From assembly GCF_020921035.1 (NCBI RefSeq), contig NC_063151.1, positions 22,326,934 to 22,390,933 on the forward strand: a stretch of DNA of 64,000 nucleotides, written 5' to 3'. The DNA is from Rhodamnia argentea. Its lineage: Eukaryota; Streptophyta; Magnoliopsida; Myrtales; Myrtaceae. A model generated the notes under the pieces. The model had not been told where the DNA came from, ran no database searches, and was given only the letters and a program-made list of their open reading frames with translations. This document shows, in pieces, positions 1 to 64,000 of the stretch. The position numbers and the translations under genes are program-made. Position 1 is the first letter of the stretch. Every line of letters starts with the position of its first letter.

Positions 1-491
1 TGTTTGCACAATGTCTTCTGTCTTTTCCTAATTTGCAAGTGCAATTCATCTAAATTTCTTTTGTCATTAGTGATGACACGCCCAACCGATATCATATGGT
101 GCTCTACCTATTACAATCTAATTATAAAGGAATTTCGATATCACATTAAACTCAATTAACTGGGAGTAAGCGAGTATTACAAGGCTGAATGAGAATTATT
201 AACCATTTTTTTAAACTTGCGGCAATATTTTTGGGATAGAATTGGAACGACCAATTAATATTTGGAGGCAAAATTAGAAGAAGAATTGGACAAATCTCAA
301 ACATGTGGGACAAAGTGTAGTTGGCGGCGATCTTTTCAAACACCAAGTCAATGCTCACTCAAACAAGAATACGAGAAACTTCAAGGCTGTGTGCTTTGTC
401 AACGAGCAAACGCAATCGCATTTCCTTCGCTATAAGAACGCACACGATTCATTTTCCACGACAAAACAAATTCACAGAGAGAGAGAGAGAC
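1..491 (+). promoter_or_regulatory. 5' flank of WAK-A1
   Basis: This is the upstream region of the first WAK gene. It is recognisably the same sequence as about 48650-49182, upstream of the second A-type gene, so promoter and gene were duplicated together. A TATA-like TATAAGA at 431-437 lies about 60 bases before the ATG, and a short GA run (477-490) ends just before it. I see no gene on either strand. Confidence 0.6.
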
Positions 492-3400
492 ATGGGTTCA
501 ACGTGGAATCCTTCGGAGATAATGAGGATCATGTTGGTGGTCGGACAGTTACTACTAATGTTGGCGTCGTCATCGTCATCTCAAACTGTGTCTTCCAACT
601 GTCAAGAAACTTGCGGCGGTGTCACCGTGCCTTACCCCTTCAGCATCGGAGAGGGCTGCTTCTTGAACGAGTACTTCTCCATCCGCTGCAATGTCACCCC
701 GCCCGCCTCCGCCCCCAAGCCCTACTTATGGAACTCCAACATCGAAGCCCTGGACATATCGCTCGATGGCGAACTCCGCATCCACACTTACATTGGCAAG
801 GACTGCTACACTGAGTCTGGGGTGCGGCTGCCGCGCTCGACCGCCTTCGTAAGGCTCGCGGCGTCCCTTTCTCCAGCACCAAGAACAAGTTCACGGCCAT
901 CGGGTGCGACACGTTCGGCATGATTGAGGGAGCCAACGGCTGGGGCTTCTCGAGCGGCTGCCTCTCGGTGTGCACCGGGATGGAGGACGTGAAAGATGGG
1001 GCGTCCAATGGGATCGGGTGTTGCCAGACCTCGATACCCGACATGCTCCTCAAATCCAACGCCAGCGTGGGCAGCTGGAACAACCACACCAACGTGTGGA
1101 GCTTCAATCCCTGCAGTTACGCGTTCATAGTCGAAGAGAAGTCCTTCACTTTCAGTAGGGAGGATCTGAGTGGCATGAGGAACAGGACGCTGGTCCCCTC
1201 GGTGCTCGACTGGGCCGTTTGGAATGAGAGTTGCGCCGAGGCAGCGAAGGATCCAGCGACCTTCGCCTGTAAGGAGCACAGCGAGTGCTTCGACTTCCCT
1301 GACGTGCCCGGCTACCGATGCAATTGCTCTTCTGGGTATGAGGGGAATCCATACCTTGGTTGTGTAGGTTGGTACATATTCGAGTGCTCAATGATGATAA
1401 TTTGATGCTCTTGTTTCATTTTTTTTTTTTCCTTTTTAGAGTTAGCATTTTAATGTGTATTTGATTTGTGTAGATATTGATGAATGTGTGGATCCAGAGA
1501 AAAACCCGTGTAAGGGAATTTGCCATAACGTTGAGGGGAGTTATACATGCTCATGCCCAAAGGGTTATCATGGTGATGGCAAGAAGGGTGAAGATGCACA
1601 AGGATGCATCGCTGATAGTAAATCATCACATTTGCTGGTGATTTTGGTGGGTAAGTTCTTCCATCTCTTCAGCTGATTTTTGTGATTGTTGTCGATATTT
1701 CCTGTATATTTCCCTTCCTTGGAGTAGGTTACAACAAAACCATCTCTATCCCTTCTGACAAAAATTTCCATGCATGGAGATTAAGCGTCAAATTGAGTTA
1801 CTAATTCCAGGTGGCTCTATTAAGATTCAAAAGATAGCTCTCGCTCATGACACATTTGCCGTGGAAGACTCGATGATCCGGGGTCAATGTGAAAACATTT
1901 TTGTGATCGCGACCCTAGGACTTTATTATATAGTCAGGTGATGTTCCATGCTTGCTATTTGGAAATCTATTTCAGCACGGACACGCCAGTATGCATCGTT
2001 GAATTTGTCAAGATAGACTATAAGAAAATACAGATGTAGCAAAATTGGAGTTTCCATGGACGGCTTGGAACATGTCAATGATTTGGTCAGTCTCATTTGT
2101 TTATAACTTGATTCAAGAAAAGAAAAACATACCACCATCCGTTATCATCGAGCTCGCTGAAGGAAATATTTGTTTTCTGAGTCCTAAAGTCAAGCTTGCT
2201 GCTTTGTCTTTTAAAATAGAAGTTGTTGCCAAATGTTCTTCGAAGATGACATTTCTTGCCGTTTTCTGCATCATTGGGAGCGATATCTATTGTTGGAGAT
2301 GGTGAATTTAGCGCTTCTATTTAATTGTTAGACTCAATCATGCAACAGATAAATTGACATGTACATTAGTTCAGAACTAGACCCTCAAAAACAGCTTTCA
2401 GCAAGGCAAGAGAATGAGGGTGAATGGAAAACCGCATCGACACTCAGCTCGTTCTAATTGCCATTACAGCTTTCGGTTTACGCATTAGTGTAGATCAATC
2501 CAGATTTCACAGATGGTATTCTATCGAAATGTTGTGGTGACGATTAGCGATTTCTGTTAGAGGATAGCTTGTCTTTAAGACAGAAAAGGGTTTCGATAGT
2601 TTAAATTTCCGAACATTGTTATAGGCAGTCACTCTGGTACAAATCTGCTTGACTGGAATTAATTAAGCTTTCCTTATTAAGCATATCGGCTTAATGATAT
2701 TAACAAAACTATAATTTGATGATTAGTTACCCAAATTTATTGCGCTAAGTTAGGCTCAAATTGTCCCTAAATTGCCTAGTTTCTTGACAAATGAGACTAT
2801 GGTATAGTATTTGCAGAAAGTACATTGATCACAATTATTCTAACAAAACAAACTTTGTGTTTCACGCAGGTGTTGGTGTGGGCATAGCAGTGCTGTTATT
2901 CAGTGCAGGCTTTGTGTACTTGGGACTCAAGAAAAGCAAACTCATCAGGCTCAAAGAACAATACTACAAGCAAAATGGTGGCTTGCTTTTGCAGCAACAA
3001 TTACATGAACGTGACCCTACCACAAATGCCGCCAAGGTCTTCAGTGCTGAAGACCTAGAGAAGGCCACCGAGCATTTTGACCAGAGCAAAATAGTTGGCC
3101 GAGGAGGATTCGGCACCGTTTACAAAGGGATCTTGCCAAATAACATGGTAGTTGCGATTAAGAAGTCCAAGCTTGTGGATGAGAGCCAAACCGAGCAGTT
3201 TGTTAATGAGGTTACAGTGCTTTCCCAGATTAATCATCGAAATGTGGTCAAGCTATTGGGGTGTTGTTTCGAAACAGAAGTGCCTCTGTTGGTGTACGAG
3301 TTCGTAAACAATGGGACTCTCTTCGATCACATCCACAGCCCAAGCAAGTCCTCCAAGATGTCCTGGGAGATCCGGTTGAGAATCGCCTCGGAAAGTGCAG

Positions 3401-4080
3401 GAGTCCTATCGTACTTGCACTCCACAGCTTCCATCCCCATAATCCATCGAGACATCAAGTTGACCAACGTCCTCTTGGATGATAATTACACTGCCAAAGT
3501 CGCTGACTTCGGAGCTTCACGATTAGTCCCGCTCGATCAAGACGAATTGTCTACTATGGTTCAGGGAACATTGGGATACTTAGACCCCGAATACCTGCAC
3601 ACTAGCCAGTTGACGGAAAAAAGCGATGTTTATAGCTTTGGGGTTGTGCTAGTCGAGCTGTTGACAAGGAAGAAGGCATTCTCCTTCGATCGACCTGAAG
3701 AAGAGAGGTGCTTGGCCATGTACTTTCTTTCGGAGTTGAAAGAAGACCGACTGTTTCAAATTGTTGAGGAGGTCATTGCAAACGAAGATAATGCGCAAGT
3801 GAGGAAAGTTGCAAATCTTGCAAATAGGTGCTTGAGATTAAAAGGCGAGGAGAGGCCGACCATGAAGGAAGTGGCAATTGAATTGGATGCAATTAAGGCA
3901 ATGGCTAACGATCCGTGGGTTTATCGAGTAGAATCCAGAAGAGACGGTTCATTTGCTCAAAGAGATGACCGACTCCATTGTTTATGCAAATAGTACTGGG
4001 ACAATGAACACAGGGTATACTGATAGTATGAAAAACCATGTCATACCCCCAGTTAGTAGTGGCAGATGCGAAGATTGTAC
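492..4080 (+). pseudogene. WAK-A1: wall-associated receptor kinase-like gene with frameshifted exon 1
   Basis: Wall-associated kinases bind pectin fragments outside the cell and signal through a cytoplasmic Ser/Thr kinase. Exon 1 (492-1367) encodes a signal peptide, the GUB_WAK cysteine pattern around CQETCGGVTVPYPF, and the first EGF-like repeat. Exon 2 (1474-1650) is the DIDEC calcium-binding EGF. Exon 3 (from 2870) has the transmembrane helix and a kinase with GRGGFG, VAIKKS, HRDIK and DFGAS all present. The introns are 1368-1473 and 1651-2869, both phase 1. Compared with the A2 copy, one base is missing near 864, which moves exon 1 out of frame; the frame used downstream is open from 920. 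The reading frame also shifts after DPWVY near 3920, so the stop at 3993 replaces the usual tail ending SSGR, which is still readable in another frame to about 4066. The kinase core itself is open. A sequencing error at 864 cannot be excluded. Confidence 0.8.
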
Positions 4081-4740
4081 AAAATTATTCCTTTGACATT
4101 CACATTATTCATTTTTTTGTAAATCAGTAGCATTGTAAGCCAATAGTAAAAGGTACTTATCTTTCTGGTGTTCCATGGAACTCTCTCTTTTCCTTTCTGC
4201 TGAATAAACAGAACATAGGGAGGGTATCATACACACAGGCTTTAGTTGGGTTTCCCTCATGTTTAATGTACTAAGTCAGGAGTTGGTTTATGTTTTCAGA
4301 TACTGACAGACACTAATGTGACGGTCAGCGTCCTTAAGCGATGACTTTTCGTAAGCAGTAGATGCATGACTGTCGTATTAGGCTAGGGATCAATTAATCC
4401 ATTGTCAGAATGATGATCACCCTGCTGCAAGTTTGTCTCATTAAAGGATTTTGCATGGATTGGTGGCCTAATTGGTGGGACTTATCCAACTTAGGTGCTG
4501 GGATCTGTCACATGCAAAGCGCAAATAGTTCCCAAGCTGAATGAAACATTGTAGGGAAGCCAAAAGGTCCCCTGAACCTGGTAAAGCCGGATTTTCATGA
4601 TTCTGTCAAGTGCAAGTTCAAGAAAAGGGAGGCCAAACTTCATTTGAAAGCACAACTTGAGTTTTGACGGTGTATCTGCATGTTAGTACTTTGGTAGTTG
4701 TGGCCGGAAGTGATTCAGAAATGGTTGTTGCAGCAAGAAC
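4081..4740. other. 3' flank of WAK-A1, no gene seen
   Basis: This is AT-rich 3' sequence that matches about 51524-52030 downstream of the A2 copy, with small indels. I see no coding potential on either strand. It probably contains the 3' UTR and polyadenylation region. Confidence 0.5.
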
Positions 4741-4878
4741 CATGAAGAACTTCAAATTGATTGCCTTCCAGTTTATGAGCTACTTTATGGGCTTAGGAAT
4801 TTCTCGATCCAATGAAGGAATCTAGTTCTCTCAAGAAATATTGTTATGTTAAGCTCTGCAAGGGAAGAGACATCAAGA
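4740..4878 (+). mobile_element. Copia reverse-transcriptase fragment (shared with the A2 flank)
   Basis: A reading around MSYFMGLGISRSNEG matches the conserved SYFLGIEV block near the C-terminal end of Ty1/copia reverse transcriptase, with an in-frame stop. The same fragment lies at about 52070-52195 beside WAK-A2, so it predates the A-gene duplication. Confidence 0.5.
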
Positions 4879-6197
4879 TGGATCAAGCAAAAGCCAGGTA
4901 TTAATTATTTTAAAGTATTTGCACCAGTGACTAGAATGGATACCATTCATATGATCTTAGAAATTGCAGCTCAAAACCGTTGGAAGGTCCATCAAATGGA
5001 TGTGAAGTCAGCATTTCTAAATGGCATCCTCGAAGAGGAAGTCTACATGGAGCAATCATAGGGTTATGAGAAAGGGCATGAAAATCAAGTTTACAAGTTA
5101 AAAAAGGCATTGTATTGGCTAAAATAAACACCTCGTGCTTGGTACACGTCGATCGACATGTACCTATTAGAGCATAATTTTCAAAAGTATATGTATGAGC
5201 ATACATTGTATATCAAGTCAAATACTAATGATGACATCATAATTGTGTGCCTTTATGTTGATGACTTGATATTTACAGGGAGCTATGAAAAAATGTTTAT
5301 TGAATTCAGGAAGCTATGACTAGCTAGTTCGAGATGACAGATTTAGGATTGACGTCCTATTTTCTTAGCCTTGAAGTGAAGCAGTCACACGATAGCATAT
5401 TTATTTCACAGTAGAAATATGCAAATGATATTTTGAAGCAACTAAAAATGGAATCGCTCAAACCAATTCAGACTCCTATAATAAAACGGTTGGAGCTGAA
5501 GAAAGAAGGAATCGATGAACTAATAAATCCCACTTATTTCAAAAGCATTGTTGGTAGTTTGAGATATTTGGCTTCTACTAGACCATATATTATATATGGA
5601 GTGGGAATTATTAGTAGGTTCATGGAAAAACCATGCCAATCACATTTGCAGGCAGCAAAAAGAATTTTATCGTATGTCAATGAAACTCATGACTATGGAA
5701 TTCTATATTCTTGTACTAACAACTTCAGTCTAGTGGGGTACACAGATAGTTATTGGGCAGGTGATACCGAGACTCGGAAGAGTACTTCAGGATATGTCTT
5801 CTTTCTTGTATCGGGAGTAATTTCTTAGTCCTCGAAACAATAGCAACTTGTTGCACTCTTGACAATTGAAGCAGAATACATGGCATTAGCTACAATGGCG
5901 TGTCGAACGATATGGCTTTGTAGGATGCTGAATAAATTAATACATAAACAAATAGGTCCTACTAAAATGAGGTGTAACAATAAGTCGAGTATTGCATTAG
6001 CTAAGAATCCAATTTTTCATGGCAGAAGCAAACACATCGGTATCAAATATCATTACATTCGTGAGCGAGTAAAAAATGGTGAAATTAAGCTTAATTTCTG
6101 CAGATCAAAAGATCAATTTGTAGATATTTTGACGATACTATTGAAGGCGGATTCGTTGAAAAAATTAAAGAAGATGCTTGGTGTTGTTGATTATTAA
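4878..6197 (+). mobile_element. Ty1/copia reverse transcriptase and RNase H remnant
   Basis: Translated pieces show classic copia signatures in order: KPGINYFKVFAPVTRMDT, QMDVKSAFLNG, the catalytic CLYVDDL near 5250, LRYLASTRP followed by RFMEKP, then RNase H-like WAGDTETRKSTSGYVF and EAEYMA, and CNNKSSIALAKNP with KHIGIKYH near the end. Stops and frame changes (for example near 5060, 5126 and 5826) break it, so it is dead. There is no integrase or gag, and I cannot see LTRs. Homology to the A2 flank ends at about 4878, which marks this as a second copia fragment joined to the older one. Confidence 0.9.
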
Positions 6198-6729
6198 ATC
6201 AGTTTTAAGGGAGTCCGTTAAATTATTAATAAAATTGATTGTCAATTTGACAGTACTCCATGAAAAAAAAATAAAAAGGAAGTAAAGAGGGACCTCATTA
6301 AATGCTAGCATGCGAATGAACAGGAATGAAGAAAAGAAGACCGCGTTTGTTCTTGTACTGCATTTATTGGAGAATGAAGACAAGAAGCTCTCCAAAAGTC
6401 AATGAATTTTTTCATGAAAAGATGAGCATGTTCTCCGATGGCTTGGATAATGTTTTTAACTTTTATTGCGTGAAGGCTACGGATGGTTCAAGAGCATTTA
6501 TTGTGTCGATTTTTTGTTGCTTCATGTTTGTAAGAAAATTTGGGCGATGGCTCATCTTCAATGTCATGTCTGTCTGGGCAGAAAAGTCATAGGAGAATAT
6601 TACAGCCTTAGCAATAAATAGAGCCCTCGTTCAGCATTACAATCAAGCCATCAGAAAGCATTCTAAGAATATTTTCTCCCTCCGATCTGTATTTGTATCC
6701 TTGTTCTAAAATTCCAAAGCCATCGTTAC
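6198..6729. other. Intergenic, nothing recognised
   Basis: Short ORFs occur on both strands (for example 6326-6592) but none has a recognisable domain or a sibling elsewhere in the window. This may be 3' copia sequence or flank of the following kinase fragment. Confidence 0.3.
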
Positions 6730-7492
6730 TGTTTTGGTTCCAACAAACAAGTCTTCTAGTATGCCGTGGGATTCTCGATTGAGAATCGCTTCAGATACTA
6801 CCCTTGTCCTTTCATACTTGCACTCCACAGCTTCCTTTTCCATAATCCATCATGACGTCAAGTCGACAAATATCCTACTGTATGAGAATTACATCGCTAA
6901 GGTTTCTGACTTTGGAGCATCAAGATTAGTCCCACTTGATCAAACTCAATACACCACTCTTGCACAGGGGACATTGGGATACTTTTGGACCCTGAATACA
7001 TGCACGCAACCCAACTGACAAGGAAAAAAGCGATGTTCGCAGCTTCGGGATCGTGCTAGTCGAGCTGATAACCAGGAAGGAGGCACTTTCTTTTGACCGA
7101 CCTGAAGAAGAGAGGAGCCTGGCAATCCATTTTCTTGCGGCATTGGCAAAAAAAAAAAACTACTTTTGGAAATTGTTGATGAACTAATTGCAATTGAAGA
7201 AAACAGCAAGCGAGGGAAGTTGCCAATGTTGCAAAGAGATACTTGACTATAAAAGGCGAGGAGAGGCCGACCACGAAGGAAGTCACGATTGAATTGGAGG
7301 AAATCAAAGCGAAATCTAACCATCTGTGGATGAGTAGTGTTGATTTGATTCGAGAAGAGGCGATTCATTTGCTAGGAGAGACACCCGATGCCACCATGTA
7401 CATGGACTGTACTTGGGACCGTGAACACCGGGCCCTAATAGCACGAAAAACCATGTCATGCCACCAGTTGGTGGTGGTAGATGCGAACAGTA
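6730..7492 (+). pseudogene. WAK kinase-domain fragment (C-lobe)
   Basis: Only the second half of a WAK kinase remains. It starts at the [13 protein letters not shown] helix and passes through a catalytic loop reading [11 protein letters not shown] (Arg of HRD replaced by His) and [12 protein letters not shown]. The frame breaks after GTLGYF (near 6990), again in an A-run near 7148-7160, and near 7200. The last part is open from about 7243 (GEERPTTKEVTIELEE) to a tail resembling the B-type genes. The usual TGA is lost (AGATGC), giving a stop at about 7490. The 3' flank to about 7560 resembles the B-gene 3' UTR. There is no N-lobe, membrane segment or ectodomain, so it cannot be active. Confidence 0.88.
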
Positions 7493-8450
7493 ATGGGTTG
7501 TTTCTTCTTCATCAAGAGATTCTTAGGCGTGTAAGTAAACTGTTGATTACCAGCTTAGCATAGATGCTTGTGGCCTCCTGCTATAGGCATGTTATTGGCG
7601 ATGGCATACTAGTTTAGTTCCATTTTAGCTGCAATTTCAATTACCTCATGGAATTGTCGCGACGTACCCCTAATGATACTTTTAATGAGCTGAATTAAGC
7701 TCAACTAAACCCAATTAAAGCCAACCCTCTTGTAAAATTCGGCCAGCGTTAGTCTCCATGCCCTGGCCAAATTTTGCCCTTTCTCATGGGCTCAGACCAT
7801 TTAATTAAGTTCAGATTCACTCACCGCTGATCCGATTGAAATGTAATGAACAATCTATATGCCAAATGCTCAAGTTAATTAATATTTTCATTTAGAGACC
7901 GACGCCGGCCCCAAATTTTTCTACGATTAATTCCTAAGTGATTAGGCGAAATTTAGGTGTGAATGGAAATCACACTGATACGAGGAATTTTCGCATTCTA
8001 GTCCAAAAGCCAAACTGCAATAAACTGTCCTTTCCTTTCCATTTTACAATTCTTAACATTTATAATCTGTCCAGAGATTAAATAGGAGCACCGTCGGCGT
8101 ACAATAATTACCATTAGCCTCTGTCAGTCTTTATCAACCAAGTCATGCGACCCGTCTTCTGAAAACTAGAGTTATATCAGGGCAAAAAAGGGGTGTAGCA
8201 AGTGAGAGATAACATGTAACGCATTACCAGACTAGTGTTAATTAGAGATGCAATCTAAAGATGGAATATATAATTCATGGATAGATTGTAGCTCTAGAAG
8301 AGACATGCTCGACCGTCAGAATAAGGATTCTGAAAAAATGGGAGAATATACCTGGATAAATTTATATCATATGCAAATTAGTCTTGGCACTAATTTATAT
8401 TTTATGGAAATAAATATAAAACTTTGTCACCTTATATTAGGCCTAAAGCG
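7493..8450. other. Degraded B-type 3' flank, no gene seen
   Basis: The first about 70 bases match the 3' UTR of the WAK-B genes (a shared phrase around catcaagagattcttaggcg). About 7980-8100 matches 45150-45260 downstream of WAK-B2. The rest is AT-rich with no supported ORF. Confidence 0.4.
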
Positions 8451-8489
8451 ATAATGTAATGGTTTTGTCACTTTAGGTCGGACATAGAG

Positions 8490-9015
8490 CCAAAAAAAAA
8501 AATATGAAAAATTTTAAATAAGGGTATTAAATGCCATCATTTTTTCAAATAAGGGCATGAAGTGGACTTATTTTAAATAAATGCCCGAAGTGCCTCTATC
8601 GTTTCAAAGAAAGGCTTGACCGAAGGGTAATTTTTTCCTTCTTTTTGAATTTTTTTTTTTTTTTTTTTTTCTATTTTTCATTTTCCTCTTCCCTCCTCCG
8701 ACCATCGCCATCCTCATGTGAGGCCTGCCCTTGCCCGACGCCGGCAAGGGCCGCGCTAGTCGACGCAGGAGAGGGTCTCCCTCACATGGGTTGGGTGGGC
8801 GAGGTCACCAGATCTGACGAGGGCCTGATGCCAATGACCTCTGCCAATGGCCCGGCGATGGCCTGGGGAGGAAGAGAGAAAAAGGAAAAAAAAAGAAAAA
8901 AACTCAATAAAGTAAATGGCGAGAATACCCTTGATCAAATCTTTTTTTGAAATAATGAGGGTATTTCAAACCCTTATTTGAAATAAAATCCACTTCAAAT
9001 TCTTATTTGAAAATT
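8490..9015. repeat. Foldback (MITE-like) element with GC-rich core
   Basis: The two ends are inverted copies. On the left, runs such as caaataagggcatgaagtgg recur; on the right their reverse complements appear around cacttcaaattcttatttg. A long T-run with a pyrimidine stretch (8640-8700) and an A-rich stretch (8875-8905) flank a GC-rich centre. The structure resembles non-autonomous foldback DNA elements. It encodes nothing I recognise. Confidence 0.55.
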
Positions 9016-9039
9016 TTCCAAAAAATTATGATCTTCTCA

Positions 9040-9420
9040 TCTTAGTTTTAGGCTTAAGTGACGACATTGAAACTTTGGTGGCACTGAGGAGGGAAAACTT
9101 CAAAACAAAAATAAAATTTCGTCGCCTTTAAATATATCTATAGTGAAAAACCATTTGTTTTTGTCGAGTTTGGATATGACCTAAGGCTTAAAAACTGAGG
9201 ATTTGATTGCCTTTTATCAACCTTAAGGCGATAAACCTAAGACTCGGACGCTTTTCGTCGACCCAAAGGTGACAAAAACCATTTCTTCATCACCTTTGGG
9301 CATGCATAAGGTGACAAAAGTAAATTTCGTCGTCGTTGACTGCAGTGTATGGTGACAAATTTGCCTATTTTGTTGCCTTAGGGAACACCTAAAGGGACGA
9401 ATTTTTTTTTTTTTTTTTCA
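9040..9420. repeat. Interspersed repeat with recurring GGTGACAAA / TTTCGTCGCC motifs, copy 1
   Basis: This stretch recurs at about 27240-27560, 45270-45660 and, truncated, 63913-64000. Within it, short motifs such as ggtgacaaaa and ttcgtcg recur in alternation, as in subterminal regions of some DNA transposons. The class is not proven. The other copies lie just downstream of WAK-B genes, so this one may mark a lost B-type locus. Confidence 0.5.
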
Positions 9421-10190
9421 CAACTTCGGTTAGACCTACAATGAAAGCTTATTTGGAATATAATAGAAAATGGTATGAAACTTTCTAGGAAAATGCTTTC
9501 TTGACAGTCTAACAGTCTTGTCGATTATTTTTTACCGTAAATCCATACACCATTATCACGTGTTTTGCATAAAGCACTCATTAATTAAAAAATATGAGAT
9601 TAGAAATAATGACAGTATTATCAAACTGTCAGGCTAGCGGCTTCCAACTTTCTATGTATAGGTGACGTAAGTAGTGTTGAATTGTGGTTGCCGTCACATG
9701 CGAACACTTGATGATAACATACAGGTTCCAAACAGAAAATTGAATATTTATTTCTACTTTGTCAACTAGCACAACATGTATGCTGGATATGAATTTAAAG
9801 ATCAACAAAAAAAAATTTATAAAGCTACGTATTCTATCAGAAAAGTTGTAAAGGAAAAATATGTGCGTAGATGTTTCACCAAGTAGCTGAGATAATTAGA
9901 TGTTACCATTAGATTAGCATCTGATGGACCTATCTGCATTTTATAATGAGAAATAAGAGTTATTTATGGTTATCGTCCCAGGCGTCGCTTCTACTAAAAA
10001 TATTAGATGGATGAGCAAGGGTTTGGGCATCATTGACTGGAAAATAAGGTAATTTCGATCGACTATCTCAAGTCATTCATACAATACCGGTCAACATTCA
10101 AGGTGCCAAATAGTGTGTGCCAACACGCTGAAGATATTTAAACCGTCTATTGTATTCTGATGATTATCTTCATAGTTTTGGATTCTTTTG
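9421..10190. other. Intergenic, nothing recognised
   Basis: AT-rich sequence without a supported ORF or any internal duplicate that I can see. Confidence 0.3.
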
Positions 10191-10430
10191 AGAAAAAGGT
10201 TACCATGAGTGCCCTAACTTATTTTTTTGTACGACACTTATTTGAGTGTCTTAAGCATCATAAGTACTATCAAAATATGTCAATGTGAGAACCGGCCTCT
10301 TTGTGGCACGGTTGGCATCCACGTCAGCGATTTTCGGTCAAAATTAGTCGGATTGACTGAATTGGCACAAATACAAAAAGGTTTATTTACAATAAGTTTA
10401 TGGCTTTTTTAGTAATTTTCTTTTATTGGA
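10190..10430. repeat. MITE fragment (right-hand half)
   Basis: The run around ttttcggtcaaaattagtcggattgactgaattggcac, with an 'aaaaaggttta' motif near the end, is the right arm of the MITE family seen complete at 16088-16712, 21964-22389 and 37892-38315. Confidence 0.45.
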
Positions 10431-10609
10431 ACTTCTGAACAATATCCACACTCCATTTAAATTATTATCCGTTTTTGTCTCATGGAGATGTTAAAGTATG
10501 GAACCGCCAATATTTCTCTATTGGGACATGAGTCTCTACATAACATACTAGATATAGTAATATAAGCAAAAGATGATATATGTCTATACAATACAGTCGG
10601 TTGGCGATC

Positions 10610-10682
10610 TTCCCAGCTTAAATACAACTAGCCCGCTCTAGTTCTCGACTGGGTGATGGGGAATCAAACATGCTTGGATAAC
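10610..10682 (+). pseudogene. WAK-C ectodomain shard (VLDW block)
   Basis: Translation gives PALVLDWVMGNQTC, the segment just before the first EGF repeat in WAK-C2 (33870-33910), and the preceding bases also align. A MITE interrupts it at about 10683. It belongs with the following two shards to one broken WAK-C gene. Confidence 0.75.
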
Positions 10683-10870
10683 GGGGAAAACTATCAAAAC
10701 AGTCCTAAACTTATTGTAATTGTCTCAATTTAGTCCTAAATTTTTTGCGTTTGAGCCAATTCAGTCCGTTTAGCCGGCTGGTGCCGACATGGCAAAAAAT
10801 TAACAATATTTTGATATTTAAAAAGAATAAAAAAAATAAAAAAATAATTAAAAAACTAAAGTGGAACTTT
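10683..10870. repeat. MITE fragment inserted in a WAK shard
   Basis: The left arm of the common MITE family (a phrase around caaaacagtcctaaacttattg) starts directly after the WAK-C VLDW shard and continues into an A-rich stretch. This fits an insertion into the ectodomain exon, followed by loss of the other arm. Confidence 0.5.
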
Positions 10871-10879
10871 TCATATCCT

Positions 10880-10990
10880 TCTTACTAAGTTTTCTATTTA
10901 GAAGATAAATGAGATCATCTGATGCATTAAGCTCATCACGTGTTACTAATTACATCACCACCGAGCTCTCTTAATTTTTTCTTTGGGTAT
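10880..10990 (+). pseudogene. WAK-C intron 2 shard
   Basis: This piece matches about 34425-34540, inside intron 2 of WAK-C2 (shared phrases around agaagataaatgagatcatc and tcacgtgttactaattac). It shows that the shard cluster derives from a C-type gene with its introns, so not from a retrocopy. Confidence 0.65.
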
Positions 10991-11089
10991 GTCCTACTCT
11001 AACTCTCCTATCTCTCTTTCAAACTTTTAATCCGCCTCTTTGCAAAGTGTGTGAATCGAACCCCAACCTGAATCGAGACGTCCCCACTC

Positions 11090-11440
11090 ACCCAATTCCC
11101 TTGACCTCTGGTTGGTTGTTGCATAAAGACATACAATCGAAAGGAAACTTTCATGGAGGTCTTGGCAAACAGCCGATTTGTCGCAACCGACTGCGGTGTT
11201 CTTGGCCCTGGACATGGAAAATTCAGCTAGTTTGAGCCGTAGAAAATTGCTCGAAGATTCAACATACTGAGAAGAGTTATAGCAAACTCGACCGCTCAAA
11301 ACGATAACGAGACATGTACCCACGGCTCTTGACAGAGGTATCGAATATTTCCATGTTAGTATTTCGGTTCCCCATGTAAGGTATGGGAGGGTTGGTAAAG
11401 TTGTCACATTCGACTCTAAATGAGGGACAATTGATGCCAT
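11090..11440 (-). pseudogene. Inverted WAK-C ectodomain fragment
   Basis: On the minus strand the GUB_WAK region is readable across two frames. FRVECDNFTNPPIPYMGNRN comes first, then RVCYNSSQYVESSSNFLRLKL, then an equivalent of KFPISSTKNKF and a VGCDKSAV block. The closest relative in the window is WAK-C2 (33400-33690). Frameshifts and lost cysteines show that it is dead. It faces the opposite way from the C-type shards at 10610-10990, so this gene copy was split by an inversion. Confidence 0.8.
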
Positions 11441-11460
11441 AGTGGATAGACTTGTCAAAC

Positions 11461-13030
11461 ATGTGGGTAGGAGCGAGTTCGGGTCAGGTCATAAATGGTC
11501 CGACCCAAATTGACCCATTTGTGCGTAGTACAAATTTCTTAATCTATACCCGATCCGACCTATATTATTAAAATACTTATAAATTTAATACAATTTAGGA
11601 AAACTTATTTCTTATAAATTTATAAGAAAAATTATATTATTAAATCATTGTGGAAATTTTTTATATTTTCGTGTTTTTATATTTTTTATAATTTAAAGAA
11701 ATCTGAATTTGTTCGTTTTTATTTCTTTTAAAAAATCTGATTTTTATTTCTTTTGTCTTTTTTCTTTATTTTCTTCTAAGACCGGCAGACCACAAGCCAG
11801 AAAAACGTTAATTTCTGTATTGTGATATACCAATGAAGCTGGTGACCGGGGCCTTGTGGAGTCGGTCCAGAAGCTAGGCGCTCAAACCAACAAGCCATGG
11901 TGTATCTCGACCTCTCCTGAGCCGCCTACGAGTACGTCGCGAAATCCTCTACCCCGGAATGGCTCGCAATGCCTTCGAGAACAAGCAGAACGGATGATGA
12001 ACTTGCAGAAATTTATCTGTTCTTTTCCTTTTTCAAATGCGAAACGAAATATTTTAATTGGTATTCGTGGTAATAACTATCAGCCAAAGGGCTAAAGGCA
12101 TGTACATTAAAAAATGCATCTTGTGATATGAGTTCGTGTACGAGATTAATGTTTTTGGTTGACGAGGTTACTATTTTTCTTAGATATTCTGGGTTAACTA
12201 TGAGCACGCTATTCCCTTTTTGTTTTCCTGCATCAGTACCGGAAAATTCTGGAAGAAAATTCACGAAGTTGCTCATTTATACTATAGGGATTAACTGGAA
12301 TTCAGATCACCTTGAGAGAATCTTTCAGAAAATAGTCAAATGTTTCGCGGCATTGCCGTGGTGTGATATTTATAGCGGAAATAAGCGAAGAAGTGAGAAC
12401 GAGCTTGTGGGGATCGCGTGTCAACTCATGATGGTAGACTAGCTCGGGTGGGCGGGGGAGGGGGTGTGCCTCCTAGTGACTGGTGCCTTGAGGACTAGGT
12501 CCTGATTCTAAGCGATGGAGCCACCATGACATGCTTTGCCTCACTCACTCAGGTAGTAACGATGACAAATATAATGCTAAGTTGTTTGCTCTCGCGAAAC
12601 CCTCTGGCAACACCCTTGCCGCCTCCGTGCACCAGAGGCCGAGCATTGCCACGAAGATAACCAACACTAGAGAGGCACTGGAGGCCAAGGATCGTCAGAG
12701 TCCGAGAGGCCTCGGTAGCCGGCGAGGGTCACGGGCCTCGCCGGCTTCATAGGAAGAAAAGATCAAAGAAAGAAGGAAAAAAAAGAAAAAAAAAGTGCAA
12801 GAAAGAGTATAGGCCAGCTAAGTGGGTTGTCTTAAGTGGATTGTAAATGGGTTTATAATAGATCCATTTATAACTCATTTATTACGGCCTATTAAATGGG
12901 TTGTCTTACATGTTGATCTACTAAGTTTATTATAACCTTTTTTTTTTGGTCAAATTATTATAACCATGATTAAATGCTTGTGGGTTATGAAATGGATTTT
13001 ATACCCATTTTGACAGATTTAATAGTGGAG
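11461..13030. other. Intergenic with a possible nested repeat, no gene supported
   Basis: About 11470-11600 (cgggtcaggtcataaatgg, gacccaaattgaccc) and about 12815-13020 (repeats of aaatgggtt and tacccatttt) look like the two ends of one repeat family with other sequence between them. ORFs at 12013-12276 (-) and 12128-12442 (+) show no recognisable domain. The segment 12600-12790 is GC-rich with a purine tail and resembles a MITE core. Confidence 0.3.
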
Positions 13031-13779
13031 AATACTGTTGCTCAATCCGAAGGGGCATGAAATCGAGAGATTTCCATAAGCATCCGGGCTTCGCTATGTG
13101 ATTCTGTTACGGTCCCAGGCACCACAACTATCAAGAGAAACTCATGGATGACCATGGTTCTTCCTTCAACTCTCTTCATATGTTTTGATTGGTTCAGGGT
13201 ATATAAAGAGATGTGAGATGGCTTCGGGTTGCATAAGGCGAAGTTGTGGAGTCAACATTAAATGGTCCACTCAAAGCCGCCTGCAGGAGACGATTCAAAG
13301 ATAAATCCTCGTGTGATGAAGTCTTTCATGAAAGTTAGTAATGGGTGCAGAGACTGCTTACTAATTCCCCTTCATCAAGACGGAGCCCCTATGTTTATTT
13401 ATAGCACTTGCTGGGTTGAGAGTTTTTGCATTTTATTGTTCCTTTCTGATAACTTTCCCTAGCAAAAAGTTTAAATGGAGAGCCAACCCATGAAGACGAG
13501 TGTTTAAAGTATTTAAATACTAAAAAAACCACGATTTCACAAATCATTCCCGTCCGATAAGAGGATCGATAACGAATTCATGTACCGTGTGAAGGCCGGT
13601 TTGGATGTGATATATGCTAATGGGGAGACAAAAATGATTTATTTGCACGAATGCCCCTTAAGTTTGGGCAAAATCGAGAATAGCACAAGAGATGACATTG
13701 GGCTATGCCATTTGCCTGAAATTGTTCTATGCTTAGATCTGTGCACGATTTATACATGTTGTTAACGAGGCCTTACTCG
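13031..13779. other. Intergenic, nothing recognised
   Basis: Several ORFs of about 60 codons are present on the + strand, but none has a domain or a conserved copy elsewhere in the window. Confidence 0.3.
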
Positions 13780-14160
13780 CTTATCGTTTATTATGGAAGC
13801 ATGAGAAAATGGGTGATTATACAAGGAAATGAATAAAAAGCGAGAAGTTATTGGAAATAATAATTATATTTTTCTACCTTTTTAGTTTTTCTTGAGCTCG
13901 GCACGTGTCCGGCCCCGCGACCCCGGCTAGAAAGAGCCTTTTTTTGCTGTTTAGGACAAAGGAAAGGACTTCTAGGCAAACTCAGGACAGCAAGATAAGT
14001 GCCAGAATTATGCAAGTATATAAGATTAATGTACATCGATCCAAGAAATTGGTTCGCACAGAACTATAAGGATAGATATGAGATGATTCCGTATTGAGAA
14101 AACTATAGTCTTATATAGTCTCCAAAGGTATTTAAAAAAATTGAAACAAGAAAAAAAAAT
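13780..14160. repeat. Duplicated intergenic block, copy 1 (copy 2 at about 29990-30420)
   Basis: The two stretches align over about 400 bases with small indels, including a shared phrase around gagaaaatgggtg and one around gattaatgtacatcgatcc. In both copies the next sequence is a GC-rich minus-strand coding remnant containing a WLIESEDA reading. No gene lies within the block. Confidence 0.55.
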
Positions 14161-14164
14161 AAGC

Positions 14165-14545
14165 AGCTAAAACTGACGAGGAAACTCCGCACCAAAGTCG
14201 GCGTCTTCACTCTCGATCAGCCACCGTGGCTGATCCTCCACCCAACCGTAGTCCACCTTGTCGGCCAACTACACATCGCCCCATGACCCGGAGGGTCCGA
14301 ACCCAAGCCCGCCTTCTCTAATGGGCAGCTCAATGATCTCACTCAACTCCTCGGGGTCCGCTACCTCGGAGCACAGTGGCGGCGGCGATGATCCATAGCG
14401 TCTGCCCTCGGCCTGGATGTCACAGGGCGCGAGCAACGCAGGCCGGGGCAGGGGCTCGACGAGGCAGGGGAAGTTCAGCACGGTCGACTTGCCCTTGAAT
14501 CTTGATGCTCAGCGCGGCCACGTTGTGGGGCGCGGGCCGCGGTCT
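14165..14545 (-). pseudogene. AP2/ERF (DREB-like) transcription-factor fragment
   Basis: Read on the minus strand, NVAALSIK, then GKSTVLNFPCLVEPLPRPALLAPCDIQA, matches the C-terminal end of an AP2 DNA-binding domain and the adjoining linker of DREB/ERF factors (usually AALALKG, AVLNFP, LPRPASLAPRDIQAA). Further on comes EELSEIIELP, typical of the acidic C-terminal region. The DNA-contacting first half of the AP2 domain is missing and frames shift, so it is a fragment. The last part (WLIESEDADFGAEF) is duplicated at about 30505-30570. The subfamily assignment is inferred from motif memory. Confidence 0.55.
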
Positions 14546-14619
14546 CCTTCTTTAGCCTCCTCAAATCATTTTCCCAGGAAAATCCAGAGAACCTGTCTCG
14601 AGTAAAATCTCCCCACAAT

Positions 14620-15330
14620 CTCTCTTTGCTACTCTTGGATTCGCTGTATACATAGAGGCTCTCTCTCTGTTCCTATATCCCTCCCACTCATTCCAATCAG
14701 TCTAAGATTCAGCAGCCTTCCTGCTTCTTCTTCTTCTTTTGCCTTTACTTTTGTTGCGTATTTGTGGGTACTTTTCCAATCCATGTATGCGAGTTTCGAG
14801 AATCTTTGAGTGACTGACAGCCAAAAAAAAAAAAGATGGAGCACCGAACTGTCCCGAAGAAGCTTACCAGAGCTGTACGCAAGAACAAAACCTAGAAACA
14901 GAAACAAAAAATACAGAAAGGCAGTCCTCCTGCACGTTGACACCTAATTTTGGCGGTGCCGTATTGAGCCGGGTCGACTCGAATCCGCGTGGATAAGCCC
15001 ACGCGACCCAGCTGGGCCATTTGCTTTTCATGAGCAGGCCCATATTCTCATTTTTGCCTTTCTTACCCCACGAATGGCCCATTTGGCCCCTTTCTCTTTT
15101 CCGTCAGCCTACGTCCACACCCACGACTCTTTCTTTCCCCCCATCTCACACGGTCGCTCCTTCATCCACATCACTCATCCTCTCTTCCCCTCAATTTTCA
15201 TGGCTGCTCACCCACCACGTCCGCAGACCTCTCTTATGCATTCATGTCCGCACAAATGCTGACATTTCAATGATTTGAAAAAAATATCGATAATAAAGTG
15301 AGTGATGTATACAAATGTTGACACTGTCCT
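14620..15330. other. GGCCCA-rich flank, start of orphan B-type upstream block
   Basis: No ORF here is convincing. Between 15000 and 15090 several GGCCCA/TGGGCC motifs occur, like the site II elements of plant promoters. The stretch around ggtcgactcgaatccgcgtgg (about 14980) is shared with 58550-58600 upstream of WAK-B3. Confidence 0.35.
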
Positions 15331-16087
15331 TTTGCCTAATTTTTCAGCGTATAAGCCCGGTCCACCTTGAAACACGTTTCATGCATACAATCACCAGCTC
15401 AAACTAGTCTATTCCTGTTGATTTTCCTCCTTCCTCATTCTCTAGTTTTGGACTGTTTTGCTTGACTTCTCAAGTCTCGGCAACGGATTGAAAGCATCCT
15501 GCATTATTGATACTCTCTATCGACGAAGCAGTCAAAGTAGGAATTCGACCCTGTTGACTTAGCATTTACCTGAAACTTCACAGGTCACCCTCAGAAATTT
15601 CTCAAAAAATCAATTTCGGACTCCCGAGTCCTTTTCACTTTGAAATGATCAAATCTCGGGCCATACCGTGGCTTTACTCCGAACTAGAAGATGTAATTTG
15701 GTTTGGGGATTATGTTTTCTACTTTGCGGATTTAGACACCGCGGATTTCGTTCTTCTTCTATACATCGGTTGGTTAGTTATTGTTCTTTTCGGATTTCAA
15801 ACTGAAACCCACCCGAATCGACCTGAATCAACAATTTCTTGCTGGGGTGGGTTTATCGGTTCGGGTCAAGTTAACTTGTCGATGGACAATCACATTTGTT
15901 ATATCTAATTGAAGTGTTCTGTCACGCTACACCTATGACAATGTATTAATATTTCTATGTGCGTTATAATTGTTAGTACAAGGTAAGCTCTCCAATCAGC
16001 AACACAATACTGCTATCCAATTTGCCATCGGATAATTTGAATGAAGAAGGCGTGTTTTGCTTAAATAGACGTCTTGTGGGAGCATTA

Positions 16088-16712
16088 CCTAAAAAGTTCT
16101 AAATCAATTGCAATTATGCTAATTTAGTCCTAATTTTCTTTTCTGCCAATTCAATGCTAAAATTTTTGCATTTATTTAATTCAATTCATTCAGCCAATTT
16201 TGACCGAAAGTTGGATCATTTCAAGGATACTTTAATATTTTTCATTTATTTCTTTATTTCTTTTCTATTTTTTTTTCTTCCCTTTCTTCTTCCTCTAGCC
16301 GGTTGCCAGGGGTGGCACCGGTCTCACCCGCCCATGGCGAGGTTGGACCTTGCTCGGGGACGATGAGGTCGAGCCTCGCCCACCCAAGGCAAGGCCGGCC
16401 TCGCCGTCGCTAGGCGAGGCGCGGGTTCGCCATCCTTGGTGAGGCTCACCCTCGCCTCTTGTCGATCATTGAGATTTGGCAGCCGGCTAGAGGAAAAAGA
16501 AAGGAAAAAAAAAAGGAAAAGATAAATCAAAATAAAAAATAAAAAATAATATTAAAAAACAATTAAAAACTATCCACGTAAGTACCGGCTATGTCACGTC
16601 GGTAATTTCTGGTCAAAATTTGATTGGATAGACTAAATTGGTATAAATGCAAAATGTTTATAACTAAATCACAATCGTAATTGATTTAGGACTTTATTGA
16701 TAATTTTCCCGA
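16088..16712. repeat. Palindromic MITE, complete copy 1
   Basis: The left end reads aaaagttctaaatcaattgc and the right end is nearly its reverse complement (gatttaggactttattgat). Paired inner motifs follow: pyrimidine-rich cttcctctagccgg on the left and purine-rich ccggctagaggaaaaag on the right, around a GC-rich core. It is non-coding and about 620 bp. The same family is found at 21964-22389 and 37892-38315. Confidence 0.7.
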
Positions 16713-17149
16713 AAACTTGCATATGATGTCTAAGTCACTTGTATATATAGCAATGCACGTATGTAGAACAAAAATGAGCGCCATGCATCGCCCATGATTG
16801 CCCGCGCCACTAAATAAAATTGCCAAAATCTACTAAGAAGAGTTGACATGGAAATTAACCAGAGGAGCAGACTTTTTCTTTCTATGAAAGGAGAGGCCTT
16901 GACATAATCCCCGTTTATTAAGGGGAACTTAATTTTGATATTATGTTGCAACTTACCAAAATCTTACTAGTTTAGTCAATAGTTGGGAGCCGTACGATTC
17001 AATGAGTTTAAAGCTGTTTTTGGCAATTAAGCCATTTTAAGGAATTTGGCGCCTCAACTCTAGTAGGAAATGACAAATTTAAATGAAAGTCTCTTGGGAG
17101 ATCTAAGTAAGATTCTGCACAATGTTTTGAATAATTTTGGGAAAAAAAA

Positions 17150-17560
17150 AATCCACTAAAACCCTAAACTATATTTACTCTAACACATTTACCCTAATTT
17201 TTTTTCTCATAACATTGAGGACCCCAAACTATATCCACTATGACATATCAAAAGTCCAAATTTGTACCCACATGAGACATCTTACCCTCCATCAAGGTTA
17301 TAGTTAGATAATTTTTCAACTAAAATGACGTTATTTTCATTTCACTCAATCCAAGTGGGCGTCATGTCAACACCATTTGCCTTTTGTCATCGATACAACA
17401 AGTTTTTAATGGTGCTTATTGATGAAACATTGATGGAGGGTAAACATGTCACACGAGTATAAGTTTGAAATTTTTGGTGTCATAAAAAAATTATAATAAA
17501 TGTGTTACAATGGGCATAATTTGTGATTTTTGATGTCTTTTGCTAATGATTCGAATTATT
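17150..17560. repeat. Foldback element, copy 1 (copy 2 at about 59360-59760)
   Basis: The two halves are inverted relatives. The left has actctaacacatttaccc and ccctccatcaaggtt; the right has the reverse complements around ttgatggagggtaaacatg and aatgtgttacaatg. The same element sits at the matching place in the WAK-B3 flank, so it inserted before that duplication. Confidence 0.6.
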
Positions 17561-17780
17561 TGCTTTTTCCATTTTTTAAGGTATTCCAAATTCCATTAGA
17601 CGCAAAATTCTTAGAAAAACATTAAATATATCAATTTAATATAAGATCATTCGAGTTTATTAGAAAAAGATAATAAGACAAGTTTTGTTCTATTTTAAGA
17701 AATCAAAAAACCAAGGGCCCCAATTTAAATGCTTGTAGATGCTTTGTGGTGGCAAGAGTGGGAGCCCTAATTAATAAGTT

Positions 17781-19620
17781 AAGAGTGTGTTTGTTTTACG
17801 AAAAATAAGCAATTTGGAAAATATTTTCGAAAAAGTGATTGCTTATATTGTTTAGTAAAATTAGTTAACAGAGAATGTGTAATTTTCCAGCAATAATACA
17901 ACACCCGCACACTGAACTTTGATGAGAATAGAAGATTCTCGTGCATGTCTCCGTATTGATCATGACAGAGTCTTAACCTCGTACGTTTCATGATTTGTTG
18001 AGTAAATTGATAATTTGCTCTTGACAAATTTGATTGTCTTATTTTATCTACTCCGAAACTCTATTTCCATATGTTAAATACGCCACGCTATTAAAATAGA
18101 TGGATAAGTAGTATTTGGAAGATATTTGGGTTCACCGTGTATCATTTTAGTCTCAAGTGAAAATCACATGACAGAGTAAGATCATTTGGGCTCTTGAGGA
18201 TTGGGTTCATGCAATCAAAATACCATTTTCTTGCTTCAAAAAATTTGGCTCCGACAGCAACAAGGAAAATCCTTCACTCCTGTGTGATGGATTTTCCTCG
18301 GACATAGTCATGGTTGAGGTCAAGCTGATCTTTTCTATTCGTCTTATTTTTACAATCGTTTAAATCGAAATAGCTCATCTTTTTTGAGTACTCATATTTT
18401 TGACGTTGTAATGTCATATCAGTCTAGAGTTTAGAGTAAGCTTGTGATCGGCCCGGCACCAATCAAGCTAAAAGTTTTTAATTTGTTTACAAACATATCA
18501 TTTGAACATTATCAACAAAGAGTAATACTACAACTATACGTATTTAATCATAAATTGATTTACAAAAGTAATGTGAATAAGTTAGTCAATTATTCTTAAT
18601 TAGTAGGATTCACTTAGGTGATGCGGCTATCTTACCGAGCTTAATTCATGAGTGGCATGTCCTCAAATTGGAAAGCTTACCTTAATTTAGTTTGTTTTTT
18701 AGTTTGGCTTTGTTTGCTGTAATTCCTTATACCTGTAGCTAAGACTTGAGATCATATTATGTACCCGATGTATAGTCTAAGGCCACAAATTGTGTGTACT
18801 CTCATTATATTGTGGTCTTTCAAGTTGAGTTACTATTATATGTTGATGCCCCTTGTTTGGGCTCTTATTAAACAAACTCTTAATTATTAGTAATGCAAGT
18901 TTGTTTTCGACAACAAAAAAAAACATACATTGATGGTTTAAATATGCATGAGGGCGGACAATTCTCTTTGCATTCTTATATATTGAGGGAAATAATCAAA
19001 TTGCAGCTTTTAGACATTCGGACAGATCGTGCACGGTCAAGTTAAGGATTCATCACATCTTGTTAACAAAAATGAAGATTAAATCACGTTCGCTATGTTC
19101 TTAGCCATGTCCGAACCGCAATCAAAGAGTATGGTGGTGTCGCATGTTGTTTTTCGAGCCATGTTTTTTCTCACATCGCTATCTGTTAACTAGTGTTTAA
19201 TTAAATAACATATTTTACAAATGACAGGTACTATAAATATTTAACTTAATTGAATCTTCTAAGTCAATATGAAACAAGTGCCCTAGGCTGTCAGGTAGGT
19301 TGATTAGCCGAAAATTTGGATACTACACAATCTTGAAGAGGGGGAAAACACTATGCGGACATGTGGGTTTTAAAGAAGGTTATGTGTTGGTTGTTCGCTA
19401 ATTAAGGTGGTGTTCTACAGATTTGCTCTAGGATTGGCATTGGTCGGCCCACTATAATTATTGTTGGGTGTACGCAGTAGAAATCTGATACCTTCACTCG
19501 TGAAGATCGTCAAGAAGGAGCTTAAGTCCGTGCACTAATTTACTTAACTTTGTTTGGGAGCACACAAGATTTGTCACGTAGTAAGCCATATCAGTTACAC
19601 CACATGTTTTGTGAAATTGA
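17781..19620. other. Intergenic, nothing recognised
   Basis: AT-rich sequence with scattered short ORFs. I see no domain, no repeat shared within the window and no RNA gene. Confidence 0.3.
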
Positions 19621-20650
19621 TATAATTTCATAATTTAATGTAGTTAATGTCCATGTCGATTTATTCCCTTCGACTAGTGATGGAGGAAAGTATTGTCCTT
19701 TGAAGATAAGTCAAAATTTGTGGCAGCTAAAGTAAGCACGTGTCTCTGACCAAAAAAAAAAAAGTAAGCAGGAGTCACGTACTTATCTAGTGGTGTCATT
19801 TAATTTTCCACATACTATGTTTTCCACATCGGGCAAACTCACGATACTTTTGCCATAAAGCAACAATAATTTGAATCAGCTGATGCTGGGGCTCCAAGTT
19901 GAGCTAATACACAACAGTGGGTATCACGTATAAGGCCAGAAAAGAATAAACGATTCTTTTTTGTGGTTCAGGAATAACATCAAACAGGTTGTATGCACAA
20001 CTTGGATATTGTAGAATCCGAAAGAAGTGAAAGTGCTTCGCGGAATAGATTGAAGCGAAAGGAGAAATATTATCGCTAAAAATGGATTCTTCACATCTAA
20101 GAAGATGGTTTTGCCTATGAGTTGGCCGTTCGAAGAGGATCCTCGTATCTGTCAAAAGAAGAAGAAGATGATCCTTGTACAATAGGTTAATATTACGAAC
20201 TATATGATTCCATCAGAAGAAAATACAATCTTTCGAGTATAAACCCGTTCCCCGTTGAAACACATTTCATGCATACAATCACCAGCTCAAACCGGTCTGC
20301 TCCTGTTGATTTTCCTTCTTTCTCATTCTCCAGTTTTGGACTGTTTTGCTTGACTTCTCAAGTCCTGGCGATGAATTGAAAGCGCCCTGCATTATTGATA
20401 CTCTCCTCTCTATTGACGAAGCAGTCATAGTTGGCGGGCAATGGCAAATCCTGATGCGACATATTGTGGTACATGAGAAATTGTTGTAGGAATCCAACTT
20501 CGTTGACTTAGCGTTTACCTGAAACTTCGCAGGTCACCCTCAGAATGAAAAAATCAATTTCGGACTCCCAAAGTCCTTTTTACTTTGCAATGATCAGATC
20601 TCGGCCCATACCATAGTTTCACTCTGAACTGGAAGGTGTAAATTTTGTTT
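19621..20650. repeat. Partial, scrambled WAK-B upstream copy
   Basis: About 19640-19760 resembles the phrase series of the B flanks (attagtgatggaggaaa, gaagacacgtcataa). About 20230-20640 is a good copy of 15340-15660. Between them (19900-20220) is unrelated sequence with a 92-codon minus ORF that I cannot identify. Confidence 0.5.
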
Positions 20651-20949
20651 CAGGATTATGTTTTCTATTTTGCAAATTTAGGCTGCGCATGGTAACCATT
20701 TCGATTTAGAAAACCGATTCTAGTTAAAATGATTTTTTTTATTCTATTCCTGAATGAGTTTTAGAGAATCGGAATGTGTTCGATAAATGCATAAAATTTC
20801 TGTTTCAAAAAACTGCTTCTTTTTCTATTTTTGCATTTAAGTGAAATAACTATGTAGTTAATTTATAAAATTTCATCCTAAATTGAAGACTAATTTCTAA
20901 TACACACTAAAATAATTTAAAATACATTATTTTTTAGCATGTCATAAAT

Positions 20950-23650
20950 GAAACACAAATGACTTCTACTTATGTGTTTATTGTCCATAATATCATTGGG
21001 CTTGAGTTATGTTTTCGTCAAATCAATCTTGTGATTATTTGAATTACAAGTTTGAATATCATCCATATTTATTCCAACGAAGTTTTCATGTAGTTAATTG
21101 TCCATATTTGCAATCAAAATTCCCTTTAATTAGTGATGGAGGAAAATAAAGTCCCAAAGAAGACACGTCATAATTTGCGGTAGCAATACTTAAGCCGGAG
21201 CCACATATTTATCTAATGATAAGTTGTTAGATATAGTCAGAAATCTTAATTTTTGTGACGCAACTAGAAAGGTTTATATTTTATCTCTTTGAAGCTATAT
21301 GTTATGTTTTATCTCACGGTTATACTAGTTTGAAGTTTTCTGTCATATTAACCTAAAAAATAATACAAAATTGTCCAGTATAAACTCGGTCCGTGAAACA
21401 CGTACGTTTCCTGCATGCAATCAGTAGCTCAAACCAGTATGCTCCTGTTGATTTCTCATTCTCCAGTTTTGGACTGTTTTGCTTGACTTCTCAAGTCTTG
21501 GCAGTGCATTGAAAGCACCCTGCATCATTGATGACCTCTATCGACCACGTTGACCTAGCATTTACCTGGAACTTCACGCGTCACCCTCAGAAATTTATGG
21601 AAAATCAATTTCGGACTCCTGAAATCCTTTCCACTTTGCAATGATCATATCTCGGGCCATACCGTGGCTTTTACTCTGAACTGGAATCGAGGTTTCCTCG
21701 GGAGGGGAATGGCAAAACGGGGAATTTGCGGTGGCTGAAGTGATGGGGAATGAGTTGTGGCGCTTGGGGCCTTGTGACCTGCTTACGTCGCTCGACGCAT
21801 TGACGTGGCGGGTCCCACCACCTCCCCACGCCACCCCACCCCCGCCCCCAAAAAAAAAAAAACGTAAGCACTTTAATCGGCAACACATTGCTACTACTCA
21901 ATTTCCCATCAGATAATTTGAACGAAGAACGTGCATTTTCGCTCAAATCGACGTCTTGCAGAAGAATTATTAAGAAAGTCTTAAATTTATTGTAATTATG
22001 TCAATTCAGTCAAAATTTTCTTTTTATCAATTTAGTCAATTAATTCGATTTTGATCGAAAATCGCTAATATGATGCGGTCGGTCTTGAAGTGGATAAATT
22101 GTAATGGTACTTTAATATTTTTCATTTTTTTCAGTTGTTTTCTTTTCTTCCCTTTCTTCTTTTTCTAGCCGGTCGACGGGGCTAGAGGCGAGGGTCGGCC
22201 TCGACCTCTAGTGAAGCTCATACTAGCGAGGGCGAGCCTCATCAATGATTTAAGGTCAGAATTGATCGGATGAACTGAATTAACATAAATGCAAAAAGGT
22301 TTATGATTGATTTGGCAACAACAACAAAAATTGAGAGTGAATTGACATAACTTCAATAGATTCGGGACTTTTGTTGATAATTTTCTGGAAGTCTTCCATA
22401 TGATGTCGTAATTTATTTGCATACATAGCAATGCAACATGTATGCAACAAAACAAAGTTCTAAATCAACATATTTTGAAAGCCATACATGGCCCGTGCCG
22501 ATAAGTAAAATTACCAAAATCTGGTAAGAAGATTTGACATGAAAATTATCGAGAAGAGCGGGTTTTTTCTTTTCGCGAAAGGAGAGGCCGTGACATAGTC
22601 CCCTCTTATCGAGGAGAACTTGATTTTGATAGTAGGTTGAAATGTTTTGTGAAAATTCATGTCAACTTCAATATTTAGGAAAATACAATAAATGTAGTCT
22701 TAGACCCATGCAGCATCTTACTAGTTTAGTCAATAGTTGGGAGCTGTGCGATTTATTGAGTTTAAAGCTGTTTTCAGCAAATAAGTCATTTTAAGGAATT
22801 TGGCACGTCAACTTTAGTTTGAAAGGTTGGTGATTGTTATTAATTCTTGTCGGTCGACGAATGAGATTCGTTAAAAGAAGAAGAAGGAATTGTCCTTTAA
22901 CGACGGAGAGGAACGGTCCAATATTATGTTTTTGTAGTTGTCGTGTTATAGAGTTTACCAAGAAGTCTCTTTCTTCGTTAAAAGAAAAAAAACGAAGGGT
23001 CATTAAGTCCTTCTCCTTTCCCTATCAATTTTTAAGTTTTTGCCGCAAAAGTAACAGGACGTACCAATGAGCGAACTACCATAAAATCGATTGGGACAGG
23101 AGAAGACCAAGACTTTTGCTTTCCTTGACCTCTAGAATCGAACCCTAGGCATCCTTTCAGAGATTTTTTGAAAAGTGAGAGCAGCTCTTTTATTTTTATA
23201 TTTTGACAAGAGCACTCCAGTATCTGGCTCACATTGGCTTTGTTCTTCTTTAAAATTCACCGCGAACTATTCTAAAAACTCAAATTACTAGATAAAAATG
23301 TGATTTAATATTTTATTACTTTGATACTCTCCTTCACGCTTATTTTCATTTTTTTTACCTCGTACTAGGCGTGAAAATATTTCCCTTTCGATTTAGGATC
23401 ACCTGCTCCGATACCGTATGAGATTTAGCGAGATCATTGCGAATTGTTCTAAAAGCGCAAGCCCTTTAGACGAATGCGTGGTTTTTACTGTGAGATTACT
23501 CTGACAGAGTGTATTACGCACTTGGAAAAATGTAACCTTGCACCGCACCTCACGGCACAAGACTTTGATGTTGTGAGTCGTCTCTTGCAAGTCTCCGGGA
23601 CCAGCTGGTGTTAACTCCACAGCTTGAACTAAGCCAATTACTACAGTTAC
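20950..23650. repeat. 5' flank of WAK-B1 (triplicated about 2.7-kb block)
   Basis: The block is nearly collinear with 36640-39570 and, with more rearrangement, with 57655-60550. It contains the MITE at 21964-22389. The tight similarity of the first two copies, extending through genes and MITE, indicates a fairly recent segmental duplication. There are no genes inside. Confidence 0.75.
21964..22389. repeat. Palindromic MITE, complete copy 2
   Basis: The left arm begins gaattattaagaaagtctta and the right arm ends acttttgttgataattttc, with a GC-rich core around cgaggccgacc in inverted form. It sits at the same position as the copy at 37892-38315 relative to the downstream gene. Confidence 0.65.
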
Positions 23651-23656
23651 TTGACC
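23651..23656 (+). promoter_or_regulatory. W-box-like TTGACC upstream of WAK-B1
   Basis: TTGACC is the core bound by WRKY factors. It lies 47 bases before the TATA box and is also found in the WAK-B3 flank (60554-60559) and the WAK-C2 flank (33055-33060). In the broken WAK-B2 it reads TTCACC. Use in vivo is inference. Confidence 0.45.
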
Positions 23657-23702
23657 AGAAAAAAAAAATGGGAAAAAGAAAAAGACCGACCTTACTTCTT
23701 TT

Positions 23703-23710
23703 TATATAAA
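23703..23710 (+). promoter_or_regulatory. TATA box of WAK-B1
   Basis: TATATAAA followed by a C-run lies 79 bases upstream of the ATG at 23789, giving a predicted 5' UTR of about 50 bases. Confidence 0.65.
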
Positions 23711-23788
23711 CCCCCCAACGGAACCCATCAAATTAATCCATCAAAAGAAAAAAAAACACGTTATATTCAGAGAGTTGAAGGAAGAGCC

Positions 23789-26700
23789 ATGGTCATCCAC
23801 TGGCTTCTCTTGAAAGTTGTGGTGCTTGGGGCTGTATTGGGTCCATACCACAATCCTTTAATAGCAGAAGCTGCTGATTACCCAATCACGAAGCGCGGAT
23901 GCCAGAGCACTTGTGGAAACCTCTCGATTCCATACCCCTTCGGATCGAGGGATAGCGATCCCGGCTGCCGCCACGGTCCTTCCTCATTCACAGTCGATTG
24001 CGACAACTCTACCGGCCATCCGACGCCTTATCTCGATAACAGAGATAGTAACTTGCAAATACTCGACATCTCTCTCGAGCATCACGAGATGCGAGTAGCC
24101 GTGAACATCAGTCGAGACTGCTATAACTCTGCTGGGCACAACGAGAATTCATGGTCCTTTATCGATGTCACCCTTGGTGATTTCCCCATATCCAGCACCG
24201 AGAACAAGTTCTTTGCTGTCGGTTGCGATACGAAGGCGTACTTCTTGGACAGCAATGGGGATTTTGCCTTTGGATGTATGTCGGCATGCAATGAGATTGC
24301 CGAGGTGACTAATGGCCCGTGCTCGGGTATCGGTTGCTGCGAGACGAGCATACCTAGAAACTCATTCGGCTACAATATCTCCATTTTTAGCTTTAAAAAC
24401 CATACAGATGTCCTGAGTTTCAACAATTGCAGCTACGCTTTCGTCGCAGAGATCGGTTTCTACAACTTCAGTTCTGGTGATCTTTCGCGACTTGAACTCG
24501 ACCAGGCGCCCCTAGTTCTTGACTGGGCAGTAGGGGATAAAAATTGCTCCATCTCCAAGAAGAGCGGGGACTACATGTGCACTAATAACACCCGTTGTAC
24601 CGATGCTGAAAATGGATCGGGGTACAAGTGCGCTTGTTTAGAAGGTTTCCATGGCAATCCGTATCTCGAGAATGGTTGTCAAGGTATTTTTCCATTGACA
24701 TTTTTCACTTTGTCCTTACTATTTATATCATTTCAGTCCTTCTTGAGTCCCTCACTTAGGATATGTATGTGTGTGCCTTTTTTCTTTGTAGATATTGATG
24801 AATGTGCTGATCCAAATAAGAACCAGTGCGATGAAGTCAATGGACAGTGCACTAACGTTGTTGGGAATTATACTTGTTCATGCCGAAAGGGTTATCATGG
24901 TGATGGCTGGAAGGATAGGCAAGGATGCACTGCTAATGCATCACATTTGGTGCGGATACTTGTCGGTATGTTCTTTCGGTTTACTTCGGTGTCTGCCCCA
25001 AGCATTACTATTTTGAAGTAGCTGATTTTGACGATAGTCTAAAAATGTCTCTACAACAATAAAGATAACTCAAAACTCGAGAGAAGGATTTTGGCCAAAA
25101 AAAAAAAAGTTACTTGAAAACAGAAACTAACCCACAGAGAAAAAGGAGATGTGCAACATATAGAGAAAGAGGACGACGAAAGAATGGTGACTCAGACGAC
25201 CCCGCCGGCGGTTGCATGACCTCAAATCAAGAGAGAGAGAGTCTCTCGACAATGTTTTGTGAGTCACAAACGCTGTGGGGCGTTCTCTTGAGAGCAGTAA
25301 CCAAACCATCGCCTGGGGTTCGCAAGCGGCGACACGTGCAGCATTAATAGTGGCACAGCTCGGATCGAAAAGGGATAGGCTTTTCTTGTATACGGCTATT
25401 CAAACTCCATTGATAACAGGAAACTGGTTCACCGCCCTGAGATTTTTCAAATCTTACTTTGTCTCGCTAATAGCTTAGATCCCTTTTTAACCAGGAAGCT
25501 GTATGATGTTGTCTCTTCATGACGGATTCATGAAATTTAGATTCGTCGATGGTTTTGGTAAAATAACTGGTTATGTCATGCAGGTGCTGGCGTAAGCACA
25601 ATAGTGCTGCTACTATTCAGCGCAGGCTTTTTGTATCTGGGAATCCAAAAGAGGAAACTCATCAGGCTCAAAGAACAGTACTTCAAGCAAAACGGTGGCT
25701 TGCTCTTGCAGCAACAATTGCATGAACGGGACAGGACCACCAACACCATGAAAATCTTCACAGCCGAAGAGCTAGAGAAGGCCACGAACAATTACAACGA
25801 GAGCAGAATAGTCGGCCGAGGTGGATACGGTACCGTTTACAAAGGGTTGTTGCCAAATGACACGGTTGTCGCGATCAAGAAGTCCAAACTCGTGGACAAG
25901 ACCCAAATCGGGCGGTTCGTCAATGAAGTCATAGTGCTCTCTCGGATTAATCACCGTAACGTGGTCAAGCTTTTGGGATGTTGTTTGGAGACCGAAGTGC
26001 CTTTGTTAGTGTACGAGTTCGTGAGCAATGGAACTCTGTTCGACCACGTCCACAACCCCGACAAGTCCGCCAAGATGTCCTGGGATGCCCGATTGAGAAT
26101 TGCTTCGGATACTGCCGGTGTCCTTTCGTACTTGCACTCTGCGGCTTCTATTCCCATAATCCATTGCGACGTCAAGTCACCGAACATCCTACTGGACCAC
26201 AATTACACCGCGAAAGTTTCCGACTTCGGAGCTTCAAGATTAGTCCCACTTGATCAAGCCGAATTGTCCACTCTAGTTCAGGGGACGCGGGGATACTTGG
26301 ACCCCGAATGCTTGCACACAAATCAATTGACTGAAAAGAGCGATGTTTATAGCTTCGGGGTTGTGCTAGCGGAGCTGATAACTGGGAAGAGGGTGCTTTC
26401 TTTTGACCGACCCGAGAAAGAGCGGAGCCTAGCAATGCATTTTCTTTCAGCATTGAAAGACAATCGATTGTTCCAAATTGTTGACGGAGTGATTGCAAAT
26501 GAAGGGAACAACGAGCAAGTGAGGGAAGTTGCCAATGTCGCAAAGAGATGCTTGGCAGTGAAAGGCGAGGAGAGGCCGACCATGAAGGAAGTGGCGATTG
26601 AGCTAGAGGGACTCAAAGAGAAACCTAATCATCCATGGATGAGTAGTGTTGATTTGCATGAAGAAGAGGCGCTTCATCTGCTGGGAGAGAAGACCCACCC

Positions 26701-26794
26701 CACTGTGTACATGGATGGTATTGAGACCATGAACACTGGACCCTCGGATAGCATGAAAAACGTTGTCATGACACCGGTTAACAGTGGCAGATGA
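23789..26794 (+). CDS. WAK-B1: wall-associated receptor kinase-like protein with HCD catalytic loop
   Basis: The gene is intact, with exons 23789-24683, 24792-24965 and 25584-26794 predicting 759 aa. The ATG is the one used by all B copies (MVIHWLLLK), downstream of the TATA box. The protein has a signal peptide (about 1-28), a GUB_WAK region starting [15 protein letters not shown], an EGF repeat ending NGCQ, the DIDEC calcium-binding EGF (from about 299), a transmembrane helix (about 353-373) and a kinase (GRGGYG at about 434, VAIKKS, DFGAS). Both introns are phase 1. The catalytic loop reads HCDVKSPN (Cys at about 551, codon 26165-26167), where the sister genes have HRDVKS. The activation segment reads [10 protein letters not shown] in place of [10 protein letters not shown]. 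These changes make it a non-RD kinase or one losing function. Intron 1 is 108 bases and stop-free in frame. Confidence 0.9.
24684..24791 (+). other. Stop-free 108-base intron 1 of WAK-B1
   Basis: The intron has GT...AG ends, but its length is a multiple of three and no stop occurs in the exon frame. Retention would insert 36 residues, strongly hydrophobic ([13 protein letters not shown], then a CVPFFFV end), between the two EGF repeats. WAK-B3 has a TAG at the matching place (CAG to TAG), and the WAK-B2 intron is 110 bases. Confidence 0.7.
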
Positions 26795-27239
26795 GATGAG
26801 AACAACCACACGATGTTCCTTCTTCATCAAGAGATTCTTAGGCGTGTAAGAAAACTCTTGATTACTGTTATAAAATAGATGCCACTAGTACTAGGGGAGT
26901 TCCGTTTTAGCCGCTGTCGTTGAGTCTTTGTCTGTACTTTGGATCCAGTGTTCCTTTGCATTTGTAATGAAAGTCATTGCTGTGATTCATAAGTGGAAAT
27001 AGTATGAATCTTTCGAGTACCAGGGCAGGATCATCGAGCTGCAACCAAAGCACTAGATCTATAATCGTGACCGAATGTAGAAAAGGTTTCCTCCTCTTTT
27101 TCTCCGAGAGTTGTCGTAAACTAGTCCGAATGGTACGCAATTTGCAGATTTGTGTTTGCTCCAGGAGAGAGTTTGTCCGACTTTGACAAAGCTTTTTCAT
27201 GGCGGAAAAGCATGGGATGCACCTTTTAAGTACCACGTT
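26795..27239. other. 3' UTR and flank of WAK-B1
   Basis: The sequence is conserved with 42778-43085 and 63730-63912 after the other B genes. The first 30 bases continue into the catcaagagattcttaggcg phrase, which is also found after the fragment at 6730-7492. No ORF is supported. Confidence 0.5.
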
Positions 27240-27814
27240 GATTCCCACCAATCATTTGTTTTTGTCCAGTTTGGATATGGCATAAGGCACTAAAACCGAG
27301 GCTGTGTTTGCCTTTTGTTAACCTTAAGGCGTTAAACCTAAGACTTGGACGCCTTTCGTCGACCCGAAGGCCACAAAAGACATTTCCTCATCACGTCTGG
27401 GTATGCTTAAGGTGAGAAAAGTAAATTTTGTCATCGTTCACTGCAGTTTAAGGAGACAATTATACCTATTTTGTTGCCTTATAGTACGCCTAAAGAGAAG
27501 AAATTAAATTTTCCTTTTTTTGCGCCTTAGGTTGGACCGATAATGAAAGCCTATTCAGAAATGGAACGGAAAAAGATATCGACTCTTTCATATAGACGGC
27601 ATAAGTAGCAGTGAATTGTGGTTGCCATCACATGTGAACATTCGACGAATCGGTGCATTTGATTCAGTTTTAAAAATGAGTTTTGAGTAAATGCAAATGG
27701 TTTTAGCCTAAGTGATTTTGGGAAAATGTAAATGATGATTGATAAAAAGTCATTTAGAATGCAATTTTGGGTTAATTGATGTTTAGCAAAAAAAAAAAAA
27801 AAAATTCACAAATG
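27240..27814. repeat. Interspersed repeat, copy 2, ending in an A-run
   Basis: This aligns with 9040-9420 and 45270-45908. After an A-run (about 27787-27804) comes the phrase attcacaaatggct, at which an LTR element is inserted. In the paralogous locus the A-run is the insertion site of a different element (45909). Confidence 0.55.
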
Positions 27815-27819
27815 GCTCT

Positions 27820-29418
27820 TGTGACGGCCTGAATTTTCATAAGCGAATTAGTCGTTATTAGATTTGGATTATTATTATTTTCGTGCGATGGGATTTTGAA
27901 AATAATAAATTAGTTGGGCGCAATATTTGTGTATGAACTCGGTCCCGACGGAAATATGGTCCGCGGTTAAACCGCGAAACCCATTGCTCAGCCCACCCTT
28001 GCCGTCAACTTACCTATCACCCCTTCATCTCTGGCCGACACCTCATCACCATGTGGCAAGTTTACCAAAGCACCACTCACTGAGGGTGTCGCGTTTGGGT
28101 TCTTTCGGCTGGGCTCATCGACGGAAAGAAAATAAAAATAAAAATAAAAGGGGATGTAGTACCGAATTTCTGTGCACGCGACTCCGAGAGCTGGAATTGA
28201 CATTTTAGAGTCGGGGAATGGGAAATTCTGAACTAGATGGCTTCAGCTAAGCTAGAATTGGGTCCTTTGCTTACTCAAAAATTGAGTCTCCATTGCTTTC
28301 TGCTGTGAAACTGGCGACCAGCGAGCCAATGGAATTCCGGCTCTATTTCGGGTCTTTCGGGCCTCCTCTATTAGTGTTGAACCTGGGAGTTGAATTTCCC
28401 AAAGCACCACTCGCTGCTTTGAATTGCTTGAAAGTTAAAGACCCGATTGGAGGAATATTTAGTCGGTTTGATCCATTGAGGACTACTAGACTGCGGTGTT
28501 CTTGAATTTAATGTTTAGTTGACTTGTCCTTGTTGAGCGATAGAATGAGTGGACCAAGCATTAGGAAGGAGAGTGGGCGGAATAGGTGGAGGAAGTTTTG
28601 GGGTGGCTTTAGGCTGCGAAGGGCCATCCAATGACGCATGTGATGCCCACAATGGTGAACCAATGAATCGTGTGGGTAATATTGTTGAACTTCATGTCCA
28701 GTGCTTTCGTTGGGTGGACGAAAAGTTTGGTACAAACTGCAGGGAGCTGTATTCTAGAATGACGACGATAAGGCTGGATTGGATAGCTCGAGGGTTCTTG
28801 TTTGATGCAGTCTAGGGTCTTTAGGAAACTGCAATCATAAGAGTGTAACTATAGCTCTTGGAACGGTAGTACGTATAACATGCTTGAATCATGTGCATGC
28901 TTCATGATCTGTCACATTCTGCATAAGGACCAAGAGTGGTCCATGGAAACGGACTTCATGTCCGAGTGCAAAATATACCCCATGGAGTGTATGGGAAGAC
29001 TTTGCTGTGTGACTGGGTCGGTCTCGGAGGCGAAACGAGACGAACTATAAAAATTGTGATGATGCACGGGCTGGGCCCATGTGAGGCAATTAATTGAAAC
29101 CATATGCATAAAACGATGTCATTTGTCCATGCATACCTCATCTGCACATCATCAGTTAACTAGATTCTCAAATGAATGTATCAAGACAGGTCGATTTGAT
29201 ACACTTTTATTTGCTCGACTGTCGTTGCTTGATATCTCATTGGATAGCTTCGTCGATGGTTTAGGGAAATTACTTACTGAGTTTTCTCACCCCTTTTCGT
29301 TGATAATATGTTTTTTAGGTAAGTGACACGCACTGTTAAGGTGTCGAAGCTAAGGGTTTAAGGTCAAGCTACAACAGGTGGTATCGGAAGAGGATGATCG
29401 TGGGTACGGGTTGTTACA
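27820..29418 (+). mobile_element. LTR retrotransposon remnant: one LTR plus primer-binding-site-like motif
   Basis: The element starts TGTGACGGCC and ends TTGTTACA. It is flanked by GCTCT (27815-27819) and GCTTT (29419-29423), a 5-base target duplication with one mismatch. Within it, an LTR-like unit ends ACAACA at 29376, and TGGTATC (29379-29385) follows after two bases, as in the usual initiator-Met tRNA primer-binding site. The paralogous locus at about 47140-47160 has the uninterrupted target. No gag or pol remains. The small ORFs inside are not convincing. Superfamily is uncertain, Gypsy being my guess. Confidence 0.7.
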
Positions 29419-29455
29419 GCTTTTGACTGCATATTTTTTTTTTTCGAAAAAAAAA

Positions 29456-29974
29456 TCAAAACCCTTCGGACGAGCAGACCTCGTTGGCGAGGTGGCCGCA
29501 GCCAAAGGTATTGGCCTGGACAAGCAAGAGGCGTCCGGTGGAGACCTCTGGGGACTCGGTGTCGATGGGGAGGAGCTTGCGAAGCAAGTCCTGGCAGGGG
29601 TGGTCGAGGACGTGGGAGAGAGGGCAGTTGACTTCGGCTTGGACGAACTCGGTGCCGCCGCCCTTGCGATCACCGTTCATGTAGAGGTTGTCCCCGATTC
29701 TCCCGGCGAGAGGGTAGAATTGAGCGAGCACTCGGGACAGCGACGCCTTGAGACGACTCGATCGGTGGGGAGACGAAGCGCTCGTGTTCAAAGTGTAGAG
29801 GACGTGAGGGAGCTGATCGGAGACGGAGAGCTTCAAATTCTTCAGGTGGTCTGGTGTGGGAGACGGCGGTCTGATGGTTTTTGTGGCGACAACCTTGACC
29901 TTCAATTCGATCGTCAGAGAGGGGGATGGCATCGGGCCATAGTCTTCTCCTGAAATCCTATGATGCAAGAACAC
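29456..29974 (-). pseudogene. BAHD acyltransferase N-terminal fragment, copy 1
   Basis: BAHD enzymes transfer acyl groups from CoA thioesters to plant metabolites. The minus-strand ORF reads ELKVKVVATKTIRPPSPTPD near the start, then LKASLSRVLAQFYPLAGRI and VQANTFGCGHLANEV, as in vinorine-synthase-like members. It stops after about 170 codons, just before the place where the catalytic HXXXD motif should be, and is replaced by an A/T-rich run. Family members are about 430-450 aa, so more than half the protein, including the DFGWG region, is missing. The copy at 47190-47690 ends at the same point. Confidence 0.85.
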
Positions 29975-29989
29975 TCTATGTATGTCCTC

Positions 29990-30500
29990 TGCATGATTTA
30001 TAAACGCTGTTAATGAGACTTTACTTGTTTGTCATTTATTGTGAAAGTATGAGAAAATGGGTGGTTACAATCGGAAATGGATTAAAAAGTGAGAAGTTAT
30101 CAGAAATAGTAATTATATTCTTCTATCGTTTTAGTATTTCTCCAGCTCGACACGTGTCCGGCCACGCGAGCTTGGCTAATTAATATGAGAAAGAGTGTTT
30201 CTTTGCTGTTTAGAACAAAGGAAAGGACTACTAGGCAAACTCAAGATTACTAAGCCAAACCAATTGTGCAGAATTATGCAAGTATATATGATTAATGTAC
30301 ATTGATCCAAGAAATTGGTTAGCATATAACTATAGGGACAGATATGAGATGACTAGAAAACTATAGTCTTATATGGTCTCCGAAGGTATTAAAAATTAAA
30401 AAACGAAAAACGAAAAGAAAGAAGTACCTAAAATAATTAGCCCTTAATTAATCCCGCACAAGCGCTTTGAATTTAGGATGGTAACTACTCTCAGCCGCCA
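29990..30500. repeat. Duplicated intergenic block, copy 2
   Basis: This aligns with 13780-14160. A further partial copy of its first about 100 bases appears at 31110-31220, just before the WAK-C1 kinase exon. No gene. Confidence 0.5.
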
Positions 30501-30504
30501 AAAA

Positions 30505-30844
30505 CTGATGAAGAAACTCCGCACCAAAGTTGGCATCTTCGCTCTCGATCAGCCACTGCAGCCGATCCTCAACCCCAAACGTTCTTGAACCCAGCGAAGT
30601 ATATCGAGCACCGAACCATCACGATGAAGTTGACTAGAGCCGTATGCAACAAGAATCTGCCAGAGTCGACCCAGATTGTGCGATATCCGTCACCGATTCG
30701 AACGCCGCCAACCTCGACAGTGATGACGAAGTAGGGGAGCCCTTTCCCCTCTCCTGCAAGTGCGTCAAGAGCTACATGCACAAGATCAACATTGACTGGC
30801 CCCGTGCAGTGTTTAGACCACCTTGATCGCTCCCAAGAGGCCAA
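30505..30844 (-). pseudogene. Unidentified coding remnant sharing WLIESEDA with the AP2/ERF fragment
   Basis: On the minus strand, a reading VEDRLQWLIESEDANFGAEF followed by an open run to KALVRD and a stop (about 30465) matches 14165-14260. The part at 30570-30844 has a 91-codon open frame in another register that I cannot assign. It is probably a remnant of the same gene type as 14165-14545, but the AP2 motif is not visible here. Confidence 0.35.
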
Positions 30845-31228
30845 GTTTCATGTAGCCCCACGCCCAGATCCGAGAGACGGTCGTGGCTCTCTCCCGGTTC
30901 CGGCAACGATCGTTGGCCATTGTTGTCCGATGGGGCGGCGGCCACAGCCCTCCCGACTCTAATTTTTTTTTTTTTTGAAAATTTTTAGCTTTTTTAATCT
31001 TTAATCTAATTTAACTAAAATTTTGATTAAATTATCTTTGGACGAAAATGTTCTTGACCGGCCGGAACATTAAATCGCTGGTGAATAGCATTGGACTGTG
31101 GTGTTCTCTTGAAATCCTGTGATGCAATAACACGCCAAGGACATTTTATGTACGCTTTTTGCATGATTTTTACCTTTTCGTCATTTATGGAGAAAGTACG
31201 AGAAAATGGGTGGTTACAAAAGGAAAGT
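30845..31228. other. Intergenic mosaic, no gene
   Basis: A GC-rich stretch, a T-run (30963-30976) and a partial copy of 29940-30070 (from about 31095) follow one another. At about 31229 the sequence switches to WAK-C intron 2. I see no coding region. Confidence 0.35.
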
Positions 31229-32277
31229 TCGAATGAGTCACTTGTGATGGATCGAATTAGTCAATATATTGACCTAAAAAACCACACAAGTTACATCTAA
31301 TTCTACGGAAAGTTCGAATGTGTCGCCGCTTTTACATGGTGCAATGGTTTGTTGTGCAGTTAATCATGTGGTTAATTAATCTGAAAAGCCGGTGTTGTAT
31401 ACAGGTATTGCTGCTGGCATAATAGTGCTACTTTTCAGCCTAGCCTTTCTGTATTTGGGACACCAGAAAAGGAAGCTCATCAGGCTCAAAGAACAATACT
31501 TCAAGCAAAATGGCAGCTTGCTTTTGCAACAACGATTATATGAACGTGACAGAACCGCAAAAGCTGCGAAGATCTACAGCGCCGAAGAGCTAGAGAAGGC
31601 CACCGACAATTTTGACGAGAGCAGAAGAGTCGGGCAAGGAGGGTGCGGTACCGTTTACAAAGGGTCGTTGCCTAATGATACGGTAGTTGCGATTAAGAAG
31701 TCCAAGCTCGTGGAACAAAGCCAAATCGAACGGTTCATCAATGAAGTCATTGTGCTTTCTCAAGTTAACAATTGTAACGTGATCCAGCTTTTGGGATGTT
31801 ATTTGGAAACGAAGGTGCCTTTATTGGTGTATGAGTTCGTCGACAATGGAACTCTGTTCGACCACATCCTCAACCCCAACAAATCATCAAAGCTGTCCTG
31901 GGAGACCCGATCAAGGATCGCTTCGAAAATTGCCGGAGTCCTATCGTACTTGCACTCCACGGCTTCCACTCCCATTATCCATCAAGATGTCAAGTGGGCA
32001 AACATCCTTTTGGATGCTAACTACACCGCGAAAGTCTCCGACTTTGAAGCTTCAAGATTAGTCCCGCTTGATGAAACGCAATTATCCACTTTGGTCTAGG
32101 GAACATTGGGATACTTAGACCCTGAGTACTTCCTCACAAGCCAATTGACGGAAAAGAGTGATGTTTATAGCTTTGGGGTTGTGCTAGTCGAGTTATTGAC
32201 AGGGAAGAAGGTGCTTTATTTCGACCGACTGGAAGAAGAGCGGAGCTTGGCAACGTACTTCCTCTCATCACTTAAAA
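31229..32277 (+). pseudogene. WAK-C1: kinase-exon-only WAK pseudogene
   Basis: Homology to WAK-C2 starts inside intron 2 (31229 matches about 34610). The kinase exon begins at 31405 after an intact TATACAG acceptor and encodes the transmembrane segment ([14 protein letters not shown]) and kinase. No ectodomain exons exist upstream. Catalytic positions are degraded: GQGGCG in the P-loop, HQDVKWAN in the catalytic loop and DFEAS for DFG. A TAG at 32097-32099 replaces the Gln of VQGTLGY. After the stop the kinase continues readably to FLSSLK, then ends abruptly at 32274-32277, at the start of a perfect inverted repeat. Such a product would be catalytically dead even without the stop. Confidence 0.9.
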
Positions 32278-32364
32278 GTATATGCATATAGATGATGTAA
32301 TCATCAGCCGCAACATTCTCGACCTCGCGGCTGATGATTACATCATCTATATGCATATACTTTT
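32274..32364. repeat. 38-bp perfect inverted repeat at the WAK-C1 truncation point
   Basis: The left arm 32274-32311 and right arm 32327-32364 are exact reverse complements, separated by 15 bases. The right arm is the normal start of a block found also at 56941-57655, while the left arm has no counterpart there. The kinase sequence ends in aaaag, which is also the first five bases of the left arm. Confidence 0.92.
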
Positions 32365-33172
32365 TACTAGACTTTTCCCTGACTTTTATTATACCCGAAA
32401 TTATCAAAATGTTCCCGAATATACAAAATTAATATAGATTTGTGAATTTGAACATTATTTTAATTTTATCAGATTAGTTAATAAGCCGCCTTTTGTTTTA
32501 TTTTAAGGAATCAAAACCCAAGAGCCCTAATTGAAAAGCTGGTAGATGCTTGTGATGGCGAGAGTCAAAGCCCTAACTAACTTAATAAGTTGGGAAGCAA
32601 ATGGTATATGAAAAGGAATCTAAGAATATTATAAAGAGAAATTTCTAAGGTTATCAACTGATGAAATTTGTCAATAAGTAGGCTTTTTTCATTGATTATT
32701 GCCGTGTAATGACCAGAAGTTACAATCCAATATTATGTTTTGGAAATTCTCAAACATAGAAAACGTCTGGTCTAGTCTTTTTCCTATCAACTATTAGTTT
32801 TTGCGTTAAGATGAATGTTTCAAAAGAAAAAAGATTTGCCATGCACAATATGAAAAATCGATATGGAAAGGAGAAGACCGGACTTTTCTTTCCCACGGAG
32901 GGAGAGGCATTTTCTCACGCTCTAGATTCGTAGATTGATCTTTCGGATATCATTTGAAAAGTAAGAGCAGCAAGACTTTGTCACCTAAGAAACCGTCGTC
33001 GAATCATCTCATGCAAGTGGGCTATGAACGTATGATGTTAATAACTACAACTAATTGACCAAAAAACAGCGAAAAAACAAGAAAAAATGAAAAGAAAAGA
33101 AAAAACCCATCTTACTTCTGCTCATATAGCCCCCAACCCATCAGATTCAATTCATCGAAACAACAAACACAC
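32325..33172. repeat. 5' flank of WAK-C2, block shared with 56941-57655
   Basis: About 725 bases align with 56941-57655. This copy continues into WAK-C2, while the other is joined to a WAK-B flank. It contains TTGACC at 33055-33060 and a weak CATATAG at 33123-33129 at the place where the B genes have TATATAAA. No gene lies inside. Confidence 0.65.
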
Positions 33173-33196
33173 ATGAAGAGAGTTGAAGGAAGAAGC

Positions 33197-35979
33197 ATGG
33201 TCATTCATGAGCTTCTCTTGAAAGCTGTGGTGCTTGGGACCGTCGTATTGGGCATAGCAGAAGCTGATGATTCAATGACCAAGCCCGGATGCCGAAGCTC
33301 CTGCGGGAATCTCTTGATTCCATACCCCTTTGGATCGAACGATAGTGATCCCAGCTGCCGCATCAAAGATCCCTTATTTAGAGTCGTTTGTGATGACTCT
33401 ACCGATCCTCCCGTGCCTTACATGGAGGACAGAAGTTCTAACATCCAAATGCTCGACATCTCTGTCGAGGACCACGAGCTGCGCGTTAACGTTTCGACCG
33501 GTCGAGACTGCTATAACTCTTCTGGGAAAGATCCGTCTTTGAGCTTTTTTCCAAGGCTCAAACTAGTGAAGTTCCCCATATCCAGCACCAAGAACAAGTT
33601 CACCGCTGTCAGTTGCGACAGGTCGGCTATTTTCAGAGACCGCCAAGGGAAGTTCTCTTTCGGTTGTATGTCTTTGTGCGGCAACGTTTCGGACGTCAGT
33701 GTTGGGTCGTGTTCCCTAAGAACATCTTTAGCTACATCCTGTCCATTAGGAGCTTTTCCAATCGTTCCAATGTCCTGGATTTCAATCCTTGAAGCTATGC
33801 CTTTGTTGCTGAAACTAGCTTCTACAACTTCTCGGTTGACGGCCTTTTGTATCTTAAATTTAAGAAGTCCGCTCTAGTTCTCGACTGGGCGATAGGGGAT
33901 CAAACATGCAAGGATGCCAAGGACGGCACGAGCTACATGTGCACCAAGAACACCAATTGCATTGAAGCCGAAAATGGATCTGGGTACAAGTGCACTTGTC
34001 CAGAAGGTTACCAAGGCAATCCTTACCTCGAGAATGGTTGTCACGGCAAGTTAATAACATCAACATTCTTTAACCTGGCCTTTGTATTGATATGATCTGA
34101 GAAGATCAGATACATTTCATGCGTGCGTATTTAACTTATGCAGATATTGATGAATGCGCGGATCAAGAGACGAACTTGTGTAAGGGAAAGTTCCATAATG
34201 CTGAAGGGAGTTATACATGCATTGCTAATCCATTGATGAAGATTTTGGTTGGTAAGTTCTTGCATTTTACTTGGATTTCCCAATAAAAAAATTATACTAT
34301 TATTGATTACGAAAATATATAACTTGATTTGTCCATGGTTTAGGAGAAGACTAACCATTCTTTCACTATCGTCTTGCTTGAAAAAATCCACAATGAAATG
34401 GTCCATGTCCTTCTCATTGAAGTTCTCTATGCAGAAGATAAATGAGATCATCTAATGCGTTAAGTACTATCACGTGTTACTAATTACATTACGATTGCGC
34501 TCTCTTAAAATCCAAAAGTAGATTTGTTTTACTCTTGTCAATGTTGATATTGGTACCGTGTGGGTTGTAGTTGCGTGATCTTCATCGCCCGCTTATAGCG
34601 CGAAGCCACAAGGTTGTGGTGGATCGAATTAGCCAATTTATTGACCTAAAAAACCACACAAGTCATATACAATTCTACGGAAAGTTTGAATGCGCTGCCG
34701 CTTTTACACGGTGCAATGGTTTGCTGTGCAGTTAATCTCGTGGTTAATTAATCTAAAAAGCCGGGGTTGTATACAGGTATTGCTGTGGGCATAATAGTGC
34801 TACTTTTCAGCCTAGGCTTTATGTATTTGGGACACAAGAAAAGGATGCTCATCATGCGTAAAGATCAATACTTCAAGCAAAATGGCGGCTTGCTTTTGCA
34901 GCAACAATTACATGAACGTGACCGAACCGCAAGAGCTGCGAAGATCTTCAGCGCTAAAGACCGAGAGAAGGCCACCGACAATTATGATGAGAGCAGAATA
35001 GTCGGACAAGGAGGATACGGTACCGTTTACAAAGGGTCGTTGCCTAATGATACGGTAGTTGCGATTAAGAAGTCCAAGCTCGTGGAACAAAGCCAAATCG
35101 AACGGCTCATCAATGAAGTCATTGTGCTTTCTCAAGTTAACAATCGGAACGTGGTCCAGCTTTTGGGATGTAATTTGGAAACGGAGGTGCCTTTATTGGT
35201 GTATGAGTTCGTCGACAATGGAACTCTCTTCGACCACATCCACAACCCGAGCAAATCATCGAAGCTGTCTTGGGAGACCCGATTGAGGATCGCTTTAGAA
35301 ACTGCCGGAGTCCTATCGTACTTGCACTCCACGGCTTCCACTCCTATTATCCATCGAGATGTCAAGTCGTCAAACATCCTTTTGGATGCTAACTACACTG
35401 CGAAAGTCTCCGACTTCGGAGCTTCAAGATTAGTCCCACTTGATCAAACGCAATTGTCCACTTTGGTCCAGGGAACATTGGGATACTTAGACCCTGAGTA
35501 CTTCCTCACAAGCCAATTGACGGAAAAGAGTGATGTTTATAGCTTCGGGGTTGTGCTTATCGAGCTCTTGACAGGAAAGAAGGCGCTTTGTTTCGACCGA
35601 CCGGAAGAAGAGCAGAGCTTGGCAACATACTTCCTCTCATCACTGAAAAGCAACAAGTTGTTTTAGATTGTTGAGGAATTTATTGCGAACGAAGGGAATG
35701 ACGACCAGGTGAGGGAAGTCGCCAATCTTGCCGAGAGATGCTTGAAAGTAAAAGGCGAGGAGAGGCCCGACCATGAAGGAAGTAGCAATGGAATTAGAGG
35801 AACTCAGAGCAATGGCGAAGCATCCATGGGTCAAGGGTATTGATGTGAATCCGGAAGAGACAGTTTGTTTAATGGGAGAGACAATCGGCATGTATATGGA
35901 TAGTATCGTGATCGCAAGCACCGGGTGCACGGTTAGCATGAAAAGCCATGTCATGTCACTAGTTAGTAGCGGGAGATGA
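33197..35979 (+). pseudogene. WAK-C2: full-length but broken wall-associated kinase-like gene
   Basis: Exon 1 (33197-34045; an in-frame ATG at 33173 is also possible) has the signal peptide and GUB_WAK region. Compared with the B genes it has lost 28 bases near 33714 (the GIGCCETSI segment), shifting the frame, and a TGA at 33790-33792 replaces the Cys of FNPCSY. The intron 1 donor is GC (34046-34047). Exon 2 (34144-34251) is 69 bases shorter in frame than in WAK-A1, removing the second half of the calcium-binding EGF. Exon 3 starts at 34777, with canonical HRDVKSSN and DFGAS. TAG at 35664-35666 replaces Gln in LFQIVEE, and one extra base near 35766 shifts the end. The tail ending SSGR is readable to the TGA at 35979. 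Several independent lesions make this a clear pseudogene. Confidence 0.92.
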
Positions 35980-36360
35980 CAAATAGTAAGGTGATCGATA
36001 TGTATCTGGGTATGTCGTGATGGAAGTTATGGTTGCACTAGGTGTCCATGGACTGCACTGGTTCATTTGGTACTTTCACTTTCAAAGTTAGGAGCAATAT
36101 GGGTTGCTTCTTGTTCATTAAATGGTTTCTAAGCGTGTATTTTATGTAGTGTCTTTCTCAATGCAGCATAATCTAAGATTTGGAAAGCTTTTGGATTCAA
36201 ATCAGTGACATAATGTGAAGATGGTTTACTCCTACTGTTTGTTGGTGGAGCTTTTGAGATTTGGGAGCTATCTTGTCTTTGAGTGCACCGATATATTTTT
36301 TTTTTTTTTGTCGAAATTGCATTGAAGTTAAGATGGTATGAAAGTGCAGATTTGGGGATA
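35980..36360. other. 3' flank of WAK-C2
   Basis: AT-rich 3' sequence with a T-run at about 36297-36310. No gene seen. Confidence 0.35.
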
Positions 36361-36600
36361 ACTGTCCAAAAAGTCCTAAACCCGTTGTATGTTGGCCAAT
36401 GCAGTAGTCATAAACCTTTCAATTTTGCCAATGTAGTTTTAATCCTTTTAGCAATTTACCAATTTAGACCTAAACCTTTTGATAATTTTTCGAATTAATT
36501 TCAAATGTTTTAATAATTTAACAATGTAGTTCTTTTTGCCAATATAGATGCAAGATTAAATTGAAAAAACTTCAAAAGATTTATCTATGGTCTTGCCTTA
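36360..36600. repeat. MITE-family fragment with serial 'aatttagtcctaaacc' phrases
   Basis: About five imperfect copies of a short phrase, a 'tttgccaatgtagt' part followed by a 'cctaaacctttt' part, follow one another with a period near 30 bases. The left end (aaaaagtcctaaacccgttg) matches the left arm of the MITE family. Confidence 0.5.
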
Positions 36601-36639
36601 CCATTAAAGAATGAAATTTTTGCGTGTCAATTGTGGGCA

Positions 36640-39570
36640 TGTTCAGTTCCACAAGCCACCACCCGAAATGAATTTCACGTTTAGGTCGCTCTTCCAATGA
36701 CTTCTGCTCATGTGTTTATCATCCATAAGATCATTGGGCTTGAGTTATGTTTTCGTCGAATCAATCCTGCAATTATTTGAATTACAAGTATGAATATCAT
36801 CCATATTTATTTCCAACGAAGTTTTCATGTAGTTAATTGTCCATATTTGCAATCAAAATTCCCTTTAATTAGTGATGGGAGGAAAATAAAGTCCCAAAGA
36901 AGACACGTCATAATTTGCGGTACCAATACGTAAGCCAGAGCCACATACTTATCTAATGGTAAGTATGTTAGATATAGTCAGAAATCTTAATTTTTGTAAC
37001 GCAACTGGAAAGGTTTATATTTTACCTGTTTGGAGCTGCACGTTATGTTTTATCTCACGGTTATACTAGTTTGGAATTTTTTGCGATACTAACCTAAAAA
37101 AAATACAAAATTTTCGAGTATAAACGCGGTCCGTGAAACACGTTTCCTGCATACAATCACCAGCTCAAACCAGTCTGCTCCTGTTGATTTCTCATTCTCC
37201 AGTTTTGGATTGTTTTGCTTGACTTCGCAAGTCTTGGCAATGCACCGAAAGCACCCTGCATCATTGACGCCCTTTATAGACAAAACAGTCAAAGTTTGCG
37301 GCAATGGCAAATCCTGATGAGATATATTGTCGCAAACCCGAAATTGTCGGAGGAGTCCGACCACGTTGACTTTGCATTTACCTGTAACCTTCACGCGTCA
37401 CCCTCAGAAATTTATGGAAAATCAATTTCGGACTCCTCAAGTCCTCTCCACTTTGCAATGATCAGAACTAGGGCCGTGTTCTGTGGCTGTACCCTGAACT
37501 GGAAGCTGTAATTTGGTTTGAAACTTCACACGTCACCCTCAAAAATTTCTGAAGAAATCAATTTCGGAATCCGAAAGTCCTTTCCACATTGCGATGATCA
37601 GATCCCGGGCCATACCGTGGCTTTTACTCTGAACTGGAATCGAGGTTTCCTCGGGAGGGGAATGGCAAAACGGGGAATTTGCGGTGGCCGAAGCGATGGG
37701 GAGTTAGTTGAGGCGCTTGGGGCCATGTGACTTGCTTACGTCGCTCGACGCATTGACGTGGCGGGTCCCACCAACCAAAAAAAAAAAGAAGGGTAAGCTC
37801 ATCAATCGGCAACACAATGCTACTACTCAATTTCCCATCAGATAATTTGAACGAAGAACGCGCATTTTCGCTCAAATTGACATCTTGCAGAAGAATTATT
37901 AAGAAAGTCTTAAATTTATTATAATTTTGTCAATTCAGTCAATATTTTCTTTTTATCAATTCAGTCAATTAATTCAATTTTGACCTAAAATCGCTAATGT
38001 GATGCGATCGGGGCTAAAGTGGATAAATTGTAATGATACTTTAATATTTTTCATTTTTTTTTCAGTTGTTTTCTTTTCTTCCCTTTCTTCTTTGTCTAGC
38101 CGGTCGACGGGGCTAGAGGTGAGGGCCGGCCTCGACCTCTAGTGAAGCTCACACTAGCAAGGGCAAGCCTCATCAATGATTTAAGGTTAGAATTGATCGA
38201 ATAAACTGAATTAACATAAATGCAAAAAGGTTTATGACTGATTTGGCAACAACAAAAATTGAGAGTGAATTGAAATAACTTCAATATATTTAGGACTTTA
38301 TTAATAATTTTCTGGAAGTCTTCCATATGATGTCGTAATTTATTTGCATACATAGCAATGCAACATGTATGCAACAAAACAAAGTTCTAAATCAACATAT
38401 TTTGAAAGCCATACATCACCCCTGCCGATAAGTAAAATTGCCAAAATTTGGTAAGAAGATTTGACATGAAAATTATTGAGAAGAGCAGATTTTTTCTTTT
38501 CACGAAAGGAGAGGCCGTGACATAGTCCCCTCTTATCGAGGAGAACTTGATTTTGATAGTAGGTTGAAATGTTTTGTGAAAATTCATGTCGATATCAATA
38601 TTTAGGAAAATACAATAAATGTAGTCTTGGACCCATGCAGCATCTTACCAGTTCAGTCAATAGTTGGGAGCTGTGCGATTTATTGAGTTTAAAGCTGTTT
38701 TCAGCAAATAAGCCATTTTAAGGAATTTGGCGCGTCAACTTTAGTTTGAAAGGTTGGTGATTGTTAGTAATTCTTGTCGGTCTACGAATGAGATTCGTTA
38801 AAAAAAGAAGAAGGAATTGTCCTTTAACGACGGAGAGAAACGGCCTAATATTATGTTTTTGGAGTTGTCGTGTTATAGAGTTTACCAAGAAGTCTCTTTC
38901 TTCGTTAAAATAAAAAAACGAAGGGTCATTAAAAGTCCTTCTCCTTTCCCTATCAACTTTTGAGTTTTTGCCGCAAAAGGAACAGGACGTACCAATGCAC
39001 GAACTACCATAAAATCGATTGGGACAGGAGAAGACCAAGACTTTTGCTTTCTTTGACCTCCAGAATCCTAGGCATCCTTTCAGAGATTATTTGAAAAGTG
39101 AGAGCAGCTCTTTTATTTTTATATTTTGACAAGAGCACTCCAGTATCTGGCTCACATTGGCTTTGTTCTTCTTTAAAATTTACGGCAAACTATTCTAAAA
39201 ACTCAAATTATTAGATAAAAATGTGATTTAATATTTTATTACTTTGGTACTCTCCTTCACACTTATTTTCATTTTTTTTACCTCTACTAAACATGAAAAT
39301 ATTTCCCTTTCGATTTAGGATTTCGCGCTCTAATACCGTATGAGATTTAGCGAGATCATTGCGAATTGTTCTAGAAGCTCAAGCCCTTTAGACGAATGCG
39401 TGGTTTTTACTGTGAGATTACTCGGACAGAGTATATTACGCACTTGGAAAAATGTAACCTTGCACCGCACCTCACGGCACAAGACTTTGATGTTGCGAGT
39501 CTGTCTCTTGCAAGTCTCCGGGACCAGCTGGTGTTAACTCCACAGCTTGAACTAAGCCAATTACTACAGT
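36640..39570. repeat. 5' flank of WAK-B2 (second copy of the triplicated block)
   Basis: It aligns with 20950-23650 nearly end to end, including the MITE (37892-38315). There are no genes inside. The ORFs that appear here also appear in the B1 flank only as fragments. Confidence 0.75.
37892..38315. repeat. Palindromic MITE, complete copy 3
   Basis: Same structure as 21964-22389, in the equivalent position, so it was inherited through the segmental duplication rather than by new insertion. Confidence 0.65.
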
Positions 39571-39573
39571 TAC

Positions 39574-39632
39574 TTCACCAGAAAAAAAAATGGGAAAAAG
39601 AAAAAGACCGACCTTACTTCTTTTTATATGAA
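39574..39632 (+). promoter_or_regulatory. Degraded core promoter of WAK-B2
   Basis: The W-box-like motif reads TTCACC (39574-39579) where B1 and B3 have TTGACC. The TATA box reads TATATGAA (39625-39632) in place of TATATAAA. Both changes are single-base. Confidence 0.55.
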
Positions 39633-39711
39633 CCCCCCATCGGAACCCATCAAATTAAACCATCAAAACAAAAAAAAAACACGTTATATTCAGAGAGTTG
39701 AAGGAAGAGCC

Positions 39712-42700
39712 ATGGTCATCCACAGGCTTCTCTTGAAAGTTGTGGTGCTTGGGGTTGTATTGGGTCCATACCACAATCCCTTAGCAGCAGAAGCTGCTGC
39801 TGATGATCCAATCACGAAGCCCGGATGCCGCAGCACTTGCGGAAACCTCTCGATTCCATACCCCTTCGGATCGCGCGACAGTGATCCCAGCTGCCGTAAT
39901 GGCCCTTCCTCATTTGCCGTCGAGTGTGACAACTCTACGGACCCTCCAACGCCTTATTTTGATAACAAAGGTAGTAACTTGCAAATACTCAACATCTCTC
40001 TCGAGGATCACGAGATGCGAGTTCAAGCAGATTTCATCAGTCGAGCCTGCTATGACTCTGCTTGGTATGATGCTAATTCAAGTAACTTTCCCGTGCTCAC
40101 CCTTGCTGATTTCCCCATATCCAGCAACAAGAACAAGTTCATTGCTGTCGGTTGCGATACTTTCGCATACTTCTTGGACATCAAAGCGAAATTCGTCTTT
40201 GGATGTAAGTCGGCATGCAATGACATTTCCGAGGTGACTAATGGCTCGTGCTCGGGTATCGGTTGCTGCGAGACGAGCGTACCTAGAAACTCATTCGGCT
40301 ACAATATCTCCATTGCTAGCTTTAAAAACCATACAGATGTCCTGAGTTTCAACCCTTGCAGCTACGCTTTCGTCGCAGAGATCGGTTCCTACAGCTTCAG
40401 TTCTGGTGATCTTTCAGAACTTGAAATTGACGAGGTGCCCCTAGTTCTTGACTGGGCAATAGGGAATAGAACGTGCGACGTCGCCAAGAAGAGCGCGGAC
40501 TACATGTGCAAGGGAAACACCAGTTGTACCGACGCTGAAAATGGATCGGGGTACAAGTGCACTTGTTTAGAAGGTTTCCATGGCAATCCGTATCTCGAGA
40601 ATGGTTGTCAAGGTATTTTTCCATTGACATTTTTCACTTTGTCCTTTCTATTTATATCATTTCAGTTCTTCTTAAGTCCATCACTTAGGATATGTATGTG
40701 TGTGTTTTTTTTTTCTTTGTAGATATTGATGAATGTCTTGATCCAACTAAGAACCAGTGCGATGGAGTCAATGGAACTTGCATTAACGTTGTTGGGAATT
40801 ATACTTGTTCATGCCGAAAGGGTTATGATGGTGATGGCAGGAAGAATGGGCGAGGATGCACCGCTATTGCTAATGATAATCCATCACATTTGGCGCAGAT
40901 ACTTGTCGGTATGTTCTTTCGGTTTACTTCGATGTCTGCCTCAAGCAATACTATTTTGAAGTAGCTGATTTTAACGATAGTCTAAAAATGTCTCTAGTAC
41001 AATAAAGATAACTCAAAACTCGAGAGAAGGATTTTGGCAAAAAAAAAAAAAAAAAGTTACTTGAAAACAGAAACTAACCCATAGAGAAAAAGGCGCTGGG
41101 CTACATATAGAGAAAGAGGACGACGAGAGAATGGTGACTCAGATGACCATACCCCACGGTGGTTCCTGTTGCCTACGGAGTGCGACCCCGTCGGTGGTCG
41201 CATGACCTCAAATCAAGAGAGAGAGAATCCCTCGACGATGTTTTGTGAGTCACAAACGCTGTGGGGCGTTCTCATGAGAGCAGTAACCAAACCATCGCCT
41301 GGTGTTCGCAAGCGGCGACACGTGCAGCATTTATGGTGGCACAGCTCGGATTGAAGAGGGATAGGCTTTTCTTGTTTACGGCTATTCAAACTCCATTGAT
41401 AACAGGAAACTGGTTCACCGTCCTGAGATATTTCAAATCTTACTTTGTCTCGCTAATAGCTTAGATCCCTTTTTAACCCGGAAACTGCATGATGTTGTCT
41501 CTTCATGGCAGATTCATGAAATTTAGATTCGTCGATGGTTTTGGTAAAATAACTGGTTATGTCATGCGAGTCTTGGCGCGGGGATAGTAGTGTTGCTATT
41601 CAGCGCAGGCTTTCAGTATCTGGTAATTCAAAAAAGGAAACTCATCAGGCTCAAAGAACAGTACTTCAAGCAAAACGGTGGCTTGCTCTTGCAGCAACAA
41701 TTACACAAAGGTGACTGAACCACCAAGACCATGAAAATCTTCACAGCCAAAGAGTTAGAGAAGGCCACGAACAATTACAACGAGAGCGGAATAGTCGGCC
41801 GAGGTGGATACGGTACCGTTTACAAAGGTTTGTTGCCAAACGGCACGGTTGTCGCGATAAAAAAGTCCAAACTCGTGGACAAGACCCAAATCGAGCAGTT
41901 TGTCAATGAAGTCATAGTGCTTTCTCGGATTAATCACCGTAACGTGGTCAAGCTTTTGGGATGTTGTTTGGAGACCGAAGTGCCTTTGTTAGTGTACGAG
42001 TTCGTGAACAATGGAACTCTGTTCGACCACATCCACAACCGCAACAAGTCCACCAAGATGTCCTGGGATGCCCGATTGAGAATTGCTTCGGATACTGCCG
42101 GTGTACTTTCGTACTTGCACTCCATGGCTTCCATTCCCATAATCCATCGCGACGTCAAGTCGGCAAACATCCTACTGGACGACAATTATATCGCGAAAGT
42201 TTCTGACTTTGGAGCTTCGAGATTAGTCCCACTTGATCAAGCCGAATTGTCCACTCTAGTTCGGGGAACGTTGGGATACTTGGACCCCGAATACTTGCAT
42301 ACAAACCAACTAACCGAAAAGAGTGATGTTTACAGCTTCGGGGTTGTGCTAGCGGAGCCGATAACTGGGAAGAAGGCACTTTCTTTCAACGGACTCGAGA
42401 AAGAGAGGAACCTGGCAATGCATTTTCTTTCGGCATTAAAAAACAATGGATTGCTCCAAATTGTCGATGGAGTGATTGCAAATGAAGGGAACAACGAGCA
42501 AGTGAGGGAAGTTGCCAATGTTGCAAAGAGATGCTTGACAGTAAAAGGCGAGGATAGGCCGACCATGAAGGAAGTGGCGATTGAGCTGGAGGGACTCAAA
42601 GAGAAATCTAGTCATCCTTGGATGAGTAGCGTCGATTTGCACAGAGAAGAGGCGCTTCATCTGCTGGGAGAGACGACCGACCCCACTGTGTACATAGATG

Positions 42701-42777
42701 GTATTGAGACCATGAACACTGGGCCCTCGGAGAGCATGATAAACGATGTCATGACACCGGTTAACGGTGGCAGATGA
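39712..42777 (+). pseudogene. WAK-B2: wall-associated kinase-like locus split into ectodomain and kinase ORFs
   Basis: Exon 1 (39712-40612, 300 codons) and exon 2 (40723-40908) are open and encode a full GUB_WAK and two-EGF ectodomain with signal peptide. The exon 3 acceptor, CAG in the sisters, reads CGAG with the AG moved one base (41569-41570). Using it shifts the frame to an early stop. In the ancestral frame a TGA (41716-41718) lies in the juxtamembrane segment, after [11 protein letters not shown]. From the ATG at 41731 a 348-codon ORF covers the whole kinase with [20 protein letters not shown] and DFGAS, but it has [11 protein letters not shown], a Leu to Pro change in a core helix. 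As written, the locus could make a secreted ectodomain through intron read-through (stop at 40962-40964) and, if a promoter existed, a soluble kinase. I class it as a pseudogene, with domain separation as the alternative. Confidence 0.85.
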
Positions 42778-43085
42778 GATGAGAACAACCACGAGATGTT
42801 CCTTCTTCATCAAGAGATTCTTAGGCGTGGAAGAAAACTCTTGATTACCGTTATAAAATAGATGCCACTAGTACTAGGGGAGTTGCGTTTTAGCTCTTGT
42901 GGTTGAGCCTTTGTCCGTACTTTGGATCCAGAGTTCCTCTGCATTTGTAATGAAAGTCGGTGTTGTGTTTCATAAGTGGAAATCGTATGATTCCTTACAT
43001 TACCAGGGCAGGATCTTCTAGTTGCGATCAAAGCATTGGATCTACTGGCGACCGAATGTACAAAAGGTTTCCTCCTCTTTTTCTA
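42778..43085. other. 3' UTR and flank of WAK-B2
   Basis: This aligns with 26795-27110 and then stops at about 43085, where inserted DNA begins. Collinearity resumes at about 45033. Confidence 0.55.
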
Positions 43086-45033
43086 AGGGTGCTATCCGTT
43101 AGAGATATGCCCTAAAGTGATTGTAATAGTTACATGTTAGGGATTTCAGTTGTATTTTCAATTTCGTATTTAATTAATGGTAAAGATGTATTTATTCATT
43201 TATCCAATTATTTACTTATATGAATAAATTTCATAAGATCGGTTGTGACTGGACCTATTCTTGAGACGTTAAGAATATGTGTGACGGGTTCACGGTTAAA
43301 CCGAATCTTTAAAATGTTCTCGATCAATGGATCATTGAATGGATATCAATGATCCTGTTGAGATCGGTGTGTTCTTAACTTCATAATTAAGTATTGGATA
43401 CTTAAAGGAATGATGAGTCACAAGTCATTGGGTATTGCGATGCCCGAGTTGGAACACATGTGCTTGTACCAAACAAGTTCACTGAACGTGACACGCGTTG
43501 AACGATTAGCAACATGGAAGCTTTTAGCGTGGTCAATGTCTAATTGTTCATGCTTTGATCTTGTGTAAATAATCCTTAGACCCGAGGCACAGCGTTTACT
43601 TGTGTGTTGGATGACTATGGTTCACGAGGACGCATATTGACGGTTCGTCGATCCGTCTCCGTACTTGATGGTCACAGTTCATGCACATACGAAGTCACAT
43701 GTGTGCGCAAAATGGAATCTGTCTCTTTGTCACATGCAAGGTATGATATCCTATGCAATTTAATTATGGCAATGCATTGAAATCCTCGGCCGGGGTTATA
43801 ATTGAGAATGAAATGTTCATGTCTCGTATAAATGCATGTCGATTAGATTTGTGCATATGATCGAATCGGTGACTTGACAAATATTCCATGATCTTTGTTC
43901 GATCGGGATATAGTAAGACAGAGGGATTGAATTACACTGTAAGCAAAGCCGACGGGTTCATTATGTTCTTAAAGAATTCATACTGTCCGGGTAGCCATGA
44001 CATATTGCTAGATGTCACTCATGACTTGTAGGACCTAGAGGTTGATCGGGACAATCAATTCTCTTGGAAGTACTAATGTGTTAGTGCATGTCTTCTTGCC
44101 AGCTCGGTGATGAACCTAGGGATGTCACACACCTTAATCAATACATGACGACGTTGAACGGAAAGACGATATTGCAAATATGTTTGCAATTATGTATACC
44201 GAATTAGTCGAAAAATTAAATTAAATAAGATTTAATTTGATTCTTATTTTTGGTCATGGACGTACGTGCATATGATGCACACGCACTCTTATAGTGGATA
44301 CATATTGATGTATCCGAAATGCACATGTGGTCGCACTATTATGCTTTTATTAAATTATATGTAGATATAATTTTATAGATATATATATAATTGTGTTGCA
44401 CGCACATATTGATGTGCGTGCAACAGACTTGGTCAGCACATGTTGTGCTGACCAAGTGTTTTCCTTTGCTTAAAAAAAAAAAAAAGAATTTTTTTTAAAA
44501 CTTGATGCACACGGTCAGCAACTGCTGACCGTGTGCTTTGTTGTGCACGATCAGCAACTTCCGCTGATCGTGCACAACGTGCGATCGGCAACCGTTGCTG
44601 ATCGCACGTAATAGTGTGATCAGCAACGGTTGCTGTGTGTGTGAGAGAATTTTTAAGTGTTCGTAAAAAAGAACTATTGCAGATTCTCTCAAAAACTCTC
44701 TCCCTTTCGTGACCAAAATTTTTAAGATTGCGGAGAATTGTTGCCACGAATTGCTAGCACAATTAAGGTGGTAACTTTCGCGTGTTCGTTCTTCCGTTCG
44801 TCTTCGTGATTGGTGGTGTGTTTGAACTAGAGGCTCAACACTTGTGGGGCTCGGATAGAACGTCTGAACCTTTTTCGTTTCAAGCACGCTTCAAGAGGTA
44901 ACTTGTTAACCCTCTTTCGTTTAATATGATTTTCGATTGAAACGCACGAACTACGCCTTTGGAGATACGTATATAGGTTTTTATTTATTTCCGCTGCGTA
45001 TTTTATATGTTTTATTTGCCTATGCATGTTACG
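43086..45033 (+). mobile_element. Inserted LTR-like sequence (Copia-type LTR inferred)
   Basis: Comparison with the WAK-B1 3' flank (27107-27145) shows that about 1.95 kb is inserted. It begins near gttagagatatgccc, a start that resembles Angela/Tork-type Copia LTRs, and contains no open coding region. Ends and target duplication are unclear: GTTA occurs at both margins. The segment 44296-44635 is a run of hairpins, listed separately. The Copia assignment is inferred from the style of the sequence, not from protein. Confidence 0.5.
44296..44635. repeat. Run of consecutive near-perfect hairpins
   Basis: Seven inverted repeats follow one another: 44296-44315 (8-bp arms, loop attg), 44394-44425 (14-bp, loop attg), 44427-44457 (14-bp, loop tgt), 44507-44536 (14-bp, 2-base loop), 44540-44578 (16-bp, 7-base loop), 44577-44609 (16-bp with one mismatch, 1-base centre) and 44621-44635 (7-bp, 1-base centre). 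The arms of the later hairpins share GTCAGCA or GATCAGCAAC cores, so they look related by duplication. Confidence 0.9.
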
Positions 45034-45908
45034 CAAAGTACAGACTTGTGTTTGCTCCAGGAGAGACAGTTTGTCCACCTTTGACGAAGCTTTTTCATGG
45101 CGGAAAAGTATAAGGTGCACCTTTAAGTATTGTGTTGATTCACACACGTCTGAGGAATTTTCGCGCTCTAGTCCTGAAGCAAAACTGCAATAAACTGTCC
45201 TTGAATAACTGTTTTGCCCTCCATTCTATAATTCTTATCAATTATAATCTATCCGAATAATAAATAGGATTAGGTTTAGACTTAAGCGATGACATTGAAA
45301 CTTTGGTGGTGATGAAAATAAAATTTCGTTGCCTTCAAATAGACCCATACTGAAAAAATCATTTGTTCTTGTCGAGTTTGGATATGACCTACGGGACAAA
45401 TACTGAGGATTTGATTGCCTTTTGTTAACCTTAAGACGATAAACCTAAGACTTGGACGCCTTTTGTCGACGCATAGGCCACAAAAATCATTTCTTCATCA
45501 CCTCTGGATATTCATAAGGTGACAAAAGTGAATTTCGTCATCGTCGACTGTAGTTTAAGGTGACAAATTTACCTATGTTGTTGCCTTATGGTACACGTAA
45601 AGAGACAAAATTATTATTATTACTATTATTTTTTGCGCCTCAGTTTGGACCGACGATGAAAGCTTTTTTGAAAACAGAACAAAAAACGGTATCAAATCTT
45701 TTACATAGGCGACGTAAGTAGAACTGTGGTTGCCATCACATGTGAACATTTGATAAATCGGATGGATTTGATTCAGTTTTGAAAATGAGTTTTGAGCAAA
45801 TGTAAATGCTTTTTAGCCTAAATGGCTTTGGGAAAATGCAAAATGGCGTTTGGTAAAAAAAGTCCTTTAGAATGCAACTTTGGGTGAACTAGTGTTTGGA
45901 AAAAAAAA
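45034..45908. repeat. WAK-B2 3' flank continued and interspersed repeat, copy 3
   Basis: Alignment with 27130-27800 resumes (phrase around cttgtgtttgctccagg), followed by the GGTGACAAA/TTTCGTCGCC repeat (45270-45660) and an A-run at 45901-45908. Confidence 0.55.
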
Positions 45909-47138
45909 GGGTAGCGTTTTTTCCACTCTCAATATAACTAAAACACTTCCTAGCATATTGTTTTGACAATATTAACCTTTGTGGTCCCACCATTTTTAAG
46001 CATTCTTCATTTGCTTTTTTTTTTTTTTTCGGTGCCACTTTCCTTCTTCTAATTTGTTTCTATGTTCTCTCTTTCTAAAACACCCATCTCATGCCAATAA
46101 TAGACAAGTTTTTGACACCCTAGGTCTCTTACCGACACAAGCAATTGACGTAGTTGAAGCCCCAATTTGTAGAAACCTATACCTTACCCAACTAGTCCTC
46201 TTCCATATCCACTTCTTCAATTAAAATATCAATTGTAAGTAAAAACCCATCTCATATCTCTTCACTCTTCACCCTCATTGCATCCCTTTCACTCGCTGTG
46301 TTATTCATTTTCCCATTTCGCATCAAACATTTAGATTGATTGATCATGAAGACAAGAACAACCCCCGTTAAAGATTCAAATCTAGGAGTTGACGCCCTTG
46401 CCCAAATCCTCATCAAGCTCATCAGTAATGTCTACTTCTCCATCTTCATCTTCTTGGTCATGATCATCACCGTCATAGCTGATTTGCCATCACCTACTAG
46501 CCTCCATATCTATGGCTTGAATTCGCCCCTACTCTCACTAAGTTGTTTATACAAACCGAAAATGCCACTTTGAAGAATGACAATCCTCTAGATGGTGAGA
46601 ATGCCCTCCTCGCCCCTGCGTCTCTCCTACTTTAGCTCCAATCTGAATCGCCGAGCCGCCATCGCAGGTGATTGAAAGGGCTGAAGAGGTGATTGCAAAC
46701 TCAACCCTCAAGCCCAAGCCCTTATGCCATGAAGAGGCTCTATAACCTGTCAATTGTTTGAATCCTTATGTTACGATCGTCGTTAAGAAATTTAATGCGA
46801 TAACCTTATTGTGTGCATGTGTATCAAACTTGGATTAAAGATTTAAAAACTAATGTGTGCAACATGGCCTAGACGACAAAGGAGAGTGTTCTTCTTTTTC
46901 TTTTTCTTTTTTCTATATAAATACTACTACGGCTTGAACCTTGATTAGATTAAGAGGAAATAGAGAGAAGTAAAAAGAAAGGAGGAAAATATGACCCACG
47001 ACAAAAGAAAAAGAAGAAAATCATAACCAAATAAAAAGGATGCTTAAAAAAAAAGGTAGGCCTCACAAGGGTTAATATTGTCAAAATATTATAATTGAAA
47101 GTGTTTTAGCTATGGTGGGAGTGTAAAAAGTGCAACCC
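45909..47138. mobile_element. Non-autonomous DNA transposon with about 83-bp terminal inverted repeats
   Basis: The left end 45909-45991 (starting GGGTAGCG) and the right end 47055-47138 (reverse complement starting GGGTTGCA) match over about 83 bases, sharing phrases such as agctaaaacactt and ttttgacaatattaacc. The element sits between the A-run and the aaatttgcaaatggc phrase that are adjacent in the paralogous locus. No transposase is visible in the about 1.07-kb interior. An A-rich target hides the duplication, so the superfamily is uncertain. Confidence 0.8.
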
Positions 47139-47189
47139 AAAAAATTTGCAAATGGCTTTTGGCTGCATATTTATTTTTTTCCTTTTTTA

Positions 47190-47690
47190 AAAAAAAAAAA
47201 CAAAACTCTTGGGATGAGGAGATCTCGATGGCGAGGCCACCACAGCCAAAGGTATTGGCCTGGACGAGTAAGAGGAGTCTGATGGTGGCCTCTGGCGACT
47301 CGGTGTCGATGGGGAGGAGCTTGCGAAGCAAGGCCGGGCAGGGGCGATCGAGGACCTGGGAGAGAGGGTAGTTGACTTCGGCTTCGACAAACTCGGTGTC
47401 ATCGCCCCTGTCGTCGCAGTCGATGTAGAGGTTGTCTTTGATCCTCCCAACGAGAGGGTAGAAACCAGCGAGCACTCTGGACAGTGACTACTTGAAACGA
47501 CTTGGCCAGTGGGGAGACGTGCGCTCGCGTTCGAGGTGTAGAGGAGGAGGACAGAGGTGTAGAGGATGGAAGTGAGCTGACCAAAGGAGGAGAGCTTGAA
47601 ATTCTTAAGGTGGTTTGGTGTCGGAGACGGCGGTTTGGTGGTTTCTGCAGCGACGACCTTGACCTTCAGTTCGATCGTCAGATAGAGAGG
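47190..47690 (-). pseudogene. BAHD acyltransferase N-terminal fragment, copy 2
   Basis: This is the paralogue of 29456-29974. The minus strand reads ELKVKVVAAET, PSPTPNHLKNFKLSSF, then after a frame break FYPLVGRIKDNLYIDCDD and VQANTFGCGGLAIEI, ending in the same A/T-rich run before the HXXXD position. The middle (about 47480-47560) is frameshifted. It is dead like its sister, and more degraded. Confidence 0.82.
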
Positions 47691-48106
47691 ATCTATAAGG
47701 GCTGAGGTTGGCCCTAAATTTGTAGCACTTGTTGGATTGGGTGTGTGTGTGTGTGTGTGTTTTTTTTATCCCATCACTATGCTCGCCAGTATTCGTTATC
47801 CCACCCCATGCTAATATCAAGTTCTAAAATTTCCTCGAGCATGCTTCGTGATCGTAAGAAAGATAAAAACGTAAAGAGTAAAATTGTGAGTAGTGATGGG
47901 ATGAAAAAAACTTGCTCTACAGCGAAAAGAAGCAAAAATCCAAAATTTCTTGAAGGTTGGGCTGGGCCATGTGGCCTGGGCAACCAAAAAAGTTATTGAG
48001 CCTGGGTCAGCCCATTAGGGACCATGGGCACCAGGCCCATAAAAGGCTTGGCCCAGTTTGAAACGGGCTCGTTCTTGGCGCGGGCCCAAGCGTTTAGCCT
48101 ACTCTA

Positions 48107-48145
<39 letters not shown>

Positions 48146-48649
48146 GAGGAGGAGAGTTTTGACTTTTGACGGAATCTTTGACCAAATTGACGCGGGCAAA
48201 TTTACCCGCCTTGGTAGACGATTCAAGAGAACCCAAAAAATGAGAAAGGGTTAAATCCAAGCCGATTCACCTTTTCTTTCCTTTAAATTTGTGACAATTT
48301 GGTCCCTCAATCGTTGGAAATCGGTTTGCTTTACCCTACTCACCATAATCTAATCAAATAACTCTACACCGCTTTCACTTGCCTAGCCAATGGCATAAAA
48401 CAAAAACAAATAAAAAAAAATCCCTCCATCGCTATCGAAATTTCTCATATTTGCTATTCTATATAGGTGATGTCATCGAATTTAGATTTCCAGACTATAT
48501 GAGTAATGAATTTCGATGAGTAAATCTTCTTGCATATTGGGCGAAAGGAGCAAAATGACATTCCAATATTTTTGAAAGCGTAAATTGGCATTTCCCTTTT
48601 CTTTTTAGGCCTAATTAAGTAGGGAGAAATTAGGCACACCCTTGTTTTG
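47691..48649. other. Intergenic with microsatellites and TGGGCC-rich stretch
   Basis: A GT repeat (about 47740-47760) and a GA repeat followed by GGA repeats (about 48108-48155) are clear. Between 47950 and 48090 many TGGGC/GCCCA motifs occur. No supported gene. Confidence 0.55.
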
Positions 48650-49182
48650 CGCGATGTCTTCTATCTTTTCTTGGTTTGCAAGTGTAATTCATCTAAATTT
48701 CTTTTGTCATTAGTGATGACACGCCTAGATTTTATGTGGACGTCAAGCGATGTCATATAGTGCTTTACCTATTACAATCTAATTATAAAGGAATTCCGGT
48801 ATCATATCAAATTCAATTAATTGGGAATAAGCGAGTATTATAAGGCCGAATGAGAACTTTTAACCATTTTTTTTCAAACTTGTGGCAAAATTTTGGGATA
48901 GAATTGAAACTACAAATCAATATTTGAGGGCAAAATTAGAAGAAGAATGAAGTAGGAGGAGGACGTAGAATTGGACAAATCCCAAACATGTGGGACAAGG
49001 TGTAGTTGGCGGCGGTCTTTTCAAACGCATCGCCGCCAAGTCAATGCTCACTCAAATAAGAATAAGAGAAACTTCAATGCTGTGTGCTTTGTCAACGAGC
49101 AAACGCAATCGCATTTCCTTCGCTATAAGAAAGCACCCGGTTCATTTTCCATGACAAAACAAATTCAGAGAGAGAGAGAGAG
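48650..49182 (+). promoter_or_regulatory. 5' flank of WAK-A2
   Basis: This aligns with 1-491. The TATA-like TATAAGA is conserved at 49124-49130, and the 5' UTR ends in a GA run right before the ATG. Confidence 0.6.
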
Positions 49183-51523
49183 ATGAGTTCAACGTGGAAT
49201 CCTTCGGAGATAATGGGGATCATGTTGGTGGTCGGACAGTTGCTACTGATGTTGGCATCGTCATCGTCATCTCAAAATGTATCTTCCAGCTGCCAAGAAA
49301 CTTGCGGCGGGGTCGCCGTGCCTTACCCCTTTGGCATCGGTGAGGGCTGCTTCTTGAACGAGTACTTCTCCATCCGCTGCAATGTCAACCCGCCCGCCTC
49401 CGGCCCCAAACCCTACTTATGGAGCTCCAACATTGAAGTCCTTCGCATATCGGCCGACGATGAACTCCCGCATCCACATCTACATTGGCAAGGACTGCTA
49501 CACTGAGTCTGGGGCACAGGTGCCGTGCTCGACTGCCTTCGTGAGGCTCCACGCGTTCCCTTTCTCCAGTGCCAAGAACAAGTTCACGGCCATTGGGAGC
49601 AACACGTTCGGCCTGATCGCGGGAGCCAACGGCCAGGGCTTCTCAAGCGGCTGCCTCTTGGTGTGCACCGGGATGGAGGACATGAAAGACGGGGCGTGCA
49701 ATTGGATCGGGTGTTGCCAGACCTCGATACCCGACATGCTCCTCAAATCCAACGCCAGCGTGGGCAGCTGGAACAACCACACGAACGTGTGGAGTTTCAA
49801 TCCCAGCAGTTACGCGTTCATAGTCGAAGAGAAGTCCTTCACATTCAGTACGGACGATCAGAGTGGCATGAGGAACAGGACGCTGGTCCCCTCGGTGCTC
49901 GACTGCGCTGTTTGGAACGAGACTTGAGCCCAGGCGGCCAAGGATCCGGCGACCTTCGCCTGTAAGGCGCACAGCGAGTACTTTGATTTTGCTGACGTGC
50001 TCGGCTACCGATGCAATTGCTCTTCTGGGTATGAGGGGAATCCATACCTTGGTTGTGTAGGTTGGTACAAATTCAAGTGCTCGACGATGATAATTTGATG
50101 CTCTTGTTTCGTCATTTTAATGTGTGTTTGATTTGGGTAGATATTGATGAATGTGTGGATCCAGCGAAGAACCTGTGTAAGGGAATTGGCCATAACGTTG
50201 AGGGGAGTTATACATGCTCATGCCCAAAGGGTTATCATGGTGACGGCAAGAAGGGTGAAGATGCACAAGGATGCATTGCTGATCGTAAATCATCACATTT
50301 GGTGGTGATTTTGGTTGGTAAGTTCTTCCATCTCTTCAGAAGATTTTTGTGATTAGTATCGATCTTAATGTGGTTTCGAGAAAATAATATTCATTCATTG
50401 AGCTCGCTATAGGAAATATTTGCTTTCTGAGTCCAGAAAAATGGTGGCTTGCTTTTGCAGCAACAATTGCATGAACCTGACAGAACCACAAACGCCATGA
50501 AGGTCTTCAGTGCTGAAGAGCTAGAGAAGGCCACCGAGCATTATGACCAGAGCAGAACAGTTGGCCGAGGAGGATTCGGCACCGTTTGCAAAGGGACCTT
50601 GCCAAATAACATGATAGTTGCGATTAAGAAGTCCAAGCTTGTGGATGGGAGCCAAATCGAGCTGGTCGTTAACGAATTTCATAGTGCTTTCTCAGATTAA
50701 TCATCGAAATGTGGTCAAGCCATTGGGGTGTTGTTTGGAAACAGAAGTGCCTCTGCTAGTGTTTGAGTTCGTGAACAGTGGGACTCTCTTTGATCACTTC
50801 CACAGCCCAAGCAAGTCCTCCAAGGTGTCCTTGAGAATTGCCTCGGAAAGTGCAGGAGTCCTATCCTTCTTGCACTCCGCATCTTCCCTTCCATAATCCA
50901 TCGGGACATCAAGTCGACCAACATCCTCATGGATGCTAATTACACTGCCAAAGTCACCGACTTCGGAGCTTCACAATTAGTCCCGCTCGATCAAGACGAA
51001 TTGTCTACTATGGTTCAGGAAACATTAGGATACTTAGACCTTGAATACATGCATACTAGCCAGTTGATGGAAAAAAACAATGTTTATAGCTTTGGGGTTG
51101 TGCTAGTCGAGCTGTTGACAGGGAAGAAGGCGTTCTCCTTCGATTGACCTGAAGAAGAGAGGTGCTTGGCCATGTACTTTCTTTCGGCCTTGAAAGAGGA
51201 CCGGCTGTTTCAGATTGTTGAGGAGCTCATTGCAAACGAAGACAATGAGCAAGTGAAGAAAGTTGCCAATCTTGCAAATAGGTGCTTGAGATTAAAAGGC
51301 GAGGAGAGGCCAACCGTGAAGGAAGTGGCAATTGAATTGGATGCAATTAGGGCAATGGCTAACGATCCATGGGTTTATTGAGTTGAATCCAGAAGAAACG
51401 GTTCATTTGCTCGGAGCGATGACCGACTCCATTGTTTATGCGAATAGTCCTGGGACAACGAACACAGGGTATACTGATAGTACGAAAAACCATGTCATAC
51501 CCCCACTTAGTAGTGGCAGATGA
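49183..51523 (+). pseudogene. WAK-A2: wall-associated kinase-like pseudogene lacking the membrane segment
   Basis: Exon 1 (49183-50060) has an extra C near 49467 that shifts the frame, and a TGA at 49925-49927 where A1 encodes Cys. Cysteines of the GUB_WAK region are also lost (CDTFG reads SNTFG, FNPCSY reads FNPSSY). Exon 2 (50141-50317) is open. Relative to A1, about 776 bases are deleted, joining intron 2 (equivalent to about 2192) directly to the juxtamembrane NGGLLLQQQ (equivalent to about 2968), so the acceptor and transmembrane helix are gone. The kinase has frameshifts near 50680 and 50895, TGA at 51145-51147 and a TGA near 51380, and reads HRDIKSTN but GFGTVCKG and [10 protein letters not shown]. 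The tail ends at 51523. Confidence 0.93.
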
Positions 51524-52030
51524 GAAGATTGTACAAAATTATTCCTTTGACATTCATATCATTCATTTTTTTGTAAATCAGTAGCATTGTACTAATGTAC
51601 TAAGTCAGGAGTTGGTTTATGTTTTGAGTTTCTGACAGACACTAATGTGACGGTCAGCGTCCTTAAGCGATCTCGTAAGCCGCACATGCATGGCTGTCGT
51701 ATTAGGCTGGTGATCAATAAATCCATTGTCAGGATGATTATCACCCTGCTGCAAGTTTGTCCCATTAAAAGGATTTTGTATGGATTGGTGGCCAAATTGG
51801 TGGGACTTATCCAACTTAGGTGCTGGGATCTGTCACATGCAGAGAGCAAATAGTGCCCAAGCTGAGTGAAACATTGCAGGAAAGCAAAACAGCCAGATTA
51901 TTATGATTCTGTCAAGTGCGAGCTCAAGAAAAGCGAGGCCAAACTTCATTTGAAAGCACAATTTGAGTTTTGACGGTGTATCTGCATGTTAGTACTTTGG
52001 TAGTTGGGGCTCGAAGTGATTCAGAAATGA
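51524..52030. other. 3' flank of WAK-A2
   Basis: This aligns with 4067-4700 after A1, with a deletion of about 130 bases (equivalent to about 4137-4262). No gene. Confidence 0.5.
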
Positions 52031-52370
52031 TTGTTGCAGTAAGAACCACGAAGAACTTCAAATTGATCGCCCTCAAGTTTATGAACTACTTTATGGGCAT
52101 GGGAATTTCTCGATCCAATGAAGGAATCTAATTCTCTCAAGAAATATTGTTATGTTAAGTTCTGCAAGGGAAGGGACATTCAAGATGGATCAAGGAAAAA
52201 TCAGCTGTCATTTCCTCTGCTTTCGAATGAAAAGCTAAGGAAGAATGATACTGAAAAGATAGTTGATGGATAGATGTATAGACGTCTAATTAGAACTTTG
52301 CCATACATTCCACAACCAGATTTGATCAATTATGTAGCAACAGGCAAGCCATACATAGGACCAGGACTAC
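52030..52370 (+). mobile_element. Copia reverse-transcriptase C-terminal remnant
   Basis: A reading MNYFMGMGISRSNEG, then, after stops, KLRKNDTEKIVDG and YRRLIRTLPYIPQPDL, resembles the SYFLGIEV to YRSLIGSLLYLTATRPD stretch of Ty1/copia polyproteins. It runs on past the point (about 52195) where the A1 flank switches to another copia fragment. Confidence 0.6.
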
Positions 52371-52371
52371 T

Positions 52372-52713
52372 TCACCTGTGATCACACTCCTTAATCGTAT
52401 TAATGATTAAAAGCTTGACCGTGTCTGCTATATGCCTAGTTACAAAATTAGCCATCTCATTCCGGCACTCTTCGAATATTCTTCTTATCATTGCCAATGC
52501 TGCCAGATTTATCTCGATTTGCGCCCTCTTATCACCGATCAGCTGTCTCCGAGTATCATCCACACCCGTCTGCGTTTGATTTGTCACTGGAGGTACATTT
52601 GACAACTCCGATACGCCTGGTTGATCATCAAGGTGTGTTGGAGAGTTGTCATTGGCAAGGTTGTTTGGATTGCATTGATTTTTAGTTCTCATTGTCATAC
52701 TCGGATCAACCAC
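52372..52713 (-). CDS. Hypothetical 113-codon ORF, possibly retroelement-derived
   Basis: The translation is polar, Asn- and Gln-rich at its N-terminus (VPPVTNQTQTGVDDTRR) and then helical (EINLAALAMIRRIFEECRNE). This resembles the start of a retrotransposon gag-like protein, but I recognise no defined domain. It has no copy elsewhere in the window, and it may simply be a chance ORF. Confidence 0.25.
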   Translation of the reverse strand: MVDPSMTMRTKNQCNPNNLANDNSPTHLDDQPGVSELSNVPPVTNQTQTGVDDTRRQLIGDKRAQIEINLAALAMIRRIFEECRNEMANFVTRHIADTVKLLIINTIKECDHR

Positions 52714-52739
52714 AACAATCTCATCGGACGTGCCAAAAA

Positions 52740-54390
52740 GATATTTTGCCGGAATTTCTCTGCGACAAAATATCTTTTACCAAATTGGTTCTTCGGCTTT
52801 TAAATGTAATAAAGGGTTCTATAAAGATTTTGGATAGGAGATATATAGATGGTAAAAAAATCAACACATGAAATTTGCAAAGATTCCGATAGAATTACAT
52901 AAATATGGACTTAGCGAGAGTTTAACTCAATGGGGAGACTTGATAAGTACAATTTAAAGGAAATTGATATAAGAGGACTTGAAAGAAATTACACAAACGT
53001 GAACCGAACTAGAGTTTGACTCGACGGGTTTGGCAAACACAATTCCTCTCAAAAGATAATGAACCAAACGTATCCAAAACTATGCCGGAATTTATCTCGA
53101 CAACAAAGCCTGAATACACCTCGATAATATATCAGAGTTTGACTCAATCATGTAAAATGTAAGATAAAGATAAATGCCGGAGTTTCACTCGACGATGAGA
53201 ATTTGAAAGCTACAACTAAGAAAAAAAAAGTGTAGTACGATAAGTAAAGGTAAGATAAATTTTGTTGATTTGTTCGGGAGGCTCTTCGGTGGATGCTTGG
53301 TGGTATTTATAATAGTTGGAAAGGTAAGTCATGGTTATAGCTTTTAGCACGTCGATAGCTGCCACGTCAATTGTTTCTTATAAACTCTCTTGACTAGTTC
53401 CTCAAACAATTATTGGCTTTGGGCATAGCACTGTTGATAATTTTAAACCTTTGCATCAGTTCTAACCTCTTTTCTCGGATCAGTCGTGCACATGTTCTCC
53501 ACCTTCATATCTTTCAAACCGAATTGGTAGTAACTGTCGATAGCCTCTAGGTTTCTTGTATTGACTCAGTGCCTTCTTTTCATCCATGTACTCTCGTCTT
53601 ACGTGCTTTAAGCACTCTCGGTTCGTATTCTCAGAAAGCTATCTGCCTATCGATGATCGTTCTCCTGCCAAGTAATTCAAAAGCAAATATTCATCTTTTT
53701 TGGTGCTCCTTGGAAAGTATTTGGATCGTTGGCGGGATTCCCTTTCATTGGAACCAATGCTTGAAGCTTACTTTGTCCATCCTTGATATATTCCCCTACT
53801 TTGGACACGTGACATTATCTTCCGTCGGTCTTGGTGGCTCGTTCAATGTTTCTTTGCTAATTGATACTTGTAAGAATCTTAATGTGTCTTGCACATGATT
53901 TCCTTGTATCTTGATATTGTCGAGACACTTGCTCCTCCCGTGTTTAGCACGTGTGCTGGTTTTTCACGTGCATATCACATGTACCGATGAGCGGATTATT
54001 TTGAATGCCAACAATAATATACCATATTCTTTTGAAAATACTTTATTTAATTTGCCCTTTTTCCAAGTATAAACTCAATCGGACGTAAATTTTTCTCATA
54101 CCTTCTGTTTAACTATGTTAGTTGGGTCCTTACCAAAAAAAAAAAAAAACTATGTTAGTTGGGTTAAATGACAATACTTTGTGAAGCGTCATACCATAAT
54201 AGATTAGTAGTTAATGAAATATCACGTGGTGAGCACATCCGCAAATACTCCGTCAGAAGTAGAGTGAAACCGGCCCTAAGTATATGCATATATTTTTGGT
54301 CTAAGGCCGTAAGTATGGTTACGCTAACTTGGTCTGTATAAAAATAAAAGTAACGACGAAGAACTGATGATGTTGCCTCCAGGAATTACT
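52740..54390. other. Repeat-like intergenic DNA with recurring GAGTTTGACTCGACG motif
   Basis: Between 52910 and 53210 the motif gagtttgactcgacg or variants occurs about six times (near 52920, 53010, 53092, 53115, 53133 and 53180) at irregular spacing. An ORF at 53569-53898 is not recognised. About 54000-54270 is duplicated at 56340-56590. Confidence 0.4.
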
Positions 54391-54449
54391 AATTATTTAT
54401 GCTGTCCCTTTCAAAATGTCCACCCAACTTCAGTAGTCCCCGTTTCAGC

Positions 54450-54584
54450 CGTGACCTTGAAGAAGCTGAGCATCTGCTTGGTGAGATATCAAGCAAATGG
54501 GATGGCATCCTCAAAAGCAGTGCATCAGGAAATGATGATAGCATAAGTAACCAAGTGCCCTTCGAACTTGAAAGGGGAAGATGA
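54450..54584 (+). pseudogene. WAK-like C-terminal tail fragment
   Basis: The reading DLEEAEHLLGEISSKWDG, with an ending DDSISNQVPFELERGR and a TGA, has the layout of the WAK tails in this window (EEALHLLGE, then DSMKN, ending SGR) but belongs to a more distant member. Nothing of the kinase precedes it. Confidence 0.45.
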
Positions 54585-54844
54585 GACTTCATGGCACTAA
54601 TTGCCCCCGTGCTATAAATCGTTTTTCTTTTGTATTTCCTTGTCTCTTTTGTCGTCGTCGTCATCGTCTTTTTAGTTGCTTGTTCTATGTACTCAAAGTT
54701 CAGATGCTGCGTCCAAACAGATTACCTGGCCTTTATATTTGAGTGACATAACATTTGGGCGATAACTGAGAAATGGAAAAATGCCAAAAATATTCTCGAG
54801 TGTTTATCTCATTCAGCGAGCTAGGAATTGGCCAACTTTGTATT

Positions 54845-55415
54845 GCCTCCATCTTGCTAGGATCTACTCTTAACACCATCCTTGGCGACAATATAGCCTA
54901 AGAAAACCAGGCCGCTTGTGCAAAAGTGACACTTCTTCAAGTTGGCATACAAGCGTTGTTCCCTTAGCACTTGGAGAATTTATGTAGATGTTCCAAAGGC
55001 TCCACTTGCGTCTTGCTATGCTACAGATCACGTGACATCAAAGTACACGACATCAAACTAGCCAACGAAAGGTTTTAAAACATGATCTATAAGATGCATA
55101 AAAGTACTTGGAGCATTAGAAACTTCAAAGGGCGTCACCATGCATCCATGAAGACCGTTCTTAGTTTTGAAATCGGTCTTCCTTTCATCTCCCAATTTCA
55201 TCCGGATTTAATAATAGCTGCTTCTAAGTTCAAAGCACAGAAGCTCCATGAAGTTGATCAAGCAAATATCATGGCGAGGAAAAAGAAAAAAACTTGATAT
55301 CTAGTTCACCGATCTATTATTGATACACATTTGCCAAGAACCATTTTTCTTTTGAACCAGAGGTGTCGAGACACCAAATGGACTGGAGATTTCTTGTATC
55401 AATTGATGTGACTAG
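54845..55415 (-). mobile_element. Ty3/Gypsy reverse-transcriptase remnant
   Basis: On the minus strand, from high to low coordinates, the readings are FGVSTPLVQKKNGSWQMC, then LRSSYY and [49 protein letters not shown] (catalytic YxDD lost), and finally LYANLKKCHFC with LVFLGYIVAKDGV. This is the conserved order of Gypsy reverse transcriptase. Frame changes and stops make it inactive. RNase H, integrase and LTRs are not seen. Confidence 0.88.
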
Positions 55416-56339
55416 CAGTATCACCTAGAGTGGATGAATAGATGATTCTAAAGAACATGATAAACTAATGTGGTATTTAAACTATTAAGTTCAAAACCAA
55501 GTTAGAGTGCGAACAGAAACATTGATATAATAAGATTTACGTGTATGCAATAGAGTATCGGATGCAGTATGTAAGAGTTAAGATATAAAAGAGTTTATAC
55601 ACAAAGTTCATAGTGGTTCGATTTATTGCCAGCCTACAACCACTCTCAATGTTCACAATCTATTGACTAGATTTTGCTAATCAATCGATGAAAGATCACA
55701 CAATAGAGTGATGGTACTCGAGTTTGTGGATCGCATTGTCTCACTACAATCACACGCTCAATGTCTCTCAAGGTATGCACACGGAAGACAAGTATGAAGC
55801 TCTTTTGAACTTTGAAATTGCTGATTCTGATCTCTCTACTTTCTTAAGCACAATGGTCTCCTTTTGTACTCTTTCACTTCCAATCTAACCGTTGGACAAT
55901 TTTCGAACACTCTCCAATCAATCCGTTAGACGAGCTTATACAAAGAAGATTGTGTAGTCGTAGAAGGACAAAATCAGAATATCCGTTGATTTGGCTGTAC
56001 ATATAAACAAATTTTGGGTTTTCATAAGTAGAGTTCTTCGTTTGAACAAGGAAGCTTGTCTTCAAAATGATCACCAATCAATCAAGATGTCTCGCATAAA
56101 GATTTGCGTTGCAAAACTATTTTTGAGATCAAGGATCAGTCATCTCTTTCTATAATGGGAAATCCAAACCAGATTACTAGCTGTTATGATGTATATACGA
56201 TTAAGGATCAATCATCTCTTTCTATAAGTACGTAGCGTCCCGGGAAACTAAGCTCACTTGGCTTAAGGAACTACATTCATGATGACCCATGTCAGTGAAG
56301 AGTATAACATAAAACTTTCCCTGATTAATCTTTTTTTTT
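55416..56339. other. Intergenic, repeat-like, nothing coding
   Basis: Phrases such as catagtggttcgatttattgcc suggest a dispersed repeat. A short near-duplicate (aaggatca then tcatctctttctataa) occurs at about 56130 and 56200. No domain found. Confidence 0.3.
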
Positions 56340-56590
56340 TTTCAAGTTTTAACTCAACACAAGATAAAATACCGATATTGTTTTGAAAATAATCTCAAAT
56401 TTATCCTGTGTTTCCAAGTATAAACTCAACAAGAGAGAAAATTTTCGCATACATGTCTTTTTATCTATTTTAGATAGTGGTTAAATGGCAATACTATGTC
56501 AAACATCATACCAAAATAGATTAGTAGTTGAATGAACTATCACGTGGCGAGCACATGCGCGAACACTCCATCAGCTCCGGCTTCTCACAT
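56340..56590. repeat. Second copy of the 54000-54270 repeat
   Basis: Shared phrases include aatagattagtagtt, tatcacgtgg and gagcacat, at about 80 percent identity by eye. The pair brackets the Gypsy remnant and the WAK tail and could be ancient LTRs or a local duplication. Confidence 0.45.
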
Positions 56591-56940
56591 AATACATCAG
56601 TAATTACATCTCTATCACGGTTCCCTAATTGTTGTAACAAAATTACTTTTGCAGCAAGTATTTAATAATAAATAATTGATGCCTATTAGGTTTTGTTCAC
56701 ACTCCCAATTGCAGGCTCCTCCTCGCGTCACCAACTCCAGCATCACCTTCGATCGTCACTGCACTGCGATCGAGTTTCTTTGTTAGCTGGTCCTAGGGAA
56801 CAAGATTGACATAATGTTAAGACACTAGAATTTGATTTAGCAAACAAATTTTCCAAGAAGTCGGGCTGAGTCTATGCTGCTCAAATTCACGGTCGATGAT
56901 TACAAGTTTTTCGATCGAACGGCTGCAACATGCCCGACCC

Positions 56941-57655
56941 CGCGGCTGATGATTACATCATCTATATGCATATACTTTTTACCAGACTTTTCCTTGACTT
57001 TTGTTATACACGAAATTATCAAAATGTTCCCAAATATGAAAAATTAATATAGGTTTGAGAATTTAAACATTGTTTTTAATTTTTATCAGATTAGTTAATA
57101 AGCGACCTTTTGTTTTATTTTAAGGAATCAATACGCAAGCGCCCTAATTGAAAAGCCGGTAGATGCTTGTGATGGCCAGAGACAAAGCCCTAACTAACTT
57201 AATAAGTTGGGACGCAAATGGCGTATGAAAAGGAATCCAAGAATATTGTAAAGAGAAATTTCTAAGGCCATCAACTGATGAAATCTGTCAATAAGTTGGC
57301 TTTTTTCATTAGTCATTGCCGTGTAACGACCAGAAGTTATAGTCCAATATTATGTTTTGGAAATTCTCAAACATAGGAAGCATCTGGTCTGGTTTTTTCC
57401 CTATCAACTGTTACTTTTTGTGTTAAGATGAACGTTTCAAAAAGAAAAAAAAAACTTTCCACGCGCAATATTAAAAATCGATGTGGAAAGGAAAAGACCG
57501 GACTTTTCTTTCCCATGGAGGGAGAGACATTTTCTTACGTTCTAGATTCGTAGATTGAGCTTTCAGAGATCATTTGAAAAGTAAGAGCAGCAAGACTTAG
57601 TCACCTAAGAAATTGTCGTCGAATCATCTCATGCAAGCGGCTTACTACCATAGAA
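56941..57655. repeat. Block shared with the WAK-C2 5' flank (32327-33050)
   Basis: This aligns throughout with the WAK-C2 upstream region but joins directly to a WAK-B-type flank at about 57655. Junction sequence before 56941 corresponds to the loop of the 32274-32364 inverted repeat. Confidence 0.65.
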
Positions 57656-60550
57656 TGAAATTTTTAAGTGTCGACTGTGCACACGTTTAATTCCACAAGC
57701 CACCACCCGACGTAAATTTCCCATTTGCGTCGCTCTTCCATTGACTTCTGCTCGTGTTAATCATCCATAAGATCACAGGGTTGAGTTATGTTTTCCTCGA
57801 ATCAATCTTCTGACTATTTGAATTACAAATACGAATATAATTTATTTCAATTTAAGTTTTCATGTAGCCAATTGTCCATATTTGCAATCAGAATTCCCTT
57901 TAATTAGTGATGGAGAAAAACAAAGTCCCAATGAAGATACGTCATAATTTCTGGTAGCAATAAGTAAGCAGGAGTCACACGCTTATCTAATGGTAAGTAT
58001 GTTTAGATATAGTAAAAAATCTTAATTTTTATAGCACAACTGGAAAAGTTTATATTATATTTTACCTCTTTGAAGATACACGTTATTCTTTTTCATAATA
58101 TATACATATATACGTATATATTTTACCTCTTTGAAGCTACACGTTATATATACAACATAAAAACACAAAAAAAGTATAATTTTTCGTGCAGAAGGATACC
58201 TCAAGTGTAAATATTTGTGTGCGGCGTCCACTTTGGTTTCAATATTTTTGATCAGCTCACTTAAGTGCCAAATTGGAGAAAAAATGATCACTTAAGTGCC
58301 AATAACAAGAAATTCTGGCCAAATAGTCCGCGTGGCAAATTTTATTAATCTTTTAATTTAACGTAGATTTTTATTTTAAAAAAAGCAGTCTCAGTGCATG
58401 TTGACACTTAATTTTGACGGTCTTGTATTTTATTTTGTTCATTAAAATAAAATATGTCAAATTTGTTAAACATGTGTCCTTTCTTGCTCTATTGAACAAT
58501 AGAAAAGAAAAAAACAATTATAAACGAAAAATCGCAAAAAAATCGGATTGAACCTGGTCGACTCGAATCCGCGTGGACAACCCAACGCGACCCATCTTTT
58601 CCATCAGCCTACGCTACGCCCACGACTCATTCTGTTTTGCTCGACTTCTCAAGTCTTGGCAATGGATTGAAAGCACCCTGCACCATCGATGCCTCTTTAT
58701 CGACGAAGCCGTCAAAGTTGGCGGCCAATGACTAATCCTGATGCGACATACTGTCGTGCGTCATTGGTACCTCTCTATTTTGCAGATTTAGACACGCGGA
58801 TTTCGTCCTTCTTCTATACATTATTTGATTAGTTTTTGTCCTTTTGAGATTTCAAATCAAAATTCGAACCGACCTGAATCAACAATTTCTTGCTGAGGTG
58901 GGTTTATCAGTTCGGGTTATGTTAATCTGTCTATGGACAATCACATTTGTCATATCCAATTGAAGTTCTGCCACATTACCCTTATGACAAATATTAATCT
59001 ATCTATGTGCGCTATAATTGTTAGTACAAGGTAACCTCTCCAATTTCGCCAAAAAAAAAAAGGGGAAGCTCTCCAATCGGCATCACAATACTGATATTAA
59101 ATATCCCATTAGATAATTTGAATGAAGAATGCGCGTTTTCACATAGGTAGACGTCTTGCAGAAGAATTATGAAGAAAATCTTAAGTTTATTGCAATTATG
59201 CCAATTCATTCATAATTTTCTTTTTGTCAATTCGGTCAATCTTGCCAATTTTAAGGAATTTGGCCCCTCAACTCTAGTAGGAATGACAGATTTGAATGAG
59301 GCTCTTGGGAGATCTAAGTAAGATTCTGCACAATGCTTTGAATGATTTTAGAAAAACAAAAGCCATTAAAAACTTTAAATTATGCTTGAAGTGACACATT
59401 TACCATAATTTTTTTTTTTGTAACATAAAGAACCAGAAACAACATCTGTGACATATCAAAAACCCAAATTTGTACCCAAATGAGACATTTATCCTCCATC
59501 AAGGTTCCCTTAGATAATTTTCAACCAAAACAACTTTGTTTTTTATTTCACTTAAGCCAAATGGGCGTCAACGCCATTTGCCTTTCATCATTTATGTGGG
59601 AAAATTTTTAATGGTGCTCATTGATGAAACCTTGATGGAGGACAAACGTATCACACCGGTACGAGTTCGAGATTTTTGGTGTAAAAGAAAAGAGAACTTA
59701 TAGCAAATGTGTCACAATGAGCATAATTTGAGGTTTTATTTATTTATTTATGTCTATTGCCCCTGAATTCAGCTATTTGCATTTTTATTTTTTAAAGTTT
59801 TTCAAATCTTATTAGACGCGAAATTCTTAGAAAAAAAATTCAACATATCAGTTTAATAAAAAGATCATATGTACTTTTTCATAAAATTTTCAAAATTTGA
59901 CAATTACTTTAAGGTTATTAGAAAAGATAATAAGTTAAAAAATCAAAACCCAAGTTCCCTAATTAAAAAGCTCGCAGATGCTATCTAGGCAGTTTGGGAT
60001 TTTCGGAAGGGCCTCCAAAGAAATTCAAGGATATGGCGGAGTGAAATTTCTATGGTTATCATAAGTTCTTATCGGTGGACGAATACAAGAACGATGGAAT
60101 TGTCGTTTAACGACCGTGAGAAACGGTCCAATATTATGTTTTTGGAGTTGTCTTATTTTAAGAGTTTTACCAAGGAGTCTCTTTCTTCTGAAGGAAGTTA
60201 AAAAAAACGAAGGGTCATTCAGATCTTCGCCTTTTCCTATCAACTTTCAAAGCTTTTGGCCCAAAAGATAAGATTGCTGTCCACAGGAGTAACATCCCCA
60301 ATGCGACAGCCACCGTAAATATCGATTGGGACAGCAGAAGACCAAAAACTTTTGTTGTCCTTAGTCTCTAGAATCCTACGAATCCTTTCAGAGATTATTT
60401 GAAAAGTCAGAAGGAATAACGCATTTGGAAAAATGTAACCTTGCATCGCACTTCACGGCACAAGACTTCCACGTTGCGAGTCATCTCATGCAAGTCTCCG
60501 GGACCAGCTGGCGTTAACTCCACAGCTTGAACTAAGCCAATCACTACAGT
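57655..60550. repeat. 5' flank of WAK-B3 (third, rearranged copy)
   Basis: This aligns with parts of 20950-23650 and 36640-39570, and with the orphan block 14925-17780. Inserts include a repeat with the phrase cacttaagtgcc (about 58250-58300) and the foldback element at 59360-59760. The MITE is truncated here (about 59165-59250). No gene. Confidence 0.65.
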
Positions 60551-60553
60551 TAC

Positions 60554-60612
60554 TTGACCAGAAAAAAAAAAAGGAAAAAGAAAAAGACCGACCTTACTTC
60601 TCCTTATATAAA
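60554..60612 (+). promoter_or_regulatory. Core promoter of WAK-B3 (TTGACC and TATATAAA)
   Basis: TTGACC at 60554-60559 and TATATAAA at 60605-60612, followed by a C-run, are placed as in WAK-B1. The ATG at 60687 is 75 bases after the TATA box. Confidence 0.6.
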
Positions 60613-60686
60613 CCCCCCAACCCAGCAAATTAATCCATCAAAAGAAAAAAAAACACGTTATATTCAGAGAGTTGAAGGAAGAAGCC

Positions 60687-63600
60687 ATGGTCATCCATTG
60701 GCTTCTCTTGAAAGTTGTAGTGCTTGGGGCTGTATTGGGTCCATACCACAATCCCTTAGCAGCAGAAGCTGCTGCTGATGATCCAATCACGAAGCCCGGA
60801 TGCCGGAGCACTTGCGGAAACCTCTCGATTCCATACCCCTTCGGATCGCGCGACAGTGATCCCAGCTGCCGTAATGGCCCTTCCTCATTTGAGGTCGATT
60901 GCGATGACTCTACCGACCCTCCAACGCCTTATTGGTATGACAAAAGTAGTAACTTGCAAATACTCAACATCTCTCTCGAGGATCACGAGATGCGGATAAC
61001 CATGTTCATCGGTCAAGACTGCTATAACTCTGCTCCGTACGCTGCTAGATCAAGAACAATTCCCAGTCTGGTGTCTGGTCAATTCCCCATATCCAACACC
61101 AAGAACAAGTTCACCGGTGTCGGTTGCGATACGGCGGTGTACTTCTTGGACCGCCGTGGGGATTTCGCTTTTGGATGTATGTCTTTATGCAATGACATTG
61201 CCGAGGTGACTAATGGCTCGTGCTCAGGTATCGGTTGCTGCGAGACGAGCATACCTAGAAACTCATTCGGCTACAATATCTCCATTGCCAGCTTTAAAAA
61301 CCATACAGATGTCCTGCGTTTCAACAATTGCAGCTACGCTTTCGTCGCAGAGATCGGTTTCTACAACTTCAGTTCTGGTGATCTTTGGCGACTTGAACTC
61401 GACAAGGCCCCCCTAGTTCTTGACTGGGCAGTAGGGGATAAAAATTGCTCCATCGCCAAGAAGAGCGGGGACTACATGTGCACTAATAACACCCGTTGTA
61501 CCGATGCTGAAAATGGACGGGGGTACAAGTGCGCTTGTTTAAAAGGTTTCCATGGCAATCCGTATCTCGTGAATGGTTGTCAAGGTATTTTTCCATTGGC
61601 ACTTTTTACTTTGTCCTTACTATTTATATCATTTTAGTCCTTCTTGAGTCCATCACTTAGGATATGTTTGTGTGTGCCTTTTTTCTTTGTAGATATTGAT
61701 GAATGTGCTGATTCAAATAAGAACCAGTGCGATGAAGTCAATGGACAGTGCACTAACGTTGTTGGGAATTATACTTGTTCATGCCGAAAGGGTTATCATG
61801 GTGATGGCTGGAAGGATAGGCAAGGATGCACTGCTAATGCATCACATTTGGTGCGGATACTTGTCGGTATGTTCTTTCGGTTTACTTCGGTGTCTGCCTC
61901 AAGCATTACTATTTTGAAGTAGCTGATTTTGACGATAGTCTAAAAATGTCTCTACTACAATAAAGATAACTCAAAACTCGAGAGAAGGATTTTGGGCCAA
62001 AAAAAAAAAAATTTAACTTGAAAACAGAAACTAACCCATAGAGAAAAAGGAGATGTGCTACATATAGAGAAAGAGGACGACGAAAGAATGGTGACTCAGA
62101 CGACCATACCCCACGGTGGTTCCTGTTGCCTAGGGAGTGCGACCCCACCGGCGGTCGCATGACATCAAGTCAAGAGAGAGAGAGTCTCTCGATGATGTTT
62201 TGTGAGTCACAAACGCCGTGGGGCGTTCTCTTGAGAGCAGTAACAATCGCCTGGGGTTCGCAAGCGGCGACACGCGCAGCATTTATGGTGGCACAGCTCG
62301 GATCGAAAAGGGATAGGCTTTTCTTGTATGCGGCTATTCAAACTCCATTGATAACAGGAAACTGGTTCACCGCCCCGAGATTTTTCAAATCTTACTTTGT
62401 CTCGCTAATAGCTTAGATCCCTTTTTAACCAGGAAGCTGTATGATGTAGTCTCTTCATGGCGGATTCATGAAATTTAGATTCATCGATGGTTTTGGTAAA
62501 ATAACTGGTTATGTCATGCAGGTGTTGGCGCGGGGATAGCAGTCTTGCTATTCAGCGCAGGCTTTCTGTATCTGGGAATCCAAAAGATGAAACTCATCAG
62601 GCTCAAAGAACACTACTTCAAGCAAAATGGTGGCTTGCTCTTGCAGCAACAATTGCATGAACGGGACAGAACCACCAACACCACGAAAATCTTCTCAGCC
62701 GAAGAGCTAGAGAAGGCCACGAACAATTACGACGTGAGCAGAATAGTCGGCCGAGGTGGATATGGTACCGTTTACAAAGGGTTATTGCCAAATGACACGG
62801 TTGTCGCGATCAAGAAGTCCAAACTCGTGGACAAGACACAAATCGAGCAGTTCGTTAATGAAGTTATAGTGCTTTCTCAGATTAATCATCGTAACGTGGT
62901 CAAGCTTTTGGGATGTTGTTTGGAGACCGAAGTGCCCTTGTTAGTGTATGAGTTCGTGAACAACGGAACGCTGTTCGACCACATCCACAACCGCAACAAG
63001 TCCTTCAAGATGTCCTGGGACACCCGATTGAGAATTGCTTCGGATACTGCCGGTGTCCTTTCATACTTGCACTCCGCTGCTTCCATTCCCATAATCCATC
63101 GCGACGTCAAGTCGACAAACATCCTACTGGACGACAACTACACCGCGAAAGTTTCCGACTTCGGAGCTTCGAGATTAGTCCCACTTGATCAAGCCGAATT
63201 GTCCACTCTAGTTCAGGGGACATTGGGATACTTGGACCCTGAATACTTGCAAACAAACCAACTGACCGAAAAGAGCGATGTTTACAGCTTTGGGGTTGTG
63301 CTAGTGGAGCTGATAACCGGGAAGAAGGCGCTTTCTTTTGACCGGCCTGAGAAAGAGCGGAACCTCGCAATGCATTTTCTTTCGGCATTGAAAAACAATC
63401 GATTGTTCCAAATTGTCGACGGAGTGATTGCAAATGAAGGGAACGACGAGCAAGTGAGGGAAATTGCGAATGTTGCAAAGAGATGCTTGATGGTAAAAGG
63501 CGAGGAGAGGCCGACCATGAGGGAAGTGGCGATTGAGCTGGAGGGATTCAAAGAGAAATCTAGTCATCCATGGATGAGTAACGTTGATTTGCATGGAGAA

Positions 63601-63729
63601 GAGGCGCTTCATTTGCTCGGAGAGAAGACCCACCCCACTGTGTACATGGATGGTATTGAGACCATGAACACTGGGGCCTCGGATAGCATGAAGAACCTTG
63701 TCATGACACCAGTTAACAGTGGCAGATGA
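60687..63729 (+). CDS. WAK-B3: intact wall-associated receptor kinase-like protein
   Basis: This is the best-preserved gene in the window. Exons 60687-61584, 61693-61866 and 62522-63729 join in phase 1 to give 759 aa. The protein has a signal peptide (1 to about 28, ending near AEAAA), a GUB_WAK region (about 39-105, [15 protein letters not shown]), a second cysteine-rich region to about 250 ([10 protein letters not shown]), an EGF-like repeat (about 254-298), a calcium-binding EGF (DIDEC, from 300), a transmembrane helix (about 355-375) and a Ser/Thr kinase. Kinase landmarks are GRGGYG at 434, Lys 455, the HRD Asp at 552, the DFG Asp at 570 and [10 protein letters not shown]. All catalytic residues are present. 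The ATG is chosen because it follows the TATA box and starts the signal peptide in every B copy. It probably senses pectin fragments at the plasma membrane, by family knowledge. Confidence 0.95.
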
Positions 63730-64000
63730 GATAAGAACAACCTCCAGTTGTTCCTTCTTCATCATGACATTCTTAGGCATGTAAGAGAACTCTTGATTAC
63801 CGTTATAAAATAGATGCCACTAGTACTAGGGGAGTTCCGTTTTAGCTGCTGGGGTTGAGTCTTTGTCTGTATTTTGGATCCAGTGTTCCTTTGCATTTGT
63901 AAGGAAAGTCAGTGTTGCCTTATAGTACGCCTAAAGAGACGAAATTAAAAATTTCCTGTTTTTGGCGCCTTAGGTGGACCTATAATGAAAGCCTTTTCGG
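63730..64000. other. 3' UTR of WAK-B3 and start of a truncated interspersed repeat
   Basis: It aligns with the B1 and B2 3' flanks to about 63912, then jumps to the end part of the GGTGACAAA repeat (27472-27560), so an internal deletion separates it from the sister loci. Confidence 0.55.

Follow-up and report, generated by a model that had tools for sequence, protein, structure and literature searches.

An open WAK gene with an HCD catalytic loop in a tandem kinase cluster of Rhodamnia argentea, and a probable CpG route to arginine loss

WAK-B1 of Rhodamnia argentea carries cysteine in place of the arginine of the HRD catalytic loop, and the question raised by this locus is whether the change marks a switch in the working of the receptor, the first damage to a dying gene, or an ordinary mutation. 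FLS2 and Xa21 are non-RD immune receptor kinases with HCD. The window, which is the whole stretch of 64,000 nucleotides analysed, corresponds to C2:22326934-22390933 in a genome of 346.7 Mb (74 contigs); feature positions are window coordinates on the + strand unless prefixed with C2.

B1 was modelled with three exons. Exon 1 (23789..24683) encodes the N-terminal region and a galacturonan-binding GUB_WAK_bind domain (Pfam PF13947, E 2.8e-14) in an open frame with a GT donor, and exon 2 (24792..24965) encodes a calcium-binding EGF domain (PF07645, E 4.5e-9) between AG and GT borders. Exon 3 (25584..26794) begins at an AG acceptor and contains a transmembrane-like segment, the kinase domain (PF00069, E 1.5e-47), the C-terminal tail and the TGA stop. 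The model comprises 759 codons with GT/AG at all borders and a single terminal TGA ending at 26794, which agrees with the preliminary description of B1 as open throughout; a disabled frame or splice site, as would mark a pseudogene, was not found in it. The extracellular GUB_WAK_bind and EGF domains and the kinase detected by Pfam give B1 a WAK architecture, in which the transmembrane-like segment is a hydrophobic stretch of the translation preceding the Ser/Thr-type kinase. The translation keeps GRGGYG, VAIKK, NEV, HxD, KSPN, DFG and DPE, which we take to be the glycine loop, VAIK lysine, helix-C glutamate, HxD aspartate, KxxN, DFG and DPE motifs, respectively. With the remaining catalytic residues present, B1 is by motif predicted to be a kinase rather than a pseudokinase.

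The catalytic loop of B1 (26162..26170) reads CAT TGC GAC. As had been reported, HCD arises through a single CGC to TGC change at 26165-26167, where both B2 and B3 carry CGC, and B1 is non-RD by definition, the residue before the catalytic aspartate being Cys and not Arg. The two further unusual residues described in the activation segment (26282..26311) were also confirmed: GTR, with CGG at 26288-26290 compared to TTG in the nearest relatives, a difference of two bases, and PEC, with TGC at 26309-26311 compared to TAC in relatives. Both are unique to B1 among 18 aligned cluster copies. The three changes span 49 codons, a spacing that suggests somewhat more clustering than plain drift would predict.

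To place B1 among its relatives, cluster copies were located by tblastn with the B1 kinase as query (E up to 1e-5) in the window and neighbouring stretches. The cluster was read out between C2:22203405 and 22484540, with coverage extending to 22484900 except for 22476001-22481099. The results showed that B1 belongs to a tandem array with birth-and-death turnover and 23 or more kinase copies; the HRD site was covered in 23 of them, with 19 HRD, 2 HCD, 1 HQD and 1 HHD. All three exons were open in seven B-type copies, namely B1 and K295 (HCD) and B3, K275, K307, K422 and K474 (HRD). The projected exon 3 of K307, K422 and K474 ends before the last codon; in the alignment a closing TGA is seen for K307 and K422, and for K474 an open frame of 410 codons. 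The EGF exon of K275 is shortened (150 bases compared to 171-186). B3 (60687..63729) is an intact HRD comparator, and the exon-3 nucleotide identity of B1 was 91.9% to B3 and 93.1% to K275. B2 (39712..42777), which had been used as a normal comparator, carries CGC (RD) at the site and is broken: GA occupies the aligned position of the exon-3 acceptor AG, the next AG is shifted by one base, and the reading frame is interrupted by TGA at 41716-41718. A TATA-like box (TATATAA, 23703..23709), of putative function, lies upstream of the B1 start. It was considered as a sign of a living gene and dropped; B2 has TATATGA there, but the box is also altered in the open copies K307 and K422.

HCD is not confined to B1. 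K295, a second open HCD copy (TGT; exon 3 at C2:22295939-22297135, within C2:22290001-22300000, labelled L019), lies about 57 kb upstream of B1 in the same cluster, and it also shows SFG to SFR and further changes at conserved places. In all, the arginine was lost in three copies besides B1, two of them decayed: a kinase copy with HQD (CAA; 31419..32276) and an in-frame stop, and a kinase fragment with HHD (CAT; 6746..7407), a frameshift and stops. Across the 18 aligned copies the site was CGN in 13 and AGA in 1; B1 has TGC, K295 has TGT, and the two decayed copies have CAA and CAT. A single CpG transition in CGC, CGT or CGA would account for each of the four losses. Eight copies (the seven open ones and B2) were compared over exon 3, where CpG had changed to TG at 53/426 consensus CpGs compared to C to T at 79/1661 other cytosines, and in B1 exon 3 the corresponding counts were 8/51 and 8/209. 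At this rate the chance that two of eight copies carry TG at a given CpG was about 0.26, with the copies treated as independent though they are related, and the observed pair of HCD changes is accordingly no rarer than expected. Eight exon-3 columns are mostly CGN; of these, the well-kept HRNVV and WDxRLRI columns each show one loss, confined to decayed copies, while five looser columns had more losses, open copies included. From these small numbers of related copies, the HRD arginine in open copies would appear to have been hit at about the ordinary CpG rate, and the CpG route explains its recurrent loss.

The two open HCD copies also differ in ways that bear on their origin. CGC in B2, B3, K227 and K275 and CGT in K307, K422 and K474 match the third bases of the B1 TGC and the K295 TGT, respectively. 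Separate HCD events in B1 and K295 are suggested by the third base of the codon, the bases around it and the length of intron 2. A single origin was not favoured, since the codons differ and intron 2 is long in B1 and 237 bases in K295; the AU test (P = 0.365) nevertheless did not reject a tree in which B1 and K295 were forced together. Most inner nodes joining B copies were weakly supported in the exon-3 tree (37-72), which leaves room for exchange between copies. Gene conversion from a distant donor was considered as a possible source of GTR; in a comparison limited to ten cluster copies, the nearest relative of B1 shifts along exon 3. Intron 2 measured 618-661 bases in B1, B2, B3 and K227 and 236-237 in the other five of nine B-type copies; intron 1 measured 393-421 bases in K307, K422 and K474 and 106-110 in the remaining B-type copies. 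Exon-3 similarity fits the intron-length grouping poorly, and copies may have exchanged sequence.

Selection was assessed with a purpose-written codon model, unchecked against a published programme, on a tree with weak nodes. The exon-3 (kinase-side) dN/dS of 11 copies was 0.323 for the family, and the B1 value of 0.314 was similar to it and significantly below 1 (P = 0.0002). K295 (0.547) was above the family value (P = 0.024), and the open HRD copy K275 had the highest value of all (0.595; P = 0.069 against the family). The broken copies B2 (0.42) and K227 (0.33) also showed low values, so the low value of B1 is no proof of present function, and dN/dS was rejected as evidence that B1 is alive. 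For the ectodomain of eight copies, dN/dS was 0.937 overall and 1.15 in B1, and it was clearly below 1 only in K422 (0.36). Rapid change of the ectodomain next to a conserved kinase thus characterizes the whole family and is no special sign of decay in B1; the ectodomain values near 1 fit diversifying or loosely constrained receptors. A dN/dS near 1 across the whole gene, named in the preliminary description, together with a lack of expression, as a refuting pattern, was thus seen only in part: the B1 kinase stands at 0.31, and the ectodomain at 1.15, but the family ectodomain is near 1 too (0.94).

No positive selection was detected by the branch-site test on the B1 kinase branch (P = 0.25; two starts, up to 80 iterations), and an earlier run stopped at 25 iterations was likewise not significant (P = 0.72). 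The highest site posterior was at codon 26288 (0.66), followed by codon 25595 (0.58). We further compared the copies at 95 columns that do not vary among 15 other WAK kinases (two A-type kinases of the cluster and 13 from C7, C10 and C1). B1 departed at 7 of the 95, five of which are common to the whole B-type clade; the remaining pair comprises R to C at 26165, shared with K295, and Y to C at 26309, found in B1 only. Beyond the five clade-wide departures, K295 had 4, K474 had 3, B2, K227, K275, K307 and K422 had 1 each, and B3 had 0. The GTR column varies among WAKs. Private exon-3 codons numbered 11 synonymous and 11 nonsynonymous in B1, compared to 15 and 29 in K295.

Elsewhere in the genome, 18 of the 19 WAK-like kinases read were HRD and one was HRY, so that the arginine was lost in 0/19. 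This set comprises 13 of 26 aligned kinase loci, called WAK-like above 300 bits (a cut chosen after seeing the list) and all HRD, plus six stretches from a longer list of WAK-like matches (five HRD, one HRY). The HRY kinase (L073, C3:10080299-10081027) has its catalytic Asp replaced and an open frame over the stretch read. Just under the cut were L036 (224 bits, HRD) and L037 (227 bits, HGN). L037 (C2:10046887-10047702) is 47% identical to B1, has both Arg and Asp replaced in an open frame, and presumably resembles the ZED1-related pseudokinases; five further matches lie near it at C2:10.05-10.22 Mb. In a wider sample outside the cluster (46 kinase loci of 143 genome matches, 45 of which gave a catalytic loop), 34 loops were HRD, 4 HCD and 7 other. 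GTR was present in 4/4 HCD, 0/34 HRD and 0/7 other kinases (one of the last without a readable activation segment), and PEC in 6/34 HRD kinases. The four HCD kinases, which all read GTRGY and which we take to be S-domain lectin kinases, are three neighbours on C4 (L002, L054, L071) and one on C2 (L070), and they thus represent at most two places. These results indicate that HCD with GTR, and PEC, both have precedents in the same genome.

How these findings bear on the possible readings of B1 can now be considered. The main rival to a tolerated non-RD WAK, which we consider rather unlikely, is an early pseudogene in which constraint was recently lost and HCD, GTR and PEC are the first damage in a frame still open. 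Two of the four arginine losses lie in decayed copies; the open HCD copy K295 combines a raised dN/dS (0.55, P = 0.024) with further changes at conserved positions, among them SFG to SFR; both departures of B1 that are not clade-wide fall in the catalytic and activation segments; and the dead copies B2 and K227 show that a low dN/dS can outlast function. However, the borders and frame of B1 are intact over 759 codons, its private codons are evenly divided whereas those of K295 are mostly nonsynonymous, and its kinase dN/dS matches that of the family. Nor does a raised dN/dS prove decay, as the highest value belongs to the open HRD copy K275. It is still less probable that an error of assembly or base calling at one position produced the TGC, and we regard this as very improbable: the single-base state of B1 does rest on one assembly, but K295 in the same cluster is HCD as well, with TGT as its codon, and the other private changes of B1 resemble ordinary divergence.

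An adaptive switch from RD to non-RD appears improbable to us. It would hold that loss of the HRD arginine and gain of the GTRGY arginine recreate the HCD/GTR constellation of the lectin-type kinases, freed from activation-loop control as has been proposed for non-RD immune receptors. The joint occurrence of HCD and GTR in all four HCD kinases outside the cluster and the absence of GTR from 34 HRD kinases agree with it, as do the two base changes taken by the L to R codon, which has the highest branch-site posterior, and the HCD state of 2/7 open B-type copies. Against it, the branch-site test was not significant, the four lectin-type kinases count for at most two places, K295 kept GTL although it is the other open HCD copy, and the CpG route accounts for the recurrence. 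Equally doubtful is the broader proposal that RD kinases of this cluster repeatedly turn non-RD and that B1 is a living intermediate, with HCD and a compensating GTRGY arginine, converging on the lectin-type HCD/GTR state. Of the earlier suggestion that B1 is either switching its mode of activation or an early pseudogene, the open frame, the non-RD state and the mostly RD relatives stand, while a singular event pointing to a switch is not supported, given the recurrence, the CpG transition and the lack of positive selection; the observation is real and correct at the base level, and it is over-interpreted as a switch.

We lean towards the reading that B1 is an intact non-RD WAK which arose by CpG decay and is either tolerated or drifting. 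Ordinary mutation in a fast-turning cluster explains HCD better than a demonstrated switch in receptor working. The anatomy, the codon states, the recurrence and the lack of detectable positive selection are direct observations on B1; its residual activity, neutrality and partner signalling we infer. The kinase would have become non-RD when the CpG of the HRD arginine codon underwent a C to T transition, and the HRD arginine would then probably no longer couple activity to a phosphorylated activation loop. Judged from the remaining motifs, B1 is probably a weak kinase with low residual activity. HCD most likely persisted as a change tolerated in a redundant tandem gene and not as a selected one. 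By analogy with EFR, B1 may signal mainly through partners; EFR is an HCD receptor kinase (Cys848) described as signalling without its own catalysis, through allosteric activation of BAK1 (PMC8463890, PMC11259431). EFR, though HCD, is also described as requiring activation-loop phosphorylation (PMC8463890), and an HCD kinase may thus still depend on its activation loop.

If B1 is expressed, the RD and non-RD receptors of this cluster, which differ little elsewhere, offer near-matched natural pairs for testing the HRD arginine. If it is not, B1 illustrates how readily tandem kinase genes can lose the RD state at an early stage through the CpG of the HRD codon, and HCD in a single copy should not be taken as an immune-receptor signature. 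What most deserves to be followed is the recurrence of arginine loss within one cluster.

Non-RD WAKs are already on record, in the passages of the literature consulted here, from maize, wheat, rice, tomato and plane, and B1 adds a non-RD member to a known family. OsWAK1 is non-RD, and all known Arabidopsis WAKs are stated to be RD (PMC4715279); TaWAK6 and ZmWAK-RLK1 (Htn1) are non-RD (PMC6957155), as are ZmWAKL, in a tree that separates RD and non-RD WAKs clearly (PMC10864183), BdWAK2 (PMC7698158) and TaWAK7D (PMC8199179). Among resistance WAKs, those of maize and wheat include non-RD kinases (PMC6957155, PMC10864183, PMC8199179). The non-RD state was given for 1/28 plane-tree WAK-like kinases (PMC4295470) and for 5/29 tomato WAK/WAKL (SlWAKL) kinases, on one chromosome (PMC7650724). 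The view that WAKs are normally RD is thus upheld by the Arabidopsis account (PMC4715279) and most relatives here, but not by tomato (5/29), maize and wheat as described. The passages of open-licence literature consulted here report no recent single-copy RD to non-RD change in a dicot WAK cluster, and in PMC10702004 and PMC7109087 the term non-RD occurs in the reference lists only.

Compared to the RD-type WAKs of Arabidopsis, B1 has the same GUB_WAK_bind, EGF-Ca, transmembrane-like and kinase segments, in a three-exon gene of a tandem cluster; unlike those WAKs as published, it reads GTR and PEC and is without the HRD arginine. It shares with the published non-RD WAKs a WAK-family kinase without the HRD arginine. 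In their accounts, however, the non-RD WAKs of maize, rice, wheat and tomato form clades or lie on one chromosome, whereas B1 is a terminal change in a mostly RD tandem clade; from what its account gives, the single plane-tree non-RD kinase (1/28) may be closer to the case of B1. With EFR, as portrayed in its sources, and with FLS2 and Xa21, B1 has in common the cysteine in place of the HRD arginine. Kinases of the EFR type are characterized in the EFR sources by an LRR ectodomain, a subfamily-XII kinase and a broadly conserved non-RD state, and B1 lies outside that family.
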